Positions 1 through 64,000 of a stretch of 64,000 nt of DNA are shown in pieces. The notes below the pieces were generated by a model, which made no database searches, was not told where the DNA came from, and worked only from the letters and a program-made list of their open reading frames with translations. Source of the DNA: Halosolutus halophilus (GTDB taxonomy: Archaea; Halobacteriota; Halobacteria; Halobacteriales; Natrialbaceae). The stretch covers positions 1,054,001 through 1,118,000 of the forward strand of contig NZ_CP094974.1 in assembly GCF_022869805.1 (NCBI RefSeq). The letters run 5' to 3'. Every line of letters starts with the position of its first letter. The stretch's first letter is position 1. The translations under genes and the position numbers were made by a program.

Positions 1-130
1 CGTCCATTCCGATTTTCTCCGCGAGTTCCGAGACGTACATCGGTTCCCGCGAAAGCTCTCTGAGAATGGCCAGCCGCGTTCCGTTTCCCAGGGCGTCAAT
101 TAGTGTCACGCGAGTTCGTTCGATACCCAC
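1..130 (-). CDS. HTH transcriptional regulator, N-terminal fragment (cut by window edge)
   Basis: Reading leftwards from a GTG at 130, the protein has the typical opening of an ArsR-like winged helix: DALGNGTRLAILRELS, then YVSELAEKIGM, where the recognition helix begins. The rest lies outside the window. A TATA-like stretch at about 180-190 lies about 55 bases upstream and could serve both this gene and the divergent gene at 238. The exact start is uncertain because no ATG is available. Its target genes are unknown. Confidence 0.6.
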   Translation of the reverse strand, partial: MGIERTRVTLIDALGNGTRLAILRELSREPMYVSELAEKIGMD

Positions 131-237
131 CTCAAGAAGAGTTTCGCCGATCCCGACCGGTCGCGAGTTCGGATTTCGGTTAATATATCATAATTCAACA
201 AGGTAGTTTTATCCCCGTTGTCGTGTCAGGTCTTCGC

Positions 238-540
238 ATGAGTGACCATGTCAACCTGCCCGACGACCGAACCAGCGACCGGCAGACGATCACGAGTGGG
301 TTCTTCGAACAGGAGGTGTACCTCTCCCGCGAGGAGACGGCAACGTTCCTGCACGATCTCGCCGACCAACTCGAGGCCGATTCGTCGTTTACGATCTCCA
401 CGTCGGAGTGGGAGATCCCCTTCAACTACAGCGACCCCGTCGAAGTCGAGATCGAGTTCTCCGAGCAGCGAGAGCGGGAACTCGAGATCGAACTCGAGTT
501 CACGGGATCGAAGGGAGGCGACGATCTATCGGTTCGGTAG
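238..540 (+). CDS. amphi-Trp domain protein
   Basis: A 100-residue protein of the small haloarchaeal amphi-Trp family. After a short polar N-terminus it shows LSREETATFLHDLADQLEAD, then the hallmark WEIPFNYSDPVEVEIEF and an acidic run of alternating Glu and hydrophobic residues. The molecular function is not known. ATG 238 is preferred over GTG 223 because a TTTTAT box at 207-212 lies about 26 bases upstream, which fits a leaderless transcript. A second family member is at 17911-18129. The divergent neighbour is the HTH fragment. Confidence 0.75.
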   Translation: MSDHVNLPDDRTSDRQTITSGFFEQEVYLSREETATFLHDLADQLEADSSFTISTSEWEIPFNYSDPVEVEIEFSEQRERELEIELEFTGSKGGDDLSVR

Positions 541-880
541 GGGGTGGCGCGAACCGCCGCCATCGGCCGAGGACGTTCTGTTCGCTCGAGCGGTCTCGAC
601 GGGCGATCGTCCCTCACGACGCCGAGCGACGCGTCGGCGATAGTTGCGACGGGTGGCTGTCTCGGAATCGGAAGCGATGGCGCCAGTGAATCGTTCGCCC
701 CGGAGCGACGAACAGTCTCTCCCCCTCAACTGACAGTGCCAAGCGGAAGCCCGCTCTTTCTGGGGTGGGCGGATGGCAAGTCCGATCGATCTCCACGTCA
801 CGTCGTCCGCGTCATTCGAGCGTGGCTCCTAGTATAAGATCTCGATTGTATGTTAACCCTCATTACAGGGGGAGTGGAAT
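541..880. other. Intergenic stretch, no gene seen
   Basis: About 340 bases between the amphi-Trp gene and the DUF4242 gene. Open frames here are poor and have no recognisable content. The only signal is a TATA-like GTATAAG near 832-838, which probably serves the next gene. Confidence 0.5.
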
Positions 881-898
881 GTGTGGGTAGTGACACCG

Positions 899-1198
899 AT
901 GGACAATCAAGAATTGACGGATTTCTTGATACTGCGCTCGCTCGACGAACCGATCACGACGGACGAACTCGAGGCCGCGGGTGAGCAATCCGGCGAGGCC
1001 CTGCAGGAGCTGCGGGACGAGGGGATCGGGATCCGCTGGGTCGAATCCGAAGTGATGACGAACGAAGCGGGGAACGTGACGGGCACGTTCTGTCACTACC
1101 GGGCAGAAAGCGAGGAGGCAATCCGCGAACACGCCGACCGAGCCGGCCTACCCGCGACGCGAATCGATCGCCGGGGAGAACCCCTCGAGGGCGAGTAG
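899..1198 (+). CDS. DUF4242 (SCO4226-like, nickel-binding fold) protein
   Basis: About 99 residues matching the DUF4242 pattern: an N-terminal LRSLDEPIT..EL strand-helix, a central IRWVESEV, then TFCHYRAESEEAIREHADRA and GLPATRI at the C-terminus. The family is named for a nickel-binding Streptomyces protein; the role here is unknown. The start is open. ATG 899 gives the usual family N-terminus, but GTG 881 follows GGGGAG by about 7 bases and would add six residues. A TATA-like GTATAAG lies at 832-838. It is a single gene with no obvious operon partner. Confidence 0.65.
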   Translation: MDNQELTDFLILRSLDEPITTDELEAAGEQSGEALQELRDEGIGIRWVESEVMTNEAGNVTGTFCHYRAESEEAIREHADRAGLPATRIDRRGEPLEGE

Positions 1199-1341
1199 CG
1201 GCACAAACGGAGAATCGGTAAGCGACTCGGTGTCTCTTGCCGACCGCATCGCGTTGTGACTGGGTAGGGGACGCCCAGATCCGCTTCAGCAACGATCTTG
1301 CCAGATGCGCTTCCGGTACGTATCCACGGTGGTCACAGCCG

Positions 1342-1632
1342 TCACTGGCGTTCCGGTGCGCCAACCGTCTCGATATCCGTCGACCCGCATCTGGGACACG
1401 CCAGGATCCCCTTCGTTTCTGTAACCGCCTCGTGACGCGGGAAGCGTAACTCGCAGCCGAGACACTCCGTGGTAACTTGGTCGCGTTGCGTAGCACGAAC
1501 AGTCGGAACCCCGCGGATAACGCTGTGACCGCACTCCGGACACTCGAGTTCGTTCTCTCGACCCGTTACCGCCGTCTGTCGCTGGAAGGTCGCCCCGCAC
1601 CCGACGCACTCGGCGGTCGAAGGTGATGTCAT
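1342..1632 (-). CDS. Double zinc-ribbon small protein
   Basis: A 96-residue protein with four Cys-x2-Cys knuckles (CVGC, CPEC, CLGC, CPRC), enough for two zinc ribbons. The first pair is separated by about 20 residues and repeats as the second pair, so the protein looks like an internal duplication. No catalytic motif is visible. Such proteins usually bind nucleic acid or protein partners, but no function can be assigned. An alternative ATG five codons upstream (1647) is possible. Confidence 0.6.
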   Translation of the reverse strand: MTSPSTAECVGCGATFQRQTAVTGRENELECPECGHSVIRGVPTVRATQRDQVTTECLGCELRFPRHEAVTETKGILACPRCGSTDIETVGAPERQ

Positions 1633-1840
1633 TCGGTACCAATACACGGGTTCGATAGTTGAGTCTATCGGAGCGGACGATCGGCGTCATCGTGTATCGT
1701 AGCGATCACTGTCTCTCGAGGTCCGTCCTGCCAGTGGCGAGCGGAAACCCCCTCTCAAGGGCGGAAAGATGTCAATTTCCACCTCCCGGCAGTCCCTAGT
1801 ATTTTGGTAACAAATGACGTACCTGGTCGTGGATCCGGAT

Positions 1841-2347
1841 ATGTCCGAGAACGACTTACAAGCGGAGCAGAAACCACTCAAAGAAACGTACGAAGAAGAC
1901 CCCGAGAAGGCACAAATCAGCCTGTCGGCGAAGGGAGAAGAGCAGTCCGACGTTCGCTCCTGTAGCGTCGATATCGGGCGAGCGATGTACGAAGCAGAAC
2001 TACACGAGGGAGCAGCCGGTCCCGGAACGGGTGCATGTTCGGGCGATCTCTTGCTCGGAGCCCTCGCCGCCTGTTCACAACTCACTGCCCAGGCGGTTGC
2101 AGACGCATTTGATACCGACGCCGAGATATCGACGGCGGTCCACGGTGATCTCGACCTTCGGGGGACGCTCGGGATCGCCGACGACGTACCCGTCGGGTTT
2201 CAGGACGTTCAGCTCGAGGTTTCCGTGGACGGTGACGTCGACTCCGAGACTGCGAACGCACTCCAGCGGTACACGGAGCAATACTGTGTGGTCCTGCAGA
2301 CCCTCTCGAACCCACCAGAGATCGAAACGGAGTGGTCGTTCGACTAG
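1841..2347 (+). CDS. OsmC-family protein
   Basis: A 168-residue OsmC/Ohr-fold protein, a family of thiol peroxidases that reduce organic hydroperoxides in the cytoplasm. The helix LLLGALAACSQLTAQAVADAF carries Cys78 and the C-terminal YCVVLQTLSNPP carries Cys149, the expected pair of redox cysteines. A further Cys66 precedes the helix. An in-frame ATG at 1814 would add nine residues, but a TATA-like box near 1798 places transcription start close to 1841. Followed by transposon debris. Confidence 0.8.
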   Translation: MSENDLQAEQKPLKETYEEDPEKAQISLSAKGEEQSDVRSCSVDIGRAMYEAELHEGAAGPGTGACSGDLLLGALAACSQLTAQAVADAFDTDAEISTAVHGDLDLRGTLGIADDVPVGFQDVQLEVSVDGDVDSETANALQRYTEQYCVVLQTLSNPPEIETEWSFD

Positions 2348-2379
2348 GTCCAACGATCTCTCGTCGGACAGGTTCATTG

Positions 2380-2640
2380 ACCTCCTCCACGCCCTGAAGG
2401 GCGTGGAATCCCACCATGAGATTTCCGCCGAGTGTGACGTTCGAGGTTCCAACCCGCACTCAAGGGGAACCGGCAGCATACCGGAGAAATTCTCGTTTCC
2501 TCCCCTGTATAGGGCTGTGGCCCGGTCAATGAGGTCGTTCGAAAATCTTCGATTTTCGTGATCACGAGAGACGAAGTCTCTCGAACGACCCCATCGAATA
2601 CCATGCCATCGCCGTGTGAGGAACAGACCGCGTTCCTCAC
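2380..2640 (-). mobile_element. Remnant of an IS200/IS605 (TnpB-type) element end with hairpins
   Basis: Reading leftwards, this stretch has the hallmark end of haloarchaeal TnpB elements: a GGTGGGATTCC lead-in and a CCACGCCC/GGGCGTGG hairpin (2387-2406) followed by GGAGGAGGTCA. No tnpB body is present. On the right flank are nested perfect hairpins: GAAAATC/GATTTTC at 2541-2557 and GAGAGAC/GTCTCTC at 2566-2582, both with 3-base loops and both enclosed by GGTCGTTCGA/TCGAACGACC (2533-2590). A 9-bp stem at 2616-2640 follows. The same end, more decayed and inverted, occurs near 22005-22040. Confidence 0.55.
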
Positions 2641-2802
2641 CACCCCTTGTCTGTTCGAGGACAGCATCTCACGGTATTCGTTGCACTTTCTATCACACGG
2701 TGCCGGACCAAAATATCTACGAACGAAATCCGGTCCGGCTACTGACGGCAGGTGTCGCACCAGGCCTACCGCTTGACCTGCGCCTGAAGACGCGGGTATG
2801 CG

Positions 2803-3669
2803 CTATTGGTCTGTATCAGACGAACCGGTAGTCGCCTCGGGAATCCCCTCGAGTCGGAACCACGACTCGGCGCTCGATTCAGGGACGGACACCTCCCCGA
2901 GGAACGCGTCACATCCCCTACACGTCGACCAGATTATAATATGGGTTGTCTGACAACACGGGTCGACTCGTTCGGACTGCCGTTCGAGCAGTCCGTCGCA
3001 CGCGGGACACCGGTTGCTCAGTAGACGAATGCGTCGAAGAACGTCCAGCCGAACGTCGCGATCGAGAGCGGGCCAGTCGTCGAGTCGGTCGCGGAGGAGC
3101 GAATCGGCCGCAGCATCCAAGGCGAATGCAGCGTCTGAATCCCAGCGAAGAAGTTTGGTTCCGTCGATCGAAAACGCTCGTTTCCCCTGCTCCGCTATCT
3201 CCGTCGCATCGAGAATCTCGGCGACATCGCTGGCCGTGGGCGACGTCTCCGCATACCGACTCGCTTCTCGATGAAGCGACGTTCGGACATTTTCGGCGAG
3301 GCGGACGTTCTCGGTCGTCGATCGTTCGACGACACCTGCAGCGGTAAGCATCCTCCAGGGATCGTCCTCGAGCCGTGCCTCGAGGGTCCGATTGGGAACC
3401 GGTTCCTTGCCGAACAGACCGAGAATCCACGGGGGAAGATACCGCTCTGTGAGACGTGGTGTACCGGGAACGAGATATCCACGGAGGTAGATTACCGCGA
3501 GAGAGCCGAGTAGGACGATCGTTCCGGTCCAGACGGTCGTAATGACACCGACGACGGCTGCCAGTACAGCAGCGATACCGACGTTTATCACCGTACACGG
3601 AAGACAGCGATTTTCCCCGGTGTAGTCTGGCTGTCGAACGCGGGCGGTTTCCTCGAGAAGAAATCGCAT
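2803..3669 (-). CDS. Membrane protein with C-terminal zinc ribbon, function unknown
   Basis: A 288-residue protein I do not recognise. Residues ~28-65 form two closely spaced hydrophobic segments (VINVGIAAVLAAVVGVITT and GTIVLLGSLAVIYLRGYLV). A long soluble region rich in Arg, Asp and Glu follows. Near the C-terminus CPAC, a CC pair and CRGC form a probable zinc ribbon (~residues 222-257). This architecture suggests a membrane-anchored cytoplasmic sensor or scaffold, which is inference only. It is monocistronic as far as can be seen. Confidence 0.6.
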   Translation of the reverse strand: MRFLLEETARVRQPDYTGENRCLPCTVINVGIAAVLAAVVGVITTVWTGTIVLLGSLAVIYLRGYLVPGTPRLTERYLPPWILGLFGKEPVPNRTLEARLEDDPWRMLTAAGVVERSTTENVRLAENVRTSLHREASRYAETSPTASDVAEILDATEIAEQGKRAFSIDGTKLLRWDSDAAFALDAAADSLLRDRLDDWPALDRDVRLDVLRRIRLLSNRCPACDGLLERQSERVDPCCQTTHIIIWSTCRGCDAFLGEVSVPESSAESWFRLEGIPEATTGSSDTDQ

Positions 3670-3938
3670 AGGTATTGTGCGTCTCTATCACACACCCCCG
3701 CAAAAACCTTCGTCTCCAGCAGTAACGTCTCCCGCGAGCGAAGCGCGAGGGTTCCGGCATCAACTCTCTTCGACGGCGCCGTTCGACGATCATTTCCCCG
3801 GTGAAAAAACGGTAGCGTGGGCAACGGTGCACGTGATCCATCGCGAGTGGCTGAGTTCGAACGTCGAGAACCGGGGCCCTATCGAAACCGATTTCAAGTG
3901 TCCGGTTACTCGGTTACTCAGTGCCGCCCTCCCCAAAC

Positions 3939-4103
3939 ATGACAGCTAACGAACTTCTCGTCGATAAGTGCTCAGTCTGTAACACGTATTTCGTCGTCGG
4001 GTCGAGCGCCGACCTGCAGCGCCGGATCAACGCCCACGAACTCGAACAACACGGGAAGATCCGACCGACGCGAAACGAACACAGTGCGACCGATTATCAG
4101 TGA
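3939..4103 (+). CDS. Single C2H2-type zinc-finger micro-protein
   Basis: A 54-residue protein with one Cys-x2-Cys / His-x4-His finger: CSVC near residue 12, then HELEQH about 22 residues later. Small haloarchaeal zinc-finger proteins of this size are common, and many lack known function. ATG 3939 starts the conserved part; an upstream in-frame ATG at 3921 adds six weak residues. Confidence 0.5.
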   Translation: MTANELLVDKCSVCNTYFVVGSSADLQRRINAHELEQHGKIRPTRNEHSATDYQ

Positions 4104-4294
4104 CGGCGATTCGAGTTCGTCGGACCGAACCGATTGACGGTCCCCGATCGTTAAAAGCGATTCCGCGGACGGAGTACCCAACTCGAGTCGGGGTGTGAGG
4201 TAGTCAGCTCCGTCCCGAAAGATGGGGGCTTTCTGCTTACAGCGCTGTGATGCGGGGATATCGTTATAGGGAATCAAGTGATGTGTTATCACGA

Positions 4295-5548
4295 ATGCAT
4301 CCGCGTACGTTCTGGGTACTCGATGATGATGACCAACCTATTGTCGACGACCTCGCCGTCGGACTTGGACGAACGACTGCGCGGGTGCTCACGTACTTGC
4401 TGTTACGGGCAAACAAGGAGGACGAACCCGCGACGACCATTCAGTTACAGGTCGGCACGGAACTGAGTCGGTCGGTGATCAGCGACACGCTTCGACGACT
4501 CGAGGAACGCCAGTTGATCGAGCGAACGGCGCTCAGGGACAACGCGCAGGGTCGGCCCCCGTCGGCGTGGCGCCCCAATGGTGATCTCGCCTGGAGTCGT
4601 CGAAACGCGTACGAGTACCACGCGTCGACGCTCCTCGACCTGGCAGAGACGATCTTTACGGACCGACCGTCGGACCCGAATCCGGACCCGAAAGCGCATC
4701 TCACGGTCGCGTTGAACTGGCGTCCGAACGGACTTCACGTCCCCTTCTACGCAGCATCAGAGTGGTACGACGAGTACGACATCGACGTCGAACTCGACCA
4801 TTTCGAGGGGTCGTTTCGTGCGGTCGAGCGAGTCCATTCTGGCGAGGCGGATATCGCTCTCGCCGGGGCTGCAACGGTTCTCAGGGCCAGAGCGGCGGGG
4901 ATGCCGATCGTACCGATCGCTGTTCTCTACCAGCGTGCGATGGCGGTACTGTATACTGTTCGCGACGTGTTCGAAACGGAACTTCGGAGCGTCGATCAGC
5001 TACAAGGCCGGCGGATCGGAATGGCACCCCACTCCGAGACGGGGATACTCGGCCGCCTGTTCATCTCGCAGACGGCACTCGAGGGTGATATCGAGATAGA
5101 CGAAACGACTGGCGAAGAACGCGAGACGTTGCTGACCGGACGCGCTGACGTCGTGACCGGGTCGATAACCGATCCGAGACTGCTAGAGCGACGAGGAAAG
5201 ACGGTCGATACGTTACTTCTCACCGACCACTTCCCGATCTATGGGCCGACGATCGTCGTTTCCGAACGATCGCTGCGAACTCGGCGCCCGGACCTGAAAT
5301 CGTTTCTCGCCGGGACAGCAGGAGGCTGGGCGGACGCGAACAGGGATCCCGAGCCGGCAGCGAAGCGCATTTCCGAAATCGGGGAAGACGAGCCAGTACG
5401 GATTCGAGAAACGTTCGAACGGGCGACAGCGGAATTCAGTCAGAGCGACGATACTCGCGAACACGGGTGGGGATGGCAGTGCGAGCGAACGTGGGACAGG
5501 CTGCGAACGGCCCTCGACCAAGGAGGACTGCTCACCGACGAGCTATGA
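4295..5548 (+). CDS. HTH - NMT1/THI5-like substrate-binding domain fusion
   Basis: A 417-residue cytoplasmic protein. Residues ~1-95 are a winged helix (VLTYLLLRANKE, SRSVISDTLRRLEERQLI) of MarR/TrmB type. Residues ~128-400 are a periplasmic-binding-protein type II domain of the NMT1/THI5 group, opening VALNWRPNGLHVPFYAAS and continuing ADIALAGAATVLRARAAGMP. There is no signal peptide, so the binding domain must sense a ligand inside the cell. A TTATAG box about 28 bases upstream of ATG 4295 fits a leaderless start. The stop overlaps the start of the ABC ATPase (CTATGA), so this is probably the sensor-regulator of the transporter operon. The ligand is unknown. Confidence 0.8.
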   Translation: MHPRTFWVLDDDDQPIVDDLAVGLGRTTARVLTYLLLRANKEDEPATTIQLQVGTELSRSVISDTLRRLEERQLIERTALRDNAQGRPPSAWRPNGDLAWSRRNAYEYHASTLLDLAETIFTDRPSDPNPDPKAHLTVALNWRPNGLHVPFYAASEWYDEYDIDVELDHFEGSFRAVERVHSGEADIALAGAATVLRARAAGMPIVPIAVLYQRAMAVLYTVRDVFETELRSVDQLQGRRIGMAPHSETGILGRLFISQTALEGDIEIDETTGEERETLLTGRADVVTGSITDPRLLERRGKTVDTLLLTDHFPIYGPTIVVSERSLRTRRPDLKSFLAGTAGGWADANRDPEPAAKRISEIGEDEPVRIRETFERATAEFSQSDDTREHGWGWQCERTWDRLRTALDQGGLLTDEL

Positions 5549-6300
5549 TCGAACTCGAAGACCTCACGGTGCGGTTCGACGATTTCACCGCGATCACGGA
5601 CATCGATTTGCGGATCGACCGCGGCGAGTTCGTCACCCTCGTCGGTCCTTCCGGCTGCGGGAAGACGACCGCTCTGCGTGCGATGGCGGGACTCCAGAAG
5701 CCGACGGACGGCTGCGTTCACATCGACGGTCGGCCACCCGCGAGCGCTCAGGAGCGCGGTGACGTCGGGTTCGTGTTTCAACAGCACACGCTGCTGCCGT
5801 GGAAGAGCGCCATCGAGAACGTCGTGTTCCTTCGGCAGATGGCGGACAAAGACCCCGATCGCGAAGGGGCGCGCACGTTACTCCGATCGATGGGGCTCGA
5901 CGGATTCGAGGACGCCCGGCCGAGCGAGCTCTCGGGCGGGATGAGACAGCGAGTCGCGATCGCTCGGACGATCCACCTCGGCGCGGACGTGTTGCTGATG
6001 GACGAGCCGTTCGGGGAACTCGACGAGATCACCCGTGACGAACTCGGCGTCGAGATCCGATCGCTCTGGCGGCGCGAGCGGAAGACGATCGTTTTCGTCA
6101 CCCACAGCGTTCCCGAGGCGGTTTTCCTCGGCGACCGGTGTGTGGTGATGCGGGACAGTCCCGGACGAATCGCGGCGACGTTCGATGTCGACCTCTCCGA
6201 ACCGCGCGACACGGAGGTTTTTGGCTCTCGAGCATTTCAGGAACAGGTCGCGGCGGTGCGCCGGACGCTCTACGAAAGCGACGAGCGCGAGACGACATGA
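5545..6300 (+). CDS. ABC transporter ATPase (nitrate/sulfonate/taurine type)
   Basis: A 251-residue ATPase of the SsuB/TauB group. It has Walker A GPSGCGKTT (residues ~34-42), Q-loop FQQHTLLPW, signature LSGGMRQR, Walker B VLLMDEPF and the switch His in VTHSVPEAV. It energises uptake of a small organic solute. It is coupled by start-stop overlaps to the HTH-binding-domain gene upstream and to a permease downstream. This is the only ATPase in the cluster, so it presumably serves both permeases. Confidence 0.9.
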   Translation: MIELEDLTVRFDDFTAITDIDLRIDRGEFVTLVGPSGCGKTTALRAMAGLQKPTDGCVHIDGRPPASAQERGDVGFVFQQHTLLPWKSAIENVVFLRQMADKDPDREGARTLLRSMGLDGFEDARPSELSGGMRQRVAIARTIHLGADVLLMDEPFGELDEITRDELGVEIRSLWRRERKTIVFVTHSVPEAVFLGDRCVVMRDSPGRIAATFDVDLSEPRDTEVFGSRAFQEQVAAVRRTLYESDERETT

Positions 6301-7085
6301 ACGAACGAATCCGTTTCGACGCGTCCGACGCGGTGTATCCGGCGAGCGCGCTCTGCGTCGGCGTCGCACTCTGGTGGCTGATCACGCTGGTGACCGACGT
6401 TCCGCCGTTCGTGCTCCCGCCACCCGACGCCGTCGTCGCGCGGCTGGTCGACAATCCACGGCTATACCTCGCCAACGCCTGGCACACCCTCGAGAAGATC
6501 GTCTACGGTGGATCCGTCGGGATCGCATCCGGAATCACCCTCGCGGTTTTCGTCACATACGTCCCGTGGTTCCGCCGGGCCGTGTACCCGTACCTCGTCA
6601 CCATTCGGGTGCTACCAAAACTCGCGATCGCGCCGCTGTTGCTCATCTACTTGGGGACGGGAACCGCGACCGCGATCGTCTTCGTCGCACTCGTCACGTT
6701 TTTTCCGCTCGTGTTGAGTACGGCAGCGGGGCTCGAACGCGCGCCGCCGGCATATCACGAACTGTTGCAATCGGTGAACGCGGGACCGCTCGAGCGGATC
6801 CTGTACGTCGACGTTCCGTATGCGATCCCCGACTTATTCGCGGGACTCAAGCAGTCAGTGACCCTCGCCGTCGTCGGCGCGGTCGTTGCGGAGTGGGTCG
6901 TCTCGGACAGCGGACTGGGATTTCTCATCCTTCTGGGGTCGGAGACCGTTCGACCGGACGTGATGCTCGCCGCCCTGCTCATCCTGTTACTCGAGGGACT
7001 CGCGCTGTACGGGGCGGTCGTCCTGGCTCAACGCGGCGTGTACGATCGGCTCAACCTGGACGTGGAGGCCGGCAGACCTGACTGA
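6297..7085 (+). CDS. ABC transporter permease (SsuC/TauC type)
   Basis: A 262-residue permease with about six membrane segments and the cytoplasmic EAA-type loop (ELLQSVNAGPLERILYVDVP, residues ~157-176), which docks on the ATPase. It starts at the ATGA overlap with the ATPase stop. It is the last gene of the plus-strand operon. The convergent permease at 7105-8049 begins 20 bases beyond its end. Confidence 0.88.
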   Translation: MNERIRFDASDAVYPASALCVGVALWWLITLVTDVPPFVLPPPDAVVARLVDNPRLYLANAWHTLEKIVYGGSVGIASGITLAVFVTYVPWFRRAVYPYLVTIRVLPKLAIAPLLLIYLGTGTATAIVFVALVTFFPLVLSTAAGLERAPPAYHELLQSVNAGPLERILYVDVPYAIPDLFAGLKQSVTLAVVGAVVAEWVVSDSGLGFLILLGSETVRPDVMLAALLILLLEGLALYGAVVLAQRGVYDRLNLDVEAGRPD

Positions 7086-7104
7086 CGCTCATTTCACGGA
7101 CGTC

Positions 7105-8049
7105 TCAGGGTTGCCAGAGCGCGCGCTCGATCACGACCGGGACGAGGTAGAACCCGATCCCGAGCAGCGAGAGAACGACGAGGGCGGCATAGGTCTCGGC
7201 AGTTCGGAGGTAGGTCGACGTCTCGAACACCCGATAGCCGAGGCCAGCATCGAGCGTGACGAACTCCGTGACGACGGCCCCAATGACGCTCAGCGTCGCC
7301 GCGATTTTGACGCCGGCGAAGATGCTCGACGCAGCCGCGGGAACGCGAACGTGGAGGAAGACCGCGGTCTTCGACGCGTCGATCGTCTCCATCATCTCGA
7401 GATACCGCTCCGGGGTCTCTCGGAGCCCGTCGAGGGTCGCGATCGTGATCGGAAAGACCGTCAACGTCGCGACGACGAGGGCGCGCGCGGGCAGGCCACG
7501 TCCGAACCAGAGAAACAGCAGTGGTGCGATGGCGATCACCGGGGCGATTCGCAACGCGACCACGTATGGGAGGACCGTCCCCATCGCCTTTCGCGAGTGC
7601 ATCATCGCGAAGGCGAGCGTCGCCCCCACGACACTGCCCAAGACGAGTCCCGTGCCGGCGGTCGCACTCGTGACGGCGGCGTCCCCCAGCAACGTCGGAT
7701 ACGTCTCGAGGAGGCGGGCTCCGACCTCGATCGGCGACGGGAGGACGACCGACGGAATACCGTAGCGGACGACGGCGCCGTGCCACGCCGCGAAGAGTAA
7801 GACGAACACGATCGCTGGTGGGAACGCTCCGCTCACGAGTTCGCGCGCGGGAGCTGTAGAACCGTCGACGGCGTCCTCGCTGATCGAGTGCATCGCGCCT
7901 TGTCGGCGCTCGCGTTCGTCGGGGCTCCCGTCGATCGAGGATCGATCGGCTGGAGCCGAGGCCCGTGAAGGTCGCTGGGACGTCGACAGCGATGCTGCTG
8001 GCGACGTCGACGGCGTTTGCTTCGCGTCCGAGAGTCCGTCGTTGGTCAC
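7105..8049 (-). CDS. ABC transporter permease, second copy with long N-terminal tail
   Basis: A 314-residue permease of the same family as 6297-7085. About 70 polar residues rich in Ser, Asp and Arg precede the first membrane segment (PPAIVFVLLFAAWHG). The EAA loop is YLEMMETIDASKTAVFLHVRVP. It starts at a GTG that overlaps the stop of the binding-protein gene (GTGA at 8046-8049), so the two are translationally coupled. It has no ATPase of its own and probably uses the product of 5545-6300, perhaps as a heterodimer with the other permease. Confidence 0.85.
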   Translation of the reverse strand: MTNDGLSDAKQTPSTSPAASLSTSQRPSRASAPADRSSIDGSPDERERRQGAMHSISEDAVDGSTAPARELVSGAFPPAIVFVLLFAAWHGAVVRYGIPSVVLPSPIEVGARLLETYPTLLGDAAVTSATAGTGLVLGSVVGATLAFAMMHSRKAMGTVLPYVVALRIAPVIAIAPLLFLWFGRGLPARALVVATLTVFPITIATLDGLRETPERYLEMMETIDASKTAVFLHVRVPAAASSIFAGVKIAATLSVIGAVVTEFVTLDAGLGYRVFETSTYLRTAETYAALVVLSLLGIGFYLVPVVIERALWQP

Positions 8050-9104
8050 GTATCCGTCTCGATTCGTTCGGCGAAATCCGAGACGTACTCGGAGTCGCCG
8101 AGGTAGTCGTTCGTCCACACCGAGTCGGGGTCGACGTCGTTCTCGAGGACCCCGGCGTCAGCGAGGATGTCGTTCGTTTCCGTCCACGGTTCCGAATCGC
8201 TTGCACCCCATCCCTCGGCTTCGACGGTCTCGGAGATCAGGTAGCCCGTGTACATCCGCTCCCACTTGCCGGCCTGATTCTCCCGCACCTCCTCGAGTTC
8301 AGGTTGGACGTCCACGAGCTGATCGATCGCTTCGTCGGGGTTCTCGACCGCCCACGCAGCACCTTTGGCGGTCGCCCGGAGAAACCCGGAAACTGCGTCG
8401 GGGTTCTCCTCGGCGAAGCTTCGGTCGGTCGCGACGAGGTGGCCGTAGGAGGGGATGGCCGATTCGATCTCGAGGACGTCGATTTCGCCGCCTTGCTGGT
8501 TCGCGTCGACGACGTCGCTGAACACGCCGCCAGCGGCGCCGATATTCCCGTTGAGCAACTGTTGAACGGTGTCGAACCCCGAGTCGACGTACTCGATGCT
8601 GTCCAACACGCCGTGGTGAGCGAGAAACGCTTCCGTCATCATCCGGACCATCCCCGGGCCACTTCCAACAGTCGCTCCTTCGAGGTCCTCGGGATCGTCG
8701 AGTTCGCCGAAGGCATTTCGATCGGCGAAGACGACGTTGGGGTTCCGTTGCATCACGACCCCGACGGCGACGGGCGAGAGGTCCTTGGCGTTGACGGTCA
8801 GGATCTGATCGGCGCTCGAGATGGCGAATTCGACGTTACCGAGTCCCGCCTGGTTCGCCGCGAAGTCGGCTCCGTCGCCGCTTTCGAACTCGACGTTTGC
8901 GACCCCCTCCTCCTCGTAAAACCCGTTCTCGCGAGCGGCGACGTAGGGAACATGCAGGCCGCTCATGTTCCAGTTGAGCAACAGCGTCGCCGATCCGATC
9001 CCCTCTCCCGAACCGGCGCCTCCAAAGCGTCCGATGCACCCGGACACGGCAATCCCGCCGCCGAGCGCCAAGACCCCTCGACGCGTACAGTGCGTGGTAT
9101 TCAC
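8046..9104 (-). CDS. Tat-exported lipoprotein, NMT1/THI5-like substrate-binding protein
   Basis: A 352-residue ABC solute receptor. The N-terminus RRGVLALGGGIAVSGC has the twin-arginine motif and a lipobox Cys, so it should be exported folded and lipid-anchored outside the membrane. The mature domain opens with ATLLLNWNMSGLHVPYVAARENGFYEEEG and has the GNVEFAISSADQIL signature of the family. It is the only exported member of five binding-protein-fold proteins in this cluster. Its promoter carries the 18-bp element shared with the operon at 12516. Confidence 0.88.
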   Translation of the reverse strand: MNTTHCTRRGVLALGGGIAVSGCIGRFGGAGSGEGIGSATLLLNWNMSGLHVPYVAARENGFYEEEGVANVEFESGDGADFAANQAGLGNVEFAISSADQILTVNAKDLSPVAVGVVMQRNPNVVFADRNAFGELDDPEDLEGATVGSGPGMVRMMTEAFLAHHGVLDSIEYVDSGFDTVQQLLNGNIGAAGGVFSDVVDANQQGGEIDVLEIESAIPSYGHLVATDRSFAEENPDAVSGFLRATAKGAAWAVENPDEAIDQLVDVQPELEEVRENQAGKWERMYTGYLISETVEAEGWGASDSEPWTETNDILADAGVLENDVDPDSVWTNDYLGDSEYVSDFAERIETDT

Positions 9105-9124
9105 AATCTCACCAAGTCCGACTG

Positions 9125-9142
9125 ACCACGAAGGGAGGCATA
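9125..9142 (-). promoter_or_regulatory. Shared TATA/operator element, copy 1
   Basis: Read on the minus strand it is TTTATGCCTCCCTTCGTG. It matches the element upstream of 12516 at 16 of 18 bases, whereas the surrounding DNA differs. The left part is the TATA box and the right part, CCCTTCGTG, lies where a repressor would block transcription start. The start codon at 9104 is about 20 bases downstream. Confidence 0.55.
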
Positions 9143-9213
9143 AATGATTTGGAGAATCTTTTTAATATGATCGGTCGTGCTGCGTCGGTCCGCGACCGAC
9201 GAGGACGCGGAGA

Positions 9214-9645
9214 TCACGTGACGTCATGCGTCAGCAGCGGCCGGTCACGCTCCTCGATCGGCGGCTCGTATGTGACCACTTCTAGCAGGTTTCCGTCCGG
9301 ATCGAGGAAGTAGAACCCCTCGAACTCGCCCCAGTCGTACGGCCCCTGGTTCGGGAACTGGCCGTCGAGTTCGTCGACGAACGCATCGTAGCTCGATCGG
9401 CCGGTCTCGAACGCGAGGTGCGCTTTGTCCAGCGGGTGCTCGAGATCGACGGGATTCCACCCATCGGCTCGTCCCGTCTCGACGAGCGTGAGGACGGTGT
9501 CACCGACCTCGAACATAGCGTGTTCACCAGCAAAGTCCGAAGGCGGACGACGGACCGTTAGCTCGAGGACGTCCCGGTAGAACGCGTACGCGGATTCGAG
9601 ATCGTTCACGTCGACGTTTACGTGATCGATTGCGCGCATCGTCAT
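9214..9645 (-). CDS. VOC (glyoxalase/dioxygenase) superfamily protein
   Basis: A 143-residue vicinal-oxygen-chelate protein. It opens with RAIDHVNVDVNDLESAYAFYRDVLEL, where His is the first metal ligand, and ends in GFYFLDPDGNLLEVVTYE, where Glu is the last ligand. Such proteins are metal-dependent dioxygenases, isomerases or lyases; the substrate is not readable. Its ATG overlaps the stop of the binding-protein-like gene 9642-10607 (ATGA), so it is the fourth gene of that operon. Confidence 0.82.
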   Translation of the reverse strand: MTMRAIDHVNVDVNDLESAYAFYRDVLELTVRRPPSDFAGEHAMFEVGDTVLTLVETGRADGWNPVDLEHPLDKAHLAFETGRSSYDAFVDELDGQFPNQGPYDWGEFEGFYFLDPDGNLLEVVTYEPPIEERDRPLLTHDVT

Positions 9646-10607
9646 AGCGATGCGTGATCGGCGTACTCGCGGACGATCGGGGCGTCCGGGTCGAGGTAGT
9701 CGTTCGTCCAGGCGGCGTCCGGATTGATCGTGCCGTCCAGCAGGCCGGTCTCGGAGAGCGTTTCGCCGAGCCGTCGCCATCGGTTCCCGTCATGGTTCCC
9801 CCAGCCGGCCGTCTCGACGTGAGGTGAAAACTGGAGGTCACGAGCGGCTGTCTCGAACTTTTGTTGTTCGATCTCCCGGCGGCGCTCGAGCGTGGCGTTA
9901 CGCGAGATCAGCGCGTCGACAGCGGCCGCCGGATCGGCGGTCGCCTCGGCCCACCCGCGTGCGGTCGCCCGGAGGAACGACCGCACCGTCTCGGGGTCAT
10001 CGGCTGCAAATTCTGGATTCGTCACGAGGGTCATCCCGTAGACGTGCAGGTGGTCCCCGATCGGGAGTTCGTCTGCGATTCGGTCGTGTTCGTGTTCCAG
10101 TTCGAGGCCGTTGGTGACGACGCCGACGGCCGCGTCGACCGATCCGTCGCGGACCTGGTGCTGGACTCGATGGTGGGTGTGGGGATCGACCTCGAGCAGG
10201 TCGACCTCGTCGGCGATTCCGACGTCCTCGAGGAGCTGGGCGGTCAGAATCCGCGTCTTGGTCGCGGAGGGGGCGACCGTGCGGCCGGCGAGCTGCTCGG
10301 GTCGCTCGAGGGGCTCGCCGAAGACGTCCCGCAGGGTGTAGATCGCTGCCGGCGTCTTCGCGGTCACCGCCGCGACGGCCAGCGGCTCGAGGCCGCTGCT
10401 CTGGATCGAGAGGACGGCGCTCGCGCCGGCGAGGGCGAAGTCACCCTCGCCGCGGGCCGCCTGTTCGGCGGCGAACGGGGAGCCGTGGCCTTCCTCGAAG
10501 GCCACGTCGAGACCTTCATCCTCGTAGAGGCCCCGCTCGCGGGCGAGGAAGTACGGCGCCTGGAACCCGTTCGGTTCCCAGTTGAGTTGGAACGTGACGG
10601 TATTCAT
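9642..10607 (-). CDS. NMT1/THI5-like binding-protein-fold protein without signal peptide (1)
   Basis: A 321-residue protein that begins directly with the binding fold (VTFQLNWEPNGFQAPYFLAR) and has no export signal. It has the ALAGASAVL signature of solute receptors and a final AAWTNDYLD motif also seen in the exported receptor. The Cys-rich motif of yeast Thi5 is absent, so an HMP-P synthase role is not supported. ATG 10607 is chosen because GGAGGTG precedes it by 8 bases; GTG 10616 overlaps the previous stop. It could be a cytoplasmic sensor or chaperone, or an enzyme of this fold. Confidence 0.82.
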   Translation of the reverse strand: MNTVTFQLNWEPNGFQAPYFLARERGLYEDEGLDVAFEEGHGSPFAAEQAARGEGDFALAGASAVLSIQSSGLEPLAVAAVTAKTPAAIYTLRDVFGEPLERPEQLAGRTVAPSATKTRILTAQLLEDVGIADEVDLLEVDPHTHHRVQHQVRDGSVDAAVGVVTNGLELEHEHDRIADELPIGDHLHVYGMTLVTNPEFAADDPETVRSFLRATARGWAEATADPAAAVDALISRNATLERRREIEQQKFETAARDLQFSPHVETAGWGNHDGNRWRRLGETLSETGLLDGTINPDAAWTNDYLDPDAPIVREYADHASL

Positions 10608-10612
10608 ACTGA

Positions 10613-11614
10613 TCACACCTCCAGCCGGAACAGTCCGTCGGGGATGTGATCAACGCCGAGAGCGTCGGGTCCAGCGACGTCGAGCAGATGGTCGAACAGC
10701 CGGTTCATTCCCGCGATTGTCTCCTCGTCCCAGTCGGCGACGACCATGTCCCGCCAGCCGTCGCGAACGGCGCGGACGACCGAAGGATCGTTTTCGTACA
10801 TCAACCGCTCGCCGATAACCTCCCAGAGGTCGTCGTCGATCGTCAGTCGGTCGACGGCGTCGCGGTATGCGCCTTTGAACCCGCGGACGGCCTCGGGGTT
10901 TTCCGAGAGGTACGTCTCGCTCGTCAGGAACGTCGAGATCGGGAGCTTCCGGTCGGTACCCGACAGGTCCTGTACGAGACGCGACATGGGTAGCACCTCC
11001 CGGTAGTCGCCCGTTTCGGTGATCTCGGGGACGATCGGCCAGAACTGGAGGATCGCGTCGACCTCGCTGTCGCGCAGCATTCGAGTGAGTTCCACCTTCG
11101 AGCCCGACTCGACCGGCGTCGCCTCGTCGTCGGGATCGAATCCGTGGCGGTTCCGACACGCGGCGCGCACCAGGATCCAGTTCTTGTCGAGACGACGGAC
11201 GACGCCGACTCGACGGTTGCGGAGGTCCGTCAGCTTCTCTATCGGCGAGTCAGTCGGCGCGACGAGCCCGCCAACCGTTCGCCCGTAGGGATGGACAGCC
11301 ACAATCGGTGCCCCTTCGGCCCGTTCGCGTGCCGTCGAGATGTAGTCGATGTCGATGAGGTCGGCGTCGCCCTCTTGTAGTTTCGCCTCGACGGTCTCGA
11401 CCCCTCCCTCGAGTTCGTCCGAAACGAGTTCGACGTCAAGGTGGAAGCCGTGCTCGTGGTCGAGCCCGAGCCGTTTGATGGTGTAGAGCATGTACCGGGG
11501 ACTCCCGTTGTGCTCGAACCGGGCCCGGAGAACGGGCCGATTGCCGGGCCCGTCGTGGTGGGCGTCCAGTTCGGCCTGCTGGCTCTCGATGTCGACAGTA
11601 GTGGTTCCTGCCAT
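10613..11614 (-). CDS. NMT1/THI5-like binding-protein-fold protein without signal peptide (2)
   Basis: A 333-residue protein with an N-terminal extension of about 25 polar residues and no hydrophobic segment. The core shows LKQEG-like switching elements (EAKLQEGDADLIDIDYIS), RVGVVRRLDKNWILV and VDAILQFWPIVPEITE. It resembles the PBP type II fold group that includes 4,5-dihydroxyphthalate decarboxylase as well as transport receptors, but the reaction cannot be read from sequence. It lies 5 bases after 11620-12516 and 5 bases before 9642-10607. Confidence 0.75.
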   Translation of the reverse strand: MAGTTTVDIESQQAELDAHHDGPGNRPVLRARFEHNGSPRYMLYTIKRLGLDHEHGFHLDVELVSDELEGGVETVEAKLQEGDADLIDIDYISTARERAEGAPIVAVHPYGRTVGGLVAPTDSPIEKLTDLRNRRVGVVRRLDKNWILVRAACRNRHGFDPDDEATPVESGSKVELTRMLRDSEVDAILQFWPIVPEITETGDYREVLPMSRLVQDLSGTDRKLPISTFLTSETYLSENPEAVRGFKGAYRDAVDRLTIDDDLWEVIGERLMYENDPSVVRAVRDGWRDMVVADWDEETIAGMNRLFDHLLDVAGPDALGVDHIPDGLFRLEV

Positions 11615-11619
11615 CCGGA

Positions 11620-12516
11620 TCACCCCAGCGAGGCAACGATGGCGTCGATCTCCGCGTCGCCGTCGATCAGCTCGCGATCTTTCATCCACTCCAGTTGGGC
11701 GCCGAGGTCGGCCCGATCGGCGAACTCCGGCACCTCGTAGCGCGGTACCGTGACGCGCTCTCTGAGTGCCGCCATGTCGACGTCCTCGAAGAGGTCGGGG
11801 GCGACGCGGGCGTCCTTCTCGAGCATCTCGAGGTACTCGTCGCGGAACGCCTCGGGATTTTCGTTGATGTCGCGGGCGGCGCGGGCGTAGGCCGCGACGT
11901 AGGCGTCGACGATCTCCGAGTCGGTGCCGTCGCCGCCGACGATCCCCACGTGGTTCTCGAACTCGAGGACGGGTTCGAAGCCGAGCTGCTCGGCCAGCGT
12001 GGACTGCGGATCGAGCAGGGTGATCGCGTCGACCTCGCCGTCCCGCAGCGCCCGCAGCCGGTCGGTCGGCATCCCGTAGTGGACGAGTTGCACGTCCGCC
12101 GGATCGACGTGTTCCTCGAGCGCTCGCATCGCGGTGTACTCCTGGCCGGTCCGTCTGTTGACGGCGACGTCGACGCCGGCCAGGTCGGCCGGGTCGTCTA
12201 TCGGCGTCTCCGGTCGGATGAACACCGTATAGGGCTGCTCGGTGAAGGTACCGTTAGCGACGATCCGTCCGTCACCCATCTCCCAGGTCCGTTTGAGACT
12301 CTCCCACTTGCAGACGGGGTACAGATCGACCTCGTAATCCTCCGTTAGCGTTTCCTCCGCGGGGATATACTTCAGTTCCACGGTGCGTCGATCCCGCTCG
12401 ACTAGTTCGGCTTCGATCCCTTCCGCCTCGAAGTACCCGCGCTCGGCCGCCACCCGCTGTGGAAGCACGAACGAGAACGGAAGGTGGAACAGCCGGAGTG
12501 TGTTATCCTCTGGCAT
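11620..12516 (-). CDS. NMT1/THI5-like binding-protein-fold protein without signal peptide (3)
   Basis: A 298-residue first gene of the operon. It opens LRLFHLPFSFVLPQRVAAERGYFEAEGIEAEL, a clear binding-fold start, with no signal peptide. It contains DPADLAGVDVAVNRRTGQEYTAMRALEEH and GEVDAITLLDPQ. ATG 12516 sits about 28 bases downstream of the TATA part of the shared element at 12532-12549, consistent with a leaderless start. It may act in the cytoplasm with the next two proteins. Confidence 0.75.
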   Translation of the reverse strand: MPEDNTLRLFHLPFSFVLPQRVAAERGYFEAEGIEAELVERDRRTVELKYIPAEETLTEDYEVDLYPVCKWESLKRTWEMGDGRIVANGTFTEQPYTVFIRPETPIDDPADLAGVDVAVNRRTGQEYTAMRALEEHVDPADVQLVHYGMPTDRLRALRDGEVDAITLLDPQSTLAEQLGFEPVLEFENHVGIVGGDGTDSEIVDAYVAAYARAARDINENPEAFRDEYLEMLEKDARVAPDLFEDVDMAALRERVTVPRYEVPEFADRADLGAQLEWMKDRELIDGDAEIDAIVASLG

Positions 12517-12531
12517 ACAGGTCGCAGTAAT

Positions 12532-12549
12532 CACGAAGGGACGTATAAA
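12532..12549 (-). promoter_or_regulatory. Shared TATA/operator element, copy 2
   Basis: Read on the minus strand it is TTTATACGTCCCTTCGTG. It differs at only two positions from the element at 9125-9142. It supplies the TATA box for the four-gene operon starting at 12516, with a candidate repressor site just downstream. A separate AATATTTATG box near 12561-12570 probably drives the divergent cupin gene. Confidence 0.55.
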
Positions 12550-12607
12550 GGTTTCTCGCGAATATTTATGAGAGGCGTTGGTGATTGGTAACACTAGGTA
12601 CGGTACT

Positions 12608-12985
12608 ATGGAGAGAACGAATACCAGTGACGCGTCGTACGAGGAGGTCAGCGACGGCGTGTACCTCGCCGACCTCGCGATGGGTCGGCGAGCGAGCGTA
12701 AAGTCCTGGCGCATCGAGCCGGGGGCGACGTTACCGGTCCATCGACACCACAACGAACAGATCGGGTACGTTCTCAGCGGGACATTGGTTGCACTGACCG
12801 AAGACCAGAAAATCACGCTCTCGCCGGGGGATTGTTATCGGTTTCCGAGTCAGGAGCTACACGGCGCAGAGAACCGATCCACAGAACCGGCCGTCGGAAT
12901 TGGCGTCCTCGCTCCGCCGCGGGAACAGCCCGACTGGGGCGACGTGGGGGTCACCGACGCGTTCCCCGACAGGACCCAGCGCTGA
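12608..12985 (+). CDS. Cupin domain protein
   Basis: A 125-residue single-domain cupin. Motif 1 is PVHRHHNEQIGYVLSGTL (His, His, Glu metal ligands, residues ~43-60) and motif 2 is LSPGDCYRFPSQELHGAEN (last His). It is probably a metal-binding enzyme or small-molecule sensor in the cytoplasm. It is transcribed divergently from the binding-protein-like operon and lies upstream of the quinoprotein pair. Confidence 0.8.
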   Translation: MERTNTSDASYEEVSDGVYLADLAMGRRASVKSWRIEPGATLPVHRHHNEQIGYVLSGTLVALTEDQKITLSPGDCYRFPSQELHGAENRSTEPAVGIGVLAPPREQPDWGDVGVTDAFPDRTQR

Positions 12986-13073
12986 CCCGAACCACAATGG
13001 CGTCCCTTTCTTCTCGAGTTCCATTCGTACTGGTTCTTTTTATTGCTGGCAGTCACCATTAGTACCGTTCATC

Positions 13074-13098
13074 ATCTGGACGCGAGCGACGTCCAGAT
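13074..13098 (+). terminator. Stem-loop after the cupin gene
   Basis: A perfect 9-bp stem, ATCTGGACG and CGTCCAGAT, with a 7-base loop, about 90 bases after the cupin stop. It may help end the cupin transcript or may be one of the small hairpins scattered in this genome. No strong T-run follows it, so termination is only suggested. Confidence 0.3.
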
Positions 13099-13141
13099 CG
13101 TAATTCGTGCCGGAGATAGCCGTCAACACATGATTTTACTC

Positions 13142-13167
13142 CTTATTGTGAATATTATTATAATAAG
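13142..13167. promoter_or_regulatory. AT-rich inverted repeat upstream of the quinoprotein operon
   Basis: CTTATT and AATAAG flank an AT-only core containing AATATTATTATAATA, about 80-105 bases before the start of 13248-14150. It holds the best TATA candidate for that operon, so the inverted repeat could be an operator over the core promoter. This is inference from position and symmetry. Confidence 0.35.
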
Positions 13168-13247
13168 TTCTAAGCGTGTGTACGTTGGCGACACTCCTGT
13201 ATGGTAGTTGAAAACATGGCTCACGGTAGATATCACGTGGTGTACGC

Positions 13248-14150
13248 ATGACGACAGCACACATTACTGACGAAGCACAGCGACAGCTCGCGCGCACGCT
13301 CGACGTCGAACGGGTCGGTGACGGTGACCGTCTGACCATCGACCGGCTGCGCGAAGCGGTCGACGAGACGGACGATCCCGCGTTCGCTTCGATGGGCGAA
13401 GCGATCCGCAGCGACCTCTCGGGGAAACTGGACGCCGAGTTGCTCGAGACAGAACTGGAGCGGCTGTCGACACAACTCGAGCGCCTGTCCGAGGTCCGCG
13501 AGCAGGGGATTCCGGACGGCGAGACCGAGCCGGAGGAACTCTACCGCGAACTCGTCGAGCCGGGCTGGAAGATCTACGACCACCTCGTCGACGTCGACTT
13601 CTTCGAGAGCCTCGAGGCGAACCTCCCGCGGTTCACGTCGGAGCACATCGAGGGGACGGCCCACGAACTGATCGGCTCCGACGAGCTAACGGACGGTCTC
13701 GAGCGACTCGGATTCGACGAACAAGAGCGGATTGCGCTCGTCATGGACGTGACCAACAACAACGACCGGCTCGCCCGGTGGGTACCGACGAAAGAGATCC
13801 CCTCGGAAGTCGAGTTCGACGTCGACCACGTTCCGCCGCTACACCAGCGGGCGGCGGGCGGCGTCTTGTTGTGGATCAACGCGCTCGACGTCCATCTCTG
13901 GCAGAATCGAATTCTCATCACCGACGAGATCCTCGACGACGGCTACTGGGACATCAAGGCGATGCTGGGTGGCTTCCACCTGCTGGCGAAGGCAGCGCTC
14001 GAGATCACGCGCGAGGACGGGTTGACCGACTCCCAGCTAACCGCCGCGATTACAGCCGGAGCGGCGATCATGATCGTCAACCAGGAAGAGATCTGCAAGA
14101 ACGTGTTCTGGATCACGGACGAAATGCGAGCACCACCGAAAGCGAGGTAA
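13248..14150 (+). CDS. Unknown protein paired with the quinoprotein dehydrogenase
   Basis: A 300-residue protein I do not recognise. Residues ~30-90 are strongly helical and charged (LLETELERLSTQLERLSEVREQ). The C-terminal half has a Trp- and His-rich block (DHVPPLHQRAAGGVLLWINALDVHLWQNR) and a weakly hydrophobic helix (LTAAITAGAAIMIVN). No signal peptide or membrane segment is seen. It ends 6 bases before the PQQ dehydrogenase and in the same frame, so the two are separated only by TAA and two codons. This pairing suggests a partner subunit, a PQQ or metal chaperone, or an electron acceptor. Confidence 0.75.
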   Translation: MTTAHITDEAQRQLARTLDVERVGDGDRLTIDRLREAVDETDDPAFASMGEAIRSDLSGKLDAELLETELERLSTQLERLSEVREQGIPDGETEPEELYRELVEPGWKIYDHLVDVDFFESLEANLPRFTSEHIEGTAHELIGSDELTDGLERLGFDEQERIALVMDVTNNNDRLARWVPTKEIPSEVEFDVDHVPPLHQRAAGGVLLWINALDVHLWQNRILITDEILDDGYWDIKAMLGGFHLLAKAALEITREDGLTDSQLTAAITAGAAIMIVNQEEICKNVFWITDEMRAPPKAR

Positions 14151-14156
14151 TCACCA

Positions 14157-15875
14157 ATGTCACTCGAAGAAGATAGGGCCGTACAGGCCGCAAAGGATAC
14201 GATCGTTAGAGAAACTGACCAGGGGTATCGCGTCCTCGGCTCCCCCGATAAGTCGGTCACGCACCAGCACGACGTCGACCGCATCGAGGAGTTCGACGTC
14301 ACCGACGAGATGATTCGCGAGTCGGGCGACAATCCGGAAGCCTGGCTCACATACGGGGGGAACTACGAGCAGCATCGCTGTACGACCGCCGACGTCATCA
14401 CACCCGAAAACGTCGAAGACCTGGACCTCGAGTACACGATGAACGTCGGGGCCGGTTCGAGCATGGAGGGAACGCCGCTGATCGTGCCCGGCGATCCGCC
14501 GATCATGTACCAGTCGAACGGGCCGAATCACGCCAAGGCGATCGACGCTCGGGAAGGCGAGGTTCTCTGGAGTTACACCTACGCGGTTCCTTCCGACGTC
14601 GTACTGTGCTGTGACGATAACAATCGGGGTGTCGCGATCTCCGGCGACAAGGTGTTCATGACGACGCTCGATTCCGGCGTCGTCGCGCTGAACCGCTATA
14701 CCGGCGAAGAGGAGTGGTACACGTCCACCGCCGACCACGAGTCCGGCTACTCGGCCACGTGGGCACCCGTCGTCTACGACGGGATGCTCTTTACAGGCAG
14801 CGCCGGCGGCGAGTACGGCGTCCGAGGCTTCCACACCGCTCTCGACATCGAGACGGGCGAGGAGCTCTGGCACACCTGGACCTCGCCCGAAGAAGAGTGG
14901 GTCGGCGACAGCATCAACCAGTCCTGTGCGACGAACTGGATGACCGCGACTGTCGACACCGAGAAACGGCGACTCTACTTGCCGATCGGCAACCCCGGCC
15001 CGGACTTCGACGGCTCCGTCCGGCCAGGTCCAAACCGCAACAGCGCGAGCACGCTGGCGCTCGACATGGACACCGGCGAGCGCCTCTGGTGTCACCAGGA
15101 GGTCGCCCACGACGTCTGGGACTACGACTCCGCGAATCCGCGCATGCTCATCCGCGATCTCGAGATCGAACATCGCAACACGACGACCGACGTCGTGGTG
15201 GACGCGGGCAAAACGGCGTGGGTCTATACGATGGACGCAGACACCGGCGAACTCATAGAGCGGAGTGAACCGGGCGTCCAGCAGCTGAACATGTACCGGA
15301 TGATCCCGCACATCGACGAGGGCCGGCGCATGCCGTTCATGCCCGGAGCGATGGGCGGCAACGACTGGCAGCCGGCCGCGTACAACCCCGAGACCGGTCT
15401 CGCGTACTTCAAGATGAACAATTCGCCCCAGGAAGCCTGGTGGCGCTTCGAGGAGTACGAGGAGGGCAAGAAGTACTGGGGCGGCATCTTAGAGGACGAG
15501 ATCGAGGCCGTCCCCGACGGCTACAACGGCCACATGAGTTCCATCGCGGCGATCAACCCGGAAACGGGCGAGCGCGTCTGGCGCGACTGGATCGACAGCG
15601 AAGCCTACATCTGGGGTGGCATGATGACGACTGAGACCGGCGTCGTCTTCACCGGTACCCAGAATGGGGACTTCATCGCCTACGACGGCGAGTCCGGCGA
15701 GCGACTCTGGGAGTACGATCTCGGCGAACCGTCTATCGCCAGCAGCCCGATGAGCTGGTACGATCCCGGCACCGAGAAGCAGTACGTCGCGGTCCAGATC
15801 GGGGGGAGCGGCTGGCTCCGGCGCGGTCCCGGCGGACGCGACGATCGTCTGGCCGTCTTCTCGATGGAGGCGTAG
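14157..15875 (+). CDS. PQQ-dependent alcohol dehydrogenase with lanthanide-type active site, no signal peptide
   Basis: A 572-residue eight-bladed quinoprotein of the methanol/ethanol dehydrogenase family. Visible active-site parts are Glu104 (MEGTPL), the vicinal disulfide Cys151-Cys152, Arg157, metal ligand Glu219 in GSAGGEYGVRG, the Trp261 platform, metal ligand Asn279 (GNPGP) and the catalytic Asp322 in HDVWDYD. Asp324, two residues on, is the extra ligand that distinguishes lanthanide enzymes (XoxF, ExaF) from calcium MxaF, which has Ala there. Family members act outside the membrane, yet this protein starts MSLEEDRAVQAAKD and an in-frame TAA lies 6 bases upstream, so no longer N-terminus exists. 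No cytochrome or pqq synthesis gene is nearby. Confidence 0.88.
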   Translation: MSLEEDRAVQAAKDTIVRETDQGYRVLGSPDKSVTHQHDVDRIEEFDVTDEMIRESGDNPEAWLTYGGNYEQHRCTTADVITPENVEDLDLEYTMNVGAGSSMEGTPLIVPGDPPIMYQSNGPNHAKAIDAREGEVLWSYTYAVPSDVVLCCDDNNRGVAISGDKVFMTTLDSGVVALNRYTGEEEWYTSTADHESGYSATWAPVVYDGMLFTGSAGGEYGVRGFHTALDIETGEELWHTWTSPEEEWVGDSINQSCATNWMTATVDTEKRRLYLPIGNPGPDFDGSVRPGPNRNSASTLALDMDTGERLWCHQEVAHDVWDYDSANPRMLIRDLEIEHRNTTTDVVVDAGKTAWVYTMDADTGELIERSEPGVQQLNMYRMIPHIDEGRRMPFMPGAMGGNDWQPAAYNPETGLAYFKMNNSPQEAWWRFEEYEEGKKYWGGILEDEIEAVPDGYNGHMSSIAAINPETGERVWRDWIDSEAYIWGGMMTTETGVVFTGTQNGDFIAYDGESGERLWEYDLGEPSIASSPMSWYDPGTEKQYVAVQIGGSGWLRRGPGGRDDRLAVFSMEA

Positions 15876-16040
15876 ACGCAGACGGACGGCCGGATCGCCG
15901 GATCCGATCGCGGTTCTTTGACCGCTACGGGATTCGGACGGGCGCCTCATCGGTCGCGAACGGGAGGTATTACCTGAATTGAGGCGCTGAGGCCCCTTCC
16001 TCAACGAGCGACCGCAAGACCCGAGTAGGAGGGGACACAG
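15876..16040. other. Intergenic stretch before the transposon remnant
   Basis: About 165 bases with no credible gene. It runs from the quinoprotein stop to the likely left edge of the TnpB-type element near 16040. Confidence 0.4.
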
Positions 16041-16166
16041 CGTTCACAAGAGCGAAACTCTTGTGCGCGAACGAGACGCTGCGCGGTTCTCAAACACATT
16101 CGACGCTCGGCCCGCAGGCCCACGCAATCGCTGCACTTGTGTTGAAACCAAGTATAAACGCAAGTG

Positions 16167-16310
16167 ATGGATAGACACGAAATAGAAGGCCACGAAGTCA
16201 TCGACGGGACGGCGAAAGCCACCGGCAACGGCGCTCACGTTCTCGTCCCGAAACGGTGGCGTGGCGCGGACGTGAAAGTCGTCCGAACCTCTGATCCCGA
16301 GGACGAGTAG
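16167..16310 (+). CDS. DUF2080 family transposase-associated protein
   Basis: A 47-residue AbrB-like micro-protein (GHEVIDGTAKATGNGAHVLV, then PKRWRGADVKVVR) that in haloarchaea is almost always encoded just before tnpB in IS1341-type elements. It probably binds DNA and may regulate the element. ATG 16167 follows an AGTATAAAC TATA-like box at 16151. The frame is intact although the tnpB next door is broken. GTG 16164 is an alternative start. Confidence 0.75.
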   Translation: MDRHEIEGHEVIDGTAKATGNGAHVLVPKRWRGADVKVVRTSDPEDE

Positions 16311-16319
16311 CACCACCCG

Positions 16320-17060
16320 ATGAACTACAAGTACAGGTATCGACTCCGACCGTCCGACGCTCCCGTCGAACAGTTAGCGTGGACTGTCGATACCTGTAGG
16401 CAGGTCTACAACCACTTTCTCCACCGACTCAATCGGGACGCCGACACCTCGGCATACTCCGAGGAGAAACTTCTGCCCGACCTCAAGAAGTAACGGACCG
16501 ACCTGAAACGCGTTCACTCAAAGGTACTACAGAAGGTCGTACAGTGGCTGTACGACGACCTTTCGACGCACCGTGGTCGAAAAGAGAACGGCTACCGCGC
16601 CGGCCCCCTGAAGTGGAAAGCGCCAGGCGAGTACCGCAGTTTCACCCACCGTCGATCCGGCTTCAAACTCGAGAACACGAGTGGCCGGACGCGACTGGGG
16701 CTCTCAAAACTCGGTGAAATCCCCATCACGTTCCACCGTGATCTCCCCGACGAAGCGAGCATCAAGACCGTCACGGTCAAACAGGAACCACTCCTGTCCT
16801 GCTTGCGGGTTTGAGGCGGACAGGGACGCGAACGCGGTCGTCAGACTACGTCTGACGGGCAGCAAAATCGCTACGCGATTTTGCGACGGCGTGGAACATT
16901 CTTTCTCGCGGCATCGAGAAGCGGTTAGGAGCAGGACGCTCCGGATCAACGCCCTCAGAATCGCTCTGCGATTCTAATTGGCTGCGAAAATCCGCTTTGC
17001 GATTTCGAACGCCTGTCGAGACTGCGCTCCCTGTGGATACACCTGTATCTGCAAAGTCCG
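16320..17060 (+). pseudogene. tnpB: tnpB pseudogene
   Basis: The N-terminal ~170 residues are readable (YRYRLRPSDAPVEQLAWTVD, CRQVYNHFLHRL) but carry an in-frame TAA at 16491-16493. The reading then jumps from IKTVTVKQE directly to CPACGFEADRDANAV, which is the C-terminal zinc finger and last RuvC aspartate, in another frame. The RuvC-I and RuvC-II part, about 150-200 residues, is missing. Palindromes replace the usual C-terminus. It cannot make a nuclease. Confidence 0.8.
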
Positions 17061-17124
17061 TCGTAGAACCAGGAACCCCCACTCTCGAGCGTGAACCGTC
17101 AGACGAGCGGTAGGGAGGGGTAGT

Positions 17125-17901
17125 TCACTCGACCGTCGATGCGTCGGGGCTGGCGACTATAACGACGTATGGCTCCGTCCGGTTCGTTCGCTCGAGTCGA
17201 TCGACGGTTCTGATCTCGAAGTCCGCGTCGGTGACCCGACTCGTCCAGTACCGTTCCGGATCGGGATCGCCTTCGACGCCGTCGGGAACGAGCGGCAACT
17301 CGAGGACGCCGATCGTCCCATCGGTAGTGCAGACGCGCCGCAGTTCCCGGAGCATTTCGTCGACCGCCGACGCGGGGAGATCGTGGAGAACGCGGCAGGC
17401 GGTCGCGACGTCCACTGAGTCGTCCCGGAGCGGGAGCGTCGCCGCGTCTCCGACTACCGGTTCGACCGCGAGCCCGGCCCGGTCGGCATTACGTTTCGCC
17501 AGTTGTGGCGCGTTTCCGAGGATAACGCGATCGTCGAAGACGTCGAGTCCGATCACCGTCGCTCCGTTCGGGACGTGCGGGGCGAGCCCCACGAGCGAGC
17601 GGCCAGTTCCACAGCCGATGTCGAGGACGCGCGCCGCCTCGTCGAGCGGGAGTCGGGCCGCAAGCGCGTCGTATTTGTACCGCTCGATCGCCCACGGTGC
17701 CGGAAAACCCAGTCGGCGTGCCGCTTGGAACCCGTGGACGGCCGCGACGAGCGCCACGAGCAGCGCAGCGATTCGTCGGCTTCGACGCTGTGTTCGCCTC
17801 CCGACGACCGTCGCGATCGTGATCGTGACTGCGGCGATGGCGATCGCTCCGAGTCGCCGTCGCCAGTGATAGAGACCGAAGTTGTACCGGGGTTCGAACA
17901 C
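17125..17901 (-). CDS. Membrane-anchored SAM-dependent methyltransferase
   Basis: A 258-residue class I methyltransferase. Residues ~17-60 contain two hydrophobic stretches (IAIAAVTITIATVV and IAALLVALVAAVHGF), so the enzyme is probably held at the membrane. The SAM-binding motif is VLDIGCGTGRSLVGLAP (residues ~92-108). DAATLPLRDDSVDVATACRVLHDL forms the acidic loop and motif IV. The Ubie/small-molecule type fits, but the substrate is unknown. It is followed at once by the transposon right end. Confidence 0.78.
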   Translation of the reverse strand: MFEPRYNFGLYHWRRRLGAIAIAAVTITIATVVGRRTQRRSRRIAALLVALVAAVHGFQAARRLGFPAPWAIERYKYDALAARLPLDEAARVLDIGCGTGRSLVGLAPHVPNGATVIGLDVFDDRVILGNAPQLAKRNADRAGLAVEPVVGDAATLPLRDDSVDVATACRVLHDLPASAVDEMLRELRRVCTTDGTIGVLELPLVPDGVEGDPDPERYWTSRVTDADFEIRTVDRLERTNRTEPYVVIVASPDASTVE

Positions 17902-17910
17902 GTTTCCGTG

Positions 17911-18129
17911 CTACTCGACGTTGAGATCGCTGCCGACTCGTGCTCGCTCGAACTCGAGTTCGATTTCGAGTTCCGTCGTTCGCCGCTTCGCGAACTCGAT
18001 CTCCGCCTCGATCGGGTCGCGGTACACGAAGGGAATCTCCCACGTGCTTCCCGAAACATTGGGCGACGTATCGTGCTCGAGGGCGTCCGCGATTTCGCGG
18101 AGAAAACTCGAGTCCACGTCTTTGGTCAT
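17911..18129 (-). CDS. amphi-Trp domain protein, second copy
   Basis: A 72-residue protein with the family core STWEIPFVYRDPIEAEIEF followed by TELEIELEF. It is paralogous to 238-540. A CTTTATG box near 18150-18158 is about 25 bases upstream of ATG 18129, so the transcript is leaderless. The function is unknown. It lies 9 bases upstream of the methyltransferase gene and may be co-transcribed with it. Confidence 0.72.
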   Translation of the reverse strand: MTKDVDSSFLREIADALEHDTSPNVSGSTWEIPFVYRDPIEAEIEFAKRRTTELEIELEFERARVGSDLNVE

Positions 18130-18381
18130 TGTACGCCATACCACTGCACCGATCATAAAGACAGGTGACGTCGCCGACGTACGCCCCATAAGTGACGGAA
18201 TGCCCAAGTGACGCATCGTCGTATTCCGCCTATGCCCTTGCTCGAGGTGCTGGGGAACACTCGCGGTGTACGAACGTGGCGTTCGATTCGCCCGTTCCGT
18301 CTGCACGGCTTTTTATTCTACGCAGTAGGACAGGGAAATATTTGATAAAGGTATTTACACGCTCTTGTTGATTGTGAGCAC

Positions 18382-18951
18382 ATGCCAGTGTGTGCTCACT
18401 GCGGAGAGGAGCATCCGTTACCAGGATCGTACATGAGTCACGTGATCAAGTGCTCCCAGAGGAATGGGGCCGGTCCCACGGAAGAGACTACCGGGGAGCC
18501 CCCGTCCGAATCGGTCACCGAAGACCCGTCCGAACCGGCTACCGAGGGTTCGACGATGACGAGCCTAGAACGCCACATCGAACGGTTAGTCGAGGACCAG
18601 CTCTCGGAGGTCAGAGCCGAGGTCGAACAACTGTCGGAGGACGTCGAGGAGATTGAAAATTTCGCGACGATCAGTCTCGGCGAGCGTCGTCTCAATCAGA
18701 ACGAAGCGAATCTAGCGGAGTTTTCGGCGTCACTCACCGAATTCTCCGAGCAGACCCTCGAGAAGGTAAACGACCTCGAATCCCAACTCGAGTTGCAGAC
18801 GATCGTTCTCGCGTCGATTCTCGAATCGCTCGCCGACGCCGACCTCGAGGTCGACGTCTCGGAGATACGGGACTACCAACAGGAGCAGCTCGTAACCGAG
18901 CAGTCCGCGTCCGGAAACCTTGAGGCGGCGATAGACGCGGTCGAGTCCTGA
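18382..18951 (+). CDS. Zinc-finger plus coiled-coil protein
   Basis: A 189-residue protein. The N-terminus MPVCAHCGEEHPLPGSYMSH with a following Cys forms a Cys-x2-Cys / His / Cys zinc site. A linker rich in Glu, Ser, Pro and Thr (residues ~28-58) follows. Residues ~60-150 are heptad-rich and probably a coiled coil (LERHIERLVEDQLSEVRAEV). It is likely cytoplasmic and oligomeric. I cannot assign a function. Confidence 0.6.
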   Translation: MPVCAHCGEEHPLPGSYMSHVIKCSQRNGAGPTEETTGEPPSESVTEDPSEPATEGSTMTSLERHIERLVEDQLSEVRAEVEQLSEDVEEIENFATISLGERRLNQNEANLAEFSASLTEFSEQTLEKVNDLESQLELQTIVLASILESLADADLEVDVSEIRDYQQEQLVTEQSASGNLEAAIDAVES

Positions 18952-19117
18952 TACTGTCGGACGGGACGATTCGAAGCCGGTCGCCCCCTGGGGTGACGGC
19001 TGCTGATTCGCGACCGACTGCTCACTGACTTCTGGCCGGCCGTATGAACCCGACCGCTGGTCCGCAATCGTCGGTTCGGAATCCGTGGCGGGTCGAACGA
19101 TCGACCGCTACCGACTA

Positions 19118-19600
19118 CTACACCTCTCGCACGCCGATGACGCGATCCTGCAGGTAATCCAGGTGCATCGCGTTGTAGATGAGTTTCACTTCGTCGCTCA
19201 TCGGGACCGCCTGGCAGGTGAGAACGATTCTCCTCTCTTCGACCTCTTCGTCGGTGAGAATGAGATCCATGTCCATCGAGAGTTCGCCCTCGTACACGAT
19301 CCCGGCACAGTTCGCACACGAGGCGGCGCGACACTCGAACGGCCACTCGTAGCCCTGATCTTCCGCGGCATCGAGAACGTACCGCCGCCCCTGGACTTCG
19401 ACCATCCCGTGATCGGTGTCGTCGAGGTCGGCTTCCGCCGCCTTTTCGAAGAGGTCCTCGTCGTCGATGTCCCAGCCGTGCTCGTCCAGTACCTCAAAGT
19501 TAAGATATTCGACCGTTCGAACGGGACCGCTGTCACCGTCGCTGCCATTGCCCTCCTCGGCGTCCTCGCCGAGTCGGACGTTGGGAAGGCCGTAAGACAT
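19118..19600 (-). CDS. 2Fe-2S ferredoxin, halophilic plant type
   Basis: A 160-residue ferredoxin of the halobacterial type. It has an acidic hyper-variable insert ([21 protein letters not shown]) and the cluster ligands CRAASCANC (residues ~89-97) with the fourth Cys in IVLTCQA. The C-terminus [13 protein letters not shown] is conserved in this group. It carries electrons in the cytoplasm. About 25 residues rich in Gly, Asp and Glu precede the usual start, so a shorter N-terminus is possible. Confidence 0.88.
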
Positions 19601-19669
19601 AAGATAACAATTGGCTTGCTACTACTTAGCCTCGCGGGTGACTCGATATCGCTCGCCGTCGAAGGCGGA

Positions 19670-21910
19670 TCACTCGCGGTCGAACTCGGTGAAGGGGCCG
19701 ATCCTTCCTTCGCGCCTGTCGATCCCGTCCGGCGGCTCCCGATCGGCCGCTTCCAGGGCCCGTTCGAAGTGCGTACCCGTCAATTCGATCGCTTCGACCG
19801 CGGCCCCCCGTTCGTGACCGTCTCGGTCGTCGATTTCGGGGGTCCCTTCGGTCGACTCCTCGACGTATTCGCGGACGGCGTTCATCGCCGCGTCGCGGCA
19901 AATTCTTTCGACATCGGAGCCGACGAACCCGTCGGTTCGAGCGGCGAGCGCGTCAATGTCTACGTCCGGAGCGAGCGGCCGATCGCGGAGGTGTATCTCG
20001 AAAATGTCCCGACGCGCCGCTTCGTCGGGCGCGTCGACGGCGACGTGTCGTTCGAACCGGCCCGCGCGGAGCAACGCGTCGTCGATGCGTTCCGGCCGGT
20101 TGGTCGTCGCGATGACGACGACGTCCTCCAGGTCCTCGAGTCCGTCGAGTTCGCTGCACAACTGTGAGACCACGCGCTCGCCGACGTCCGCCTCCCCGGC
20201 CCCGCCCCGCGTTCCGGCGATGGCGTCGATCTCGTCGAACACCAGGACGGCGGGCGCGTTCTCCCGGGCCTTGCTGAACACCCTCCGAACGCCCCGTTCC
20301 GATTCGCCGACGTACTTGTCGATGAGTTCGGGCCCCTCGATCGAGATGTAGTTCGACCGCGCCTCGTTGGCGACCGCCCGCGTCAGCAGCGTCTTCCCGG
20401 TGCCCGGCGGCCCGTAGAGGAGAACGCCCGTCGCCGGCGGTAGCGAGACCCGCTCGAAGGCGTCGGGGTACTCGAGCGGCCACTGCACGGCCTCCCGGAG
20501 CGTCCGTTTCGCCTCCGAGAGGCCACCGACGTCCGCCCACCCGACGTCGGGGACCTCGACGAGCACCTCCCGCATCGCGGAGGGGGCGATCCCGCGCAGC
20601 GCCGTTTCGACGTCGGCGTCGACGATTTCGACGGCCCCCGGTTTCTCACCCGGGTCCTCGGCGTCGCCACGCACCCGCCGCAGCGCGCCCATCGCGCTCT
20701 CCCTGATGAGGTTCTCGAGGTCGGCTCCGACGAAGCCGTGCGTGTCCTCGGCGTAGCGCTCGAGGTCGACGTCGTCGCCCAGCGGGACGTCCCGTGCGTG
20801 AATGCGAAGGATCTCCGCGCGCTCGTCGGCATCGGGAACGCCGATCTCGATCTCGCGATCGAACCGCCCCGGCCGGCGGAGTGCGGGATCGACGGCGTCG
20901 ACCCGGTTGGTCGTTCCCACGACGACGACCTGCCCCCGGTCGTCCGCGCCGTCGAGCAACGCCAGGAGCTGGGCGACGATGCGGCGTTCCACGTCACCGG
21001 AGACGTCCTCGCGTTTCGGCGCGATCGCGTCGAGTTCGTCGATGAACACGATGGCGGGCGCCTCCGCCGCGGCCTCCTCGAAGACGTCGCGGAGGCGCTC
21101 CTCGCTCTCGCCGTAGTACTTCGAGACGATCTCCGGCCCGGACAGCGCTTGAAAGTGCGCTCCGACCTCGTTCGCCATCGCTCGCGCGATCAGCGTCTTC
21201 CCGGTTCCCGGCGGCCCGGAGAGGAGCACCCCCGTCGGCGGATCGACGCCGAGTCGATCGAAGAGGTCCGGGTGGCGCACCGGTAACTCGATGACTTCCC
21301 GAACCCGCTCGAGTTCGTCGTCGAGGCCGCCGATATCGTCGTACGTGACGCTCGCGGTCGACGACGCGCCGCGGTCGTCGCCGCTCGACACCGCCGCCGG
21401 GTCCGGCGAGACGACGATCGAGGTCCACTCCTCGACGCGGACGTACTCGGCCGGATCGACGTCGACGATTTCGATCGGCACGTGCCGCGTCGATTCGGTC
21501 GCGTCCGCCTCGTCGGCGACCGGGACCGTCGTCGTCCGGCCGCTCGAGAGGACGCGACCGACCAGCGCGTCTCGCTGCGAGAGCGCGAGCGCCTCGTCCG
21601 GCCGCACGTCGTCGGGCAACGCGATCTCGATCCGTTCGGCCGATCGGACGTCGACCGGGTCGACGACGACGGGCTCGCCAGCGGTGACGTCGATCGTCTC
21701 GGCGAGCTCGGGCACGAGTCGGATCGTCCGATCGCCGGTCTCTTCCGACGGGCGGGCCGTCACCTGGGTGACGGTGGACTCGTCGCTCGGCCCCTCGAGG
21801 ACGACGTAGTCGCCCGACTCGAGGCCGAGTTCGGCCATCGTGTCCCGTTCGACGATGGCCGTCGTCTCCCCCGATCGATTCGCGACGAGTGGTTTGACCG
21901 TGAGTTTCAT
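19670..21910 (-). CDS. CDC48/VAT-type AAA+ ATPase
   Basis: A 746-residue protein with an N-terminal double-psi barrel domain (residues ~1-180) and two AAA modules. Walker A GPPGTGKT occurs twice (~residues 246 and 515), with Walker [11 protein letters not shown] and VLVFDEIDA and TTNR sensor motifs in both. It unfolds protein substrates for the proteasome in archaea. The length is normal. The paralog is shorter at the C-terminus than classic CDC48 and ends in an acidic tail. It is transcribed alone, 69 bases upstream of the ferredoxin gene. Confidence 0.92.
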
Positions 21911-22004
21911 TGACGCAATAGTCGTTTGGTAACGTGTCACGGTCGGAAGCAAGAACGTTTGGGTCGATTCCTCGAGCGCTACCGCCGGCAGGACTTCGAC
22001 GGGC

Positions 22005-22040
22005 GGATTCCACGCTCTTCAGGGTGTGGCGGAGGGGAAC
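22005..22040 (+). mobile_element. Solo decayed end of a TnpB-type element
   Basis: GGATTCCACGCTCTTCAGGG followed by TGTGGCGGAGG matches, with a few changes, the element end at 2380-2420 in the opposite orientation. It keeps an imperfect CCACGCTC/GGGTGTGG stem. No tnpB reading frame remains around it. Confidence 0.45.
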
Positions 22041-22307
22041 GGGCGTCTGCCGACGACTCGAGGGACGCGGTCGCAATCGCGGCCGAACGTCGTCCCGAAT
22101 CGATCGTGGCGACACGGCTCGTAACGGCCGGTATTCTCCGGGGGCGAAGCAACAGTTCGACCTGTTACTCGACGAGGCAAGGTTTTCAGAGTGGACGTAC
22201 TATAACGGGACTGAGTTGAATCCGTTGCGACCCCACAAGAGCCAGTGCTTTGTATTGCGAAACGGTAAGCGACCGGAAAAGCTGTGCGCTCATCAGAGCT
22301 AGTTCGA

Positions 22308-22388
22308 CTACTTCAACAGATACGCGCCTTCTATTCAGCAAGGAGTGACCGACTCACCGAGATGGTGTCAGAAGCAGCGTGCTGACTA
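22308..22388 (-). repeat. Dispersed hairpin repeat, inverted partial copy
   Basis: Read on the minus strand it gives CTCCGTAGTCAGCACGCTGC, then TTCTGACA, CTCGGTGAGTCGGTC, TTGCTGAATAGAAGGCGCG. This is the core of the repeat family that fills the gaps between 26.9 and 44.5 kb. It is the leftmost copy seen. Confidence 0.6.
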
Positions 22389-22458
22389 CGGAGTACCATC
22401 CATCGCGCCGCATCTGTTACTTTCCAGCCAATGAGGATGAACCAGCCGCTATATGCAG

Positions 22459-22659
22459 ATGCGTATCGACCGTTATTGCAGAACGGTGACTGTGGAGCGA
22501 GGCGACGTCGAGGCGATGCTTGATCGCCTCGCTCGCGGGTTCGTCGATGGCGACCTCGACGCGATCCGCGGTCGAGGTGAAGGCGATCTCCGATACGTGC
22601 AAATCTCGTTCGTCGACGAAAACCTACGAGTCACGGGATCCGACGATTCATACGGGTAA
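22459..22659 (+). CDS. Small hypothetical protein
   Basis: A 66-residue acidic protein (DRLARGFVDGDLDAIRGRGE then DLRYVQISFVDENLRV) with codon use like its neighbours and a TATA-like CTATAT just upstream. It has no recognised domain. It could be a short conserved protein or a fragment; the predicted start at 22459 (or 22453) is uncertain. Confidence 0.4.
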   Translation: MRIDRYCRTVTVERGDVEAMLDRLARGFVDGDLDAIRGRGEGDLRYVQISFVDENLRVTGSDDSYG

Positions 22660-22723
22660 CCGGGACAAAATAGATCTTTTAGCTTACCGAAACCACTTGT
22701 GCTATCGGTAATTCCATGCGATT

Positions 22724-24019
22724 ATGAAACGACGAACGGTTCTCAAACTGGCGGGCGGAGGTGGCATGGTCGGTAGTTCGATGGTTGGCGGGTATCTGGT
22801 CGTCTCCGATCGTGGCGGAGCTTGCGATTCCGACGCGAGCGACCACAGGTGGTGCTACGGGGTTGAGGGAACGCTCGACGAAGCCTCGCAGGAGACGGTA
22901 TTCGTCCGAGAGCGGACCGCCGGGGTCACTCGCGGTAACGGCGGATTCTTCGAATCCGGTCCGACGGCCGACGGGGAGATCGTCGCGCTCGACGCCGAAA
23001 CCGGCGAGATACGGTGGTCGTACGGCGAAGCGGTAGGGATGGACTCCTACACGGACCTCGCGGTTTCCGACGGCGTCTACTTCGGGTACTGTACTGACGA
23101 CGACTGCACGGACCTGACCGCGCTCGAACTCGATGGCGAGGAGCGGTGGACGCGCGACATCGATCCCGGATACCACCAGCCATTCGTGGTCGACGGCGTG
23201 GTCTACGTTGCCAACGATGTTGGGCCCGTGCGTGCCCTCGGCGCGGCGACCGGAGAGACGCGCTGGGACTACGATCTCCGCGAGGGGGAGTCGTCCGGAG
23301 GGGGAATCGCCGCCGTTACCGATGTCGTCTATGTCGAGCTGAGTTCCTCCGTCGTCGCGCTCGATCGGGAAACGGGGGACCCACGCTGGCGGTACGAACC
23401 GGCCGGCGATCAAGTCCTCACCGGGTCGACGGTCGCGGACGGGGTCGCGTACGTGGTCACGTTCGATCAGGTCGCCGCAGTCGACCAGGGCGACGAGCTG
23501 TGGCGACGGGAGTTCGAAGCGACCGAGGGACGGACGGAGATCCAAGCAATCGTCTCGGGTCGCCTCTTCCTGCTCGCGGAGAGCGGGCGCACCGAGGACG
23601 GTCGGCGCGAGTTCCGTCTGGACGCGATCGACCTCGCGACCGGCGACCGGGACTGGACGACAGGACCGCTGGAGCACTCGAACCCGGAATACAGACCGCC
23701 AGTGGACGTCCACGACGAGGCCGTGTACGTCAGCACGGACCGACTGCGGGCCCTCGACGCCGCGACCGGCGAGGAACGTTGGAGCGCGTCGCTCGACGGC
23801 GGTCCTGTTCAGTCGGCGAACGTGGTCGAAGAATCCGTCGGGGGAGACCACGCCGTCTTCGCACACGCCGGCGATCGACTCGCCAGTTTCTCGCCGGACG
23901 GCGAGAAGACGTGGGAGGGATCGGTCTCTGGGGCGATCAGGAACTATCTCGTGAACGAATCCGTGTTCGTGGCGACGGACGAGGGGATTTACGCGCTGGA
24001 TCGACGGGACAATCCATAG
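22724..24019 (+). CDS. Tat-exported PQQ-like beta-propeller protein
   Basis: A 431-residue protein with a twin-arginine start (MKRRTVLKLAGGGGMVG). Repeats of the pattern ALDAETGEIRWSYG and ALDAATGEERWSA mark a BamB-like propeller of seven or eight blades. The active-site residues of true quinoproteins (the Cys-Cys pair and WDYD) are absent, so it is probably a structural or binding propeller outside the membrane. It is monocistronic. Do not confuse it with the real PQQ enzyme at 14157. Confidence 0.8.
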   Translation: MKRRTVLKLAGGGGMVGSSMVGGYLVVSDRGGACDSDASDHRWCYGVEGTLDEASQETVFVRERTAGVTRGNGGFFESGPTADGEIVALDAETGEIRWSYGEAVGMDSYTDLAVSDGVYFGYCTDDDCTDLTALELDGEERWTRDIDPGYHQPFVVDGVVYVANDVGPVRALGAATGETRWDYDLREGESSGGGIAAVTDVVYVELSSSVVALDRETGDPRWRYEPAGDQVLTGSTVADGVAYVVTFDQVAAVDQGDELWRREFEATEGRTEIQAIVSGRLFLLAESGRTEDGRREFRLDAIDLATGDRDWTTGPLEHSNPEYRPPVDVHDEAVYVSTDRLRALDAATGEERWSASLDGGPVQSANVVEESVGGDHAVFAHAGDRLASFSPDGEKTWEGSVSGAIRNYLVNESVFVATDEGIYALDRRDNP

Positions 24020-24400
24020 GACCTCGGTCAAGTGCTGTACGCATTGGTGGCGTGATTGAGACGAGAGGTCCAACGCCCTCACAGATATTCAGTCGCTCCC
24101 ACCAGCCACTGTGCCCGACTTGCGTGGTCGGGATCGACGTCAGCCGTCGGATGACGCGCTCGTAGATCACGACGTGATCGAGACAGTGAGAGCCTCGGAT
24201 TCGTCCATATCACGTTCACGAGCGCTGTTCAAAAACTTCGCAAGCGACAGATGGGTGCTCTCAGCCGAGAGTATAGCTGCGGAGTTCGTCATCTCACGTT
24301 CTCCAGAAGAGTACTATCTAGCAACACAGATGCATCGATGTTGGACGACGTGTTCGTGTCACTCCACAAGACACTTATAATCTGCTGATGATCGAGAGCC
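24020..24400. other. Intergenic stretch, no gene seen
   Basis: About 380 bases with no convincing frame. It contains a perfect 15-base palindrome GATCACGACGTGATC at 24165-24179, and CACTTATAA near 24370 supplies a TATA box for the gene at 24401. Confidence 0.45.
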
Positions 24401-25165
24401 ATGTCCCCGAACCGCGTGGTACTCGCTCTCCTCCTGACCGGGCTGATCTTGCTCCCCGGACCAGCCTACGCGATCGGCATCGAACGACTCGATGGACCGG
24501 ACAGAGACCGGTCCTCGGCCGGCTACGTGGCGACGCCGATCGATGCTTCGAACGATTCACTCCTGGCCGATCGATATGGCGGGCACCTCTCGTTTCGGAC
24601 CGGGGACCTGACGCACCCGTACGTTGCGGCGGACTACCGCGCCCCGAACGAGACCCGACGCGTGCTCGAGCGTGCCATCCGGAACGGCACAGCGACGACC
24701 AGTAGTCAGGCCGTCTACGCCGACCTCCAGCAACTCCAACGCAACGAAACGTTCGTCACGATTTCCCACGACGCGTACTACGACTACTCGATTTCGACGG
24801 CGGCAGACACCACGACAGTCCGGACGACCCCCGTCGACAACGCCACGATCGCGCGTGCGGTCCGCGACGAACTCGTCGTCGCCTACGGACAGCTTCCACC
24901 TGCCCAGCAAGCGACGTTCGACAAGATCCGGAACGCTACGGAAGCACCCGACCAGTACGAATACCGTCCGTGGTCGGACGAACCCGTGCCCGACGAGCCA
25001 CTCGTCGAACGCGACGGCACCCACTATGCCGTCGAAGTGGTGTCCCACACGGACGACCTCAACTTTCCCGACGGATTGTTCCTCGGGATCATCGCATCTG
25101 CTGTCGGCCTCGTCTCCCTGCTCGCGTCGGGAGGGGTCTGGCTGTATGGTCGGTGGCGGGACTGA
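24401..25165 (+). CDS. Exported protein with C-terminal membrane anchor, unknown
   Basis: A 254-residue protein. A classical signal peptide (RVVLALLLTGLILLPGPAYA, residues ~5-24) is followed by a soluble domain with many Asn-x-Thr/Ser sites. A single C-terminal membrane helix (GLFLGIIASAVGLVSLLASG) ends in YGRWRD. The Tyr-rich AYYDYSIST motif is notable. The same layout occurs at 36969-37697. It is probably displayed on the cell surface; the function is not known. Confidence 0.65.
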   Translation: MSPNRVVLALLLTGLILLPGPAYAIGIERLDGPDRDRSSAGYVATPIDASNDSLLADRYGGHLSFRTGDLTHPYVAADYRAPNETRRVLERAIRNGTATTSSQAVYADLQQLQRNETFVTISHDAYYDYSISTAADTTTVRTTPVDNATIARAVRDELVVAYGQLPPAQQATFDKIRNATEAPDQYEYRPWSDEPVPDEPLVERDGTHYAVEVVSHTDDLNFPDGLFLGIIASAVGLVSLLASGGVWLYGRWRD

Positions 25166-25392
25166 GCAGCGCGTATTTCCCGCCCGTACTTCTGAGACAG
25201 ACTACTCGCATTACTGCCGAAACCTGTCCTTGATTAAGGATTCCAACGGAGGTAGTCGCTTCTACTGCACGGTCCGTAGGGCGGTCGCACAATCACCTTG
25301 CCGACTATATCGAGCACGCTGCCCTCTAATTCTCTGTTTATAAACCCGCACGCGCTGAGCCACCCAAGAATCCCATGAATGTCGGCCCGTGT

Positions 25393-25533
25393 TCACGACT
25401 CGGGCTCGAAACGACGATCTCCGCGTATACGAGAGATTGCCACGGGGTACGAATCGCCGGCGCTGTCGGATCCCCATTTCTCAGACACAATCTCGAGTGA
25501 ACCCTCCGGTACGTAGCTCTGCGAATCGGTCAT
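25393..25533 (-). CDS. Putative 46-residue protein coupled to the upstream membrane gene
   Basis: The start ATG shares a base with the TAA of 25533-25886 (TAATG), which suggests translational coupling. The protein (YVPEGSLEIVSEKWGSD..) has no recognised domain. It is short and may be spurious; coupling is the only support. Confidence 0.35.
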   Translation of the reverse strand: MTDSQSYVPEGSLEIVSEKWGSDSAGDSYPVAISRIRGDRRFEPES

Positions 25534-25886
25534 TAGGACTGTGAGGGGTGATAGAACTCGTGCTTGCTGAGGAGATACAGGACGAGCATTACTCCAACAA
25601 CGGCGTTCAGGAGATTGCTCGGCTCCCCACTTGCAACAAGCGAAAGCCGCCACAGCGTGCTTCCTCCGAAAAAGATGATCGTCAGCCACCAGGCAGTGCG
25701 ACTTCCGGAATACAGCGAGTACGCGAGAAGCAAGACACCTGCCGCTACGGCCAGCGAGAGCAGAGCAATAGGTCCGTTTCCGACCATTCCCGTAAGAATC
25801 CAGAAGAGACTATACAGCCCTAACAAGAGGCAAACGAGGATGATCCCTACCGGTGGATGACCGGGTGAGTCCGCCTCTTCCGCCAT
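25533..25886 (-). CDS. Small integral membrane protein
   Basis: A 117-residue protein with about four hydrophobic segments (VGIILVCLLLGLYSLFWIL, ALLSLAVAAGVLLLAYSLY, WWLTIIFFGGSTLW, LNAVVGVMLVLYLL). There is no conserved catalytic residue pattern. It resembles the many small membrane proteins of unknown role in haloarchaea. It is the first gene of a two-gene unit with the small frame at 25393. Confidence 0.6.
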   Translation of the reverse strand: MAEEADSPGHPPVGIILVCLLLGLYSLFWILTGMVGNGPIALLSLAVAAGVLLLAYSLYSGSRTAWWLTIIFFGGSTLWRLSLVASGEPSNLLNAVVGVMLVLYLLSKHEFYHPSQS

Positions 25887-25990
25887 CACGTGATCGTTCT
25901 TTCGTCGCCTATTATAGTTACCTCCGCTACGAACCGGTGAGAGTACTGATTCAGCGCCCCGCTCCACGTTCCGGTTTCTCCCCCGTGTCG

Positions 25991-26444
25991 TCAGCGTGGG
26001 TCGTCCGAGGCCGTCGCTGTGTCGAGTCGATCGTCGTCGTCGACAGCATCGAAATCGTCGTCGCTCAGTACAGTTGTGCTACCGGTGGTTGCCGACCCGG
26101 GGTGCGATGCAACCGCCGACCAGGGTCGCGCCGCCACCCTGCGTGACGCGGCCCCAACCGAACGGTCGTCGCCGACGGTGACGCTCGCCCGCTCCGAGAG
26201 CACACGCTCGGTGCGAGGCGATGCATCCGGCACCACGCCGATCGCGCTCGACTTTTTCGTGGTGGTGACCGCGCTGGGAGTGACGCTGGCAGAATTGACA
26301 GTGGTCTCTGACAACCCAGACAGGTGTTCCCAAGAGGATTCCAATTACTGCATAGATCAGGCTAGTTAAGACGACTACTTTTTCAGGAATTACTATCTGC
26401 CCCAGTCCGACAGCTAATAGAATGGTGGATAGATATGTTTCCAT
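25991..26444 (-). pseudogene. Probable decayed membrane-protein gene
   Basis: From ATG 26444 the minus strand reads two membrane segments (YLSTILLAVGLGQIVI and VVLTSLIYAVIGILLG). After VWVVRDHC the frame becomes Arg/His-rich and atypical, while another minus frame below about 26344 continues with acidic, haloarchaeal-looking residues (SDDDFDAVDDDDRLDTA). This fits a frameshifted gene. It overlaps the end of the lipoprotein gene at 26383. A plus-strand frame at 26019-26369 also looks plausible, so the assignment is weak. Confidence 0.35.
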
Positions 26445-26859
26445 GATCTTCGTCGCTTGCATCTCCGATCATGATCATTATCTCTACACAACCACCTGTA
26501 GGATGATCGAATTTATCAAAATCGACCTGTTCCCACTCTGAACGAGGTTGATCGTCACGCCAAACATACAGAGAGTACGAACCGGGATCTGTTGGGTAGT
26601 TCGTGAACTTGCCACTACCCGCCCGATCCTCTTCTTCTGAGTACGCGTCTACGTCCATTGAATTCCAGTATACTGGCTTCTCTCCTGTTATCATTAGAAC
26701 GAAGAGTGTGTATTCGGTGCGATCACGGTTAAGTACTGTAAGGTCGTTTAGATACGTCTCTTCCGGTGATTCATCTTCGAAGGCCGTACAACCGCTTCCA
26801 ATTATACCGAGTATCGCACCACCTAATTGAAGGGCATTCCGACGAGTGACGAGAACCAT
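26383..26859 (-). CDS. Tat lipoprotein, unknown
   Basis: A 158-residue protein with a twin-arginine lipoprotein signal (TRRNALQLGGAILGIIGSGC), Cys at residue ~26. The mature part has a beta-sandwich look (TYLNDLTVLNRDRTEYTLFV). Base composition is more AT-rich than the chromosomal genes to either side. It marks the start of the accessory region. No partner is obvious. Confidence 0.6.
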   Translation of the reverse strand: MVLVTRRNALQLGGAILGIIGSGCTAFEDESPEETYLNDLTVLNRDRTEYTLFVLMITGEKPVYWNSMDVDAYSEEEDRAGSGKFTNYPTDPGSYSLYVWRDDQPRSEWEQVDFDKFDHPTGGCVEIMIMIGDASDEDHGNISIHHSISCRTGADSNS

Positions 26860-26950
26860 GTGTAACCACAAATATCAAGCAAAATGAGTTTTCCGATTCC
26901 CGATTTAGTTCCCGATCAATCAACCGGCGTAGCCAGTACGCATCTCTACT

Positions 26951-27120
26951 GAACGGCCCGTTCATCGGCTTCGAGTTGAAACAAACAAAATCGTCATACT
27001 GAACTCATTCTCTCTATTCAGCGCGCCCTTTCTGACAGCATTTGATTGGAGCGCGGAGTACGAGAGATGTACCATTACTTGCAGATAGAGCGTCTGTTCA
27101 GGATTTGATGGCTCACCAAT
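26951..27120 (+). repeat. Dispersed hairpin repeat, near full-length copy
   Basis: It begins TCTACTGAACGGCC, continues through GAGTTGAAACAAACAAAATC, the degenerate hairpin CTGAACTCATTCTCTCTATT and CAGCGCGCCCTTTCTGACAG, and ends in a weakly conserved right arm. It is intergenic between two lipoprotein genes. Confidence 0.6.
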
Positions 27121-27173
27121 AGAAAACAACCAATACTGATTCGCTGACTTGCTTTATGTACGGAACACAATCG

Positions 27174-28154
27174 TTACGGGGCGTGATCAGCGTGCCAGTT
27201 GACCCGGTAGTACTCTCCCTCATACCAAATATACAGCCCAGGACCGAGAATCCGCTGGTCTTTTTTTGCCATTCTCAGTTGGTCTATGTATCGATTTAGT
27301 TCGTCGTACTTCTCACTATCCTCCTCACTGTCGGCGTATAGCGAGCCCTCGTTTGCCTGTAGTTCATCGAGAAGTTCCTGTAATTCGGGATGCAGTTCGG
27401 TCCGCTCAATCGCTTGGTGACCGAGCGCATATTCCGCGAACGACTCTGTATCATCCGCAATATACTCGGCGGCCAACCGTACGTGTTCTACCCGTACTGA
27501 CGCTTCCTCGCCTCGCTCCAATTCCACGTAATCCCCATCAATGTCGAGAAACCGCTGGTCGATCCCGTCAATCAGTACCGAGTTCGTCTCGTGGTCCGGA
27601 TCGTGGTAGCCGATAACTGTTGAATCCGAGAAAAATATCAATCCACCAGCCCTCTCCGAAAAACTGAACGCCTCATGTAACCGCCACTGGTCAACTTCTG
27701 GTAACTCTGCGAACGACAAGACCTCGGCGTTATCGTCTGCAGAAACATCGTCAGGTAGGTTCCCGATCCGTGACACGTGGTATTCCGGGCCGGTAACCGG
27801 ACCAGCGTTCACTACAATTCTATCGATGCGGTAAATCTCACCGTCTCTCTCGTGATAGACCGGGCTATGGTGAACCCGGCGATCGAACAACTCGAGGTCG
27901 ATCTCCTCGAGTTCAATTCGCTCCCCGTCACGGAGGCGAGAGAACAATTCGGTGACAAACGGGGATGGAACTAGGTCAGCATCCGTCACTGTCGCGTGGT
28001 CCGTAATCTCAGTACTCGCTGCTTCAATATCGACTCGCTCGAGCGTGATTTCACGAGAGGAATAACCGCCCCATGAACCGCCCCACGCCGCACAGCCAGC
28101 GAGAGAGATGAGTGCTCCCGTGGGAAGTCCTGCCAGAAAGGTCCGACGATGCAT
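27174..28154 (-). CDS. Tat lipoprotein, unknown, 326 residues
   Basis: It begins HRRTFLAGLPTGALISLAGC, a twin-arginine lipoprotein signal. The mature part is acidic and contains paired DGEIYRIDRIV- and PGLYIWYEGEYYRVNWH-type blocks at its ends, suggesting a repeated beta-fold, with a helical charged segment (QELLDELQANEG) between. I do not recognise the family. It sits between repeat copies. AT-richer than core genes. Confidence 0.65.
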   Translation of the reverse strand: MHRRTFLAGLPTGALISLAGCAAWGGSWGGYSSREITLERVDIEAASTEITDHATVTDADLVPSPFVTELFSRLRDGERIELEEIDLELFDRRVHHSPVYHERDGEIYRIDRIVVNAGPVTGPEYHVSRIGNLPDDVSADDNAEVLSFAELPEVDQWRLHEAFSFSERAGGLIFFSDSTVIGYHDPDHETNSVLIDGIDQRFLDIDGDYVELERGEEASVRVEHVRLAAEYIADDTESFAEYALGHQAIERTELHPELQELLDELQANEGSLYADSEEDSEKYDELNRYIDQLRMAKKDQRILGPGLYIWYEGEYYRVNWHADHAP

Positions 28155-28254
28155 ACTTTCCGATTTCTGTCAATAATATAAATGCTTTGTGTGGTGGCCA
28201 GTGCAAACTAAACGCCGGATCGGCTGTCAGATAATTCGATAAATATGTGCGCTG

Positions 28255-28395
28255 AGCAGCTGATTCAGCATAGATGCCCGGAAAACGAAGTTGGATTGCT
28301 GAATTCACCCTCTGTAGTCAGCACGCCCTTTCTGGTAGCATTGTGGTAGTTCGTTGGATCTCTACAATGATACAACGCACGTACACGGCACGGCT
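28255..28395 (+). repeat. Dispersed hairpin repeat copy
   Basis: The hairpin part reads TTGCTGAATTCACCCTCTGT then AGTCAGCACGCCC, followed by TTTCTGGTAGC, TGGTAGTTCGTTGGATCTC and TACAATGATACAACGCACG. It lies between a lipoprotein gene and the small frame at 28443. Confidence 0.6.
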
Positions 28396-28442
28396 GCTGA
28401 AACCCATCACTTCCTGAGAAGTTTAAAGAGCCACTTCTCTGA

Positions 28443-28664
28443 CTACCCATCGCCGACAGCCTCTGGTCGTTCTCGAGCAAGTCGCGTGACCGTTCCGTTC
28501 GCAATACGTCGAACGGCCTCGTCATCGTGGTCTCGGAGATCCTGAAACTCCTCGACAGCCGGAAGCAAGGTATCGTTTTGCTTCCGCTGCCGGTCTGTCC
28601 GTGAGTCGTCGGATGGCTCGTCTGCAGCCTCCGAGCCATCGTTATTTGGATCGGTATCAGGCAT
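28443..28664 (-). CDS. Small acidic hypothetical protein
   Basis: A 73-residue protein: a disordered Asp/Ser-rich N-terminus (DPNNDGSEAADEPSDDSRTD) and a short helical C-terminus (VEEFQDLRDHDDEAVRRIAN). No domain is recognised. The composition is typically haloarchaeal, which is why it is kept. Confidence 0.4.
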   Translation of the reverse strand: MPDTDPNNDGSEAADEPSDDSRTDRQRKQNDTLLPAVEEFQDLRDHDDEAVRRIANGTVTRLARERPEAVGDG

Positions 28665-28727
28665 GGCCGTTCACCGTGTCAGCATAATCGAAAGACAGAG
28701 GGGACCGAAGGGATCGATGCGCCACCC

Positions 28728-29160
28728 TATGCCTTGACGATTCGGTCTCCGAACGGTTCAAGTTCTTCTTCGAACTCGGCGACGATCGCACTATCCGAGA
28801 AGATGCCCATGAAACGAGCCGTCACATCGCCTGTATTGCGGAAGCCGTGGGGTGCCAGCGGTGGAATCACCGCCAGGTCGCCGGCGCCGATGGTTCCCTC
28901 CGCGTCCCCGGCCCAGGCCTCGATGCCGTCGCCTTCGAGGCAGACAATGAGTTCTTCGGGGCTATCTTTGTGGGTCCCCAGTTCCTTCCCGGGTTCGATC
29001 TCGAAGTAGACGACGTCGTATCCGCCTTCGAGTTCCAGCCCGGTCGCGCCACTGGGCGTTCCACTCGTCGCACCGGCACTTCCCGTCGTCCAGGATCAGT
29101 TCGGATTGACCGACTCGGAGGCGAGCCTCCTGGTGAGCGCGTACTTCCGAATAGAAGGCG
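28728..29160 (-). pseudogene. Cupin pseudogene, frameshifted and disrupted at its 5' end
   Basis: Most of a cupin of the type with YFEIEPGKELGTHKDSPEEL (metal ligands His and Glu), GAGDLAVIPPLAPHGFRNTG and a C-terminal FEEELEPFGDRIV is readable to a TAG at 28728. Upstream, VGQSELILDDGKCRCDEWNA lies in another frame, so a frameshift exists near 29050. The N-terminus is cut off at 29160, where a 241-bp element has inserted. Confidence 0.7.
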
Positions 29161-29413
29161 CGGGCCGTGTTTAGACGCGAAAATTCGAGGGTAACGACAG
29201 CCGCAGACCGAGAGTAGACACGAAGAGGCTGGAAATGGAATCGCCATCGAGGAACTAATCTCTACAATTTCGTTTCTACAGCCGTTTTGTTGAGGTTGGA
29301 GGGACACCATCGCCTCGATCGAGGGTCAAAACTCTCGACGAGGTATCGGATAGCAGATCAGCATCGAGCCACAGCACCGCTCTCACTCGCGTCTAAACAA
29401 GGCCGAAGGCGCG
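29155..29413. mobile_element. 241-bp non-autonomous element (MITE) with 9-bp target duplication
   Basis: The element spans 29164-29404. Terminal inverted repeats are GGCCGTGTTTAGACGCGA on the left and, read on the minus strand, GGCCTTGTTTAGACGCGA on the right (17 of 18). It is flanked by the direct repeat GAAGGCGCG at 29155-29163 and 29405-29413. The ends match those of the IS at 42397-43330, which is the likely source of transposase. It encodes nothing. The flanks resemble the 3' arm of the dispersed repeat (GAATAGAAGGCGCG, then TATTTCGCATGGAATCTCG). Confidence 0.8.
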
Positions 29414-29519
29414 TATTTCGCATGGAATCTCGTTTCATCGCAGTCGATGTATCCTGATCGTCGTGTACCTAGGTACCACAAAACCCTTATCTGATCGATT
29501 GAGTTGTTCAATAATCTAA

Positions 29520-29983
29520 ATGTTCATCCAGTTCATCAAATCGAAGCCCCTGCAAGCCGTCAAGCTCACCGCCATCATCGTCACACTTCCCTATGCGTTG
29601 GGAGTGGTTTTCGGACTTATTCCCGACCAAAGTGTAACTAGTCTCTTCCTCATCCCCTCTCTCAGTCTCGGGTTCGCTCTTGTCGTCACCGCTGAGTCGC
29701 TGCTTGTGGGCTACCGATCTCCCAGAACCGGTCGCCCGCTGACCGACCGGTTCGCCGACCGTCCGATGTACAGTATCGTCCGTGCGGGGGAAGCCATCAT
29801 CGTCGTCCTTTCGGTGGTATATTCACGTTCATCATCGGTACGCTCCCCGAGGGCACTATGTCAGGACCAGGCACCATCGGTCTCTGGCTCATTATGATTG
29901 GGCTTGGCCTGCCGATTATCGGGGGAAGCCTCGTCCGAACGCTCACCGAGTATTACTACTACCGACACGATTCAACAGCATGA
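29520..29983 (+). pseudogene. Small membrane protein gene with a frameshift
   Basis: Frame 1 from ATG 29520 encodes two membrane segments (AVKLTAIIVTLPYALGVVFG, SLFLIPSLSLGFALVV) up to IVVLSVV near 29818. The natural continuation FTFIIGTLPEG and LIMIGLGLPIIGGSLVRTLT lies in a different frame to a TGA at 29983. One single-base change would restore a protein of about 153 residues. A sequencing error or programmed shift is not excluded. Confidence 0.65.
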
Positions 29984-30015
29984 AAATCCGCTACAATCCA
30001 GTGTAACTAAGCAGG

Positions 30016-30198
30016 TCTACTGATCAACTGATTCACCACAACTCTCTTGGAACAAACGACATCGGTTTGCTGCATCCATCCTCTGAATTCGGCACGCTTG
30101 ATACTATCTCGGCAGCTTATCGAGTCGCTGGAAGTACAAAGCGTGAACGTGGCACGAGTTGGTGGCCGATCACGTGGGAGGGGAATCGCTCAGCGCGG
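30016..30198 (+). repeat. Dispersed hairpin repeat, full-length diverged copy
   Basis: It begins TCTACTGATCAACTGATTC, has the GGAACAAACGACATCGGTTT block, GCTGCATCCATCCTCTGAAT, TCGGCACG and AACGTGGCACGAG, and ends GAATCGCTCAGCGCGG. About 183 bases long. Confidence 0.65.
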
Positions 30199-30306
30199 GT
30201 CAAGCAAGTAGCGTTCAGTAGGATGAACACAGGAAGGGGGCATAATCTGGATACAGGCCCCGCCTATGACACAAGACATATATCGTGTATATAACATAAT
30301 TGAAAT

Positions 30307-30507
30307 ATGAACTCCGAAAAACTCCTTCGATTTTTAGCGATAACGTTGCTGTTGTCCGTCCTTGCGACTATGATCGCGGCAGTCGTTTCGCCGCCCGACC
30401 CGTTCACCATGATTTTTTATTGGATTCCTCTATTACTAATTGCACCGATCATCTCGTATGTCATCACATACAAAAACGGAGCTACCTATCTCAAAAAGAA
30501 GACTTGA
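30307..30507 (+). CDS. Two-helix small membrane protein
   Basis: A 66-residue protein of two membrane helices (FLAITLLLSVLATMIAAVV and FYWIPLLLIAPIISYVI) with a Lys-rich tail. ATG 30307 follows AT-rich TATA sequence (GTATATAAC), fitting a short or no leader. The function is unknown. AT-rich codon use and its position between two repeat copies suggest acquired DNA. Confidence 0.55.
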   Translation: MNSEKLLRFLAITLLLSVLATMIAAVVSPPDPFTMIFYWIPLLLIAPIISYVITYKNGATYLKKKT

Positions 30508-30576
30508 CCGTTCAGCGTGCGTCTCCACATAGCGGTTGGCTCATCCCCATCGGCTCGAACGTAATGGACGCGACGT

Positions 30577-30711
30577 GATGGATGTATGCTCTGTAGTCAG
30601 CGCGTTTCTGACAGTGTTCACGCAGAATGGGCAGCCGCTGCCGCATAGAGGGCGCGAACGTGGCACGAGATGATGGCCAGTCATCAAGGGCAGGTGGGCG
30701 CTCAGTACAGG
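30577..30711 (+). repeat. Dispersed hairpin repeat copy with intact right end
   Basis: It has ATGCTCTGTAGTCAGCGCG, TTTCTGACAG, GCATAGAGGGCGCGAACGTG, GCACGAGATGATGG and ends GGGCGCTCAGTACAGG, the consensus right terminus. Confidence 0.65.
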
Positions 30712-30780
30712 TGAAGGAGTGAGCGAACAGACAGACAGAACGTAGGTAGGATTATACTTTATCGGCGGCCAATTTCTTCT

Positions 30781-30990
30781 ATGGGCGTTGGTGAGACTCT
30801 TTCCACCGTGGGAAATTCGGAGGTCTCGGTGGGTGACGCAATTTCAATCGTTATCATTTCTGGACCGCTTGGTGGCATATTCGGGGGTAGCTTTACGGCT
30901 CACATTGTCTCTGAGGAGACGAGGACTGTGTGGCTGACAACTGTCGCGGTTGCCGTTTTGGGCTTAATTACCTTGTCAGCCCGATCGTGA
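30781..30990 (+). CDS. Small membrane protein
   Basis: A 69-residue protein with two hydrophobic segments (AISIVIISGPLGGIFGGSF and VWLTTVAVAVLGLITLSA). A CTTTATCGG box about 25 bases upstream of ATG 30781 supports a leaderless start. No family is recognised. It is one of several orphan membrane proteins of this region. Confidence 0.5.
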   Translation: MGVGETLSTVGNSEVSVGDAISIVIISGPLGGIFGGSFTAHIVSEETRTVWLTTVAVAVLGLITLSARS

Positions 30991-31070
30991 GTCAGATTGG
31001 ACAGTTCTCAGACGTGGTTACTGTTCAGTATGGAGAAAATATTTACCGGCTCCCGAGCTACTGAAACTCG

Positions 31071-31244
31071 ATGGTACACTGCCCTGAATGTGAGCACGAG
31101 ATATCTGAGGAATCGGATGTCGAGTTCAAAGACTTGGACGCGAAGATAGCGGGACTCTTTCGGTCCTCCAAACGGTTCTACGTGGTCGCCTGCAACAATT
31201 GTGGCGCAGCAATCGGTAGCGGTGTCGCCGGTGGCGGCGGCTGA
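31071..31244 (+). CDS. 57-residue zinc-ribbon protein
   Basis: MVHCPECEHEI near the start and CNNCGAAIGSG near the end give two Cys-x2-Cys knuckles 37 residues apart, with a basic FRSSKRFYVVA strand before the second and a Gly-rich tail. It is probably a single zinc ribbon that contacts nucleic acid or a protein. AATATTTACC about 30 bases upstream is a good TATA box for a leaderless start. Confidence 0.6.
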   Translation: MVHCPECEHEISEESDVEFKDLDAKIAGLFRSSKRFYVVACNNCGAAIGSGVAGGGG

Positions 31245-31320
31245 CGGTAAAGCGAATTGAGCGAGGCATCGACAGTCGGTAGTAAATCCAACTCACCTCC
31301 ATCGAACGCTCACTATGCAG

Positions 31321-31470
31321 ATCTACTGATCGGCTGATCCACTACAGATCGTTCGAAACAAACGGAGTTGATTTGCTGTATGCACCCTCTGTATTCAGCA
31401 CGCCGTTCTTGACAGCAGATCGGTAGATCATTCAGTTTCTGCTGAATAGAGGACGCGTATTCATCAAGCT
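31321..31470 (+). repeat. Dispersed hairpin repeat copy
   Basis: Left end ATCTACTGATCGGCTGATCC, GAAACAAACGGAGTTG, hairpin TTGCTGTATGCACCCTCTGT then ATTCAGCACGCCG, TTGACAGCAGATCGGTAGATC and the third arm CTGCTGAATAGAGGACGCG. It sits just after the stop of the minus-strand oxidase gene. Confidence 0.7.
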
Positions 31471-31516
31471 TTGTCGGATCAACCGGTACTTCGAAGGAAT
31501 ATCGAGGGAGAACTTC

Positions 31517-32902
31517 TCAGACGGTCGGTTCAATGTTCTGGTTGAGATGGAACACGTTCTCGGGATCGTATTCGGTCTTGATGCTGGCGAGCCGCCGGTA
31601 GGTGTACTCACCGTAGGATTCGCGGACTCGTTGGATGTCGTCATCGGCGTCGAGGAAATTCACGTAGACCCCCTCTCGATGGGGTTCGAGCGCGTCGAAG
31701 AACCGACGGGTCCACGCTGTTTCCGACTCGGCGTACTCCTCTTCCTCGTCGGGACGCCATATACCGTTGATGTTGATGTTGTGAGGTGAGTTCCGACCGG
31801 TGTAGGCGGTGGCATCATTATCGACGCGGCTCACCGCTCCGCCGAGATGGAATAGCACCGAGTACGAGCGAGGTGACTCCGCCGAGAAGGCGTGGTCGAC
31901 GAACACGTCGATCAGGTCGTCGGACAGCTCCGGCAGATCGGTCGACTTCCAGTAGTAGTGCCATCCATGGAGGACGGTGCTGTCAAGCCCGCTCTGGTGC
32001 GCCAGATAGGGCTTGGGGGAGACCAGGTCGAGAATCGGTGTGCCGTGCTCACGCAACGGTCGGAGGACGCGTTCACTCTCGTCGACTGGCGCGGCGTAGC
32101 AGGCGTTGATGGCCACGGCGGGTCGCCAGTGAAGCTCCTCGGGGACGGCTGGGAGGGGAGGAATAGTCCCGAACCTGATGACGGTGCCAAGCTCGTCGGG
32201 AGCATCCCGCGCGAAGTCGCGATAAAAGCGTAGCACGTCGGCGGTGTCGTCCGCCGCCCAGAACACGGGGCCGGCGAGCACCATGGGACCGACCGGGTGG
32301 AGGGCAAACTCGAAAGAGGTCACGATCCCGAAGTTTCCGCCGCCGCCTCGTAGCGCCCAGAACAGGTCGGAGTGCTCGTCGTCCGAGGCTCGGATGAACT
32401 CGCCATCGGCGGTCACCACATCGGCGGAGAGCAAGTTGTCGGCGGTGAGGCCGTGCTTGCGCATCAGCCAGCCGATCCCACCGCCGAGTGTGAGTCCGGC
32501 GACGCCGGTGTGGCTGACGATACCGCCCGTGGTTGCCAAGCAGTGGGCCTGGGTTTCGTGATCGACATCACTCCACAGGGCACCGCCCTGTACCCGGGCG
32601 GTCCGTGCGCGAGGGTCGACCCATACGGCTCGCATCTCTGAGAGGTCGATGACGATTCCGTCGTCGCAGACGGCGGTGCCGGCAACGTTGTGGCCGCCGC
32701 CGCGTACCGCGATTTCGAGGTCGTGCTCCCGTGCGAAATTCACAGCCGCGATCACATCCGCGGTGCCTGCACACTTGGTGATGGCCGCAGGACGGCGGTC
32801 GATCGTCCCGTTCCAGACCGCACGGGCCTCGTGGTAGCCCTTATCGTGGGGCTGGATCAAAGTGCCCCGAAGCGTTTCTCGGAAGTCGTTAACTGTTACC
32901 AT
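31517..32902 (-). CDS. FAD-linked oxidase, berberine-bridge-enzyme type
   Basis: A 461-residue flavoprotein. The FAD-binding PP-loop is DLEIAVRGGGHNVAGTA, where the His and the conserved Cys later in the chain (THxxxGxxG-like TTGGIVSHTGVAG) are typical for covalent flavin. GGGIGWLMRKHGLTADNLLS and WALRGGGGNFGIVTSFEF are further family motifs. The C-terminal BBE domain has YGEYTYRRLASIKTEYDPEN. It oxidises a sugar or other alcohol with O2 or an acceptor; the substrate is unknown. It has higher GC than its neighbours and is monocistronic. Confidence 0.88.
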   Translation of the reverse strand: MVTVNDFRETLRGTLIQPHDKGYHEARAVWNGTIDRRPAAITKCAGTADVIAAVNFAREHDLEIAVRGGGHNVAGTAVCDDGIVIDLSEMRAVWVDPRARTARVQGGALWSDVDHETQAHCLATTGGIVSHTGVAGLTLGGGIGWLMRKHGLTADNLLSADVVTADGEFIRASDDEHSDLFWALRGGGGNFGIVTSFEFALHPVGPMVLAGPVFWAADDTADVLRFYRDFARDAPDELGTVIRFGTIPPLPAVPEELHWRPAVAINACYAAPVDESERVLRPLREHGTPILDLVSPKPYLAHQSGLDSTVLHGWHYYWKSTDLPELSDDLIDVFVDHAFSAESPRSYSVLFHLGGAVSRVDNDATAYTGRNSPHNININGIWRPDEEEEYAESETAWTRRFFDALEPHREGVYVNFLDADDDIQRVRESYGEYTYRRLASIKTEYDPENVFHLNQNIEPTV

Positions 32903-32945
32903 GTCTTACGTTCTCCTACTACACGAATCGCGTTAGCTGTTACCG

Positions 32946-33062
32946 TAGCACAAGGTCTGCTGAATACACCCTCTGTATTCAGCACGCCACTTTTGACAGC
33001 GACTCGGTAACTCGATCAGGTTTTGCTGAATACAGGGCGCGTGTGCAGCACAGAAGGTTCGA
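32946..33062 (+). repeat. Dispersed hairpin repeat with perfect hairpin (best core copy)
   Basis: TGCTGAATACA (32958-32968), loop CCCTC and TGTATTCAGCA (32974-32984) form a perfect 11-bp stem. The left arm sequence recurs exactly at 33024-33034 and is followed by GGGCGCG, so the middle arm can pair with either neighbour. Between them are CGCCACTTTTGACAGCGACT and CGGTAACTCGATCAGG. Confidence 0.75.
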
Positions 33063-33146
33063 ATGGAACGGCATCAGACCGGTAGATACAGAGAATTCAG
33101 TATATGAAAAGATATGGTAATCCGCGCCCACAACATTATTCGGTAT

Positions 33147-33719
33147 ATGAACCGAGACATATTCTGGTCACCGGTTGCCGGGGTTGGGATAGAATCTCTA
33201 CATCTCATCGAGGACTCAGCAGGTGTCGCTGCTGAGAGTGTCGTCATCGGTTCGGTCGATGGCGCATCGTTTCGTGTCCGCTACGAAGTTGAGTGCGACC
33301 GCCAATATCACGTTCAGCGAGTGGACGTTGCCGCCCTCGGCCGGGAATCAGAATCGATAACACTTCGGGCCGATGGGGAAGGCAAATGGACTGATGGACA
33401 AGGAAAGGAGGTTTCGGCACTGAATGGATGCATCGACGTGGACATTTCAGCAACGCCGTTCAGCAATACACTACCAATTCGACGTTTGGAACTTGACCAG
33501 AACGAGTCAGCCGAGGTGCAGATTGCATATATTGCGGTGCCCGAATTACGTGTTGAGGCTACCTCTCAGAGGTACACCTGCCTCGATCCAATCGACGAGG
33601 ATGGCGGACGGTATCGCTATGAAAGCATATCCAGTGGCTTCACGGCCGAGTTACCGGTTGATCCGGATGGACTCGTCATTGATTATCCAGGATTGTTTGA
33701 CCGAGTTTCACCCTCATAA
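33147..33719 (+). CDS. Putative glycolipid-binding domain protein
   Basis: A 190-residue protein matching the PF06475-type putative glycolipid-binding family. It has VRYEVECDRQYHVQRVDV, LRADGEGKWTDG, then GCIDVDISATPFSNTLPIRR and QRYTCLDPI, and ends with VDPDGLVIDYPGLFDR. The name rests on a weak structural inference for the family. It is cytoplasmic with no signal. An upstream in-frame ATG at 33114 is less likely. Confidence 0.75.
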   Translation: MNRDIFWSPVAGVGIESLHLIEDSAGVAAESVVIGSVDGASFRVRYEVECDRQYHVQRVDVAALGRESESITLRADGEGKWTDGQGKEVSALNGCIDVDISATPFSNTLPIRRLELDQNESAEVQIAYIAVPELRVEATSQRYTCLDPIDEDGGRYRYESISSGFTAELPVDPDGLVIDYPGLFDRVSPS

Positions 33720-33738
33720 CCGCTGACAAATCCGCAGG

Positions 33739-33931
33739 TCTACTGATCGGCTGCTTCAGCACGAATCGCTTGGAATAAACGATGTCGGTTTGCTGCATCC
33801 ATCCTCTGAGTCGGTCACGTCGGTTTTGACAGTGACCGGTAGTCCGTTCAAAGTGTACTGCACTCGGGGCGCGAGTGTAGCACAGGATATCCTGTTCAAT
33901 CTGCGAAAGTGGTGATCGTTCAGCACAGATG
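33739..33931 (+). repeat. Dispersed hairpin repeat, full-length
   Basis: It spans from TCTACTGATCGGCTGCTTC to GGTGATCGTTCAGCACAG, about 190 bases. The hairpin part is diverged (GCTGCATCCATCCTCTGAGT then CGGTCACG) but the GTTTTGACAG and GGGGCGCGAGTGTAGCACAG blocks are kept. Confidence 0.7.
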
Positions 33932-33952
33932 GATTATATATCAGTCAGCGGT

Positions 33953-34288
33953 TCAATCAAGTGCCGCGGCAGCATCACTTGCTGTGAACTCTGCACACTC
34001 TATCTCATCAGTCTCAAACTGAATCGTTTCGATCTTCCCATCTACGAGGTTTGGAAGTGACTTGACAAATCTGCGGTATTGCGTGGATTTGGTGTGCGTT
34101 TCGGCAGCAGCAGCATCTTCGTACTGCTCAAAAAACCGCATGACGCTGGGGTCGTCGATGTCCATCATTGCGCGGTACCGGACGGTTCCGTCTTCGGTCT
34201 TCGAGTATTCAACGAGATCAGACACGAGTTCCATCGCTTCCTCCCGCTGCGCTAAATCGAATGGAATTGTAGTATGAATAACCAACAT
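33953..34288 (-). CDS. ABM-type (antibiotic biosynthesis monooxygenase) domain protein
   Basis: A 111-residue protein of the ferredoxin-like ABM/YgiN fold: LVIHTTIPFDLAQREEAMEL, KTEDGTVRYRAMMDI, then FFEQYEDAAAAETHTKSTQY. YgiN-type proteins are cofactor-independent quinol monooxygenases or their non-catalytic relatives. ATG 34288 starts the fold; ATG 34315 would add nine residues. Confidence 0.72.
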   Translation of the reverse strand: MLVIHTTIPFDLAQREEAMELVSDLVEYSKTEDGTVRYRAMMDIDDPSVMRFFEQYEDAAAAETHTKSTQYRRFVKSLPNLVDGKIETIQFETDEIECAEFTASDAAAALD

Positions 34289-34363
34289 ATTTGATAAGAT
34301 ATAGTCTGAGGTCATAGTTGTTCCGAATTGTCAATACGCTACTATCTCCTGCCAACTACGCCG

Positions 34364-34515
34364 ATCTACCAAACAATTGGTTCATTGTCTTCGGCGGGAA
34401 ACAAACAAAGCCGTCGTGTTGAACGCATGCTCCCTATTCAGCACGCCGCTCGTGATAGCGAATCGAGATTTCGGTCAGGATCTGCTGAATACAGGGCGCG
34501 AATCTTGTAATCCAG
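34364..34515 (+). repeat. Dispersed hairpin repeat copy
   Basis: It has GGAAACAAACAAAGCCGTCG, TGTTGAACGCATGCTCCCTA, TTCAGCACGCCGCTCGTGAT and TCTGCTGAATACAGGGCGCG. The right end beyond 34515 is lost. Confidence 0.65.
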
Positions 34516-34554
34516 ATCGTGCTGAAATCGTCAGTAATGATACCAGTTTCGTTT

Positions 34555-34725
34555 TCAGTCTCCCTTCAGTTCATCCATACACTCGGCGCAAACTTTCATA
34601 TCATCCTCCCCGGCAAGGTCTTCTTCGCCGCGATCGATTGAGTCGATTAGTTCTTTCGTGATAACATCTGGCGTGATGCTTTGAAGATCATCCACATCAC
34701 GGCCGCATCGAGTACATTTAACCAT
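34555..34725 (-). CDS. Small zinc-binding protein
   Basis: A 56-residue protein with CTRCGR at the start and CAECMDEL near the end, a two-knuckle zinc site around an acidic helical middle. It resembles other tiny haloarchaeal zinc proteins and has no known role. ATG 34725 is chosen; ATG 34746 would add seven unlikely residues. Confidence 0.55.
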   Translation of the reverse strand: MVKCTRCGRDVDDLQSITPDVITKELIDSIDRGEEDLAGEDDMKVCAECMDELKGD

Positions 34726-34801
34726 GGAATGAAGTAACAAGGTCACAGCTTGTTATTGTAGGCCACGAATCCTACCGTTAACGCTGTACCCTATCGTTAC
34801 C

Positions 34802-34943
34802 GATCTGCTGTCACGAACGGCGTGCTGCATACAGAGGATGAATTCAGCAGATCGGCAGATCGCTCAGTTTCTGCTGAATAGAGGGCGCGAATGTGCCACA
34901 AGATTCGACTCGGTTTGCGACGTTAATGACCGCTAAGTACAGG
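34802..34943. repeat. Composite of two oppositely oriented repeat pieces
   Basis: The left piece is an inverted copy of the hairpin core (GCTGTCACGAACGGCGTGCT, GCATACAGAGGATGAATTCA). It is joined to a forward copy of the right half (CTGCTGAATAGAGGGCGCG, ATTCGACTCGGTTTGCGACG, CCGCTAAGTACAGG). Such joins suggest recombination between copies. Confidence 0.65.
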
Positions 34944-34980
34944 CAAAACAATCATCACATAGTAGACTGAAATATGGGTG

Positions 34981-35424
34981 ATGCATATGCGGTGGAACTC
35001 GTTTCTCCAGAATACCATTCTCGCTACGGTACTCCTTGCAGGGGTGTACGGTCTTCGAGAGGCGGTTCCACTTGGCACCCTTCTACTTAGATTCAATCCA
35101 CTGGGAGTTACTACGATACTGGGACTAAACTACCCAGATGCCTTCGATCCAGCGGTGTTTATCGCAGAACTCTTTCTTCTCGGACTGGTCGGTACCGCTG
35201 CTGCACATCTCATTCATCGCTGGGCAACCGACGCCCACCATACTGGGTGGCATCTCGGTGTGGCTGGTGCCCTCGGTATAGTAGGCCTCCACTGGATAAA
35301 GTGGGCAATTGTATTTTCTGGTACAACCCATACCGATACAGAACCGGTCGTTATTACAGGCGTTTCGGGGTTGATACTGCTCGGCCTGGCCGGGTGGTTC
35401 GCTGGCAGTGGGACACGGAAGTGA
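34981..35424 (+). CDS. Integral membrane protein, four helices
   Basis: A 147-residue protein with four hydrophobic segments (ILATVLLAGVYGL, AVFIAELFLLGLVGTAAAHL, GVAGALGIVGLHWIKWAIVF, VVITGVSGLILLGLAGWFAG) and several His residues in or near the membrane (HLIHRW, HHTGWHLG). It is unrecognised. The start is 34981 or 34987. It is flanked on both sides by repeat copies. Confidence 0.6.
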   Translation: MHMRWNSFLQNTILATVLLAGVYGLREAVPLGTLLLRFNPLGVTTILGLNYPDAFDPAVFIAELFLLGLVGTAAAHLIHRWATDAHHTGWHLGVAGALGIVGLHWIKWAIVFSGTTHTDTEPVVITGVSGLILLGLAGWFAGSGTRK

Positions 35425-35466
35425 ACGGCAGATGACTGTGAAAGGTATGCACATGACATGAGCAGG

Positions 35467-35655
35467 TCTACTGACCAGTTGGTGCATCGGCTTCGGCGTG
35501 AAACAAATCAAGTCGTTGTGCTGAACTCATCCTCTGAGTCGGTCACGCCACTTCTGACAGAAGCCCAGAAGTTTGAACAACCTGTGCTGAACTCACAGCG
35601 CGAATGGTGCACGAGATTCGGCTCGATCTGCGACGGTGGTGAATCGCTCAGAATA
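35467..35655 (+). repeat. Dispersed hairpin repeat, full-length
   Basis: From TCTACTGACCAGTTGGTGC through CGGCGTGAAACAAATCAAGT, GTGCTGAACTCATCCTCTGA, CACTTCTGACAG, TGTGCTGAACTCACAGCGCG, ATGGTGCACGAGATTCGGCT and TCTGCGACGGTGGTGAATCG to CTCAGAATAGC. At about 189 bases it is one of the clearest guides to element length. Confidence 0.72.
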
Positions 35656-35704
35656 GCAAGTAGGTAACGGAGCGACGACTGATCTGTCCGGAAGATATCA
35701 AAAA

Positions 35705-35765
35705 CTGTGTGCTGAATATAGAGGATGGATTCAGCACGTAGGATGCGCCCTGTACGGTGAGTGTA
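35705..35765 (-). repeat. Dispersed hairpin repeat, inverted core
   Basis: The minus strand reads GTGCTGAATCCATCCTCTAT then ATTCAGCACACAG. It lies between the preceding full copy and the CPBP protease gene. Confidence 0.6.
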
Positions 35766-35853
35766 TCCATTGGGGGTGTTGACCGCTGACTTACAGTATG
35801 GAGGGAGTCTACATTCCACTCTATGTTAACTGTGTCCAGGCCGTAAATGGAGT

Positions 35854-36741
35854 ATGGAACAGACTGCGCATCGAACGATTGGCAATACGTCCGTCTCAAT
35901 CGGGAATCCATGGCTGTTCTTTGCCGTCACATTCGCCATAACGTGGGGATTCTGGCTGGCAGCAATCGCTCTTGAGGTAAGGTTTGACAGCGCCGCAGGC
36001 CTCGTGTTGCTACTAATCGGCCTTGTTGGCCCTGGAGCTGCCGGTATTGGGTTTGTGTACCTTGTGTACGATGATCGAGGACGGGCGGATTTCTGGAATC
36101 GCCTCAAACAAGTTCGCCGAATCGGCGTTCGGTGGTTCCTCGTGATACTTCTGCTTCCGCTGGCAGTGACTGTCACAGCCGCAGCAGTAAGTATGCTATT
36201 AGGTGGGTCAGGTGCGACATGGGGCGAAGGGGTGCAGGAATTTGGCGTGAATCCACTTGCGATCCTGCCTGCGCTATTTTTCGCCACACTCCCGCCTATT
36301 CTCGAAGAATTAGGATGGCGAGGCTATGCGTTAGACCGGCTTCAGATGAACTGGTCCGCGCTGAGTGCCAGCGTGCTGTTAGGCGTGGTCTGGGCCGTCT
36401 GGCACCTCCCGTTATTCTTTATCGAAGGCTCATTTCAACGCGAGGAAGTTGGATTCGCCACACTCGGGTTCTGGCTGTTCATGATCGGCATTGTCGCGCT
36501 ATCAGTCGTATTCACGTGGGTCTATAATCACACCTCACGCAGCATCCTCGGCATTATCCTTCTTCACGGATGGATTAATTTCGTCTCCGAAACGATCGAA
36601 GTCGGAGACGTATTCTATTACTCTCACTGGGTGCTGCTCGCAGTGATAATTACAGTAATCTGGGGAGCGGCGACACTCACGAATACCGAAGAGGTGCCTC
36701 AACCGCCTCCTGGTAGCGATCACGACCGCAGATACAGCTGA
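35854..36741 (+). CDS. CPBP-family intramembrane metalloprotease
   Basis: A 295-residue protein with about eight membrane helices. It has the Abi/CAAX protease motifs in order: EELGWRGYAL (EExxxR, residues ~152-161), WAVWHLPLF (catalytic His, ~180) and HGWINF (HxxxN, ~231). Family members process prenylated or membrane proteins or give immunity to peptide toxins; the substrate is unknown. No toxin gene is visible next to it. Confidence 0.85.
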   Translation: MEQTAHRTIGNTSVSIGNPWLFFAVTFAITWGFWLAAIALEVRFDSAAGLVLLLIGLVGPGAAGIGFVYLVYDDRGRADFWNRLKQVRRIGVRWFLVILLLPLAVTVTAAAVSMLLGGSGATWGEGVQEFGVNPLAILPALFFATLPPILEELGWRGYALDRLQMNWSALSASVLLGVVWAVWHLPLFFIEGSFQREEVGFATLGFWLFMIGIVALSVVFTWVYNHTSRSILGIILLHGWINFVSETIEVGDVFYYSHWVLLAVIITVIWGAATLTNTEEVPQPPPGSDHDRRYS

Positions 36742-36794
36742 CACGGAACGTTCTGTACGATAGTTGGCCGCGCTCAATTGGTCACATCCGGCGA

Positions 36795-36895
36795 GCGTAC
36801 GAGATACCCGCCCTGTATCTTGCAGAGACTCGACGAACTACCGAGATAGTGTCAGAAGGAGCGTGCGAGATACGGAGAATGGATGCATCACATTG
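36795..36895 (-). repeat. Dispersed hairpin repeat, inverted copy
   Basis: The minus strand reads GATGCATCCATTCTCCGTAT, CTCGCACGCTCCTTCTGACA, CTATCTCGGTAGTTCGTCGA and GCAAGATACAGGGCGGG. All core blocks are in the right order. Confidence 0.62.
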
Positions 36896-36968
36896 CCATC
36901 GTTTATATCACTCCTCTCGGAAATGACATTGCGAAAAGAGACATGTACCCGGTTTCGTTATTACAGGA

Positions 36969-37697
36969 ATGAACTTGCAGCATCCACGAGCAATATATCT
37001 CTTGTTGTTGGTTCTTGGGATCGCTGTTCTGTTGACCGGTGGCGGTATCGCAGATTCCGAAACGAAAGTGCAGCAGTATACGGCCTTCGAAGTGACTCAT
37101 GAGGACGGTGAACTCGTTCTGACAGACGTAGACACCGGCGAGGAACGCCGAGATGCGCAAGCTTCGGTCACAAACGTCGATGAGAACATCGTTTGTTTGC
37201 CGACGGGTACCAGAGAATGCAGCCTCGCTTTCCGAGAGTACAACGGCGAGGTCAATTCCACCGGCATTTCGAGTGAATTTCGCTACGCGTACTTCGACGG
37301 TGAGTTCTATCGACTTACGGCTACCAATGATTTCGAGTTCGAATTCGAGCGAACGGATGCCTCGGACGCATTCGCCGCGTTAGCTCTTGACAGTGATCGA
37401 CTGACGGATACAGAACGCGATGCGCTAGAAGAAGGGAAGACCGTCTCCACACAACCCGTTCCCCATCCAAACCACCTCGTAGAGCACGGTGGGAAGTACT
37501 ACACAATTCTTCAAACTGGAAGCAAAGTGTACGGCGACTCCGATTCGTTCTGTAGTTCGAGCGGCGACGACTTCTGCGACCGAGCGGATGTGGAGCGGTG
37601 GGTTGACTGGATCTGGGGAATTGGACTCGGAATACTCGGGGTTTTCGGGGCTCTTGTCGGTGGCGGAGGACTGCTAAGAGAGTACCGATCAGACTAA
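36969..37697 (+). CDS. Exported protein with C-terminal membrane anchor, unknown
   Basis: A 242-residue protein with signal peptide AIYLLLLVLGIAVLLTGGGI, an acidic ectodomain containing cysteines (CLPTGTREC, then FCSSSGDDFC) that may form disulfides, and a C-terminal helix (WIWGIGLGILGVFGALVGGG). FDGEFYRLTA and HGGKYYTIL resemble the strand motifs of the lipoprotein at 27174. Its layout matches 24401-25165. Surface role unknown. Confidence 0.62.
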   Translation: MNLQHPRAIYLLLLVLGIAVLLTGGGIADSETKVQQYTAFEVTHEDGELVLTDVDTGEERRDAQASVTNVDENIVCLPTGTRECSLAFREYNGEVNSTGISSEFRYAYFDGEFYRLTATNDFEFEFERTDASDAFAALALDSDRLTDTERDALEEGKTVSTQPVPHPNHLVEHGGKYYTILQTGSKVYGDSDSFCSSSGDDFCDRADVERWVDWIWGIGLGILGVFGALVGGGGLLREYRSD

Positions 37698-37784
37698 CCG
37701 AACAGTAGTTCAGTCCGGTTTTGCCGATCATTTGGCAATCCAAATCACTACCAAGAATAACTTCGGCCAGTGATAATCATCCTC

Positions 37785-37985
37785 CTTAGACTGAGCGGCC
37801 CGACCAAGCCATTGTCAAGTGACAATCCGTGCAACATTCGCACCCTGTATTCCGCACGATCGGACTTGACCTATACAGATTCTATCAGAAATCGCCTGCT
37901 GAATACGAAGGATGCGTTCAGCACGACGGCGTTCTTTGTTTCACTCCAACGTTAATGAATTAACCGTTCAGTAGATCTGCGAACA
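37785..37985 (-). repeat. Dispersed hairpin repeat, full-length inverted copy
   Basis: The minus strand begins AGATCTACTGAACGG, has GGAGTGAAACAAAGAACGCC, GTCGTGCTGAACGCATCCTT, CGTATTCAGCAGGCGATTTC, TGCGGAATACAGGGTGCGAA and ends GGCCGCTCAGTCTAAGG. It shows that the element is complete in both orientations. Confidence 0.7.
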
Positions 37986-38045
37986 GAACACTGAAAGTGT
38001 ATCCACTACCGGAGCTGAATTAGATCGGTTTAAGAGTTGGTTGTG

Positions 38046-38474
38046 TCACCGGATAACTGTTACCGACACGGAGGCTTTGTTGACGACGGTAGTTGCAACA
38101 GTGCCGAGTAGACGATGAAATGGGCTGGGGGGACCTCCGTGCCCCCCCAGCACGACATGATCGACGTTGCTCGTATCGATATAAGCGAGGATTGTGTCTG
38201 CTGGTTCACCGGTTTCGACTGTTGTTTCAATTGATCGGCCTACCGCTCCACTCCGATCGCGGGCACGCTCGATCAGTCGATCAGCTTGGGTATAGGCCGC
38301 ATCAAGCCGTGATTCCTCCACTTCCAGAATGCCTCCTTCGCTCATGTTCGTATCAAGTGGTGTCACGACGTTCAAGACGGTGATCTCACAGTCGAATACG
38401 TCAAGTGCATGTTCGAGAGCATCCTTGGCCAATGGAGAGCCGTCCAGCGGGACAAGGACGTGTGACGGGGCCAT
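38046..38474 (-). CDS. Universal stress protein (UspA family)
   Basis: A 142-residue UspA-fold protein: HVLVPLDGSPLAKDALEHAL at the start, and the nucleotide-binding GGHGGPPSPFHRLLGTVAT near the C-terminus. This is a slightly altered form of the G-x2-G-x9-G-S/T pattern. It is a cytoplasmic stress-related nucleotide-binding protein. An additional UspA is at 50483-50944. Confidence 0.85.
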   Translation of the reverse strand: MAPSHVLVPLDGSPLAKDALEHALDVFDCEITVLNVVTPLDTNMSEGGILEVEESRLDAAYTQADRLIERARDRSGAVGRSIETTVETGEPADTILAYIDTSNVDHVVLGGHGGPPSPFHRLLGTVATTVVNKASVSVTVIR

Positions 38475-38651
38475 AGCTGTCGTTCGCGAGCGAACGTATT
38501 GTCTCCTCACGTGGCATACTACTACTGGTTGCCATTGATCGGCGGTCTGTGGCTGCTCTGTATTGAACAATTCAGACCCGATAGGGCAGATGCACACTAC
38601 TCGTGCAAACCTAACGTGAATGCTTTCATCAGGAAATATAGATGTTAATAG

Positions 38652-38729
38652 AGCTGTGCTGAATACACAGCGCGAATGTGGAACGTACCGAGAGGCGATC
38701 TGCAAGGATTAGTGATCGGTCAGTACAGG
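38652..38729 (+). repeat. Dispersed hairpin repeat, right half only
   Basis: It contains TGTGCTGAATACACAGCGCG, AATGTGGAACG, GCGATCTGC and the right terminus GTGATCGGTCAGTACAGG. Confidence 0.62.
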
Positions 38730-38786
38730 ATGCGAAGTGATCATTCGAATCAAAAATGACATTTCCCGCGCACGGTATCGAATTCT

Positions 38787-39191
38787 ATGGATCAACCTGC
38801 CCACGCCTCGGTTCGGGGTCTCATTGAGAACGAGGGTCGAGTTCTCCTCATTAAACAACGAACGCCCGATGGGAGCGACGTGTGGGAGGTGCCGGGTGGA
38901 CGGGCATTGATTGGCGAAGACCCGAGAGACGCAGTCGTCCGTGAAGTGAGGGAGGAAACGTCCCTCGAGATCACCGTTGGAGATCCGATCGACGTGTATT
39001 CGTACACTTGGGACGGGCGCGCGAAGGGCGTAGTAGCAACGGTTTTCGAGTGCGAAGTAGTCGACGGGACAGTAGACATTAGTAATACCCCCGAAGACGA
39101 ATCGATCATTGGTTTCGACTGGGTTACTCGCACTCGAGTTGATTCGTTACCTATGCTACCCGAACTCAGAGAGATCATCACCGATCAGTAA
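38787..39191 (+). CDS. NUDIX hydrolase
   Basis: A 134-residue NUDIX-domain protein. The box GRALIGEDPRDAVVREVREE followed by TSL has the catalytic Arg, Glu and Glu-Glu, with the usual final Gly replaced by Ser. It hydrolyses a nucleoside diphosphate linked to another group; the substrate is not predictable. It is cytoplasmic and monocistronic. Confidence 0.87.
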   Translation: MDQPAHASVRGLIENEGRVLLIKQRTPDGSDVWEVPGGRALIGEDPRDAVVREVREETSLEITVGDPIDVYSYTWDGRAKGVVATVFECEVVDGTVDISNTPEDESIIGFDWVTRTRVDSLPMLPELREIITDQ

Positions 39192-39204
39192 GCACGTGAA
39201 GTGA

Positions 39205-39374
39205 GCGAATGGTTCGCCGGTTTCGCCGTGAAACAAACGATGTCGTCGTGTTGCACTCATGCTCTGTATTCGGCACGCCGCTCGTGACAGCGACTCGGCA
39301 GTTCGTTGATCTCTGCAAGATAGCGCGGAGGATTATCTCTCAATACCTGGCAGGTTAGATCGGTCAGTACGGCG
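39205..39374 (+). repeat. Dispersed hairpin repeat copy
   Basis: It has GCCGTGAAACAAACGATGTC, GTGTTGCACTCATGCTCTGT, ATTCGGCACGCCGCTCGTGA, CAGCGACTCGGCAGTTCG and ends GATCGGTCAGTACGG. Confidence 0.62.
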
Positions 39375-39534
39375 GAACAGGTCTCACGTCGGGATTATCG
39401 TTCACCGACCCGTACCATCATGCTGACAGTAATTTGCGGAATAGTATCGTCATGGTATTATATACGGGGTTGCCGTGTGTCGGTGTGAGCCGATCGAGAC
39501 AGACCCGCTGTCACGGTTCGAGAGAGGTGTTACT

Positions 39535-39864
39535 ATGAGCAACTGGATCGGCACCAAAGTGCAACAATCAGATTCTGAGACGATGCAAGAACCGCGCCGG
39601 ACCACGATTTCGGAACCGTCTCGACTGGAACCAAATGCGTTCGGGTTAGCGTGTGGAATATTTTGGGCGGGCGCGGTGGCGGCTATCGGTCTCACTGCTC
39701 GAGTGGGGTGGGGAAAACGGTGGGAAGAGCTACTCGCGGACATGTACCGCGGCTTCAATGAGACCAGGTCCGGACTCATCATTGGTGCTGGCTGGGCGTT
39801 TCTGGACGGGTTTACCAGTGGATACGTCGTCGCTTCGTTGTACGATCGCATCCTGCCGGATTGA
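39535..39864 (+). CDS. Holin-like small membrane protein (haloarchaeal bacteriophage-holin annotation group)
   Basis: A 109-residue protein. A polar N-terminus is followed by two helices (AFGLACGIFWAGAVAAIGLT and SGLIIGAGWAFLDGFTSGYV) with the conserved linker RVGWGKRWEELLADMYRGF. This family is abundant in haloarchaeal chromosomes and is called holin only by weak similarity; cell lysis should not be assumed. ATG 39535 starts the conserved part. Confidence 0.65.
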   Translation: MSNWIGTKVQQSDSETMQEPRRTTISEPSRLEPNAFGLACGIFWAGAVAAIGLTARVGWGKRWEELLADMYRGFNETRSGLIIGAGWAFLDGFTSGYVVASLYDRILPD

Positions 39865-39925
39865 CGATCGGAATCTGCGTCCCGTTTCGCTTCCCAACGC
39901 GCACAGTTGGGGAAGATCTGGGTCG

Positions 39926-40588
39926 TCAGGGCGCTCGAGTGTCCAATAGGTCGGCTAGCTGGTTCGAAACGTCCGTGAGGTACGCGGTTCCGAGAACGGA
40001 GACGAGGAGGGCACCGAGCAAGTCGTACGTGAGATCGAGGACGGTGTCTTCAAGACCGTACTGCGTGAGAATGTCAGGGATACCGAGGAGTTGCGCTGCG
40101 ATGGTGACGTAAAACTCGTAGAGTTCCCAGACGACACCGAACGCCATCATGAAGATGAGGAGGTACACGAACAGAAACGTCGGCGGAAAATCGACGGCGT
40201 CGGTGTGTACGTCCAGCGCTCGTGCGGTCGCGTAACCGACGCCTGCCACGAGCGAGGAAGAGAGCGCGTGGGTCAGGTGGTCCCACCACCACACGGCCTG
40301 GTACGGCGTCAGAAAACCGAGTCCGGGCAGCGGTACTGTTCCGAGCGCGTGGAGGACCATCGGGACCGTGATCCAGAGGACGAGTCCGACGTCCATCGTG
40401 AATCCGTACCGCCGCTTGAAAAGGGCGGGGAGTTGCGAGACGAGAAGACCGGTAGTCGCATTGACCACTATGCCCAGACTCCCGAACCACAATCCAGTCA
40501 CGAGGATTACGATCATGAGGAGTTGGAGTACGCGGACGAGTAGGGCAGCCTGTTTGGCGGTGAGTCTCAACCGCTCGCGGATCGTCAC
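39926..40588 (-). CDS. Integral membrane protein
   Basis: A 220-residue protein with about six membrane segments. A Trp/His-rich loop (AVWWWDHLTHALSSSLVAG) and a Glu/Asp-rich one (VVWELYEFYVTI) recall haloarchaeal DUF2238-like membrane proteins. The GTG start overlaps the stop of 40585-41184 (GTGA), so the two are coupled. Function unknown. Confidence 0.6.
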   Translation of the reverse strand: MTIRERLRLTAKQAALLVRVLQLLMIVILVTGLWFGSLGIVVNATTGLLVSQLPALFKRRYGFTMDVGLVLWITVPMVLHALGTVPLPGLGFLTPYQAVWWWDHLTHALSSSLVAGVGYATARALDVHTDAVDFPPTFLFVYLLIFMMAFGVVWELYEFYVTIAAQLLGIPDILTQYGLEDTVLDLTYDLLGALLVSVLGTAYLTDVSNQLADLLDTRAP

Positions 40589-41184
40589 GTCGATTCCACC
40601 CCTCGTGGTGGCGACTGTTCGCGTCGGAGTTGCCACCGGAAGTACAGCCAGAAGGTGAAGCCCGAAACGAGCCCCGCGACGAGCGCGACGCTGAAGATTA
40701 GCATGAGGTCGTCGTTCGTCTCAACGAACGTGTCGCCGAGATAGGCCGCACTAAACGCCGAGCCGACCGCCCAGAATCCGGCGACGGCGAGCGTGGTGAT
40801 ACAGACGAAGAACACGGCGAAGGCGGGTGTCATCTGAAGCGTCGTCGTGAGTTGGAGCGTGCTGACGACGAGCATGCCGAGCACCGCGACGCCGACACCA
40901 ACGAAAAACTGGCCGAGGAACGCTGGCTGGAGTGGTCCGAGGACAAGCGGAAGCGACGCGACGACGAGAAGTGGCCACGGGAGCGTGTGTGTCCATGAAC
41001 GGACAACCAGCGGTGGAACTACCGCAGTTGCCGTCGCGACAGTGGCGAACGCTGCCCCAACGAAGTAGCCCACGAAGAGGTGCGCGATTACTGCAGTGGC
41101 GAGGATTCCAGTAAGCACCCACGTGATCACAGCATTTGTTCGCGTGTCAGTAACGAACCACTCATTCGGTAGTTCCTGACTCAT
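40585..41184 (-). CDS. Integral membrane protein, upstream partner
   Basis: A 199-residue protein with six hydrophobic segments (e.g. VITWVLTGILATAVIAHLFV, FFVGVGVAVLGMLVVSTLQ) and a basic C-terminus. It has no known motif. Its GC content is core-like, unlike the flanking orphan genes. It is translationally coupled to 39926-40588. Confidence 0.6.
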   Translation of the reverse strand: MSQELPNEWFVTDTRTNAVITWVLTGILATAVIAHLFVGYFVGAAFATVATATAVVPPLVVRSWTHTLPWPLLVVASLPLVLGPLQPAFLGQFFVGVGVAVLGMLVVSTLQLTTTLQMTPAFAVFFVCITTLAVAGFWAVGSAFSAAYLGDTFVETNDDLMLIFSVALVAGLVSGFTFWLYFRWQLRREQSPPRGVEST

Positions 41185-41388
41185 ACTGCGCGTATCGTCG
41201 TCCGTTGCATAGTACCAGCCACTGAGTCCAGCAGCCTCGAAGGATCGTCGGTCATATCGCTCTAATCGCTGTCGAGGAACAAAGTACCCCGATATCGACG
41301 GTCCGAACGGTTAACAAGGATATCTCGGTCAGGGCCCATCGCGAACCAATACGATTCGGCGAACTTGCTGGCCCCCATCGTCTGCGTG

Positions 41389-41452
41389 AAGTGCTGAACC
41401 TCCCGGGATATATTCAGCCGCCCTTTTTTGAAAGTGGCTCGACGATCCCTGA
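41389..41452 (+). repeat. Dispersed hairpin repeat, short fragment
   Basis: GTGCTGAACCTCCCGGGATA, TATTCAGCCGCCC and TTTTTTGAAAGTGGCTCGAC retain the hairpin and its downstream block only. Confidence 0.5.
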
Positions 41453-41509
41453 AACGGTGTAAGAGACAAGGTGTATATTCTCCACTTGATACGCCCTAGT
41501 AATCGGTAG

Positions 41510-41687
41510 GTTCAGCTCAGATTCTCCGGAACAAATGAAATCGGTTTGCTGATCGCATCCTCTCTATATTCAGCACACTGCTTCTGACAGAATTTGAGGA
41601 GAACGGTGAACTGGTGCTGGATACAGGGCGCGAATGGTGCACGAGATTCGACTCGATTTGCGACGGTGGTGATCGCTCAGTATATGG
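41510..41687 (+). repeat. Dispersed hairpin repeat, near full-length
   Basis: TCAGATTCTCCGGAACAAAT, TGCTGATCGCATCCTCTCTA, TATTCAGCACACTGCTTCTG, TGCTGGATACAGGGCGCGAA, TGGTGCACGAGATTCGACTC and GATTTGCGACGGTGGTGATC, ending GCTCAGTATATGG. It overlaps no gene and ends just before the lipoprotein stop at 41695. Confidence 0.7.
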
Positions 41688-41694
41688 GGTGCAT

Positions 41695-42198
41695 CTACCG
41701 GTCGTTCGAGTCGAAGTTCCACAGTCCGTCAACCGAGTGGATCGTGAGATACGTCCCATCCGACGAGGCGGTGACCCTGTTGTGAACCTGCACCCGGTTG
41801 AAGTTCTCCCGTGACGTCGCGACGTTAAAACTGCCGACCGACTCGCCATCCTCGGCCCACTCCGGACTGGTGGTTCCGACCACGTAGCGTACGGAATCGA
41901 ACTGTTCAGTAAACGCGTCGTGAAGGGCATCGGAGACGACCGGCATTCGGGGCGTCGGAAACCGGTCTGCCCACTCCTCGCCGAGGTGGACGAGTCCTGG
42001 TGGAGCATCGTTCGGCTCATAGCTGGCATCGACGTTGATGACGGGCACCTCTACGGTCCGGCCGGGCTCCTCGATGAGGCCGTCGATAGCTTTGAACTGT
42101 ATGTACGCGTCGACGCGCTCGGCGGAGTTCAGACACCCTGCAAGGGCGAGCGGGACGCCAGACCCAACAGTACCGAGTACCGTTCGTCGAGAGAGCAT
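41695..42198 (-). CDS. Tat lipoprotein, unknown
   Basis: A 167-residue protein with SRRTVLGTVGSGVPLALAGC as lipoprotein signal. The mature part (VDAYIQFKAIDGLIEEPGRT) ends SVDGLWNFDSNDR. No family is recognised. It is anchored outside the membrane. Repeat copies lie on both sides. Confidence 0.62.
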   Translation of the reverse strand: MLSRRTVLGTVGSGVPLALAGCLNSAERVDAYIQFKAIDGLIEEPGRTVEVPVINVDASYEPNDAPPGLVHLGEEWADRFPTPRMPVVSDALHDAFTEQFDSVRYVVGTTSPEWAEDGESVGSFNVATSRENFNRVQVHNRVTASSDGTYLTIHSVDGLWNFDSNDR

Positions 42199-42260
42199 GT
42201 CCCCGAGTTTACTGGTTCGGATGCATATGTCTTCCGTGAGCAGAATGATACACACGTATA

Positions 42261-42396
42261 TCTACTGAGCGGTCGGTTCAGAATCTTCGGCACGAAACAA
42301 ATTCAATGGTCGTGCTGAACGCATCCTCTGTATGCAGCACGCTGTTTCTGGCAACAGTTCGGTAGGTCCCTAAGGCCGTGCTAAATACAGGGCGCG
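42261..42396 (+). repeat. Dispersed hairpin repeat interrupted by an IS
   Basis: It has a clean left end TCTACTGAGCGGTCGGTTCA, then GGCACGAAACAAATTCAATG, GTCGTGCTGAACGCATCCTC, TGTATGCAGCACGCTGTTTC and GTGCTAAATACAGGGCGCG, where the IS begins. A short piece of the right half resumes after 43330 (CACAGCGCGTATCC). Confidence 0.68.
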
Positions 42397-43330
42397 GGCC
42401 GTGTTTAGACGCTAGTAATATTGCCTCTATGTCGGGAATTCTAGGAAATGAAGCGAGCACAGGTGGATGTGCACTCCAAACTGGCCCGCTTCACCGAACG
42501 ATGCGTCGAATTGTCTCAAAAAGCTGTCGGAAGCGGTTCGAAAGAACCTCTCAGCAAAGGAAAGGGTGGCTACGCTGATTGGGTGATCGTAGCGATCCAT
42601 GGTCTTCGGGAATACCTCGATCACTCCTACCGACGGTTGCTAGACGTTCTTCGAGAAATGCCAGCTATTGTCGCCAAACTCGGCCTTTCACCGGATGAGT
42701 TGCCGGACTTCACCACCGTTTGTGTTCGAAAACAGGATCTCAAGATGCCCGTCTGGCGGATGCTGTTGCAGCTGTCGGCGGAACTATTCGATACCGGAGA
42801 GGTACAAGCAATCGACTCAACCTGCATCGCTCATCGCTCGTCCAGCCATAACTACGCAAAACGCGTCAAAGGGACGTTTGAGTCGGTCAAAACCACTATT
42901 CTCGTAGACTGTTCCACGCGAGCTATTCTCGATATACACTGCTCGATGAACCTACCACATGACACGCAGATTGCGTGGCAAGTCCTGAAAAGAAACCTCA
43001 GCAACGTGGAAACCGTCGTCGCTGACAAAGGGTTTGATTGGGATGAACTCCGCCAGATGCTGCGAAACGAGGGGATTAGACCGGTGATCAAGCATCGTGA
43101 GTTCTACTCGCTCGATGCCACACACAATGCTCGGATTAATGATGAAACCTACCATCAACGGTCTATCGCAGAATCGATGTTTTTCGCGTTGCGCAAGCGA
43201 TTCGGTTCAACACTTAAGGCAAGAACGTGGTTTGGACAGTTCCGAGAACTCGTCCTTAAGGCCGCCGTCAGAAACATCGAACAATCGCTCAGGGCCTAAC
43301 TCTGATGATTTCGACCATCTAAACAAGACC
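42397..43330 (+). mobile_element. 934-bp IS element (DDE transposase), inserted in a repeat copy
   Basis: Ends are GGCCGTGTTTAGACG at 42397 and, on the minus strand, GGTCTTGTTTAGATG at 43330 (12 of 15 matching). The flanking 9-mers CAGGGCGCG and CACAGCGCG match at 7 positions, consistent with an aged 9-bp duplication. It carries one transposase gene. The 241-bp element at 29164-29404 shares these ends and the same insertion point in the repeat. Confidence 0.75.
42448..43299 (+). CDS. IS5-like DDE transposase
   Basis: A 283-residue transposase with N-terminal helical DNA-binding part. It has first Asp in VQAIDSTCIAHRS (~residue 115), second Asp in VETVVADKGFDWDEL (~191), and the Glu in YHQRSIAESMFFALRKRFGS (~248). 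The frame is complete and looks functional. Several haloarchaeal IS5 subgroup transposases have this size. Confidence 0.85.
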   Translation: MKRAQVDVHSKLARFTERCVELSQKAVGSGSKEPLSKGKGGYADWVIVAIHGLREYLDHSYRRLLDVLREMPAIVAKLGLSPDELPDFTTVCVRKQDLKMPVWRMLLQLSAELFDTGEVQAIDSTCIAHRSSSHNYAKRVKGTFESVKTTILVDCSTRAILDIHCSMNLPHDTQIAWQVLKRNLSNVETVVADKGFDWDELRQMLRNEGIRPVIKHREFYSLDATHNARINDETYHQRSIAESMFFALRKRFGSTLKARTWFGQFRELVLKAAVRNIEQSLRA

Positions 43331-43562
43331 CACAGCGCGTATCCATCAGCCCGGCCCAAGAATCTCCCGTCCATCGGAGTTCGTAGCCGACCGACCCGTG
43401 TCATGCAGTCGCATTTCACAGCATCGGCGCTCCCGCAACAGCGGTACCTGTTGGGACGTGAGCTACCGTGTATCAGAACCTTCGTCATGAAAAAACATCT
43501 GATGGTATTGAATGGCATTCAGAGGCATATATATCCGTGTGCGGCCCCTCCGTTCAACTACA
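43331..43562. other. Intergenic stretch between IS and phasin-like gene
   Basis: It holds the residual right arm of the interrupted repeat (to about 43350), then unrecognised DNA. A GCATATATATCC TATA box near 43528-43539 places transcription start at the ATG 43563. Confidence 0.45.
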
Positions 43563-44159
43563 ATGAGCGAAACCAACTCTCCCGTCAGTGCCGTATTCGA
43601 CCTCCAGCGAAACGCGATCGAACAGACACACGAAGCCGTCAAACGCGGTGTCGACACCCAGCAGGAATTCGGCGAGGCATTCGTCGACTTCGGCCCCGCA
43701 AAGCAGGCAAACGAGCGCAGCTACGACGCCGTCCGTACGGTTGTCGACGTGTACTTCGACGCCGTCGAGTCCACGACGCCCGGTCAGCAGGAGATACTCG
43801 GTGACTTCCGCGCCACCGTGGACGAACAACTCGACGCCACCGAAGCCAACCAGGCCGAAGCCATCGAGGCCGTCGAGGCGAACGCGCAGGAAGGCAGTGA
43901 GTCCGTCGACGAACTCTTCGAGAGGGTTATCGTGGCCCTCGACGAGCAGTTCGAGGCGGTTCTGGACGCCCACGCGGGTGTCGAAGACCAGACCCTCGCT
44001 GTCTTCGAAGGCATTGAAGACAACCTCGAGGAGCTTCAGGCCGAGTTCGAAACACAGTTCGCGCAGCTCGAAGCGCAGGTCACCGAACTCCAACAACACG
44101 TCGAGGCCGTGGGCGACGATACCGAACGTAGCCGCGGCGAGGATGGCAGATATAATTAG
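43563..44159 (+). CDS. Phasin-like helical protein
   Basis: A 198-residue protein that is almost wholly helical and acidic. PVSAVFDLQRNAIEQTHEAV at the N-terminus resembles haloarchaeal PhaP-type granule proteins. A heptad region (LEELQAEFETQFAQLEAQVT) near the C-terminus forms a coiled coil. If it is a phasin it would coat polyhydroxyalkanoate granules, but no pha synthesis gene is nearby. A leaderless start is supported by the TATA box upstream. Confidence 0.6.
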   Translation: MSETNSPVSAVFDLQRNAIEQTHEAVKRGVDTQQEFGEAFVDFGPAKQANERSYDAVRTVVDVYFDAVESTTPGQQEILGDFRATVDEQLDATEANQAEAIEAVEANAQEGSESVDELFERVIVALDEQFEAVLDAHAGVEDQTLAVFEGIEDNLEELQAEFETQFAQLEAQVTELQQHVEAVGDDTERSRGEDGRYN

Positions 44160-44432
44160 GCCGGTCACCGTTGCACTTACTAGTCCGCCGAACGTCACAA
44201 CAATAGTTCCTAAAAGAGGACGAGTACGAATACGGCTACATTATTGATGACGAGATGTTGTTGGTCTCGGAGCCGTTATAGGAGATTTGGTATTCCTGAT
44301 TCGGGATCAGATAGGTTGACATTCCAAAGTAGACACTTGAAATCATTCGATGCTACTAGATGCTGCCGGGACAGCAGTCTCGACCGGTCTCCCAATCAAT
44401 TGAAGGAAGTGTGTAGTGCGTAGGTGCTGCCG
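44160..44432. other. Intergenic stretch, nothing recognised
   Basis: About 270 bases, AT-richer than the phasin-like gene, with no credible coding frame or repeat. Confidence 0.4.
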
Positions 44433-44532
44433 AGCTGGATACAGCCTCTATATTCAGCAGGTGGCTTTTGGCATAGTTCGGATAGATCGATAGCCGCTTG
44501 GGTAACTGCTTGCCCTGTATTGAGCGATCATC
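44433..44532. repeat. Dispersed hairpin repeat fragment, rightmost copy
   Basis: It contains GCTGCCGAGCTGGATACAGC, CTCTATATTCAGCAGGTGGC and an inverted terminus GCCCTGTATTGAGCGATCATC next to the HTH gene stop. No copy is seen between here and 64 kb. Confidence 0.55.
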
Positions 44533-44547
44533 TAGAAACGACGAGGC

Positions 44548-44775
44548 TTACTTTAGATAGTAGACGTCTTGACGAAGATCTGTCCGCAGGGGATGGCTGT
44601 CGATGACGTCGATCTTTTCGAGATCTTGAAGCGCATTGTAGACGGTCCGCTGAGTCAGCTGTGTCTCCTCGATGATCTCTTTCTGTGTGAGTGGTGCCTC
44701 GTATTCGAGGATTTTGTACACGAACTTCGCACTCGGTGGGAGGGCCTCGAGGGCCCGTTCTTCTTGTTTAGACAT
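44548..44775 (-). CDS. Winged-helix regulator (MarR/TrmB-like)
   Basis: A 75-residue HTH protein: PPSAKFVYKILEYEAPLTQKE, then EETQLTQRTVYNALQDLEKI as recognition helix and a wing ending DVYYLK. It is the last gene of the minus-strand element operon and overlaps the previous stop by 8 bases. It probably regulates the element. Confidence 0.75.
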   Translation of the reverse strand: MSKQEERALEALPPSAKFVYKILEYEAPLTQKEIIEETQLTQRTVYNALQDLEKIDVIDSHPLRTDLRQDVYYLK

Positions 44776-45160
44776 CGGTCTGGTCACCTCCATCGAAGTC
44801 GATCGCGACGACCCCGTCGGGATCCAAGATCGTCATGTCGAGTCGGACAGCGTCCGATCGGCAGACGAACGCGCTACGATCCACGCCGCCGATGATCGAG
44901 ATCATGTCGTCGAACGGCTGGAACTCCTCGTGGCCTGGCGGAACTGCTGGCCCCTCGATCTCGACCCAGCCACGCGGGATCTCGCGGGCCATATCGATCG
45001 AGATGACGAGACAGCCGTCGCGAGGCTCGTTACCAAACTCCGCGAAGCGGTCGTGTGCCTCCAGGAGCGTCTCGAGCGAGGGCACGCCCGTGATTGTCGC
45101 GATGTCATCGTGCTCAAGGGCATTCTGCCAGAGTTCGAGGGTGTCTTCGAAGACGGTCAT
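44768..45160 (-). CDS. Element-encoded protein, unknown
   Basis: A 130-residue acidic protein I do not recognise. TITGVPSLETLLEAHDRFAE and CLVISIDMAREIPRGWVEIE suggest a mixed alpha/beta fold. It is linked by start-stop overlap to both neighbours (ATGA at 45157-45160), so it belongs to the same transcript. Confidence 0.6.
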   Translation of the reverse strand: MTVFEDTLELWQNALEHDDIATITGVPSLETLLEAHDRFAEFGNEPRDGCLVISIDMAREIPRGWVEIEGPAVPPGHEEFQPFDDMISIIGGVDRSAFVCRSDAVRLDMTILDPDGVVAIDFDGGDQTDV

Positions 45161-45387
45161 CCCTTGAGTTCACCTCGCGCCGCGCCACGGAGTTTTCGCG
45201 AGTCGGCCTTCGAGCAGTCGAAGCAGAGCGTGTTGTGCGGATGGTCGTGACCGCGATTGATCGCATACGATTCGCGCTTGAGAGCCGTGGGATCGAACGT
45301 TTCACCGCAGTAGGTGACGCCGATGAGGCTCTCGACGCAGTAGCCGTTATGCCCATTGTCGAGGTTGACCACGTAGCCGGTTGTCAC
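45157..45387 (-). CDS. Small zinc-binding element protein
   Basis: A 76-residue protein with YCGETFDPTA and CFDCSKADSRK and nearby His residues (RGHDHPHNT), a probable zinc site. The GTG start overlaps the stop of the preceding frame (GTGA). It is typical of small proteins in haloarchaeal plasmids and proviruses; no function is known. Confidence 0.55.
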   Translation of the reverse strand: MTTGYVVNLDNGHNGYCVESLIGVTYCGETFDPTALKRESYAINRGHDHPHNTLCFDCSKADSRKLRGAARGELKG

Positions 45388-45809
45388 GAGTTGTCACCCC
45401 CTTCGGTTCCAGTGGAGTTCTTAGAATTCGAAGACGAGTTATCAGTGGCCGTGCGAAGTGACCGATTCCTATTGAAGTTCTCTTGACAATGATCTACACG
45501 GGATTTCTGAATGGGGTTGATGACGCTGGGCCGAGGGATACTTCTCGGGGTGATCACTTTGGGCGACCACAATCGCATTGTGGCCGTCTGCGAACGCTGT
45601 GAGGCGGTATACGCAGCGAGAGAACTCTCGAATGGACGGATCCGCCCGATAGGTTCCAATTCGTGCACCTGTGGATCCAATACATTCCGGCCACTTCGGT
45701 GAACGGTAGCGTACTCAACCAGTACAAACACCCCCTTTCTTCGCGAACTATCCGGTGAGGGCCGTTGATCAGTTCCGCAGCTGTAGTTGCTGCTGTCGTT
45801 ATCAGTCAT
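45384..45809 (-). CDS. Possible element protein (overlaps an antisense zinc-ribbon frame)
   Basis: A 141-residue frame coupled by overlaps to both neighbours (ATGACTGA at its start, GTGA at its end), which argues that it is translated. The sequence is unusual: polar, Ser/Asn-rich at the C-terminus, with no domain. The opposite strand at 45511-45702 encodes a convincing zinc ribbon, so one of the two is probably spurious. Confidence 0.4.
   Translation of the reverse strand: MTDNDSSNYSCGTDQRPSPDSSRRKGVFVLVEYATVHRSGRNVLDPQVHELEPIGRIRPFESSLAAYTASQRSQTATMRLWSPKVITPRSIPRPSVINPIQKSRVDHCQENFNRNRSLRTATDNSSSNSKNSTGTEGGDNS
45511..45702 (+). CDS. Zinc-ribbon micro-protein on the opposite strand of the element operon
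   Basis: A 63-residue protein: a short hydrophobic start (LGRGILLGVITLGD), CERCEAVYAARELSNGRIRP, then CTCGSNTFRPL. The two cysteine knuckles and spacing fit a real zinc ribbon. It runs against the direction of all neighbours, and no clear TATA box is seen. Confidence 0.45.
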   Translation: MGLMTLGRGILLGVITLGDHNRIVAVCERCEAVYAARELSNGRIRPIGSNSCTCGSNTFRPLR

Positions 45810-46179
45810 CGTCCTCACCTCGAAGGTCGTCGACTCGATGATTCGCAACCCGAAGTCTGAGCGCCCCGCTACGGGTCGTCCGCTCGGTTCGGTCGTAGTA
45901 CTCGCGAATCTTGCGCTCGAGTGTATCCGCGTCGTCGATCCCCAGATACGCCCGGTCACGCCCGTCCGAGTCGTCGACGTAGCGGAAGAGGTCGCCCCGG
46001 GACGTCGCCACCGCGATCGCCGACCGGATCCGCGAAGGATGTTCGTCTGGATAGCTCCACGAGACACTCGAGACGACCGGCCCTTCGTGGATCAGCGGCG
46101 GTTGTTTTCCGCCCGTATTGTGCTCGACGTAGCCGACCACGCTCTCGTAGATCGCTTTTGAGGAGGCATCATCCGCCAT
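45802..46179 (-). CDS. Element-encoded protein, unknown
   Basis: A 125-residue protein, acidic, with KAIYESVVGYVEHNTGGKQP and a basic RTTRSGALRLRVANHRVDDL C-terminal part. It starts 2 bases after the MCM stop, so it is co-transcribed. No recognised domain. Confidence 0.6.
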   Translation of the reverse strand: MADDASSKAIYESVVGYVEHNTGGKQPPLIHEGPVVSSVSWSYPDEHPSRIRSAIAVATSRGDLFRYVDDSDGRDRAYLGIDDADTLERKIREYYDRTERTTRSGALRLRVANHRVDDLRGEDDD

Positions 46180-46181
46180 GG

Positions 46182-48272
46182 TCACGCCCTCCCCAAATAT
46201 CGGATGTGATCGGTCTTCGGCTCGATCGCGACGCCATCCTCGAGCATACTGTCCATGTCCGAGTAGAGCCGATCGGCGCTCCACCGATCGTCGTCCTCGG
46301 TCATGCACTCGATCACGCGATCGCGTGGAACGCCATCGGCGTACTCGTCCTCGAGTTCGTTGATAGCGCTCGCGAGGAGTTTCATCCGCTTCTTCTGGCT
46401 TTTCGATTGACCGACTTCGACGACGTCGGCGTCGTACTCGCCATCTTCGTTCTTGCCGACGTCCTGCATCGACCGACCGGCCATCTCGGTCGTGATCCGA
46501 GCGTGGCGCTCAGTGATGACGTCCGAGAGTTCGAACTTCGCAGCGGCCTCGGCGATCCGGACCAGCGCCTCGAGGTCGCGGAAGGTGACCGGGATTGGCG
46601 AGTTGTCGCTGACATCATAGAGCCGGCGGATCTCGAGGAAGCTATCCCGGAGCTGCTCTTTGATCGCCTTACTCTCGAACGGCGGGGCAGGCTGCTGTTT
46701 CGCGAGCGCGATCCACTTCCGGAAGAGTTCCGGTTCGACGATCGGCTCGACGCCGTCGTCTTCCTTGTCCTCGTTCTGGTCGTCGCGCTTTGCGGCATCG
46801 CGTACGTCCAGGACGTGATCAGCCAGTTCCCGATCGTCATCCTCGTCGGGTTCGTCCTGGACGGTGAAGATCAGGTCGAAGCGTGACAACAGGTCCGAAC
46901 GGAAGTCGAACTGTTCAGGGATCGGCTCGTATGGATCGAACCGACCGTGCTTCGGGTTGCCCGCCGCGATCACCGCGGCTTCGGTTGCGAAGGTGGCGCT
47001 CTCGCCGGCGAGTTCGACATTGATCTTCTGCTTCGACATCGGCTCGAGCATGTGCGCACGGACCTCGCTGTCCATGTCGTCGAGCTCATCGATGCACACC
47101 GCCCCGCCGTTGGCTTTGACGAACGCGCCGGCTTTGAGCGACCAGCCATCGTCGCCGAAGTCGTCCTGTTCAGCTGCAACCGTGAGGCCAGGCCCACTCG
47201 CACGGCGGCTTGTCACACCGACAGTCCGCCATCCAACATCTTCTGCTCGATCGATTAGCTTTGACTTGCCAGTTCCAGGATCACCGATCAGGAAGACGTT
47301 CACCGTCGATCGGTCAGTGTCACCGTCGGCGTACTCGATCGACCCGCCAGAGACCAGCGCCAGGACAAGCGCTTTCTTCTCGAGGTCGTAGCCGAAGACC
47401 TTCGTTGAGAACGACTGCGCAGCCACCTCGAACGGATCGCCTTCGGCCCCGTCAGCGAGATCGTGGATCCGCTTTCGCTCCTTGCTCGAGATGTCGAGAT
47501 CCTGCTGGTCTGTCTGCTCGATATCGATGTGGTAGCCTTCGAGGTACTCGTCGAACGTCGGCTCCTTTTTCGAGCCGCTGGTGTTCTGCTCGAACCGGAT
47601 GATTCCCGAGACGCAGACCCGGTCGCCGACCGTTACCTTCCCGGCGATGTCGTCCTCGACGAAGGCGTCGATTTTCTGACCGGCGCCGTCGGCGAGCTCC
47701 GGCGGCATCTTGATACGGAGCTTCTGCGCGTCGACGAACTCTGACTGATCAAAGTTCACTCTGAACGGCCCCTGTCGCTCACAGCCCTGGCACTCGTGAG
47801 GCTCCTGAAAGTTCCCGTCGGACTGTGGGACGCGGGTGAGCGTGCCGCAGAGTTTGCACTCGAACGCGGCTTCCTCGATCTTCGGGTAGACATCGGATGT
47901 CTTCGTGATTTCGCCCCGGATCGACCGGTAGTCGCCGAGGTGCCCCGACGGAGAGAATTCGCCCGGATAGTAGGTATACTCCTCTGAGAGGTTCCCGACG
48001 CGTACATGCGCGTTCAACTCGATGTCGATCGAGAGGTCGAACATCCGGAGCGCCTCCTCGAAGTACCGCCGCATCTGCTCTGGTTGCGTGAGATAGTCGT
48101 CCGCGATGTCGGGGACGTACTGATGGACGTCGCGCCAGTCGATCTCGAGCGAGCGTTGTTCGTTCGGATAGCGTTGTGCCAGCTGGCCGATCGCCTCCTT
48201 GGAGTAGCGACGGTAGAACTCCGTCGCGAGACGATCGGTGAGTGGTTCGTCCTGGGTTTGGGCTGTTGACAT
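46182..48272 (-). CDS. mcm: MCM replicative helicase (element-encoded)
   Basis: A 696-residue MCM. The N-terminal domain has a zinc site (CKLCGT, then CQGC, residues ~140-165). The AAA part has Walker A GDPGTGKSK, Walker B GGAVCIDELDDM and the arginine finger SRFDLIF; a winged helix follows at the C-terminus. It unwinds DNA at the replication fork. The setting, among tiny overlapping genes beside a tRNA, points to the replication protein of an integrated plasmid or provirus. TTTTATTCG about 28 bases upstream of ATG 48272 supports a leaderless start. Confidence 0.88.
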   Translation of the reverse strand: MSTAQTQDEPLTDRLATEFYRRYSKEAIGQLAQRYPNEQRSLEIDWRDVHQYVPDIADDYLTQPEQMRRYFEEALRMFDLSIDIELNAHVRVGNLSEEYTYYPGEFSPSGHLGDYRSIRGEITKTSDVYPKIEEAAFECKLCGTLTRVPQSDGNFQEPHECQGCERQGPFRVNFDQSEFVDAQKLRIKMPPELADGAGQKIDAFVEDDIAGKVTVGDRVCVSGIIRFEQNTSGSKKEPTFDEYLEGYHIDIEQTDQQDLDISSKERKRIHDLADGAEGDPFEVAAQSFSTKVFGYDLEKKALVLALVSGGSIEYADGDTDRSTVNVFLIGDPGTGKSKLIDRAEDVGWRTVGVTSRRASGPGLTVAAEQDDFGDDGWSLKAGAFVKANGGAVCIDELDDMDSEVRAHMLEPMSKQKINVELAGESATFATEAAVIAAGNPKHGRFDPYEPIPEQFDFRSDLLSRFDLIFTVQDEPDEDDDRELADHVLDVRDAAKRDDQNEDKEDDGVEPIVEPELFRKWIALAKQQPAPPFESKAIKEQLRDSFLEIRRLYDVSDNSPIPVTFRDLEALVRIAEAAAKFELSDVITERHARITTEMAGRSMQDVGKNEDGEYDADVVEVGQSKSQKKRMKLLASAINELEDEYADGVPRDRVIECMTEDDDRWSADRLYSDMDSMLEDGVAIEPKTDHIRYLGRA

Positions 48273-48459
48273 GGGATCGGTCGCGGTTTTCGTCTGCGAA
48301 TAAAACCGAATCGAGCCTTCCAGACGACCAACGACGGCGTCGGACGGCGTCGGATTCGGCGTACTCACAGCTAATCGAAAGTTTGTACAAACCGCACTAC
48401 AACGCAATTTTCACTCTATGAAACTGGTGGTGGAATACCTCGGTGGAAGAAACCCATCG
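48273..48459. promoter_or_regulatory. MCM promoter region with 12-base palindrome
   Basis: The gap between the element's coiled-coil gene and MCM. It holds the MCM TATA box (about 48296-48305), a tandem GACGGCGTCG pair near 48332-48352, and the perfect palindrome GTTTGTACAAAC at 48381-48392. The palindrome could be a regulator site or part of a replication origin. Confidence 0.45.
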
Positions 48460-48936
48460 TTAGATCTCCCCCTCCAGATCCGTTTTCTTCGCGGACGAAA
48501 ACGAAGCGCCAGTTCTTGCCTCGCGGGCGTCCACGATCAGTTGCTTCCCCTTCCCGGTGGGGTTCTGGTACTCGAATCCCGGCTCCTTCGCGGCGAGACG
48601 CATCAGCTTGTAGCAGTAGTCCGCGCTGGGTTCGCCGTCGAACACGCTCCACATTATGTCGTTGTAGTCGAGTGCGGCCTTCCCGTGGCTCTCGGTCGCC
48701 CCGCGGAAGGCGTGTTCGCGAACAGCGCCGACACGGCCATCTCGATCGAGATCGTCGTAGGAGCGGTTCTCCTCGATGTCTTCATAGCGCAACTCCAGGG
48801 AAGTGACTCGATCCTGGAGATCGAGGTTGTCTTCCCGGAGTTCGTCGACGATGTCTTCCAGTTCCGAGCAGCGAGCCATCGCCCGTTGGGCGACCTGGAG
48901 TGCGTCCTCTGGCCGGACGTTGCTGCCGTCACTCAT
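48460..48936 (-). CDS. Coiled-coil element protein, long paralog
   Basis: A 158-residue protein. Residues ~10-55 (EDALQVAQRAMARCSELEDI and onwards) form a coiled coil that is similar to the whole of the next small gene (48929-49093). The rest (YNDIMWSVFDGEPSADYCYK) looks like a DNA-binding helical domain. It starts at an 8-base overlap with the upstream gene. The function is unknown; the type is common beside haloarchaeal element replication genes. Confidence 0.65.
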   Translation of the reverse strand: MSDGSNVRPEDALQVAQRAMARCSELEDIVDELREDNLDLQDRVTSLELRYEDIEENRSYDDLDRDGRVGAVREHAFRGATESHGKAALDYNDIMWSVFDGEPSADYCYKLMRLAAKEPGFEYQNPTGKGKQLIVDAREARTGASFSSAKKTDLEGEI

Positions 48937-49093
48937 CGAGATCACGCTCCAGGGCCCTGATTCGGCGATCGAGATCGTCTATCTCCTCGCGGAGTTCGGC
49001 GAGGTCGCCCTCGAGGTCGACGCATCGACCGAGCGCGCGTTGTGACATGACGAGTGCGTCGGACACTCTCGTGTCACCGGCCTCACTACACAT
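48929..49093 (-). CDS. Coiled-coil element protein, short paralog
   Basis: A 54-residue protein ending in a pure coiled coil (LEGDLAELREEIDDLDRRIR). The stretch VSDALVMSQRALGRC aligns with EDALQVAQRAMARC of the following gene, so the two are tandem duplicates, one without the C-terminal domain. It is too short for most gene finders. It overlaps both neighbours by 8 bases. Confidence 0.6.
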   Translation of the reverse strand: MCSEAGDTRVSDALVMSQRALGRCVDLEGDLAELREEIDDLDRRIRALERDLDE

Positions 49094-49235
49094 GCCGGAT
49101 CACCTCATAGTCGCCGGCGCAGGCCTTGCAGACCGTCCGTTCACCGTGCTCAGGATGATCGATGACGACGCCGGCGTCGTCGGTACAGCCGAGCACTCCG
49201 CAGAACGGACCGAACCCGTCGGTCACGGAACTCAC
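49086..49235 (-). CDS. First gene of the element operon: 49-residue zinc-finger protein
   Basis: A GTG-started protein with FCGVLGC and VCKACAG, giving four cysteines in two pairs around HPEHGER. TTATTG (minus strand, near 49258-49266) is about 25 bases upstream, so the GTG is probably leaderless. It overlaps the next start by 8 bases. It may bind the operon's own control region. Confidence 0.55.
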   Translation of the reverse strand: MSSVTDGFGPFCGVLGCTDDAGVVIDHPEHGERTVCKACAGDYEVIRHV

Positions 49236-49320
49236 ACTGGAACACCCCCTGGAGAAGGCAATAATCCAGATACTGCTGTAGGGGTGTCCTCGGCTAAACG
49301 GGTAGTGTTCCCCGGAGAAA
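49236..49320. promoter_or_regulatory. Element operon promoter with GTGTTCC / GTGTCC sites
   Basis: Three related short motifs surround the TATA box: GGAACACC at 49240, GGGGTGTCC near 49285 and GTGTTCCCC near 49308. Their spacing and partial symmetry suggest operators for an element repressor. This is inference from sequence only. Confidence 0.3.
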
Positions 49321-49359
49321 ACCGCCTTTCAGGTCCGGGGACTATGTAAGATTTTTAAG

Positions 49360-49462
49360 TAGTCCCGGGCGGATTCGAACCGCCGTCCTGAGCTGTCTTC
49401 CGTGACGGATCGAGCCGGACACGTCCAAAGGCTCAGATGATTGGCCACTACACCACGGGACT
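49360..49462 (-). tRNA. tRNA-Gln(UUG) with intron
   Basis: The acceptor arm AGTCCCG pairs with CGGGACT. The D arm is GTGTAGTGGCCAATC. The anticodon stem TGAGC/GCTCA encloses the loop CTTTGGA with anticodon TTG, and the T arm is GGCGGTTCGAATCCGCC. About 30 extra bases after position 37 (from ACGTGTCC to GGAAGAC) form the canonical archaeal intron, which the splicing endonuclease removes. No CCA is encoded. Its 3' end faces the MCM element, a usual integration site. Confidence 0.9.
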
Positions 49463-49555
49463 GCTTCGAATCCCCGCGTACCTCGCAGTTTCGTCGGAAC
49501 TGCTCGCCACTACGGGACTTCGTGTCCCGTCTAATCACTCGTCGGTACAATAGTG

Positions 49556-50250
49556 TTACTTTTCATCCCGGGATGGAACGCGAATCTCACCTCCCTCCGC
49601 CCGACGGTGGCAACTTCGACAGTGCGTGATCACGTTCGCCAGCGTATGTGCCTCCGCTGGCCGATCGAAGTCGCGAACGGGCGTCAGATGATGCACGTCC
49701 GGGTTCTGGTCGAGTTCGTCCGGTCCGGCACCGCAGTGTTGGCACTCGTACCCGTCCCGATCGAGCGCCTGCCTTCGAACCCGCCACTACGATCGGCCGT
49801 ATTCGATCGGGCCACCCCCACTGGTGATGATCCGATCCGACGACGGTTTCGGAGAGCCAGTTCCCGGAACACTCGAGCGTACAGAAAACGCCGCGGCTCT
49901 GATTCGCCGCTCTGGAAGGGACGACTTCGGATCCCGTCGTACAGTACCGACAGGTTACGGATGCCCGTTCACCCGGTTCCGACGGATTTTCGGGACGGAG
50001 TTCAGCAGCCACCCTGACGCAATCGGGGCAGTACGTCCCATCTCTGTTCGATGGATAGAACGAAAACGAGTCGCCACAGGTTGTACCCGTTGTCGTCTCC
50101 CTCGCACCAAGGTTCCGTTGTGGTCACCCGCGTTCGGATCACAGTCGTCGCAGTACTCCAGTCGCGATTTCGGATCGAAAAAGTTCGTCTCACAGCCGTT
50201 GCACGTCCGGTTCGGTAACGGCTGTGTACTTTCGTGTGGTGCTGGCGCAT
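49556..50250 (-). pseudogene. HNH endonuclease pseudogene
   Basis: The minus strand encodes, in several frames, a zinc-ribbon plus HNH nuclease. Readable parts are RTCNGCETNFFDPKSRLEYC, GVFCTLECSGNWLSETVVGS, DHHQWG, and the nuclease core YECQHCGAGPDEL, DVHHLTPVRDF and NVITHCRSCH. There is a frameshift after HQWG (49815-49825), an in-frame TAG where Trp is expected (GRS-stop-WRV), and a further shift near the start. It therefore encodes no intact enzyme. Group I intron-free haloarchaeal genomes carry many such genes, often near tRNAs. Confidence 0.75.
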
Positions 50251-50482
50251 TCCCGTATAAATTCGCGACCGATCGATCCGAAACCGGTCTCCGGAACGCG
50301 AACCGGACTCGGCCGTCCCGCTCGATCGGCTGGTAACTGGTCGGTCGCGAGGGGATCCTCGACGAGCGTGACGCCGCGGACGGTGCCGACTCGGGTCCGC
50401 ACCGGCAACCGACGACTGAGGTTGGACTCCCAGCGTGACGCTCGCAACGTACTGTTTTATCTACGGGGCCCGTACCGTAAAT
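50251..50482. other. Intergenic stretch, no gene seen
   Basis: About 230 bases between the HNH pseudogene and uspA. TTTTATC near 50454 lies about 28 bases before ATG 50483 and is the likely TATA box. Confidence 0.45.
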
Positions 50483-50944
50483 ATGGCAACCCACGTTCTG
50501 GTTCCGATCGACGGGTCCGATCAGTCGTGGCAGGCGTTCGAACACGCGCTGACGAACCACGAAGGAAGCACGATCACCGCCCTCACCGTGACCCATCCGA
50601 TGCAGGGGCTGTTCACGGATGCGGACGACCACGGCCTCTTTGCCCCCGACGACGGCGGTCTGTTCGATTCGAAGGCGCGTGAGCAGGTCGAGGACGTCGG
50701 GGACCAACTGAACGAGGAGGCCCGTCGGCGGTTCGCGGACGCCGATCCGGCGGACACGACACTCGAGACGGCGGTCGAATCCGGTCGGCCCGCGAACACG
50801 ATCGTCGCCTACGCGAACGAGCACGACGTCGATCAGATCGTCATCGGGAGTCACGGCCGCGCGGGTGCCTCGCGGATGCTTCTCGGCAGCGTCGCTGAAA
50901 CGGTCACCAGACGGGCGGGGGTCCCGGTGACGATCGTTCGGTAG
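50483..50944 (+). CDS. Universal stress protein (UspA family)
   Basis: A 153-residue UspA protein: HVLVPIDGSDQSWQAFEHAL and the complete nucleotide-binding motif IVIGSHGRAGASRMLLGSVA. It is cytoplasmic and probably binds ATP. The start is leaderless with TATA at about -28. It is more canonical than the copy at 38046. Confidence 0.9.
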   Translation: MATHVLVPIDGSDQSWQAFEHALTNHEGSTITALTVTHPMQGLFTDADDHGLFAPDDGGLFDSKAREQVEDVGDQLNEEARRRFADADPADTTLETAVESGRPANTIVAYANEHDVDQIVIGSHGRAGASRMLLGSVAETVTRRAGVPVTIVR

Positions 50945-50998
50945 TCGAAGAACGTCGGGAGTCGGACGATCGGTCGATCGCCGATCCGTCGGGAGTCG

Positions 50999-52147
50999 CT
51001 ACAGGTAGCCTTCGTCCGCGAGTCGTTCGATCCCCTCCTTCAGCCGTTCTTCACTCGCCGCGTAGGAGATCCGGGCGTAGCCGGGCGTACCGAAGGCGCT
51101 GCCTGGCACCGTCGCGACGTGGGCGTCCTCGATCGCGCCTTCGCACCAGGCCTGATCGTCCGAGTCGACCGGGAGCATCATGTAGAACGCGCCTTCCGGG
51201 ACGGCCACGTCGACGCCGTGGTCGTCGAGCAGGTCGACGACCAGATCGCGGCGCTCGCGGAAGGCCTGGACCATCTGGTCGACCGCCGTCTCGGTGTTCT
51301 CGAGAGCCTCGATCCCGGCGTGCTGGACGAAGTTTACGGCCGAGGAGACCGAGTGGCTGTGAAGCTTGCCGGCCTGATCGATCAGGTCCTCGGGACCGGC
51401 GAAGTAGCCGAGCCGCCAGCCGGTCATCGAGTAGGCCTTCGAGAAGCCGTTGACCGTCACGGTGCGATCGGCCATCCCTTCGAACGTGCCGAGGCTCGTC
51501 GGCTCGACGCCGTAGGTAATCTCCTTGTAGATTTCGTCGGAGATGACGGTGACGTCGTGTTCGACGGCCAGGTCGCGGACGCCCTCGAGGGCCGCGTCGG
51601 AGTAGACCGCACCGGTGGGGTTCGACGGCGAGTTGACGATCAGCAGTTCGGTCTCGTCCGAGACCGCGGCCGCGAGGTCGTCGAGCGCGGGTTCGAGCTG
51701 GAGGTCCGATCCCGAGAGATCGACGCGGGTAAGATCGCCGCCGGCCATCTTGACCATCGCCTCGTAGGAGACCCACGCGGGGTCGAGCAAGACGACTTCG
51801 TCGCCGTCTTCGATGAGCGCCTGCACGATCTCGTACAGTGCCTGCTTCGCGCCGGGCGTGACGATGATCTCGTCCGTGGTGTGATCGAGGCCGTCGGCGG
51901 CCAGTTTGTCGGCGATCGCCTCGCGCAGGTCGAGGATCCCGGCGGAGGTGGTGTAGCCGGTGTGGCCGGCGTCCATCGCGTCCTTGCCCGCCTGGACGAT
52001 ATTTTCGGGCGTCGGGAAGTCGGGTTCGCCGACGCTCAGGTCGACGACGTCTGCCCCCTCGTTCTCCAGTTCGGTGGCGAGTGCGGAGATGGCGAGCGTC
52101 GCGGACGGTTCGACTCGGGTCACGCGGTCGGTGAATTCCATAGTCAT
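50999..52147 (-). CDS. PLP-dependent aminotransferase, class I (aspartate type)
   Basis: A 382-residue fold-type I aminotransferase. It has SVGEPDFPTPENI at the start, NSPSNPTGAVY, the ISDEIYKEI Asp/Tyr motif, the PLP lysine in NGFSKAYSMTGWRLGYFAG (~residue 237) and the substrate Arg in YARISYA near the end. It transfers amino groups between aspartate or another amino acid and 2-oxoglutarate in the cytoplasm. The exact specificity is not readable. Confidence 0.9.
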   Translation of the reverse strand: MTMEFTDRVTRVEPSATLAISALATELENEGADVVDLSVGEPDFPTPENIVQAGKDAMDAGHTGYTTSAGILDLREAIADKLAADGLDHTTDEIIVTPGAKQALYEIVQALIEDGDEVVLLDPAWVSYEAMVKMAGGDLTRVDLSGSDLQLEPALDDLAAAVSDETELLIVNSPSNPTGAVYSDAALEGVRDLAVEHDVTVISDEIYKEITYGVEPTSLGTFEGMADRTVTVNGFSKAYSMTGWRLGYFAGPEDLIDQAGKLHSHSVSSAVNFVQHAGIEALENTETAVDQMVQAFRERRDLVVDLLDDHGVDVAVPEGAFYMMLPVDSDDQAWCEGAIEDAHVATVPGSAFGTPGYARISYAASEERLKEGIERLADEGYL

Positions 52148-52172
52148 GGTATCGGTGGTGTCGGTTGGTGGG

Positions 52173-52589
52173 TTACTCGGTGGCGTCGGGCAGTTCCGAA
52201 ACGAGGTCGATCGCGCCGTCGACGGCTTTCGCCGCGTTCTCGACGCGTTCGCGTGCTTCGGCGGCGGACATGCCGGGCCCCGTCACGCCGAGCGTTACGG
52301 GGGTGTCACGCTCGAGGCTCACGTCGGAGAGCCGCTGGGCGGTCGCGTCGCTGATGACCTGGTCGTGGTCCGTATCGCCGGTGATGACCGCTCCGACGAC
52401 GGCGACGGCGTCGACGGCCTCGCGCCGAGCGAGCCGATCGGCCGCCAGCGGTGCATCGTACACGCCGGGGACGTGGATCGTGTCGTACACCTCCGCGCCG
52501 GCGGCGTTCGCCGCTGCTTTGGCCTCCTGCTCCATCTGCTCGGTGATCGGCCGGTTGAACTCCGCGACCACCAGTCCGAGCGTGGTCAT
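52173..52589 (-). CDS. ribH: 6,7-dimethyl-8-ribityllumazine synthase
   Basis: A 138-residue lumazine synthase, the penultimate step of riboflavin synthesis. It joins 5-amino-6-ribitylaminouracil with 3,4-dihydroxy-2-butanone 4-phosphate. Motifs are VVAEFNRPITEQM at the start, VPGVYDAPLAADRL, VVGAVITGDTDHDQVI (catalytic His) and VTLGVTGPGMSAAEA. It lies 25 bases upstream of the aminotransferase start and may share its transcript. Confidence 0.9.
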   Translation of the reverse strand: MTTLGLVVAEFNRPITEQMEQEAKAAANAAGAEVYDTIHVPGVYDAPLAADRLARREAVDAVAVVGAVITGDTDHDQVISDATAQRLSDVSLERDTPVTLGVTGPGMSAAEARERVENAAKAVDGAIDLVSELPDATE

Positions 52590-52842
52590 ACCCGAGCGGT
52601 GGTGAGGACGGGTAAAAGAGGTACCGTTCTCGGGTAGCCGGACCGGAGGTCAATTCCCGTCGACTGGCGTCGCGAACGATCCCGTCCGGAGACGGCGATC
52701 GGTGCCCGGTCGGTCGCCCAGCCCCGACGTCGCTAGAATATCCTCGTTTGTGCTCAAAACAGACGCGATCTGTCCGTCCGGTGAGCACGATCGTGACGTC
52801 AATTGAGAACTCTTAAGCGCCGACGCGGACAACCGGCGCGCA

Positions 52843-54048
52843 ATGACAACGCTGGAGACGCCAGGACCGACGATCGGCGTCGTCGGCGGGGGACAGCTCG
52901 GTCGGATGCTCGCCGAGGCGGCGGCACCGCTCGGGGTCGAACTCGTCGTCCTCGATCCGACGCCGGACTGCCCGGCCGCACCCGTCGCCCGCGACCAGAT
53001 CGTGGCCGACTTCGACGACGAGGCGGGAGTTCGCGAACTGGCCGCGCGAACGGACGTGCTCACCTTCGAGATCGAACTCGCCGATCAAGAGGCCCTGGAT
53101 CGCGTGAGCGAGGACTCCGGGACGCCGGTCCACCCGAAGCCGTCGACGCTGGAGACGATTCACGACAAACTCGTCCAGAAGCGCACCCTCCGGGACGAAG
53201 GGATTCCGGTCCCGCCGTTCCGCGAGGTAACCGACGCCGACGACGTCCACGAGGCGATCGACGACTACGGTGCGCCGGTCATGCTCAAGGCCCGCACCGG
53301 CGGCTACGACGGCCGCGGCAACGTGCCCGTCGAGACGAAAGCCGACGCCGAGGACGCTCTGGAGTCGGTCGCCGGCCCCGCAATGGTCGAGTCGTTCGTC
53401 AACTTCGAACGCGAGATTTCGGTGATCGCCGTCAAGGGCGACGACGAAATCGCCGCCTTCCCCGTCGGCGAGAACGTCCACGAGGACGAGATCCTCCGGG
53501 AGACGATCGTTCCCGCGGGATCGAGCGACGCAGTGACGGACCGCGCCCGAGACGTCGCGGCGCACGTACTCGAGGTGATGGACGGACGGGGTGTCTATGG
53601 AATCGAACTATTCGAAACGAGCGAGGCGCCACCCGCCTCGGAAGCGTCGAGCGGACGGAGTCAGCGAGACGGTGACATTCTGCTCAACGAGATCGCGCCG
53701 CGACCGCACAACTCCGGCCACTGGACGATCGAGGGGGCCGAGAGTTCGCAGTTCGAACAGCACGTCCGCGCGGTGCTCGGCTGGCCCCTCGGTGCGACCG
53801 ACCTCCGCGCGCCGACCGTCTCGGTGAATCTACTCGGCGACGTCGAGGAACCGCGGGACGCGGCGCTTCGGGGCGTCGATCGAATTCTCGAAACGCCCGG
53901 TGCGAACCTCCACTGGTACGGGAAGCGCCAGGCGCGCCCGCTGCGCAAGATGGGGCACGTTACTCTGACCGGCCGAGACGAGGCGTCGACTGACGACCTG
54001 CTCGAGACCGCGCGCGAACTCGAGGACGCGGTGACGTTCCGACCGTAG
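52843..54048 (+). CDS. purK: 5-(carboxyamino)imidazole ribonucleotide synthase
   Basis: A 401-residue ATP-grasp enzyme that converts AIR, ATP and bicarbonate to N5-CAIR in purine synthesis. It has the N-terminal VVGGGQLGRMLAEAAAPLGV, MLKARTGGYDGRGN ATP loop, and EIAPRPHNSGHWTIEGA active site. Between FETSEA and DILLNEIAPRP there is an extra low-complexity stretch of about 15-18 residues (PPASEASSGRSQRDG), encoded partly by a CGAGGCG/CGCCTCG hairpin at 53622-53640, which most PurK proteins lack. purE follows after 80 bases. Confidence 0.9.
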   Translation: MTTLETPGPTIGVVGGGQLGRMLAEAAAPLGVELVVLDPTPDCPAAPVARDQIVADFDDEAGVRELAARTDVLTFEIELADQEALDRVSEDSGTPVHPKPSTLETIHDKLVQKRTLRDEGIPVPPFREVTDADDVHEAIDDYGAPVMLKARTGGYDGRGNVPVETKADAEDALESVAGPAMVESFVNFEREISVIAVKGDDEIAAFPVGENVHEDEILRETIVPAGSSDAVTDRARDVAAHVLEVMDGRGVYGIELFETSEAPPASEASSGRSQRDGDILLNEIAPRPHNSGHWTIEGAESSQFEQHVRAVLGWPLGATDLRAPTVSVNLLGDVEEPRDAALRGVDRILETPGANLHWYGKRQARPLRKMGHVTLTGRDEASTDDLLETARELEDAVTFRP

Positions 54049-54128
54049 GGAACTGGCGGCCCTGACGTTCCGATCGTCGGATCCGCGCTTCCGCTTAGTT
54101 GAAGTCACCTGCCCGACCATCTCGATCC

Positions 54129-54761
54129 ATGAGCGACAGCGTCAGCGACCTGATCGATCGACTGCACCGTGAGGCCGAACAGGACCGACCGACCGAAGAG
54201 ACTCCCGACGTGGGGATCGTCATGGGTAGTGACTCGGATCTCGAAGTCATGTCCACCGGGGGCCGCCGTCGCGGGGCCTACGACGCCTTCGTCGACGAAC
54301 TCGGCTTCGCCGAGCAGACCGACTACGAGGAGCCACCCGAAGAACGGTTCACGTTCGAGACCTACGTCACCTCGGCCCACCGCACGCCGGACTTAATGCG
54401 GGCTTACGCCGCAACTGCCGAAGATCGGGGGATCGAGGTGATCATCGCCGGGGCCGGCGGGAAGTCGGCCGACCTGCCGAACATGACGGCCTCGATCGCG
54501 TACCCGCTGCCGGTCATCGGGGTGCCGGTCCAGGAGAAGTCCGTCGACAGCGTCATCGGGATGCCGACCGGCGCGCCGCTGGTCGCGGTCGACGCGGGGA
54601 AGTCGTTCAACGCGGCGTTGTCCGCGGCGCAGATACTCGCCCGACAGCACGACCCGGTTCGCGATCGACTCGTGGCCTACCACGAGCAACTGCGAGAAGA
54701 CGTCGGCACCGTTTCCAGAGACCTGCACGATCGGGGAACGGACGCTTTCTCGTCCGAGTAA
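54129..54761 (+). CDS. purE: N5-CAIR mutase
   Basis: A 210-residue PurE that moves the carboxylate of N5-CAIR to give CAIR. It has the substrate loop GIVMGSDSDLEVM, SAHRTPDLMRAYA, and GAGGKSADLPNMTASIAYPL then GVPV. It is longer than bacterial PurE through an N-terminal helix, a loop between GSDSD and SAHRTP (EQTDYEEPPEERFTFETYVT) and a C-terminal extension, usual in haloarchaea. It works with the purK product. Confidence 0.9.
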   Translation: MSDSVSDLIDRLHREAEQDRPTEETPDVGIVMGSDSDLEVMSTGGRRRGAYDAFVDELGFAEQTDYEEPPEERFTFETYVTSAHRTPDLMRAYAATAEDRGIEVIIAGAGGKSADLPNMTASIAYPLPVIGVPVQEKSVDSVIGMPTGAPLVAVDAGKSFNAALSAAQILARQHDPVRDRLVAYHEQLREDVGTVSRDLHDRGTDAFSSE

Positions 54762-55084
54762 CGTCTCCTAGACCGCCGTTTCGATCCCCGCTCGATCGAA
54801 TACCGTCGTCTCGACCGAGATCCGACCGCGTCGCGGGTGACCGAGTTTCGTCGTCTCGGCCGGGGCCTGACCGCGTTCCGGTCCGGAGCGGAAACCGATC
54901 GGATCGATCGGCCCGGTAATTCGAGACTACCGATTCGTTCAGTCCTCGATCGAGCATATATAGTGTACGGTGATTATTCGGGTTGTTTCTTGTCCACTGA
55001 AGTCGCCGCTTTGCCCGTTTCCGGCCCCAAAACGAACAATCAACCCTTATATGCGTGCGGTTTGAAGTGCCGAACGTTACGGAG
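54762..55084. promoter_or_regulatory. Intergenic region with the nuo operon promoter
   Basis: About 320 bases. Two TATA-like sequences are visible, CATATATAG near 54955 and CTTATATG near 55046. The second is 38 bases before nuoA and probably drives the operon. No gene is seen. Confidence 0.5.
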
Positions 55085-55498
55085 ATGAATGATTGGATCG
55101 CCATCGGGGCGCTGGCGCTCGTGGGGCTGCTGATACCGCTCAGTATGATGGCGGTGTCGTACCTCCTGCGGCCGAGTGTTCCCGAAACGAGCAAACGTGC
55201 CACCTACGAGAGTGGCGAAGTGCCGACTGGCGGGACGCGCATCCGGTTCAATATCCAGTACTACATGGTTGCGCTTCTGTTCGTCGTCTTCGACATCGAG
55301 ACCGTCCTACTGTTCCCGTGGGCGGTCGTCTACCAGGATGCGCTCGGAGCCGAGGAGTACGGCTTGCTCCACGCGCTCGGGCCGATGTTGTTGTTCGTCG
55401 CCATCCTGCTGGTCGGACTCGCGTGGGCGTGGCGCACCGGTGCTGTACAGTGGGCACAGACGCCTCGGCAGTTAGAGTCCGGAACTGATCGACCATGA
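55085..55498 (+). CDS. nuoA: Complex I subunit A
   Basis: A 137-residue membrane subunit with three helices and the conserved loop YESGEVPTGGTRIRFNIQYY, then FDIETVLLFPWAV. It belongs to the proton-pumping membrane arm at the quinone site. First gene of the operon; its stop overlaps nuoB. Confidence 0.9.
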   Translation: MNDWIAIGALALVGLLIPLSMMAVSYLLRPSVPETSKRATYESGEVPTGGTRIRFNIQYYMVALLFVVFDIETVLLFPWAVVYQDALGAEEYGLLHALGPMLLFVAILLVGLAWAWRTGAVQWAQTPRQLESGTDRP

Positions 55499-56202
55499 GT
55501 AGCGACAACCCGCGGCAGGACATCTACGAGAGTACCGCTCCGTCGACGGACACCCGCGAGTCGCGGATGGGTGAAGGCGTCGACGATCGCTTCAACTCGA
55601 AGCTCCGTGAGGCCTTCGGCGCGTCACCGTTTATCCTCACGAAGTTCGACAAGTTCATGAACTGGGTTCGCGGCAACTCCATGTTCATGCTGCAGTTCGG
55701 GATCGCTTGCTGCAGTATCGAGATGATACACACGTACGCGATCAAACACGACCTCGATCGATTCGGGGCCGGCGTCCCGCGCGCGTCGCCGCGCCAGGCC
55801 GACGTGATGATCGTGCCCGGGACGATCGTCTCGAAGTTCGGCCCCCGGATGAAGCGGGTCTACGACCAGATGCCCGAACCCAAGTTCGTCGTCGGGATGG
55901 GGTCGTGTACGATCTCCGGCGGCCCCTTTCAGGAGGGGTACAACGTCGTCAAGGGTGCCGAAGAGATCATCCCGATCGACATTCACGTCCCCGGTTGTCC
56001 GCCGCGACCGGAGGCACTCGTTTACGGCGTCATGAAACTCCAGGAGCGGATCCGGAACGGGGAGAGCACTCCGGTCGTCGTCAAACCGTACGAACTCGAG
56101 CAGTTCGGCGACTTAGAACAGGACGAACTCGTACAGAAACTCGCGGACGAGATCGACGAGGACGACCTCGTCATGCGGTACAACTGGGCTGATTCGCCAT
56201 GA
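55495..56202 (+). CDS. nuoB: Complex I subunit B
   Basis: A 235-residue subunit that holds iron-sulfur cluster N2. It has the ligands [10 protein letters not shown] (two adjacent Cys), [13 protein letters not shown] and [11 protein letters not shown]. It has a long acidic C-terminal tail typical of halophiles. It accepts electrons for quinone reduction. Overlaps nuoA and nuoCD by 4 bases. Confidence 0.93.
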
Positions 56203-57869
56203 GCACGGGAACCGGACTCGAGAAGGGCACGCAGGAACCGTCCGTCGAGGTCACCGAGGACGACCTCGAGGCCCTGATCGGCGATCGCGCGCTCGGTCGC
56301 GACGACCACCTGAACGCGCCCGGCTTCGTCATCCGCCCGGACGACGTCCAGGACGTGCTCTCCGACCTCAAAGAGGAGGCCGGCTTCGACCACCTGTCCT
56401 GTCTGACCGCCCAGCAGTACACGGACCGGTACGAGTCGATCTACCACCTGAAGAAGTACGCCGATCCCACGCAGGAAGTGTCGATCGTCGTTCCGACGTC
56501 GATCGACGATCCGGTGAGCCAGACGGCCGAACCCGTCTTCCGGACCGCGGACTGGCACGAGCGCGAAGCCTTCGACCTCGTCGGGATAGATTACGAGGGC
56601 CATCCGGATCCGCGCCGGATCCTCCTGCCGGAGACCTGGCAGGGACATCCGCTCTCGAAGGACTACGACCAGGAGAAACCCCAGATCGTCACCCTCTCGG
56701 AGCACGCCAACCCGATCAAGCCCGACCACCACGACACCGAGTCGGACACGATGTTCCTGAACATCGGGCCGCATCACCCGGCGACTCACGGCGTGCTCCA
56801 CGTCGAGACCGTACTGGACGGCGAGACCGTCGTCGACGTGGATCCCGACATCGGATACCTCCACCGGTGTGAGGAGCAGATGTGCCAGTCGGGGACCTAC
56901 CGCCACCAGATCATGCCCTACCCCGATCGCTGGGACTACGTCTCGGCTGGGCTCCTGAACGAGTGGTCCTACGCCCGCGCGGCGGAGGACCTCGCGGACA
57001 TCGAGGTCCCCGAGTACGCCCAGATCGTCCGAACGATGGGCGCGGAACTCTGTCGGATCGCCTCGCACATGCTCGCGCTCGGCACCTTCGCACTGGACGT
57101 CTACGGCGACTTCACCGCCGTCTTCCAGTACGCCTTCCGCGATCGGGAGGTCGTCCAGGACATCCTGGAGGATCTGACGGGTCAGCGCCTGATGTTCAAC
57201 TACTTCCGGCTGGGCGGTGTCGCCTGGGACCTGCCAGAACCGCGCGAGGAGTTCTTCGAGAAGGCGCGTGACTTCCTCGACGAACTCCCCGCGAAGGTCT
57301 CGGAGTACAACGATCTCATCACCTCGAACGAGATCTTCCAGCTTCGCTGCGTCGACACCGGGATTCTGGAACCCGAGGTCGCCAAGCAGTACGGCTGTAC
57401 GGGCCCCGTCGCCCGTGGGTCGGGTATCGACTACGACCTGCGCCGCGACGATCCGTACGGCTACTACGAACACCTCGACTGGAACGTCGTCACCGAGGAC
57501 GGCTGCGACAATTACAGTCGCGTGCTCGTGCGCATGCAGGAGGTCGAGGAGTCGGCGAAGATCATCGAGCAGTGTCTCGACCTGCTCGAGGACTGGCCGG
57601 AAGACGAGCGGGAGGTACAGGCGAACGTGCCGCGGACGCTCAAGCCGGACGCCGACACCGAAGTGTACCGGGCCGTCGAGGGCGCGAAGGGCGAACTCGG
57701 TATCTACATCCGATCGGACGGCACCGACAAGCCCGGTCGGTTCAAGATCCGGAGTCCGTGCTTTCACAACCTCTCGGCGCTCGAGGAGATGGTCCAGGAC
57801 GAGTACATCCCGGACCTGATCGCCTCGCTTGGCAGTCTCGACATCGTGCTCGGGGAGGTGGATCGCTAG
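56199..57869 (+). CDS. nuoCD: Complex I fused C/D subunit
   Basis: A 556-residue fusion. Residues ~1-170 are NuoC ([20 protein letters not shown], then [12 protein letters not shown]). From about residue 185 NuoD begins with [19 protein letters not shown]; it has ERxCGxC-type regions replaced by the usual NuoD forms ([16 protein letters not shown]) and [19 protein letters not shown]. It forms the quinone-binding interface with NuoB. The C/D fusion is standard in haloarchaea. Confidence 0.93.
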
Positions 57870-57870
57870 T

Positions 57871-58959
57871 ATGGCTGGGACGGTCCCGGCGGTTCCGTTA
57901 CAGGACACCGTGTTGCTCCCCGATCGGATCGGTGAGCTGACCGGTCTCGACGGGTTCGGAGTGCCCGGCGATCTGATCGCGTCGTTGCTCGCCGCGTTTC
58001 TCGTCGGCAGCCTGATGCTCGCGATGACCGGCGTCGCTGGGCCGTGGGCGAAGCGAAAGATCACCGCCGCGTTCACGGACCGGATCGCGGTCAATCGGCT
58101 CGGCCCGGCCGGATTGCTGATCATCGTGGCGGACTCCGTCCGACTCCTCTCGAAGGAGTTGATCATCCCGGAGAACGCCGATCGGCCGGCCTACGACCTC
58201 GCGCCGATCGTGGTCGCGGGGTCGGCGCTGCTGGGCTTCGCGGTCATCCCGATGGGAAGCGGAATCCACCTCGCCGACCCCGAGGTCGGCCTGGCCTACG
58301 TCTTCGCGATCGCGGGCATCGCGAGCATCGGACTGGTGATGGCGGGCTACTCGTCGTCGAACAAGTACTCGATGCTCGGCGGGTTGCGGGCGGTCGCACA
58401 GAACATCGCCTACGAGATCCCGCTCGTCGTCACCGGGATGTCGGTCGTGATCTTCGCCGGGTCGTTACGGATGAGCGAGATCGTCGCGGTCCAGAACCAG
58501 ACGCTCGTCGATCTCGGCCTCGTGACGATTCCGGCCTGGTTCGCGATCGTCAACCCGTTCGCGTTCGTCCTCTTCCTGGTGGCGAACTTCGCCGAGGTCG
58601 GTCGGAACCCCTTCGACACGCCCGAAGCACCGACCGAGATCGTCGCCGGCTACCAGACCGAGTACTCCTCGGTCTACTTCGTGTTGATCTACCTCGGGGA
58701 GTTCCTCCACATCTTCCTCGGGGGCGGGATCATCGCGACGATCTTCCTCGGCGGGCCGGCCGGCCCCGGCCCGGCGGAGATCGGAATCGTCTGGTTCATC
58801 GTCAAAATCTGGGCGGTGTTCCTGCTGACCCAGTGGCTCCGATCGGCGGTGCCGCGGGTCCGGATCGACCAGTTGATCGAGATCGGCTGGAAGGGACTGC
58901 TCGTCCTTTCCTTCGCGAACCTCGTCCTCACCGCGGTAATCGTGGGGGTAATCGCATGA
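57871..58959 (+). CDS. nuoH: Complex I subunit H
   Basis: A 362-residue membrane subunit with about eight helices. It has KEL-type quinone-site loops (ADSVRLLSKELIIPENADRP), EIPLVVTGMSVVI, and EVGRNPFDTPEAPTEIVAGY then ETEYSS-like QTEYSSVYF. It couples quinone reduction to proton pumping. ATG 57871 follows nuoCD by one base. Confidence 0.92.
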   Translation: MAGTVPAVPLQDTVLLPDRIGELTGLDGFGVPGDLIASLLAAFLVGSLMLAMTGVAGPWAKRKITAAFTDRIAVNRLGPAGLLIIVADSVRLLSKELIIPENADRPAYDLAPIVVAGSALLGFAVIPMGSGIHLADPEVGLAYVFAIAGIASIGLVMAGYSSSNKYSMLGGLRAVAQNIAYEIPLVVTGMSVVIFAGSLRMSEIVAVQNQTLVDLGLVTIPAWFAIVNPFAFVLFLVANFAEVGRNPFDTPEAPTEIVAGYQTEYSSVYFVLIYLGEFLHIFLGGGIIATIFLGGPAGPGPAEIGIVWFIVKIWAVFLLTQWLRSAVPRVRIDQLIEIGWKGLLVLSFANLVLTAVIVGVIA

Positions 58960-59417
58960 TCGGACTACTCAAATCGATGGCAACGACGATGAAACACGCA
59001 CTGGACGGCTCGACCTTCACGGTCGAGTACCCGGAGACGGCACCGGACGTCTCGCCGCGCTTTCGCGGCGTCCACAAGTTCAGCCAGGAGCGGTGTATCT
59101 GGTGTCGCCAGTGTGAGAACGTCTGTCCGAACGACACGATCCAGATCGTGATGGACGACCAGCGAAACGGCGAACAGTACAACCTCCACATCGGACAGTG
59201 TATCTACTGTCGGCTCTGTGAGGAGGTGTGCCCGGTCGACGCCATCCTGCTCACCCAGAACTTCGAGTTCACTGGCGACACCAAACACGACCTGGTGTAC
59301 AACAAAGAGCAGCTGAAGGCCGTCCCGTGGTACAAGGACATCGATCCGCTCGAGTCCCGTGAACCCGATCGGGGCGCGTGGATCGGCGAAGGTGAAGGGG
59401 AGGTCGATTACCAGTAA
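58956..59417 (+). CDS. nuoI: Complex I subunit I, two 4Fe-4S ferredoxin subunit
   Basis: A 153-residue subunit with two CxxCxxCxxxCP clusters: CIWCRQCENVCP and CIYCRLCEEVCP. They pass electrons from the donor module to NuoB. A membrane-facing amphipathic N-terminus and an acidic C-terminus are present. Overlaps nuoH by 4 bases. Confidence 0.93.
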   Translation: MIGLLKSMATTMKHALDGSTFTVEYPETAPDVSPRFRGVHKFSQERCIWCRQCENVCPNDTIQIVMDDQRNGEQYNLHIGQCIYCRLCEEVCPVDAILLTQNFEFTGDTKHDLVYNKEQLKAVPWYKDIDPLESREPDRGAWIGEGEGEVDYQ

Positions 59418-59455
59418 CGGGTCGCCCGTCCCCAGAGAACGGGCAATTACCAACA

Positions 59456-59722
59456 ATGATATACGAGCTGATCGCGTTCGCGCTGTTCGCCGCCATCACG
59501 CTCGCCAGCGCACTCGGCGTCGTACTCATGCGCGATCCATGGCACTCGGCGCTGCTGCTGGGCGTGGCGCTTTTGAGCATCGCGGTGCACTTCGTGTTTC
59601 TGGCGGCGGAGTTCGTCGCCATGATGCAGATCCTCGTCTACGTGGGCGGGGTGCTCATCCTCATCACGTTCGCCGTGATGCTCACCCAGCGCGAGGACAC
59701 GGACGAGGTGGTACAGGCATGA
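59456..59722 (+). CDS. nuoJ: Complex I subunit J, N-terminal part
   Basis: An 88-residue subunit with three helices, including the conserved HFVFLAAEFVAMMQILVYVG and GGVLILITFAVML. It corresponds to the first half of bacterial NuoJ. The second half is encoded separately by the next gene, the usual haloarchaeal split. Confidence 0.88.
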   Translation: MIYELIAFALFAAITLASALGVVLMRDPWHSALLLGVALLSIAVHFVFLAAEFVAMMQILVYVGGVLILITFAVMLTQREDTDEVVQA

Positions 59723-60165
59723 CGAACGGCCCGAAACTCCGACTCGGGGGGACGCTCGCACCCGGTCTTCTCGCCGTCGTCCTCTTCGGGGTGATGGCGC
59801 TGATCGTCCTGAACACGCCGTTCGAACCGATGCCGGCGAACGGCTTCGCGCCGGCCGACACCACGATCACCGAGAACATCGGCTACGCGCTGCTCGACCT
59901 CTCGGCACTCCAGCAGATCGACAGCGAACCGTTCCTCGTCTCGTTCCTGTTGATCGCGGTCGTGCTGGACGCCGCACTCGACGCGTCGCTCGTCCTCGCG
60001 AAACGCGAGGAAGCGGGCGAACCGGTCGCTGCGCTCTCGAGTACGGGAGCGGGAACGGACTCGGGTGCCGGGACCGGCGCGGGTACGCCAGCCGATCCGG
60101 CCATCGCCGACGGTGGCGACGAGACGGCAGCCCACGCCGACGACGCGGGAGGTGACGATCGATGA
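59719..60165 (+). CDS. Complex I subunit J, C-terminal part
   Basis: A 148-residue protein with two membrane helices (LAPGLLAVVLFGVMALIVLN and FLVSFLLIAVVLDAALDASL) and a disordered C-terminal tail of about 40 residues rich in Ala, Gly and Asp. By position and helices it is the second half of NuoJ. Overlaps the first half and nuoK by 4 bases. Confidence 0.8.
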   Translation: MTNGPKLRLGGTLAPGLLAVVLFGVMALIVLNTPFEPMPANGFAPADTTITENIGYALLDLSALQQIDSEPFLVSFLLIAVVLDAALDASLVLAKREEAGEPVAALSSTGAGTDSGAGTGAGTPADPAIADGGDETAAHADDAGGDDR

Positions 60166-60467
60166 CCGTCGCCGTCGAGTACTACGTGTTGCTGTCGATG
60201 GCCCTGTTCTCGATCGGCCTGTTCGGCATCCTGACGCGTCGCAACGCACTGATGTTCCTGATGTCGGTCGAACTCATGCTGAACGCGGCGAACGTCAACC
60301 TGATCGCGTTCGCGTTTTACCACGGCAACCTCACGGGGCAGGTGTTCGCGCTGTTTACCATGGCGCTCGCCGCCGCGGAGGTCGCCGTCGGACTCGGGAT
60401 CATCCTGGTGCTGTACCGCAACTTCCGTGACGTCGACGTCACGGTTCCGACGACGATGAGGTGGTAA
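60162..60467 (+). CDS. nuoK: Complex I subunit K
   Basis: A 101-residue subunit with three helices and the conserved membrane Glu residues in LMSVELMLNAANVNLIAF and ALAAAEVAVGLGIILVLYR. These carry protons in the antiporter-like module. Confidence 0.92.
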   Translation: MTVAVEYYVLLSMALFSIGLFGILTRRNALMFLMSVELMLNAANVNLIAFAFYHGNLTGQVFALFTMALAAAEVAVGLGIILVLYRNFRDVDVTVPTTMRW

Positions 60468-60468
60468 G

Positions 60469-62517
60469 ATGGCAGGCACAGGTACATTCGGATTCGCTCC
60501 GGCGATCGCACTGTTCCCGCTCGCGGCCTTCGTCATCGCGCTCGTCTTCGGCAACTACTTGCCGAAGAAGGGGGCGATTCCGGGCATCGCAGCGACGGGC
60601 GGCTCGTTGCTGCTCTCGCTGTTGATGCTCGGAACGGTCGCGACCGGTGAAGACGGCTTCTATCACGAGACCCTGTACACGTGGGCGGCCGGCGACGCGG
60701 CCAGCGAGGCTGGTGCCGAGGGAATCGAGTTCACGTTCGGCATCCTGATCGATCCGCTCTCGGCGCTGATGCTGGTGATCGTCTCGCTGATCGCCTTCCT
60801 CGTCCACGTCTTCAGTCTCGGGTACATGAACGCCGAAGGTGAAACCGGTCTCCCCCGGTACTACGCCGGACTCGGCCTCTTTACGTTCAGCATGCTCGCG
60901 TTCGTCTACGCGGACAACCTGCTGATGGCGTTCATGTTCTTCGAACTCGTGGGACTGTGCTCGTACCTGCTGATCGGGTTCTGGTTCCGCACCAAATCCG
61001 CGCCCTCGGCGGCGAAGAAGGCGTTCCTCGTCACCCGCTTCGGCGACTACTTCTTCCTGATCGGGGTCGTCGCGATCGCGGCCACGTTCGGCACGCTGGG
61101 GTTCGCCGGCGACGACTCGTTCGTCACCGCGGCGGAGACGGCGATCGACGACGGCACGACGCTGTTCGGCTTCGAGGCCCAGACCTGGGTGACGCTCACC
61201 GGATTGCTCGTACTCGGTGGCGTCATCGGCAAGTCGGCGCAGTTCCCGCTGCACACCTGGCTGCCCGACGCGATGGAGGGCCCGACGACGGTTTCGGCGC
61301 TGATCCACGCGGCGACGATGGTCGCCGCCGGCGTCTACCTCGTCGCCCGGATGTACGGCTACTACGCGCTGTCCCCCACGGCGCTCGGCATCATCGCGTT
61401 CGTCGGCGGCTTCACGGCGCTGTTCGCGGCGACGATGGGCGTCGTCAAGGACGACGTGAAGCAGGTGCTCGCGTATTCGACGATCAGCCAGTACGGCTAC
61501 ATGATGCTCGGGATGGGCGTCGGCGGCTACGTCGCCGGGGTCTTCCACCTGATGAACCACGCCTTCTTCAAGGCGCTGCTGTTCCTCGGTGCTGGCTCCG
61601 TCATCGTTCTCATGCACCACGAACAGGACATGTGGGAGATGGGCGGCCTGAAGGAGAAAGCGCCCGTCACCTACTACACGTTCCTCGCCGGTGCGCTCGC
61701 GCTCGCGGGGATCGTTCCGTTCTCCGGCTTCTGGTCGAAGGACGAAGTCCTGTTCGACGCGCTGATCGTCGGCCTCGAGGAACCGGTCATTCTCGCGGCC
61801 TACGCCATGGGCCTCGTCGCCGTCTTCTTCACCGGCTTCTACACCTTCCGGATGGTCTTCCTGACCTTCCACGGTGAACCGCGGACGGAGGCGGCCGAAA
61901 ACCCCCACGCCGTCGGGTGGTCGATCAAGGCCCCGCTGGTCGTCCTCGGCGTCCTCGCGACGGTGGCCGGCCTCGTGAACCTCGCCCCGATCGCAAACCT
62001 CGCGGGCGCGGACATCACGTACCTCGAGTTCTGGCTCGACGGCGAGTACGGCGCTGCGGAGGGGCTGACCTACCACGCGTACCACGAGATGGTCCCCTTC
62101 GAGGAGGGTGCGATCGGCTCCGAGACCGTCACCATGCTGTTGAGCGCGGGACTGTCGCTCGGCCTGGCGCTGGCCGGCGCGTTCACGGCGCACACGCTGT
62201 ACAACGTCCCCGAGCCCACGCGCCACACGGCGAAACTCGGCGGCGCGTACGACGTCCTGCGGAGCAACTACTACCAGGACGAGTACCAGGTCTGGCTCGC
62301 GGAGGGCCTGACGCTGCCGCTCGCACGCGCGGCCGATCGGTTCGACCAGACCGCGATCGACGGCGCCGTCAACGGCGTCTCGACCGTCAGTCTGTTCGGC
62401 AGTGACCGAATGAAGCGACTGCAGACGGGGATCGTGACGAACTACGCGGCACTGCTGGTGACCGGATTCATCCTGTTACTGCTGGTGCTCGGATATCTCG
62501 GCGGGTGGTTCCTATGA
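60469..62517 (+). CDS. nuoL: Complex I subunit L
   Basis: A 682-residue antiporter-like subunit with 14 or more helices. It has FFELVGLCSYLLIGFW (key Glu), GKSAQFPLHTWLPDAMEGPT, and KDDVKQVLAYSTISQYGYMM then HAFFKALLFLGAGS. It is the distal proton pump with the long lateral helix. It begins one base after nuoK's stop. Confidence 0.93.
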   Translation: MAGTGTFGFAPAIALFPLAAFVIALVFGNYLPKKGAIPGIAATGGSLLLSLLMLGTVATGEDGFYHETLYTWAAGDAASEAGAEGIEFTFGILIDPLSALMLVIVSLIAFLVHVFSLGYMNAEGETGLPRYYAGLGLFTFSMLAFVYADNLLMAFMFFELVGLCSYLLIGFWFRTKSAPSAAKKAFLVTRFGDYFFLIGVVAIAATFGTLGFAGDDSFVTAAETAIDDGTTLFGFEAQTWVTLTGLLVLGGVIGKSAQFPLHTWLPDAMEGPTTVSALIHAATMVAAGVYLVARMYGYYALSPTALGIIAFVGGFTALFAATMGVVKDDVKQVLAYSTISQYGYMMLGMGVGGYVAGVFHLMNHAFFKALLFLGAGSVIVLMHHEQDMWEMGGLKEKAPVTYYTFLAGALALAGIVPFSGFWSKDEVLFDALIVGLEEPVILAAYAMGLVAVFFTGFYTFRMVFLTFHGEPRTEAAENPHAVGWSIKAPLVVLGVLATVAGLVNLAPIANLAGADITYLEFWLDGEYGAAEGLTYHAYHEMVPFEEGAIGSETVTMLLSAGLSLGLALAGAFTAHTLYNVPEPTRHTAKLGGAYDVLRSNYYQDEYQVWLAEGLTLPLARAADRFDQTAIDGAVNGVSTVSLFGSDRMKRLQTGIVTNYAALLVTGFILLLLVLGYLGGWFL

Positions 62518-64000
62518 TGATCGAGACACTCATCGCTGTCACGCTGGTCGGCGCGCTCGTCACGTTCGTCGCGCCGAATCGTATCGCCGGCAAACTGGCC
62601 TTCGCCATCAGCCTCGTTCCCGCGGGGCTCAGCCTCTGGCTGTTCGCCGCCTTCGACGGCAGCGGAAACGCCCTGCTCGACGGCGATCTCGCCTTCGAGT
62701 CGCGGGCCGAGTGGCTCCAGTTCGGCGACTACGCGATCTCGTGGTTCGTCGGTCTCGACGGCATCTCCTTGCCGCTGGTCGTGATGACGACGATCCTGAC
62801 GACGCTCGCGATCGTGAGTTCGTGGACGCCGATCGACGAGCGAGAGTCCCAGTTCTACGGACTCCTGCTGTTCATCGAGGCCAACCTGATCGGCGTCTTC
62901 GCCGCGCTGGACTTCTTCCTCTGGTTCGTCTTCTGGGAGGCCGTGCTGATCCCGATGTACCTGCTGATCGGCGTCTGGGGCGGCCCGCGCCGGAAGTACG
63001 CGGCGATCAAGTTCTTCGTCTACACGAACGTGGCGTCGCTGCTGATGTTCGGGTCGTTCATCGCACTGGTGTTCGGCCTCGGTGACTCCGTCACGAGCTT
63101 CGCTCTTCCCGAAATCGCGACTGCGATGCTCGACGGCGGACCCGAGGGCTTCCTGGGCGTCGGCGGCACGTCGCTCGCCTCGATCGTTTTCGTCGCGATG
63201 TTCGTCGGGTTCGCGGTGAAGGTACCCGTCGTCCCGTTCCACACGTGGCTGCCGGACGCCCACGTCGAGGCCCCGACGCCGGCGTCCGTGTTGCTCGCGG
63301 GCGTCCTGCTGAAGATGGGGACCTACGCCCTGCTCCGGTTCAACTTCACCATGTTCCCCGACCAGGTCGAGGCCTACGCCGTCCCGATCGCCGCGATCGC
63401 GGTGATCAGCGTCATCTACGGCGCGATGCTGGCGCTGGCCCAGACCGACCTCAAACGGATCGTCGCCTACTCGTCGGTCTCGTCGATGGGCTACGTCATC
63501 CTCGGGCTGATCGCCTACACCCAGTTCGGGGTCGGCGGCGCGACGTTCCAGATGGTCTCACACGGCCTCATCTCGGGGCTGATGTTCATGGCCGTCGGCG
63601 TCGTCTACAACGCCACCCACACCCGGATGGTCACCGACATGTCCGGGCTGGCCGATCGGATGCCCGTCGCCGTCGGCATCCTCGTCGCCGGCGCGTTCGG
63701 CTACATGGGACTGCCGCTGATGAGCGGCTTCGCCGCCGAGTTCTACATCTTCTTCGGCGCGTTCGGCTCCGACCTGCTCGCGTACTCGCAAGTGTTTACG
63801 GTGCTGGCGATGTTCGGCATCGTCATCGTCGCCGGCTACCTGCTCTTTGCGCTTCAGCGAACGGTCTTCGGTCCGTATCACCTGGAAACCGACTACGAGG
63901 TGAACCACGCCCCGCTGCACGACGTCGCCCCGATGTTCGTGTTGCTCGGACTGATTATCCTGCTGGGCGTGGCTCCCGACCTGATCCTCGAGATGATCAC
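62514..64000 (+). CDS. nuoM: Complex I subunit M (runs off the window)
   Basis: The visible 495 residues show the antiporter-like pattern WFVFWEAVLIPMYLLIGVWG, KVPVVPFHTWLPDAHVEAPT and QTDLKRIVAYSSVSSMGYVI, then HGLISGLMFMAVGV. It starts at ATG 62514 overlapping the nuoL stop; ATG 62517 is equally possible. The remainder and nuoN are outside the window. Confidence 0.93.
   Translation, partial: MMIETLIAVTLVGALVTFVAPNRIAGKLAFAISLVPAGLSLWLFAAFDGSGNALLDGDLAFESRAEWLQFGDYAISWFVGLDGISLPLVVMTTILTTLAIVSSWTPIDERESQFYGLLLFIEANLIGVFAALDFFLWFVFWEAVLIPMYLLIGVWGGPRRKYAAIKFFVYTNVASLLMFGSFIALVFGLGDSVTSFALPEIATAMLDGGPEGFLGVGGTSLASIVFVAMFVGFAVKVPVVPFHTWLPDAHVEAPTPASVLLAGVLLKMGTYALLRFNFTMFPDQVEAYAVPIAAIAVISVIYGAMLALAQTDLKRIVAYSSVSSMGYVILGLIAYTQFGVGGATFQMVSHGLISGLMFMAVGVVYNATHTRMVTDMSGLADRMPVAVGILVAGAFGYMGLPLMSGFAAEFYIFFGAFGSDLLAYSQVFTVLAMFGIVIVAGYLLFALQRTVFGPYHLETDYEVNHAPLHDVAPMFVLLGLIILLGVAPDLILEMI

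Follow-up and report, generated by a model that had tools for sequence, protein, structure and literature searches.

A haloarchaeal PQQ-type alcohol dehydrogenase encoded with a helical partner, a putative Tat escort whose signal has been lost in one clade

Introduction

To our knowledge, the characterised PQQ alcohol dehydrogenases carry signal peptides of their own and meet PQQ outside the membrane. The window analysed here, a stretch of 64,000 nucleotides from the haloarchaeon Halosolutus halophilus, contains a gene of this type for which no export signal could be recognised. The locus therefore raises the question of how such an enzyme would reach the outside of the cell, or whether it does so at all. 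Three features, read on the same strand, frame the question.

13248-14150, plus strand: 300-aa escort subunit, all-helical and without a match in Pfam, NCBIfam or the PDB; Tat signal present in deep-branching relatives and lost here (QRQLARTLDVERVGDGD)
14151-14156, plus strand: intergenic gap of six bases, from the escort stop codon to the dehydrogenase start
14157-15875, plus strand: PQQ-type alcohol dehydrogenase with a propeller fold and a D322-x-D324 metal site, without export signal

Results

The dehydrogenase is an intact quinoprotein with a D-x-D metal site

The open reading frame at 14157-15875 is intact, starts with ATG and encodes 572 amino acids. The protein belongs to PF01011 (1.4e-56; 192.9 bits against a cut-off of 26.7). 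It matched TIGR03075 with 374 bits, less than the cut-off of 480, and its second-best NCBIfam match was TIGR04528, the acido-empty-quinoprotein family, with 247 bits (cut-off 650). All residues named in the original prediction (E104, C151-C152, R157, E219, W261, N279, D322, Y323 and D324) were found at the positions claimed, and the cofactor and metal ligands E, N, D, R and W are all present. HMMER alignments to solved structures placed the WDYD of the dehydrogenase on the WDFD of PedH (6zcv) and the WDYD of XoxF (4mae, 6dam), which aligns Asp322 and Asp324 with the metal site, and the GNP of the enzyme aligned with that of solved quinoproteins. Residues R157, E219, W261, N279, D322, D324 and K352 are invariant among 21 haloarchaeal homologues. 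When the comparison was widened to 26 diverse rows, including two from bacteria, R157, W261, N279, D322 and D324 were still invariant, and E219 was replaced by D in six rows and by Y in two.

The AF2 model of the dehydrogenase (pLDDT 82.5) had lanthanide PedH as its best structural match (E 3.4e-41), followed by further quinoproteins including Eu-MDH 6fkw and XoxF 4mae. The dN/dS against relatives is about 0.12-0.19, indicating purifying selection. The earlier identification as a quinoprotein alcohol dehydrogenase holds. With PedH/ExaF and XoxF the enzyme shares the fold (6zcv, 6fkw, 4mae), the D-x-D motif, the Glu and Asn ligands, the Cys-Cys pair and the Arg; it differs from them in its identity of only ~25-30%, in a separate escort in place of a signal peptide of its own, in a genome without PqqC, and in Lys352, which by alignment occupies the position of MDH Arg331, as in quinohemoprotein alcohol dehydrogenases.

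D-x-D is required in lanthanide enzymes. The motif had been put forward as a lanthanide hallmark; D322-Y-D324 is indeed present and invariant in the 26 rows, but the hallmark reading was overstated, for the same motif is reported in the E. coli membrane glucose dehydrogenase and in most glucose dehydrogenases (PMC11996626). The motif is compatible with Ln3+ and leaves room for Ca2+, so that lanthanide use is a prediction. A search of the literature on haloarchaeal PQQ dehydrogenases found nothing specific.

No member of the haloarchaeal family carries its own signal

The claim that the dehydrogenase has no export signal held up. Six bases upstream of the start lies an in-frame TAA that ends the preceding gene, and close relatives share the N-terminus from residue 1 onwards; a missed start or an upstream signal is ruled out on these grounds. 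The six-base gap precludes a longer N-terminus and shows that the two genes form a tight operon. The enzyme thus departs from the XoxF/ExaF class, whose members bear their own export signal and are periplasmic. The missing signal is true of the window gene but not peculiar to it: in each of the 62 distinct haloarchaeal loci the dehydrogenase was free of an RR motif and of a hydrophobic N-terminal stretch. On inspection, both bacterial enzymes used as outgroup have ordinary Sec signals.

An uncharacterised helical protein accompanies the dehydrogenase

A homologue of the upstream protein, which we call the escort, lies directly upstream of the dehydrogenase in all 62 distinct haloarchaeal loci after removal of duplicates, with gaps of -4 to 79 bp. 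The first locus set gave the same arrangement in 20 loci, three escort copies that were absent from the ORF map being recovered by tblastn. When loci were chosen by the escort alone, the dehydrogenase followed it in 22 of 22 named haloarchaeal loci. Genome G193 carries fragments of both genes side by side, suggesting that the two decayed together. A phylum-wide sample of 393 genomes, covering lineages outside the class, had the escort in seven, all in the window's own order, and an occurrence outside the class was rejected accordingly.

The predicted structure of the escort is confidently all-helical (pLDDT 90.5, pTM 0.91). Pfam and NCBIfam profile searches with the window escort gave no match, nor did a Foldseek search of the PDB (best E 0.29). 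Among 21 escort members no Pfam family was matched, including PF13618 (gluconate 2-dehydrogenase subunit 3) at E up to 5. The absence of PDB and Pfam matches led us to reject the escort as a PqqC/TENA protein or as a gluconate-2-dehydrogenase subunit 3.

The escort bears a twin-arginine motif in the deep-branching loci

A twin-arginine signal (RRxFLKALGVGGAVAAGG) was present on the escort in 24 of the 62 loci, including all of the deepest branches. These escorts begin with RRx[F/L]L and a neutral hydrophobic core, as in DERREFLKALGVGGAVAAGGATLDG (L113) and DEDRREFLKALGVVAGGGVAGATL (L117). Pfam TAT_signal matched 15 of 25 diverse escorts (best E 8e-4) and TIGR01409 matched 16 of the 25 (best E 2e-4); the matches are individually weak, the signals being short. 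In the window escort the stretch aligned to the Tat region reads DEAQRQLARTLDVERVGDGDRL, charged residues having replaced the twin arginine and the hydrophobic core. Its N-terminus (QRQLARTLDVERVGDGD) carries no Tat signal and has no upstream start; a stop codon lies shortly upstream, which disposes of a missed signal on a longer form.

The arrangement resembles a known one. The gamma-subunit of the Burkholderia cepacia FAD-glucose dehydrogenase is a hitchhiker protein that the catalytic subunit requires for its folding and secretion (PMC6719666). Like it, the haloarchaeal escort is a helical partner that has the only Tat signal and is encoded with a signal-less catalytic subunit, and this pattern (a signal on one partner only, in the same operon) was found in 24 of the 62 loci. 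The escort differs in belonging to an unrelated family, as the lack of a PDB match, and of any Pfam family match among the 21 members, indicates. The haloarchaeal system also differs in its quinoprotein partner, its archaeal host and the loss of the signal in the window clade. The haloarchaeal dehydrogenases would therefore be without signals of their own because the signal sits, in the deep-branching members, on the upstream partner. The peculiarity of the window lineage is that the partner's signal is lost too.

Distribution of the Tat motif and the gene neighbourhood

The dehydrogenase tree comprised 64 rows and was rooted on the two bacterial enzymes, with SH-aLRT support only and some long branches. 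Two changes of Tat state are needed on it. The deepest haloarchaeal branches have the motif, so its absence is most simply a loss. One Tat-less group consists of six rows with an adjacent cupredoxin gene. The other consists of 32 rows (support 97), in which seven rows, for example L049 and L072, keep an adjacent Tat-cupredoxin, and the remaining 25 (support 99), the window among them, have no cupredoxin nearby.

Cupredoxin genes lie near the dehydrogenase in 23 loci and are fused to it in four more, 27 of the 62 in total. In the fused cases (L084, L113, L115 and L116) a cupredoxin domain forms the start of the dehydrogenase, which has no signal, and the escort has the Tat motif; in several other clades a cupredoxin gene with a Tat signal lies directly after the dehydrogenase or close to it. 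These halocyanin-type blue copper proteins, Tat-exported and in other clades encoded next to the dehydrogenase or as part of it, are absent beside the window gene, where other neighbours are found.

19118-19600, minus strand: [2Fe-2S] halobacterial ferredoxin Fer (NF041393, above cut-off)
19670-21952, minus strand: CDC48-type AAA ATPase, a neighbour in the Tat-less, cupredoxin-less clade only

Ferredoxin Fer lies within 6.5 kb of the dehydrogenase in 21 loci, all of them Tat-less and cupredoxin-less. Among the 62 loci, none with a ferredoxin (21) or AAA ATPase (21) neighbour has cupredoxin (27) or Tat (24); for ferredoxin against cupredoxin, Fisher's test gave 2e-7 over 62 loci whose rows are not independent. 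The full-length two-domain cupredoxin orthologue of the sister clade was absent from 16 genomes of the window clade, H. halophilus included, and was found in four control genomes. Other cupredoxins, of a single domain and up to 46% identical, are encoded in the H. halophilus genome.

The ferredoxin at 19118-19600 may be a candidate electron acceptor of the dehydrogenase. Reduction of an ordinary ferredoxin by a quinone of PQQ-like potential runs only uphill, which weakens the case for this role.

As separate observations, the vicinal Cys-Cys is gone from many haloarchaeal relatives with adjacent or fused cupredoxins (L060-L062 and the most distant clades) and is retained in the presumed cytoplasmic clade, the reverse of the pattern expected from compartment alone. 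A short ORF at 16681-16977 of the window, which follows closely on the dehydrogenase gene, resembles a remnant of a TnpB-type transposase (zinc ribbon CPACGFEADRDANAV).

PQQ supply and a co-occurring NMT1-type importer

The original prediction saw no PQQ synthesis locus in the window. A genome-wide search extended this result: PqqC was not found in H. halophilus, nor in any of 391 haloarchaeal genomes sampled across the class, 70 of which have the dehydrogenase, whereas the positive control, S. meliloti pSymB, was recovered with 428 bits. The PqqE profile gave only sub-cut-off matches to radical SAM proteins in the H. halophilus genome (best 106 bits against 381). Since PqqC is absent from all 391 sampled genomes, any PQQ used must come from outside. 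Upstream of the escort the window contains an importer module and an associated block.

4247-8118, no strand assigned: genes that form one importer module with the next feature, namely a MarR-NMT1 fusion (putative sensor), an ABC ATPase and two permeases in convergent orientation
8046-9104, minus strand: NMT1/THI5-type ABC substrate-binding lipoprotein (SBP) with its own Tat-like signal
9214-12985, no strand assigned: VOC protein, three signal-less NMT1-like proteins and a cupin, a block conserved near the dehydrogenase loci of several clades

Parts of the importer (4247-9104) and of the NMT1-like/VOC/cupin block recur near dehydrogenase loci in many clades, those with Tat included. Of the 391 genomes, 72 have the SBP homology group (E up to 1e-40), 70 have the dehydrogenase and 69 have both, figures that are uncorrected for phylogeny; presence and absence of the two vary together within genera. 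True SBP orthologues (> 320 bits, by our own table count) occur in 47 genomes, 45 of them with the dehydrogenase, and the genomes of the group beyond these 47 hold a protein of the 9642 type (homologue of 9642-10616). The solved structures nearest to the SBP are a ThiY-type pyrimidine binder and THI5. As a lead, the module is a candidate importer of PQQ, of another cofactor precursor or of a substrate, all of which would fit.

The gene heading the ABC importer genes, at 4247-5548, fuses a MarR-type HTH to an NMT1/THI5 ligand-binding domain and resembles a one-component sensor for the ligand of the importer. At L134 (genome G037) the NMT1-like/cupin/VOC block occurs without the dehydrogenase and adjoins two genes that, by sequence, encode putative aldehyde ferredoxin oxidoreductases. 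L132 and L133 (G090 and G280) have the SBP and permeases without the escort, and their neighbours are a Tat lipoprotein resembling a PQQ-type propeller and a plastocyanin-like gene, with a Na/Ca antiporter also at L132. In H. halophilus itself a tandem pair of Na+/Ca2+ antiporter genes lies just left of the window (C1:1051046-1053359). In 18 of the 62 loci such genes lie no more than 5.5 kb from the dehydrogenase, against a background of roughly 5-7 genes per genome, and a link to the metal of the enzyme is possible.

Discussion

We consider it probable that the locus descends from a Tat hitchhiker system, made up of escort, quinoprotein and blue-copper acceptor, which was relocated in the window clade; the gene at 14157-15875 would be the catalytic subunit of this two-gene quinoprotein system, which is specific to haloarchaea as far as sampled. 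In the ancestral system the helical escort would bind the folded dehydrogenase and, bearing the sole Tat signal, would have it exported as a hitchhiker, with electrons passing to an exported or fused cupredoxin. In the window clade the signal of the escort would have been replaced by charged residues and the cupredoxin gene lost, and both proteins would most likely remain cytoplasmic. In that compartment the dehydrogenase would use PQQ obtained from outside to oxidise an alcohol, hold its metal (Ca2+ or Ln3+) at E219/N279/D322/D324, and pass electrons to an internal acceptor, possibly the neighbouring ferredoxin.

Cytoplasmic residence of the window enzyme would be the best reading because the 25-row clade has neither Tat motif nor cupredoxin and the gene stands beside those for a [2Fe-2S] ferredoxin and an AAA ATPase. 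The seven-row sister clade is a counter-case, since its escort lacks a usable Tat signal and yet the exported cupredoxin is kept. Export could therefore continue after the escort has lost its signal, with the cupredoxin as carrier of the complex. The window-clade enzyme might likewise still be exported, riding on another Tat-signal protein encoded elsewhere. The sister clade's pairing of a Tat-less escort with an adjacent Tat-cupredoxin, the single-domain cupredoxins of the H. halophilus genome and the retained CC pair, which is typical of exported enzymes, speak for such a route. However, the loci of the 25-row clade have no conserved Tat carrier beside them, the dedicated cupredoxin orthologue is missing from the 16 genomes tested and the neighbours are cytoplasmic-type proteins, so that we regard continued export as unlikely, though worth keeping in view.

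Two further readings concern what the proteins do, and we hold both to be quite improbable. The dehydrogenase might be an empty quinoprotein that keeps the fold, binds no PQQ and serves as a sensor or structural protein. The lack of PqqC with a working control would suit this, and the sequence match to TIGR04528, the acido-empty-quinoprotein group A, is shared, but it is the weaker one, far below its cut-off, and TIGR03075 scores higher. The cofactor and metal residues are intact and invariant in the 21-row set, selection is purifying, and the NMT1-type importer module tracks the dehydrogenase gene. Slightly more doubtful still is that the upstream protein assists cofactor assembly or folding and has its RR motif by chance, the relatives not being Tat-exported. 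The modest Tat signal scores would suit this, and conservation of the remainder of the escort even where the signal is lost points to a second role. A chance motif fits poorly with the conservation, on 24 escorts from several clades, of RRx[F/L]L followed by a neutral hydrophobic core, or with the coupling of the Tat motif to cupredoxin genes or fusions.

Returning to the relocated hitchhiker system, a cytoplasmic enzyme in a cell that does not make PQQ would need PQQ uptake, for which the evidence is circumstantial. A bolder version of the proposal combines all of these elements: a cytoplasmic archaeal quinoprotein alcohol dehydrogenase that arose from a Tat-hitchhiker ancestor when the escort signal and the copper acceptor were lost, and that is supplied with PQQ by a dedicated NMT1-type ABC importer, passes its electrons to a soluble iron-sulfur protein and uses Ca2+ or a lanthanide. 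As a whole, this version seems to us speculative and unlikely.

What is new here is the explanation of the missing signal by a separate Tat escort; the lanthanide claim is still a prediction. Such an escort in the haloarchaeal family would explain how enzymes of this kind are exported folded in archaea, and this reading would give a function to an unannotated protein family. With PqqC in none of the 391 sampled genomes, the source of haloarchaeal PQQ becomes a direct question. The family also offers a natural series, from a Tat escort through a Tat-less escort with a Tat-cupredoxin to neither, along which the enzyme may have changed its compartment.
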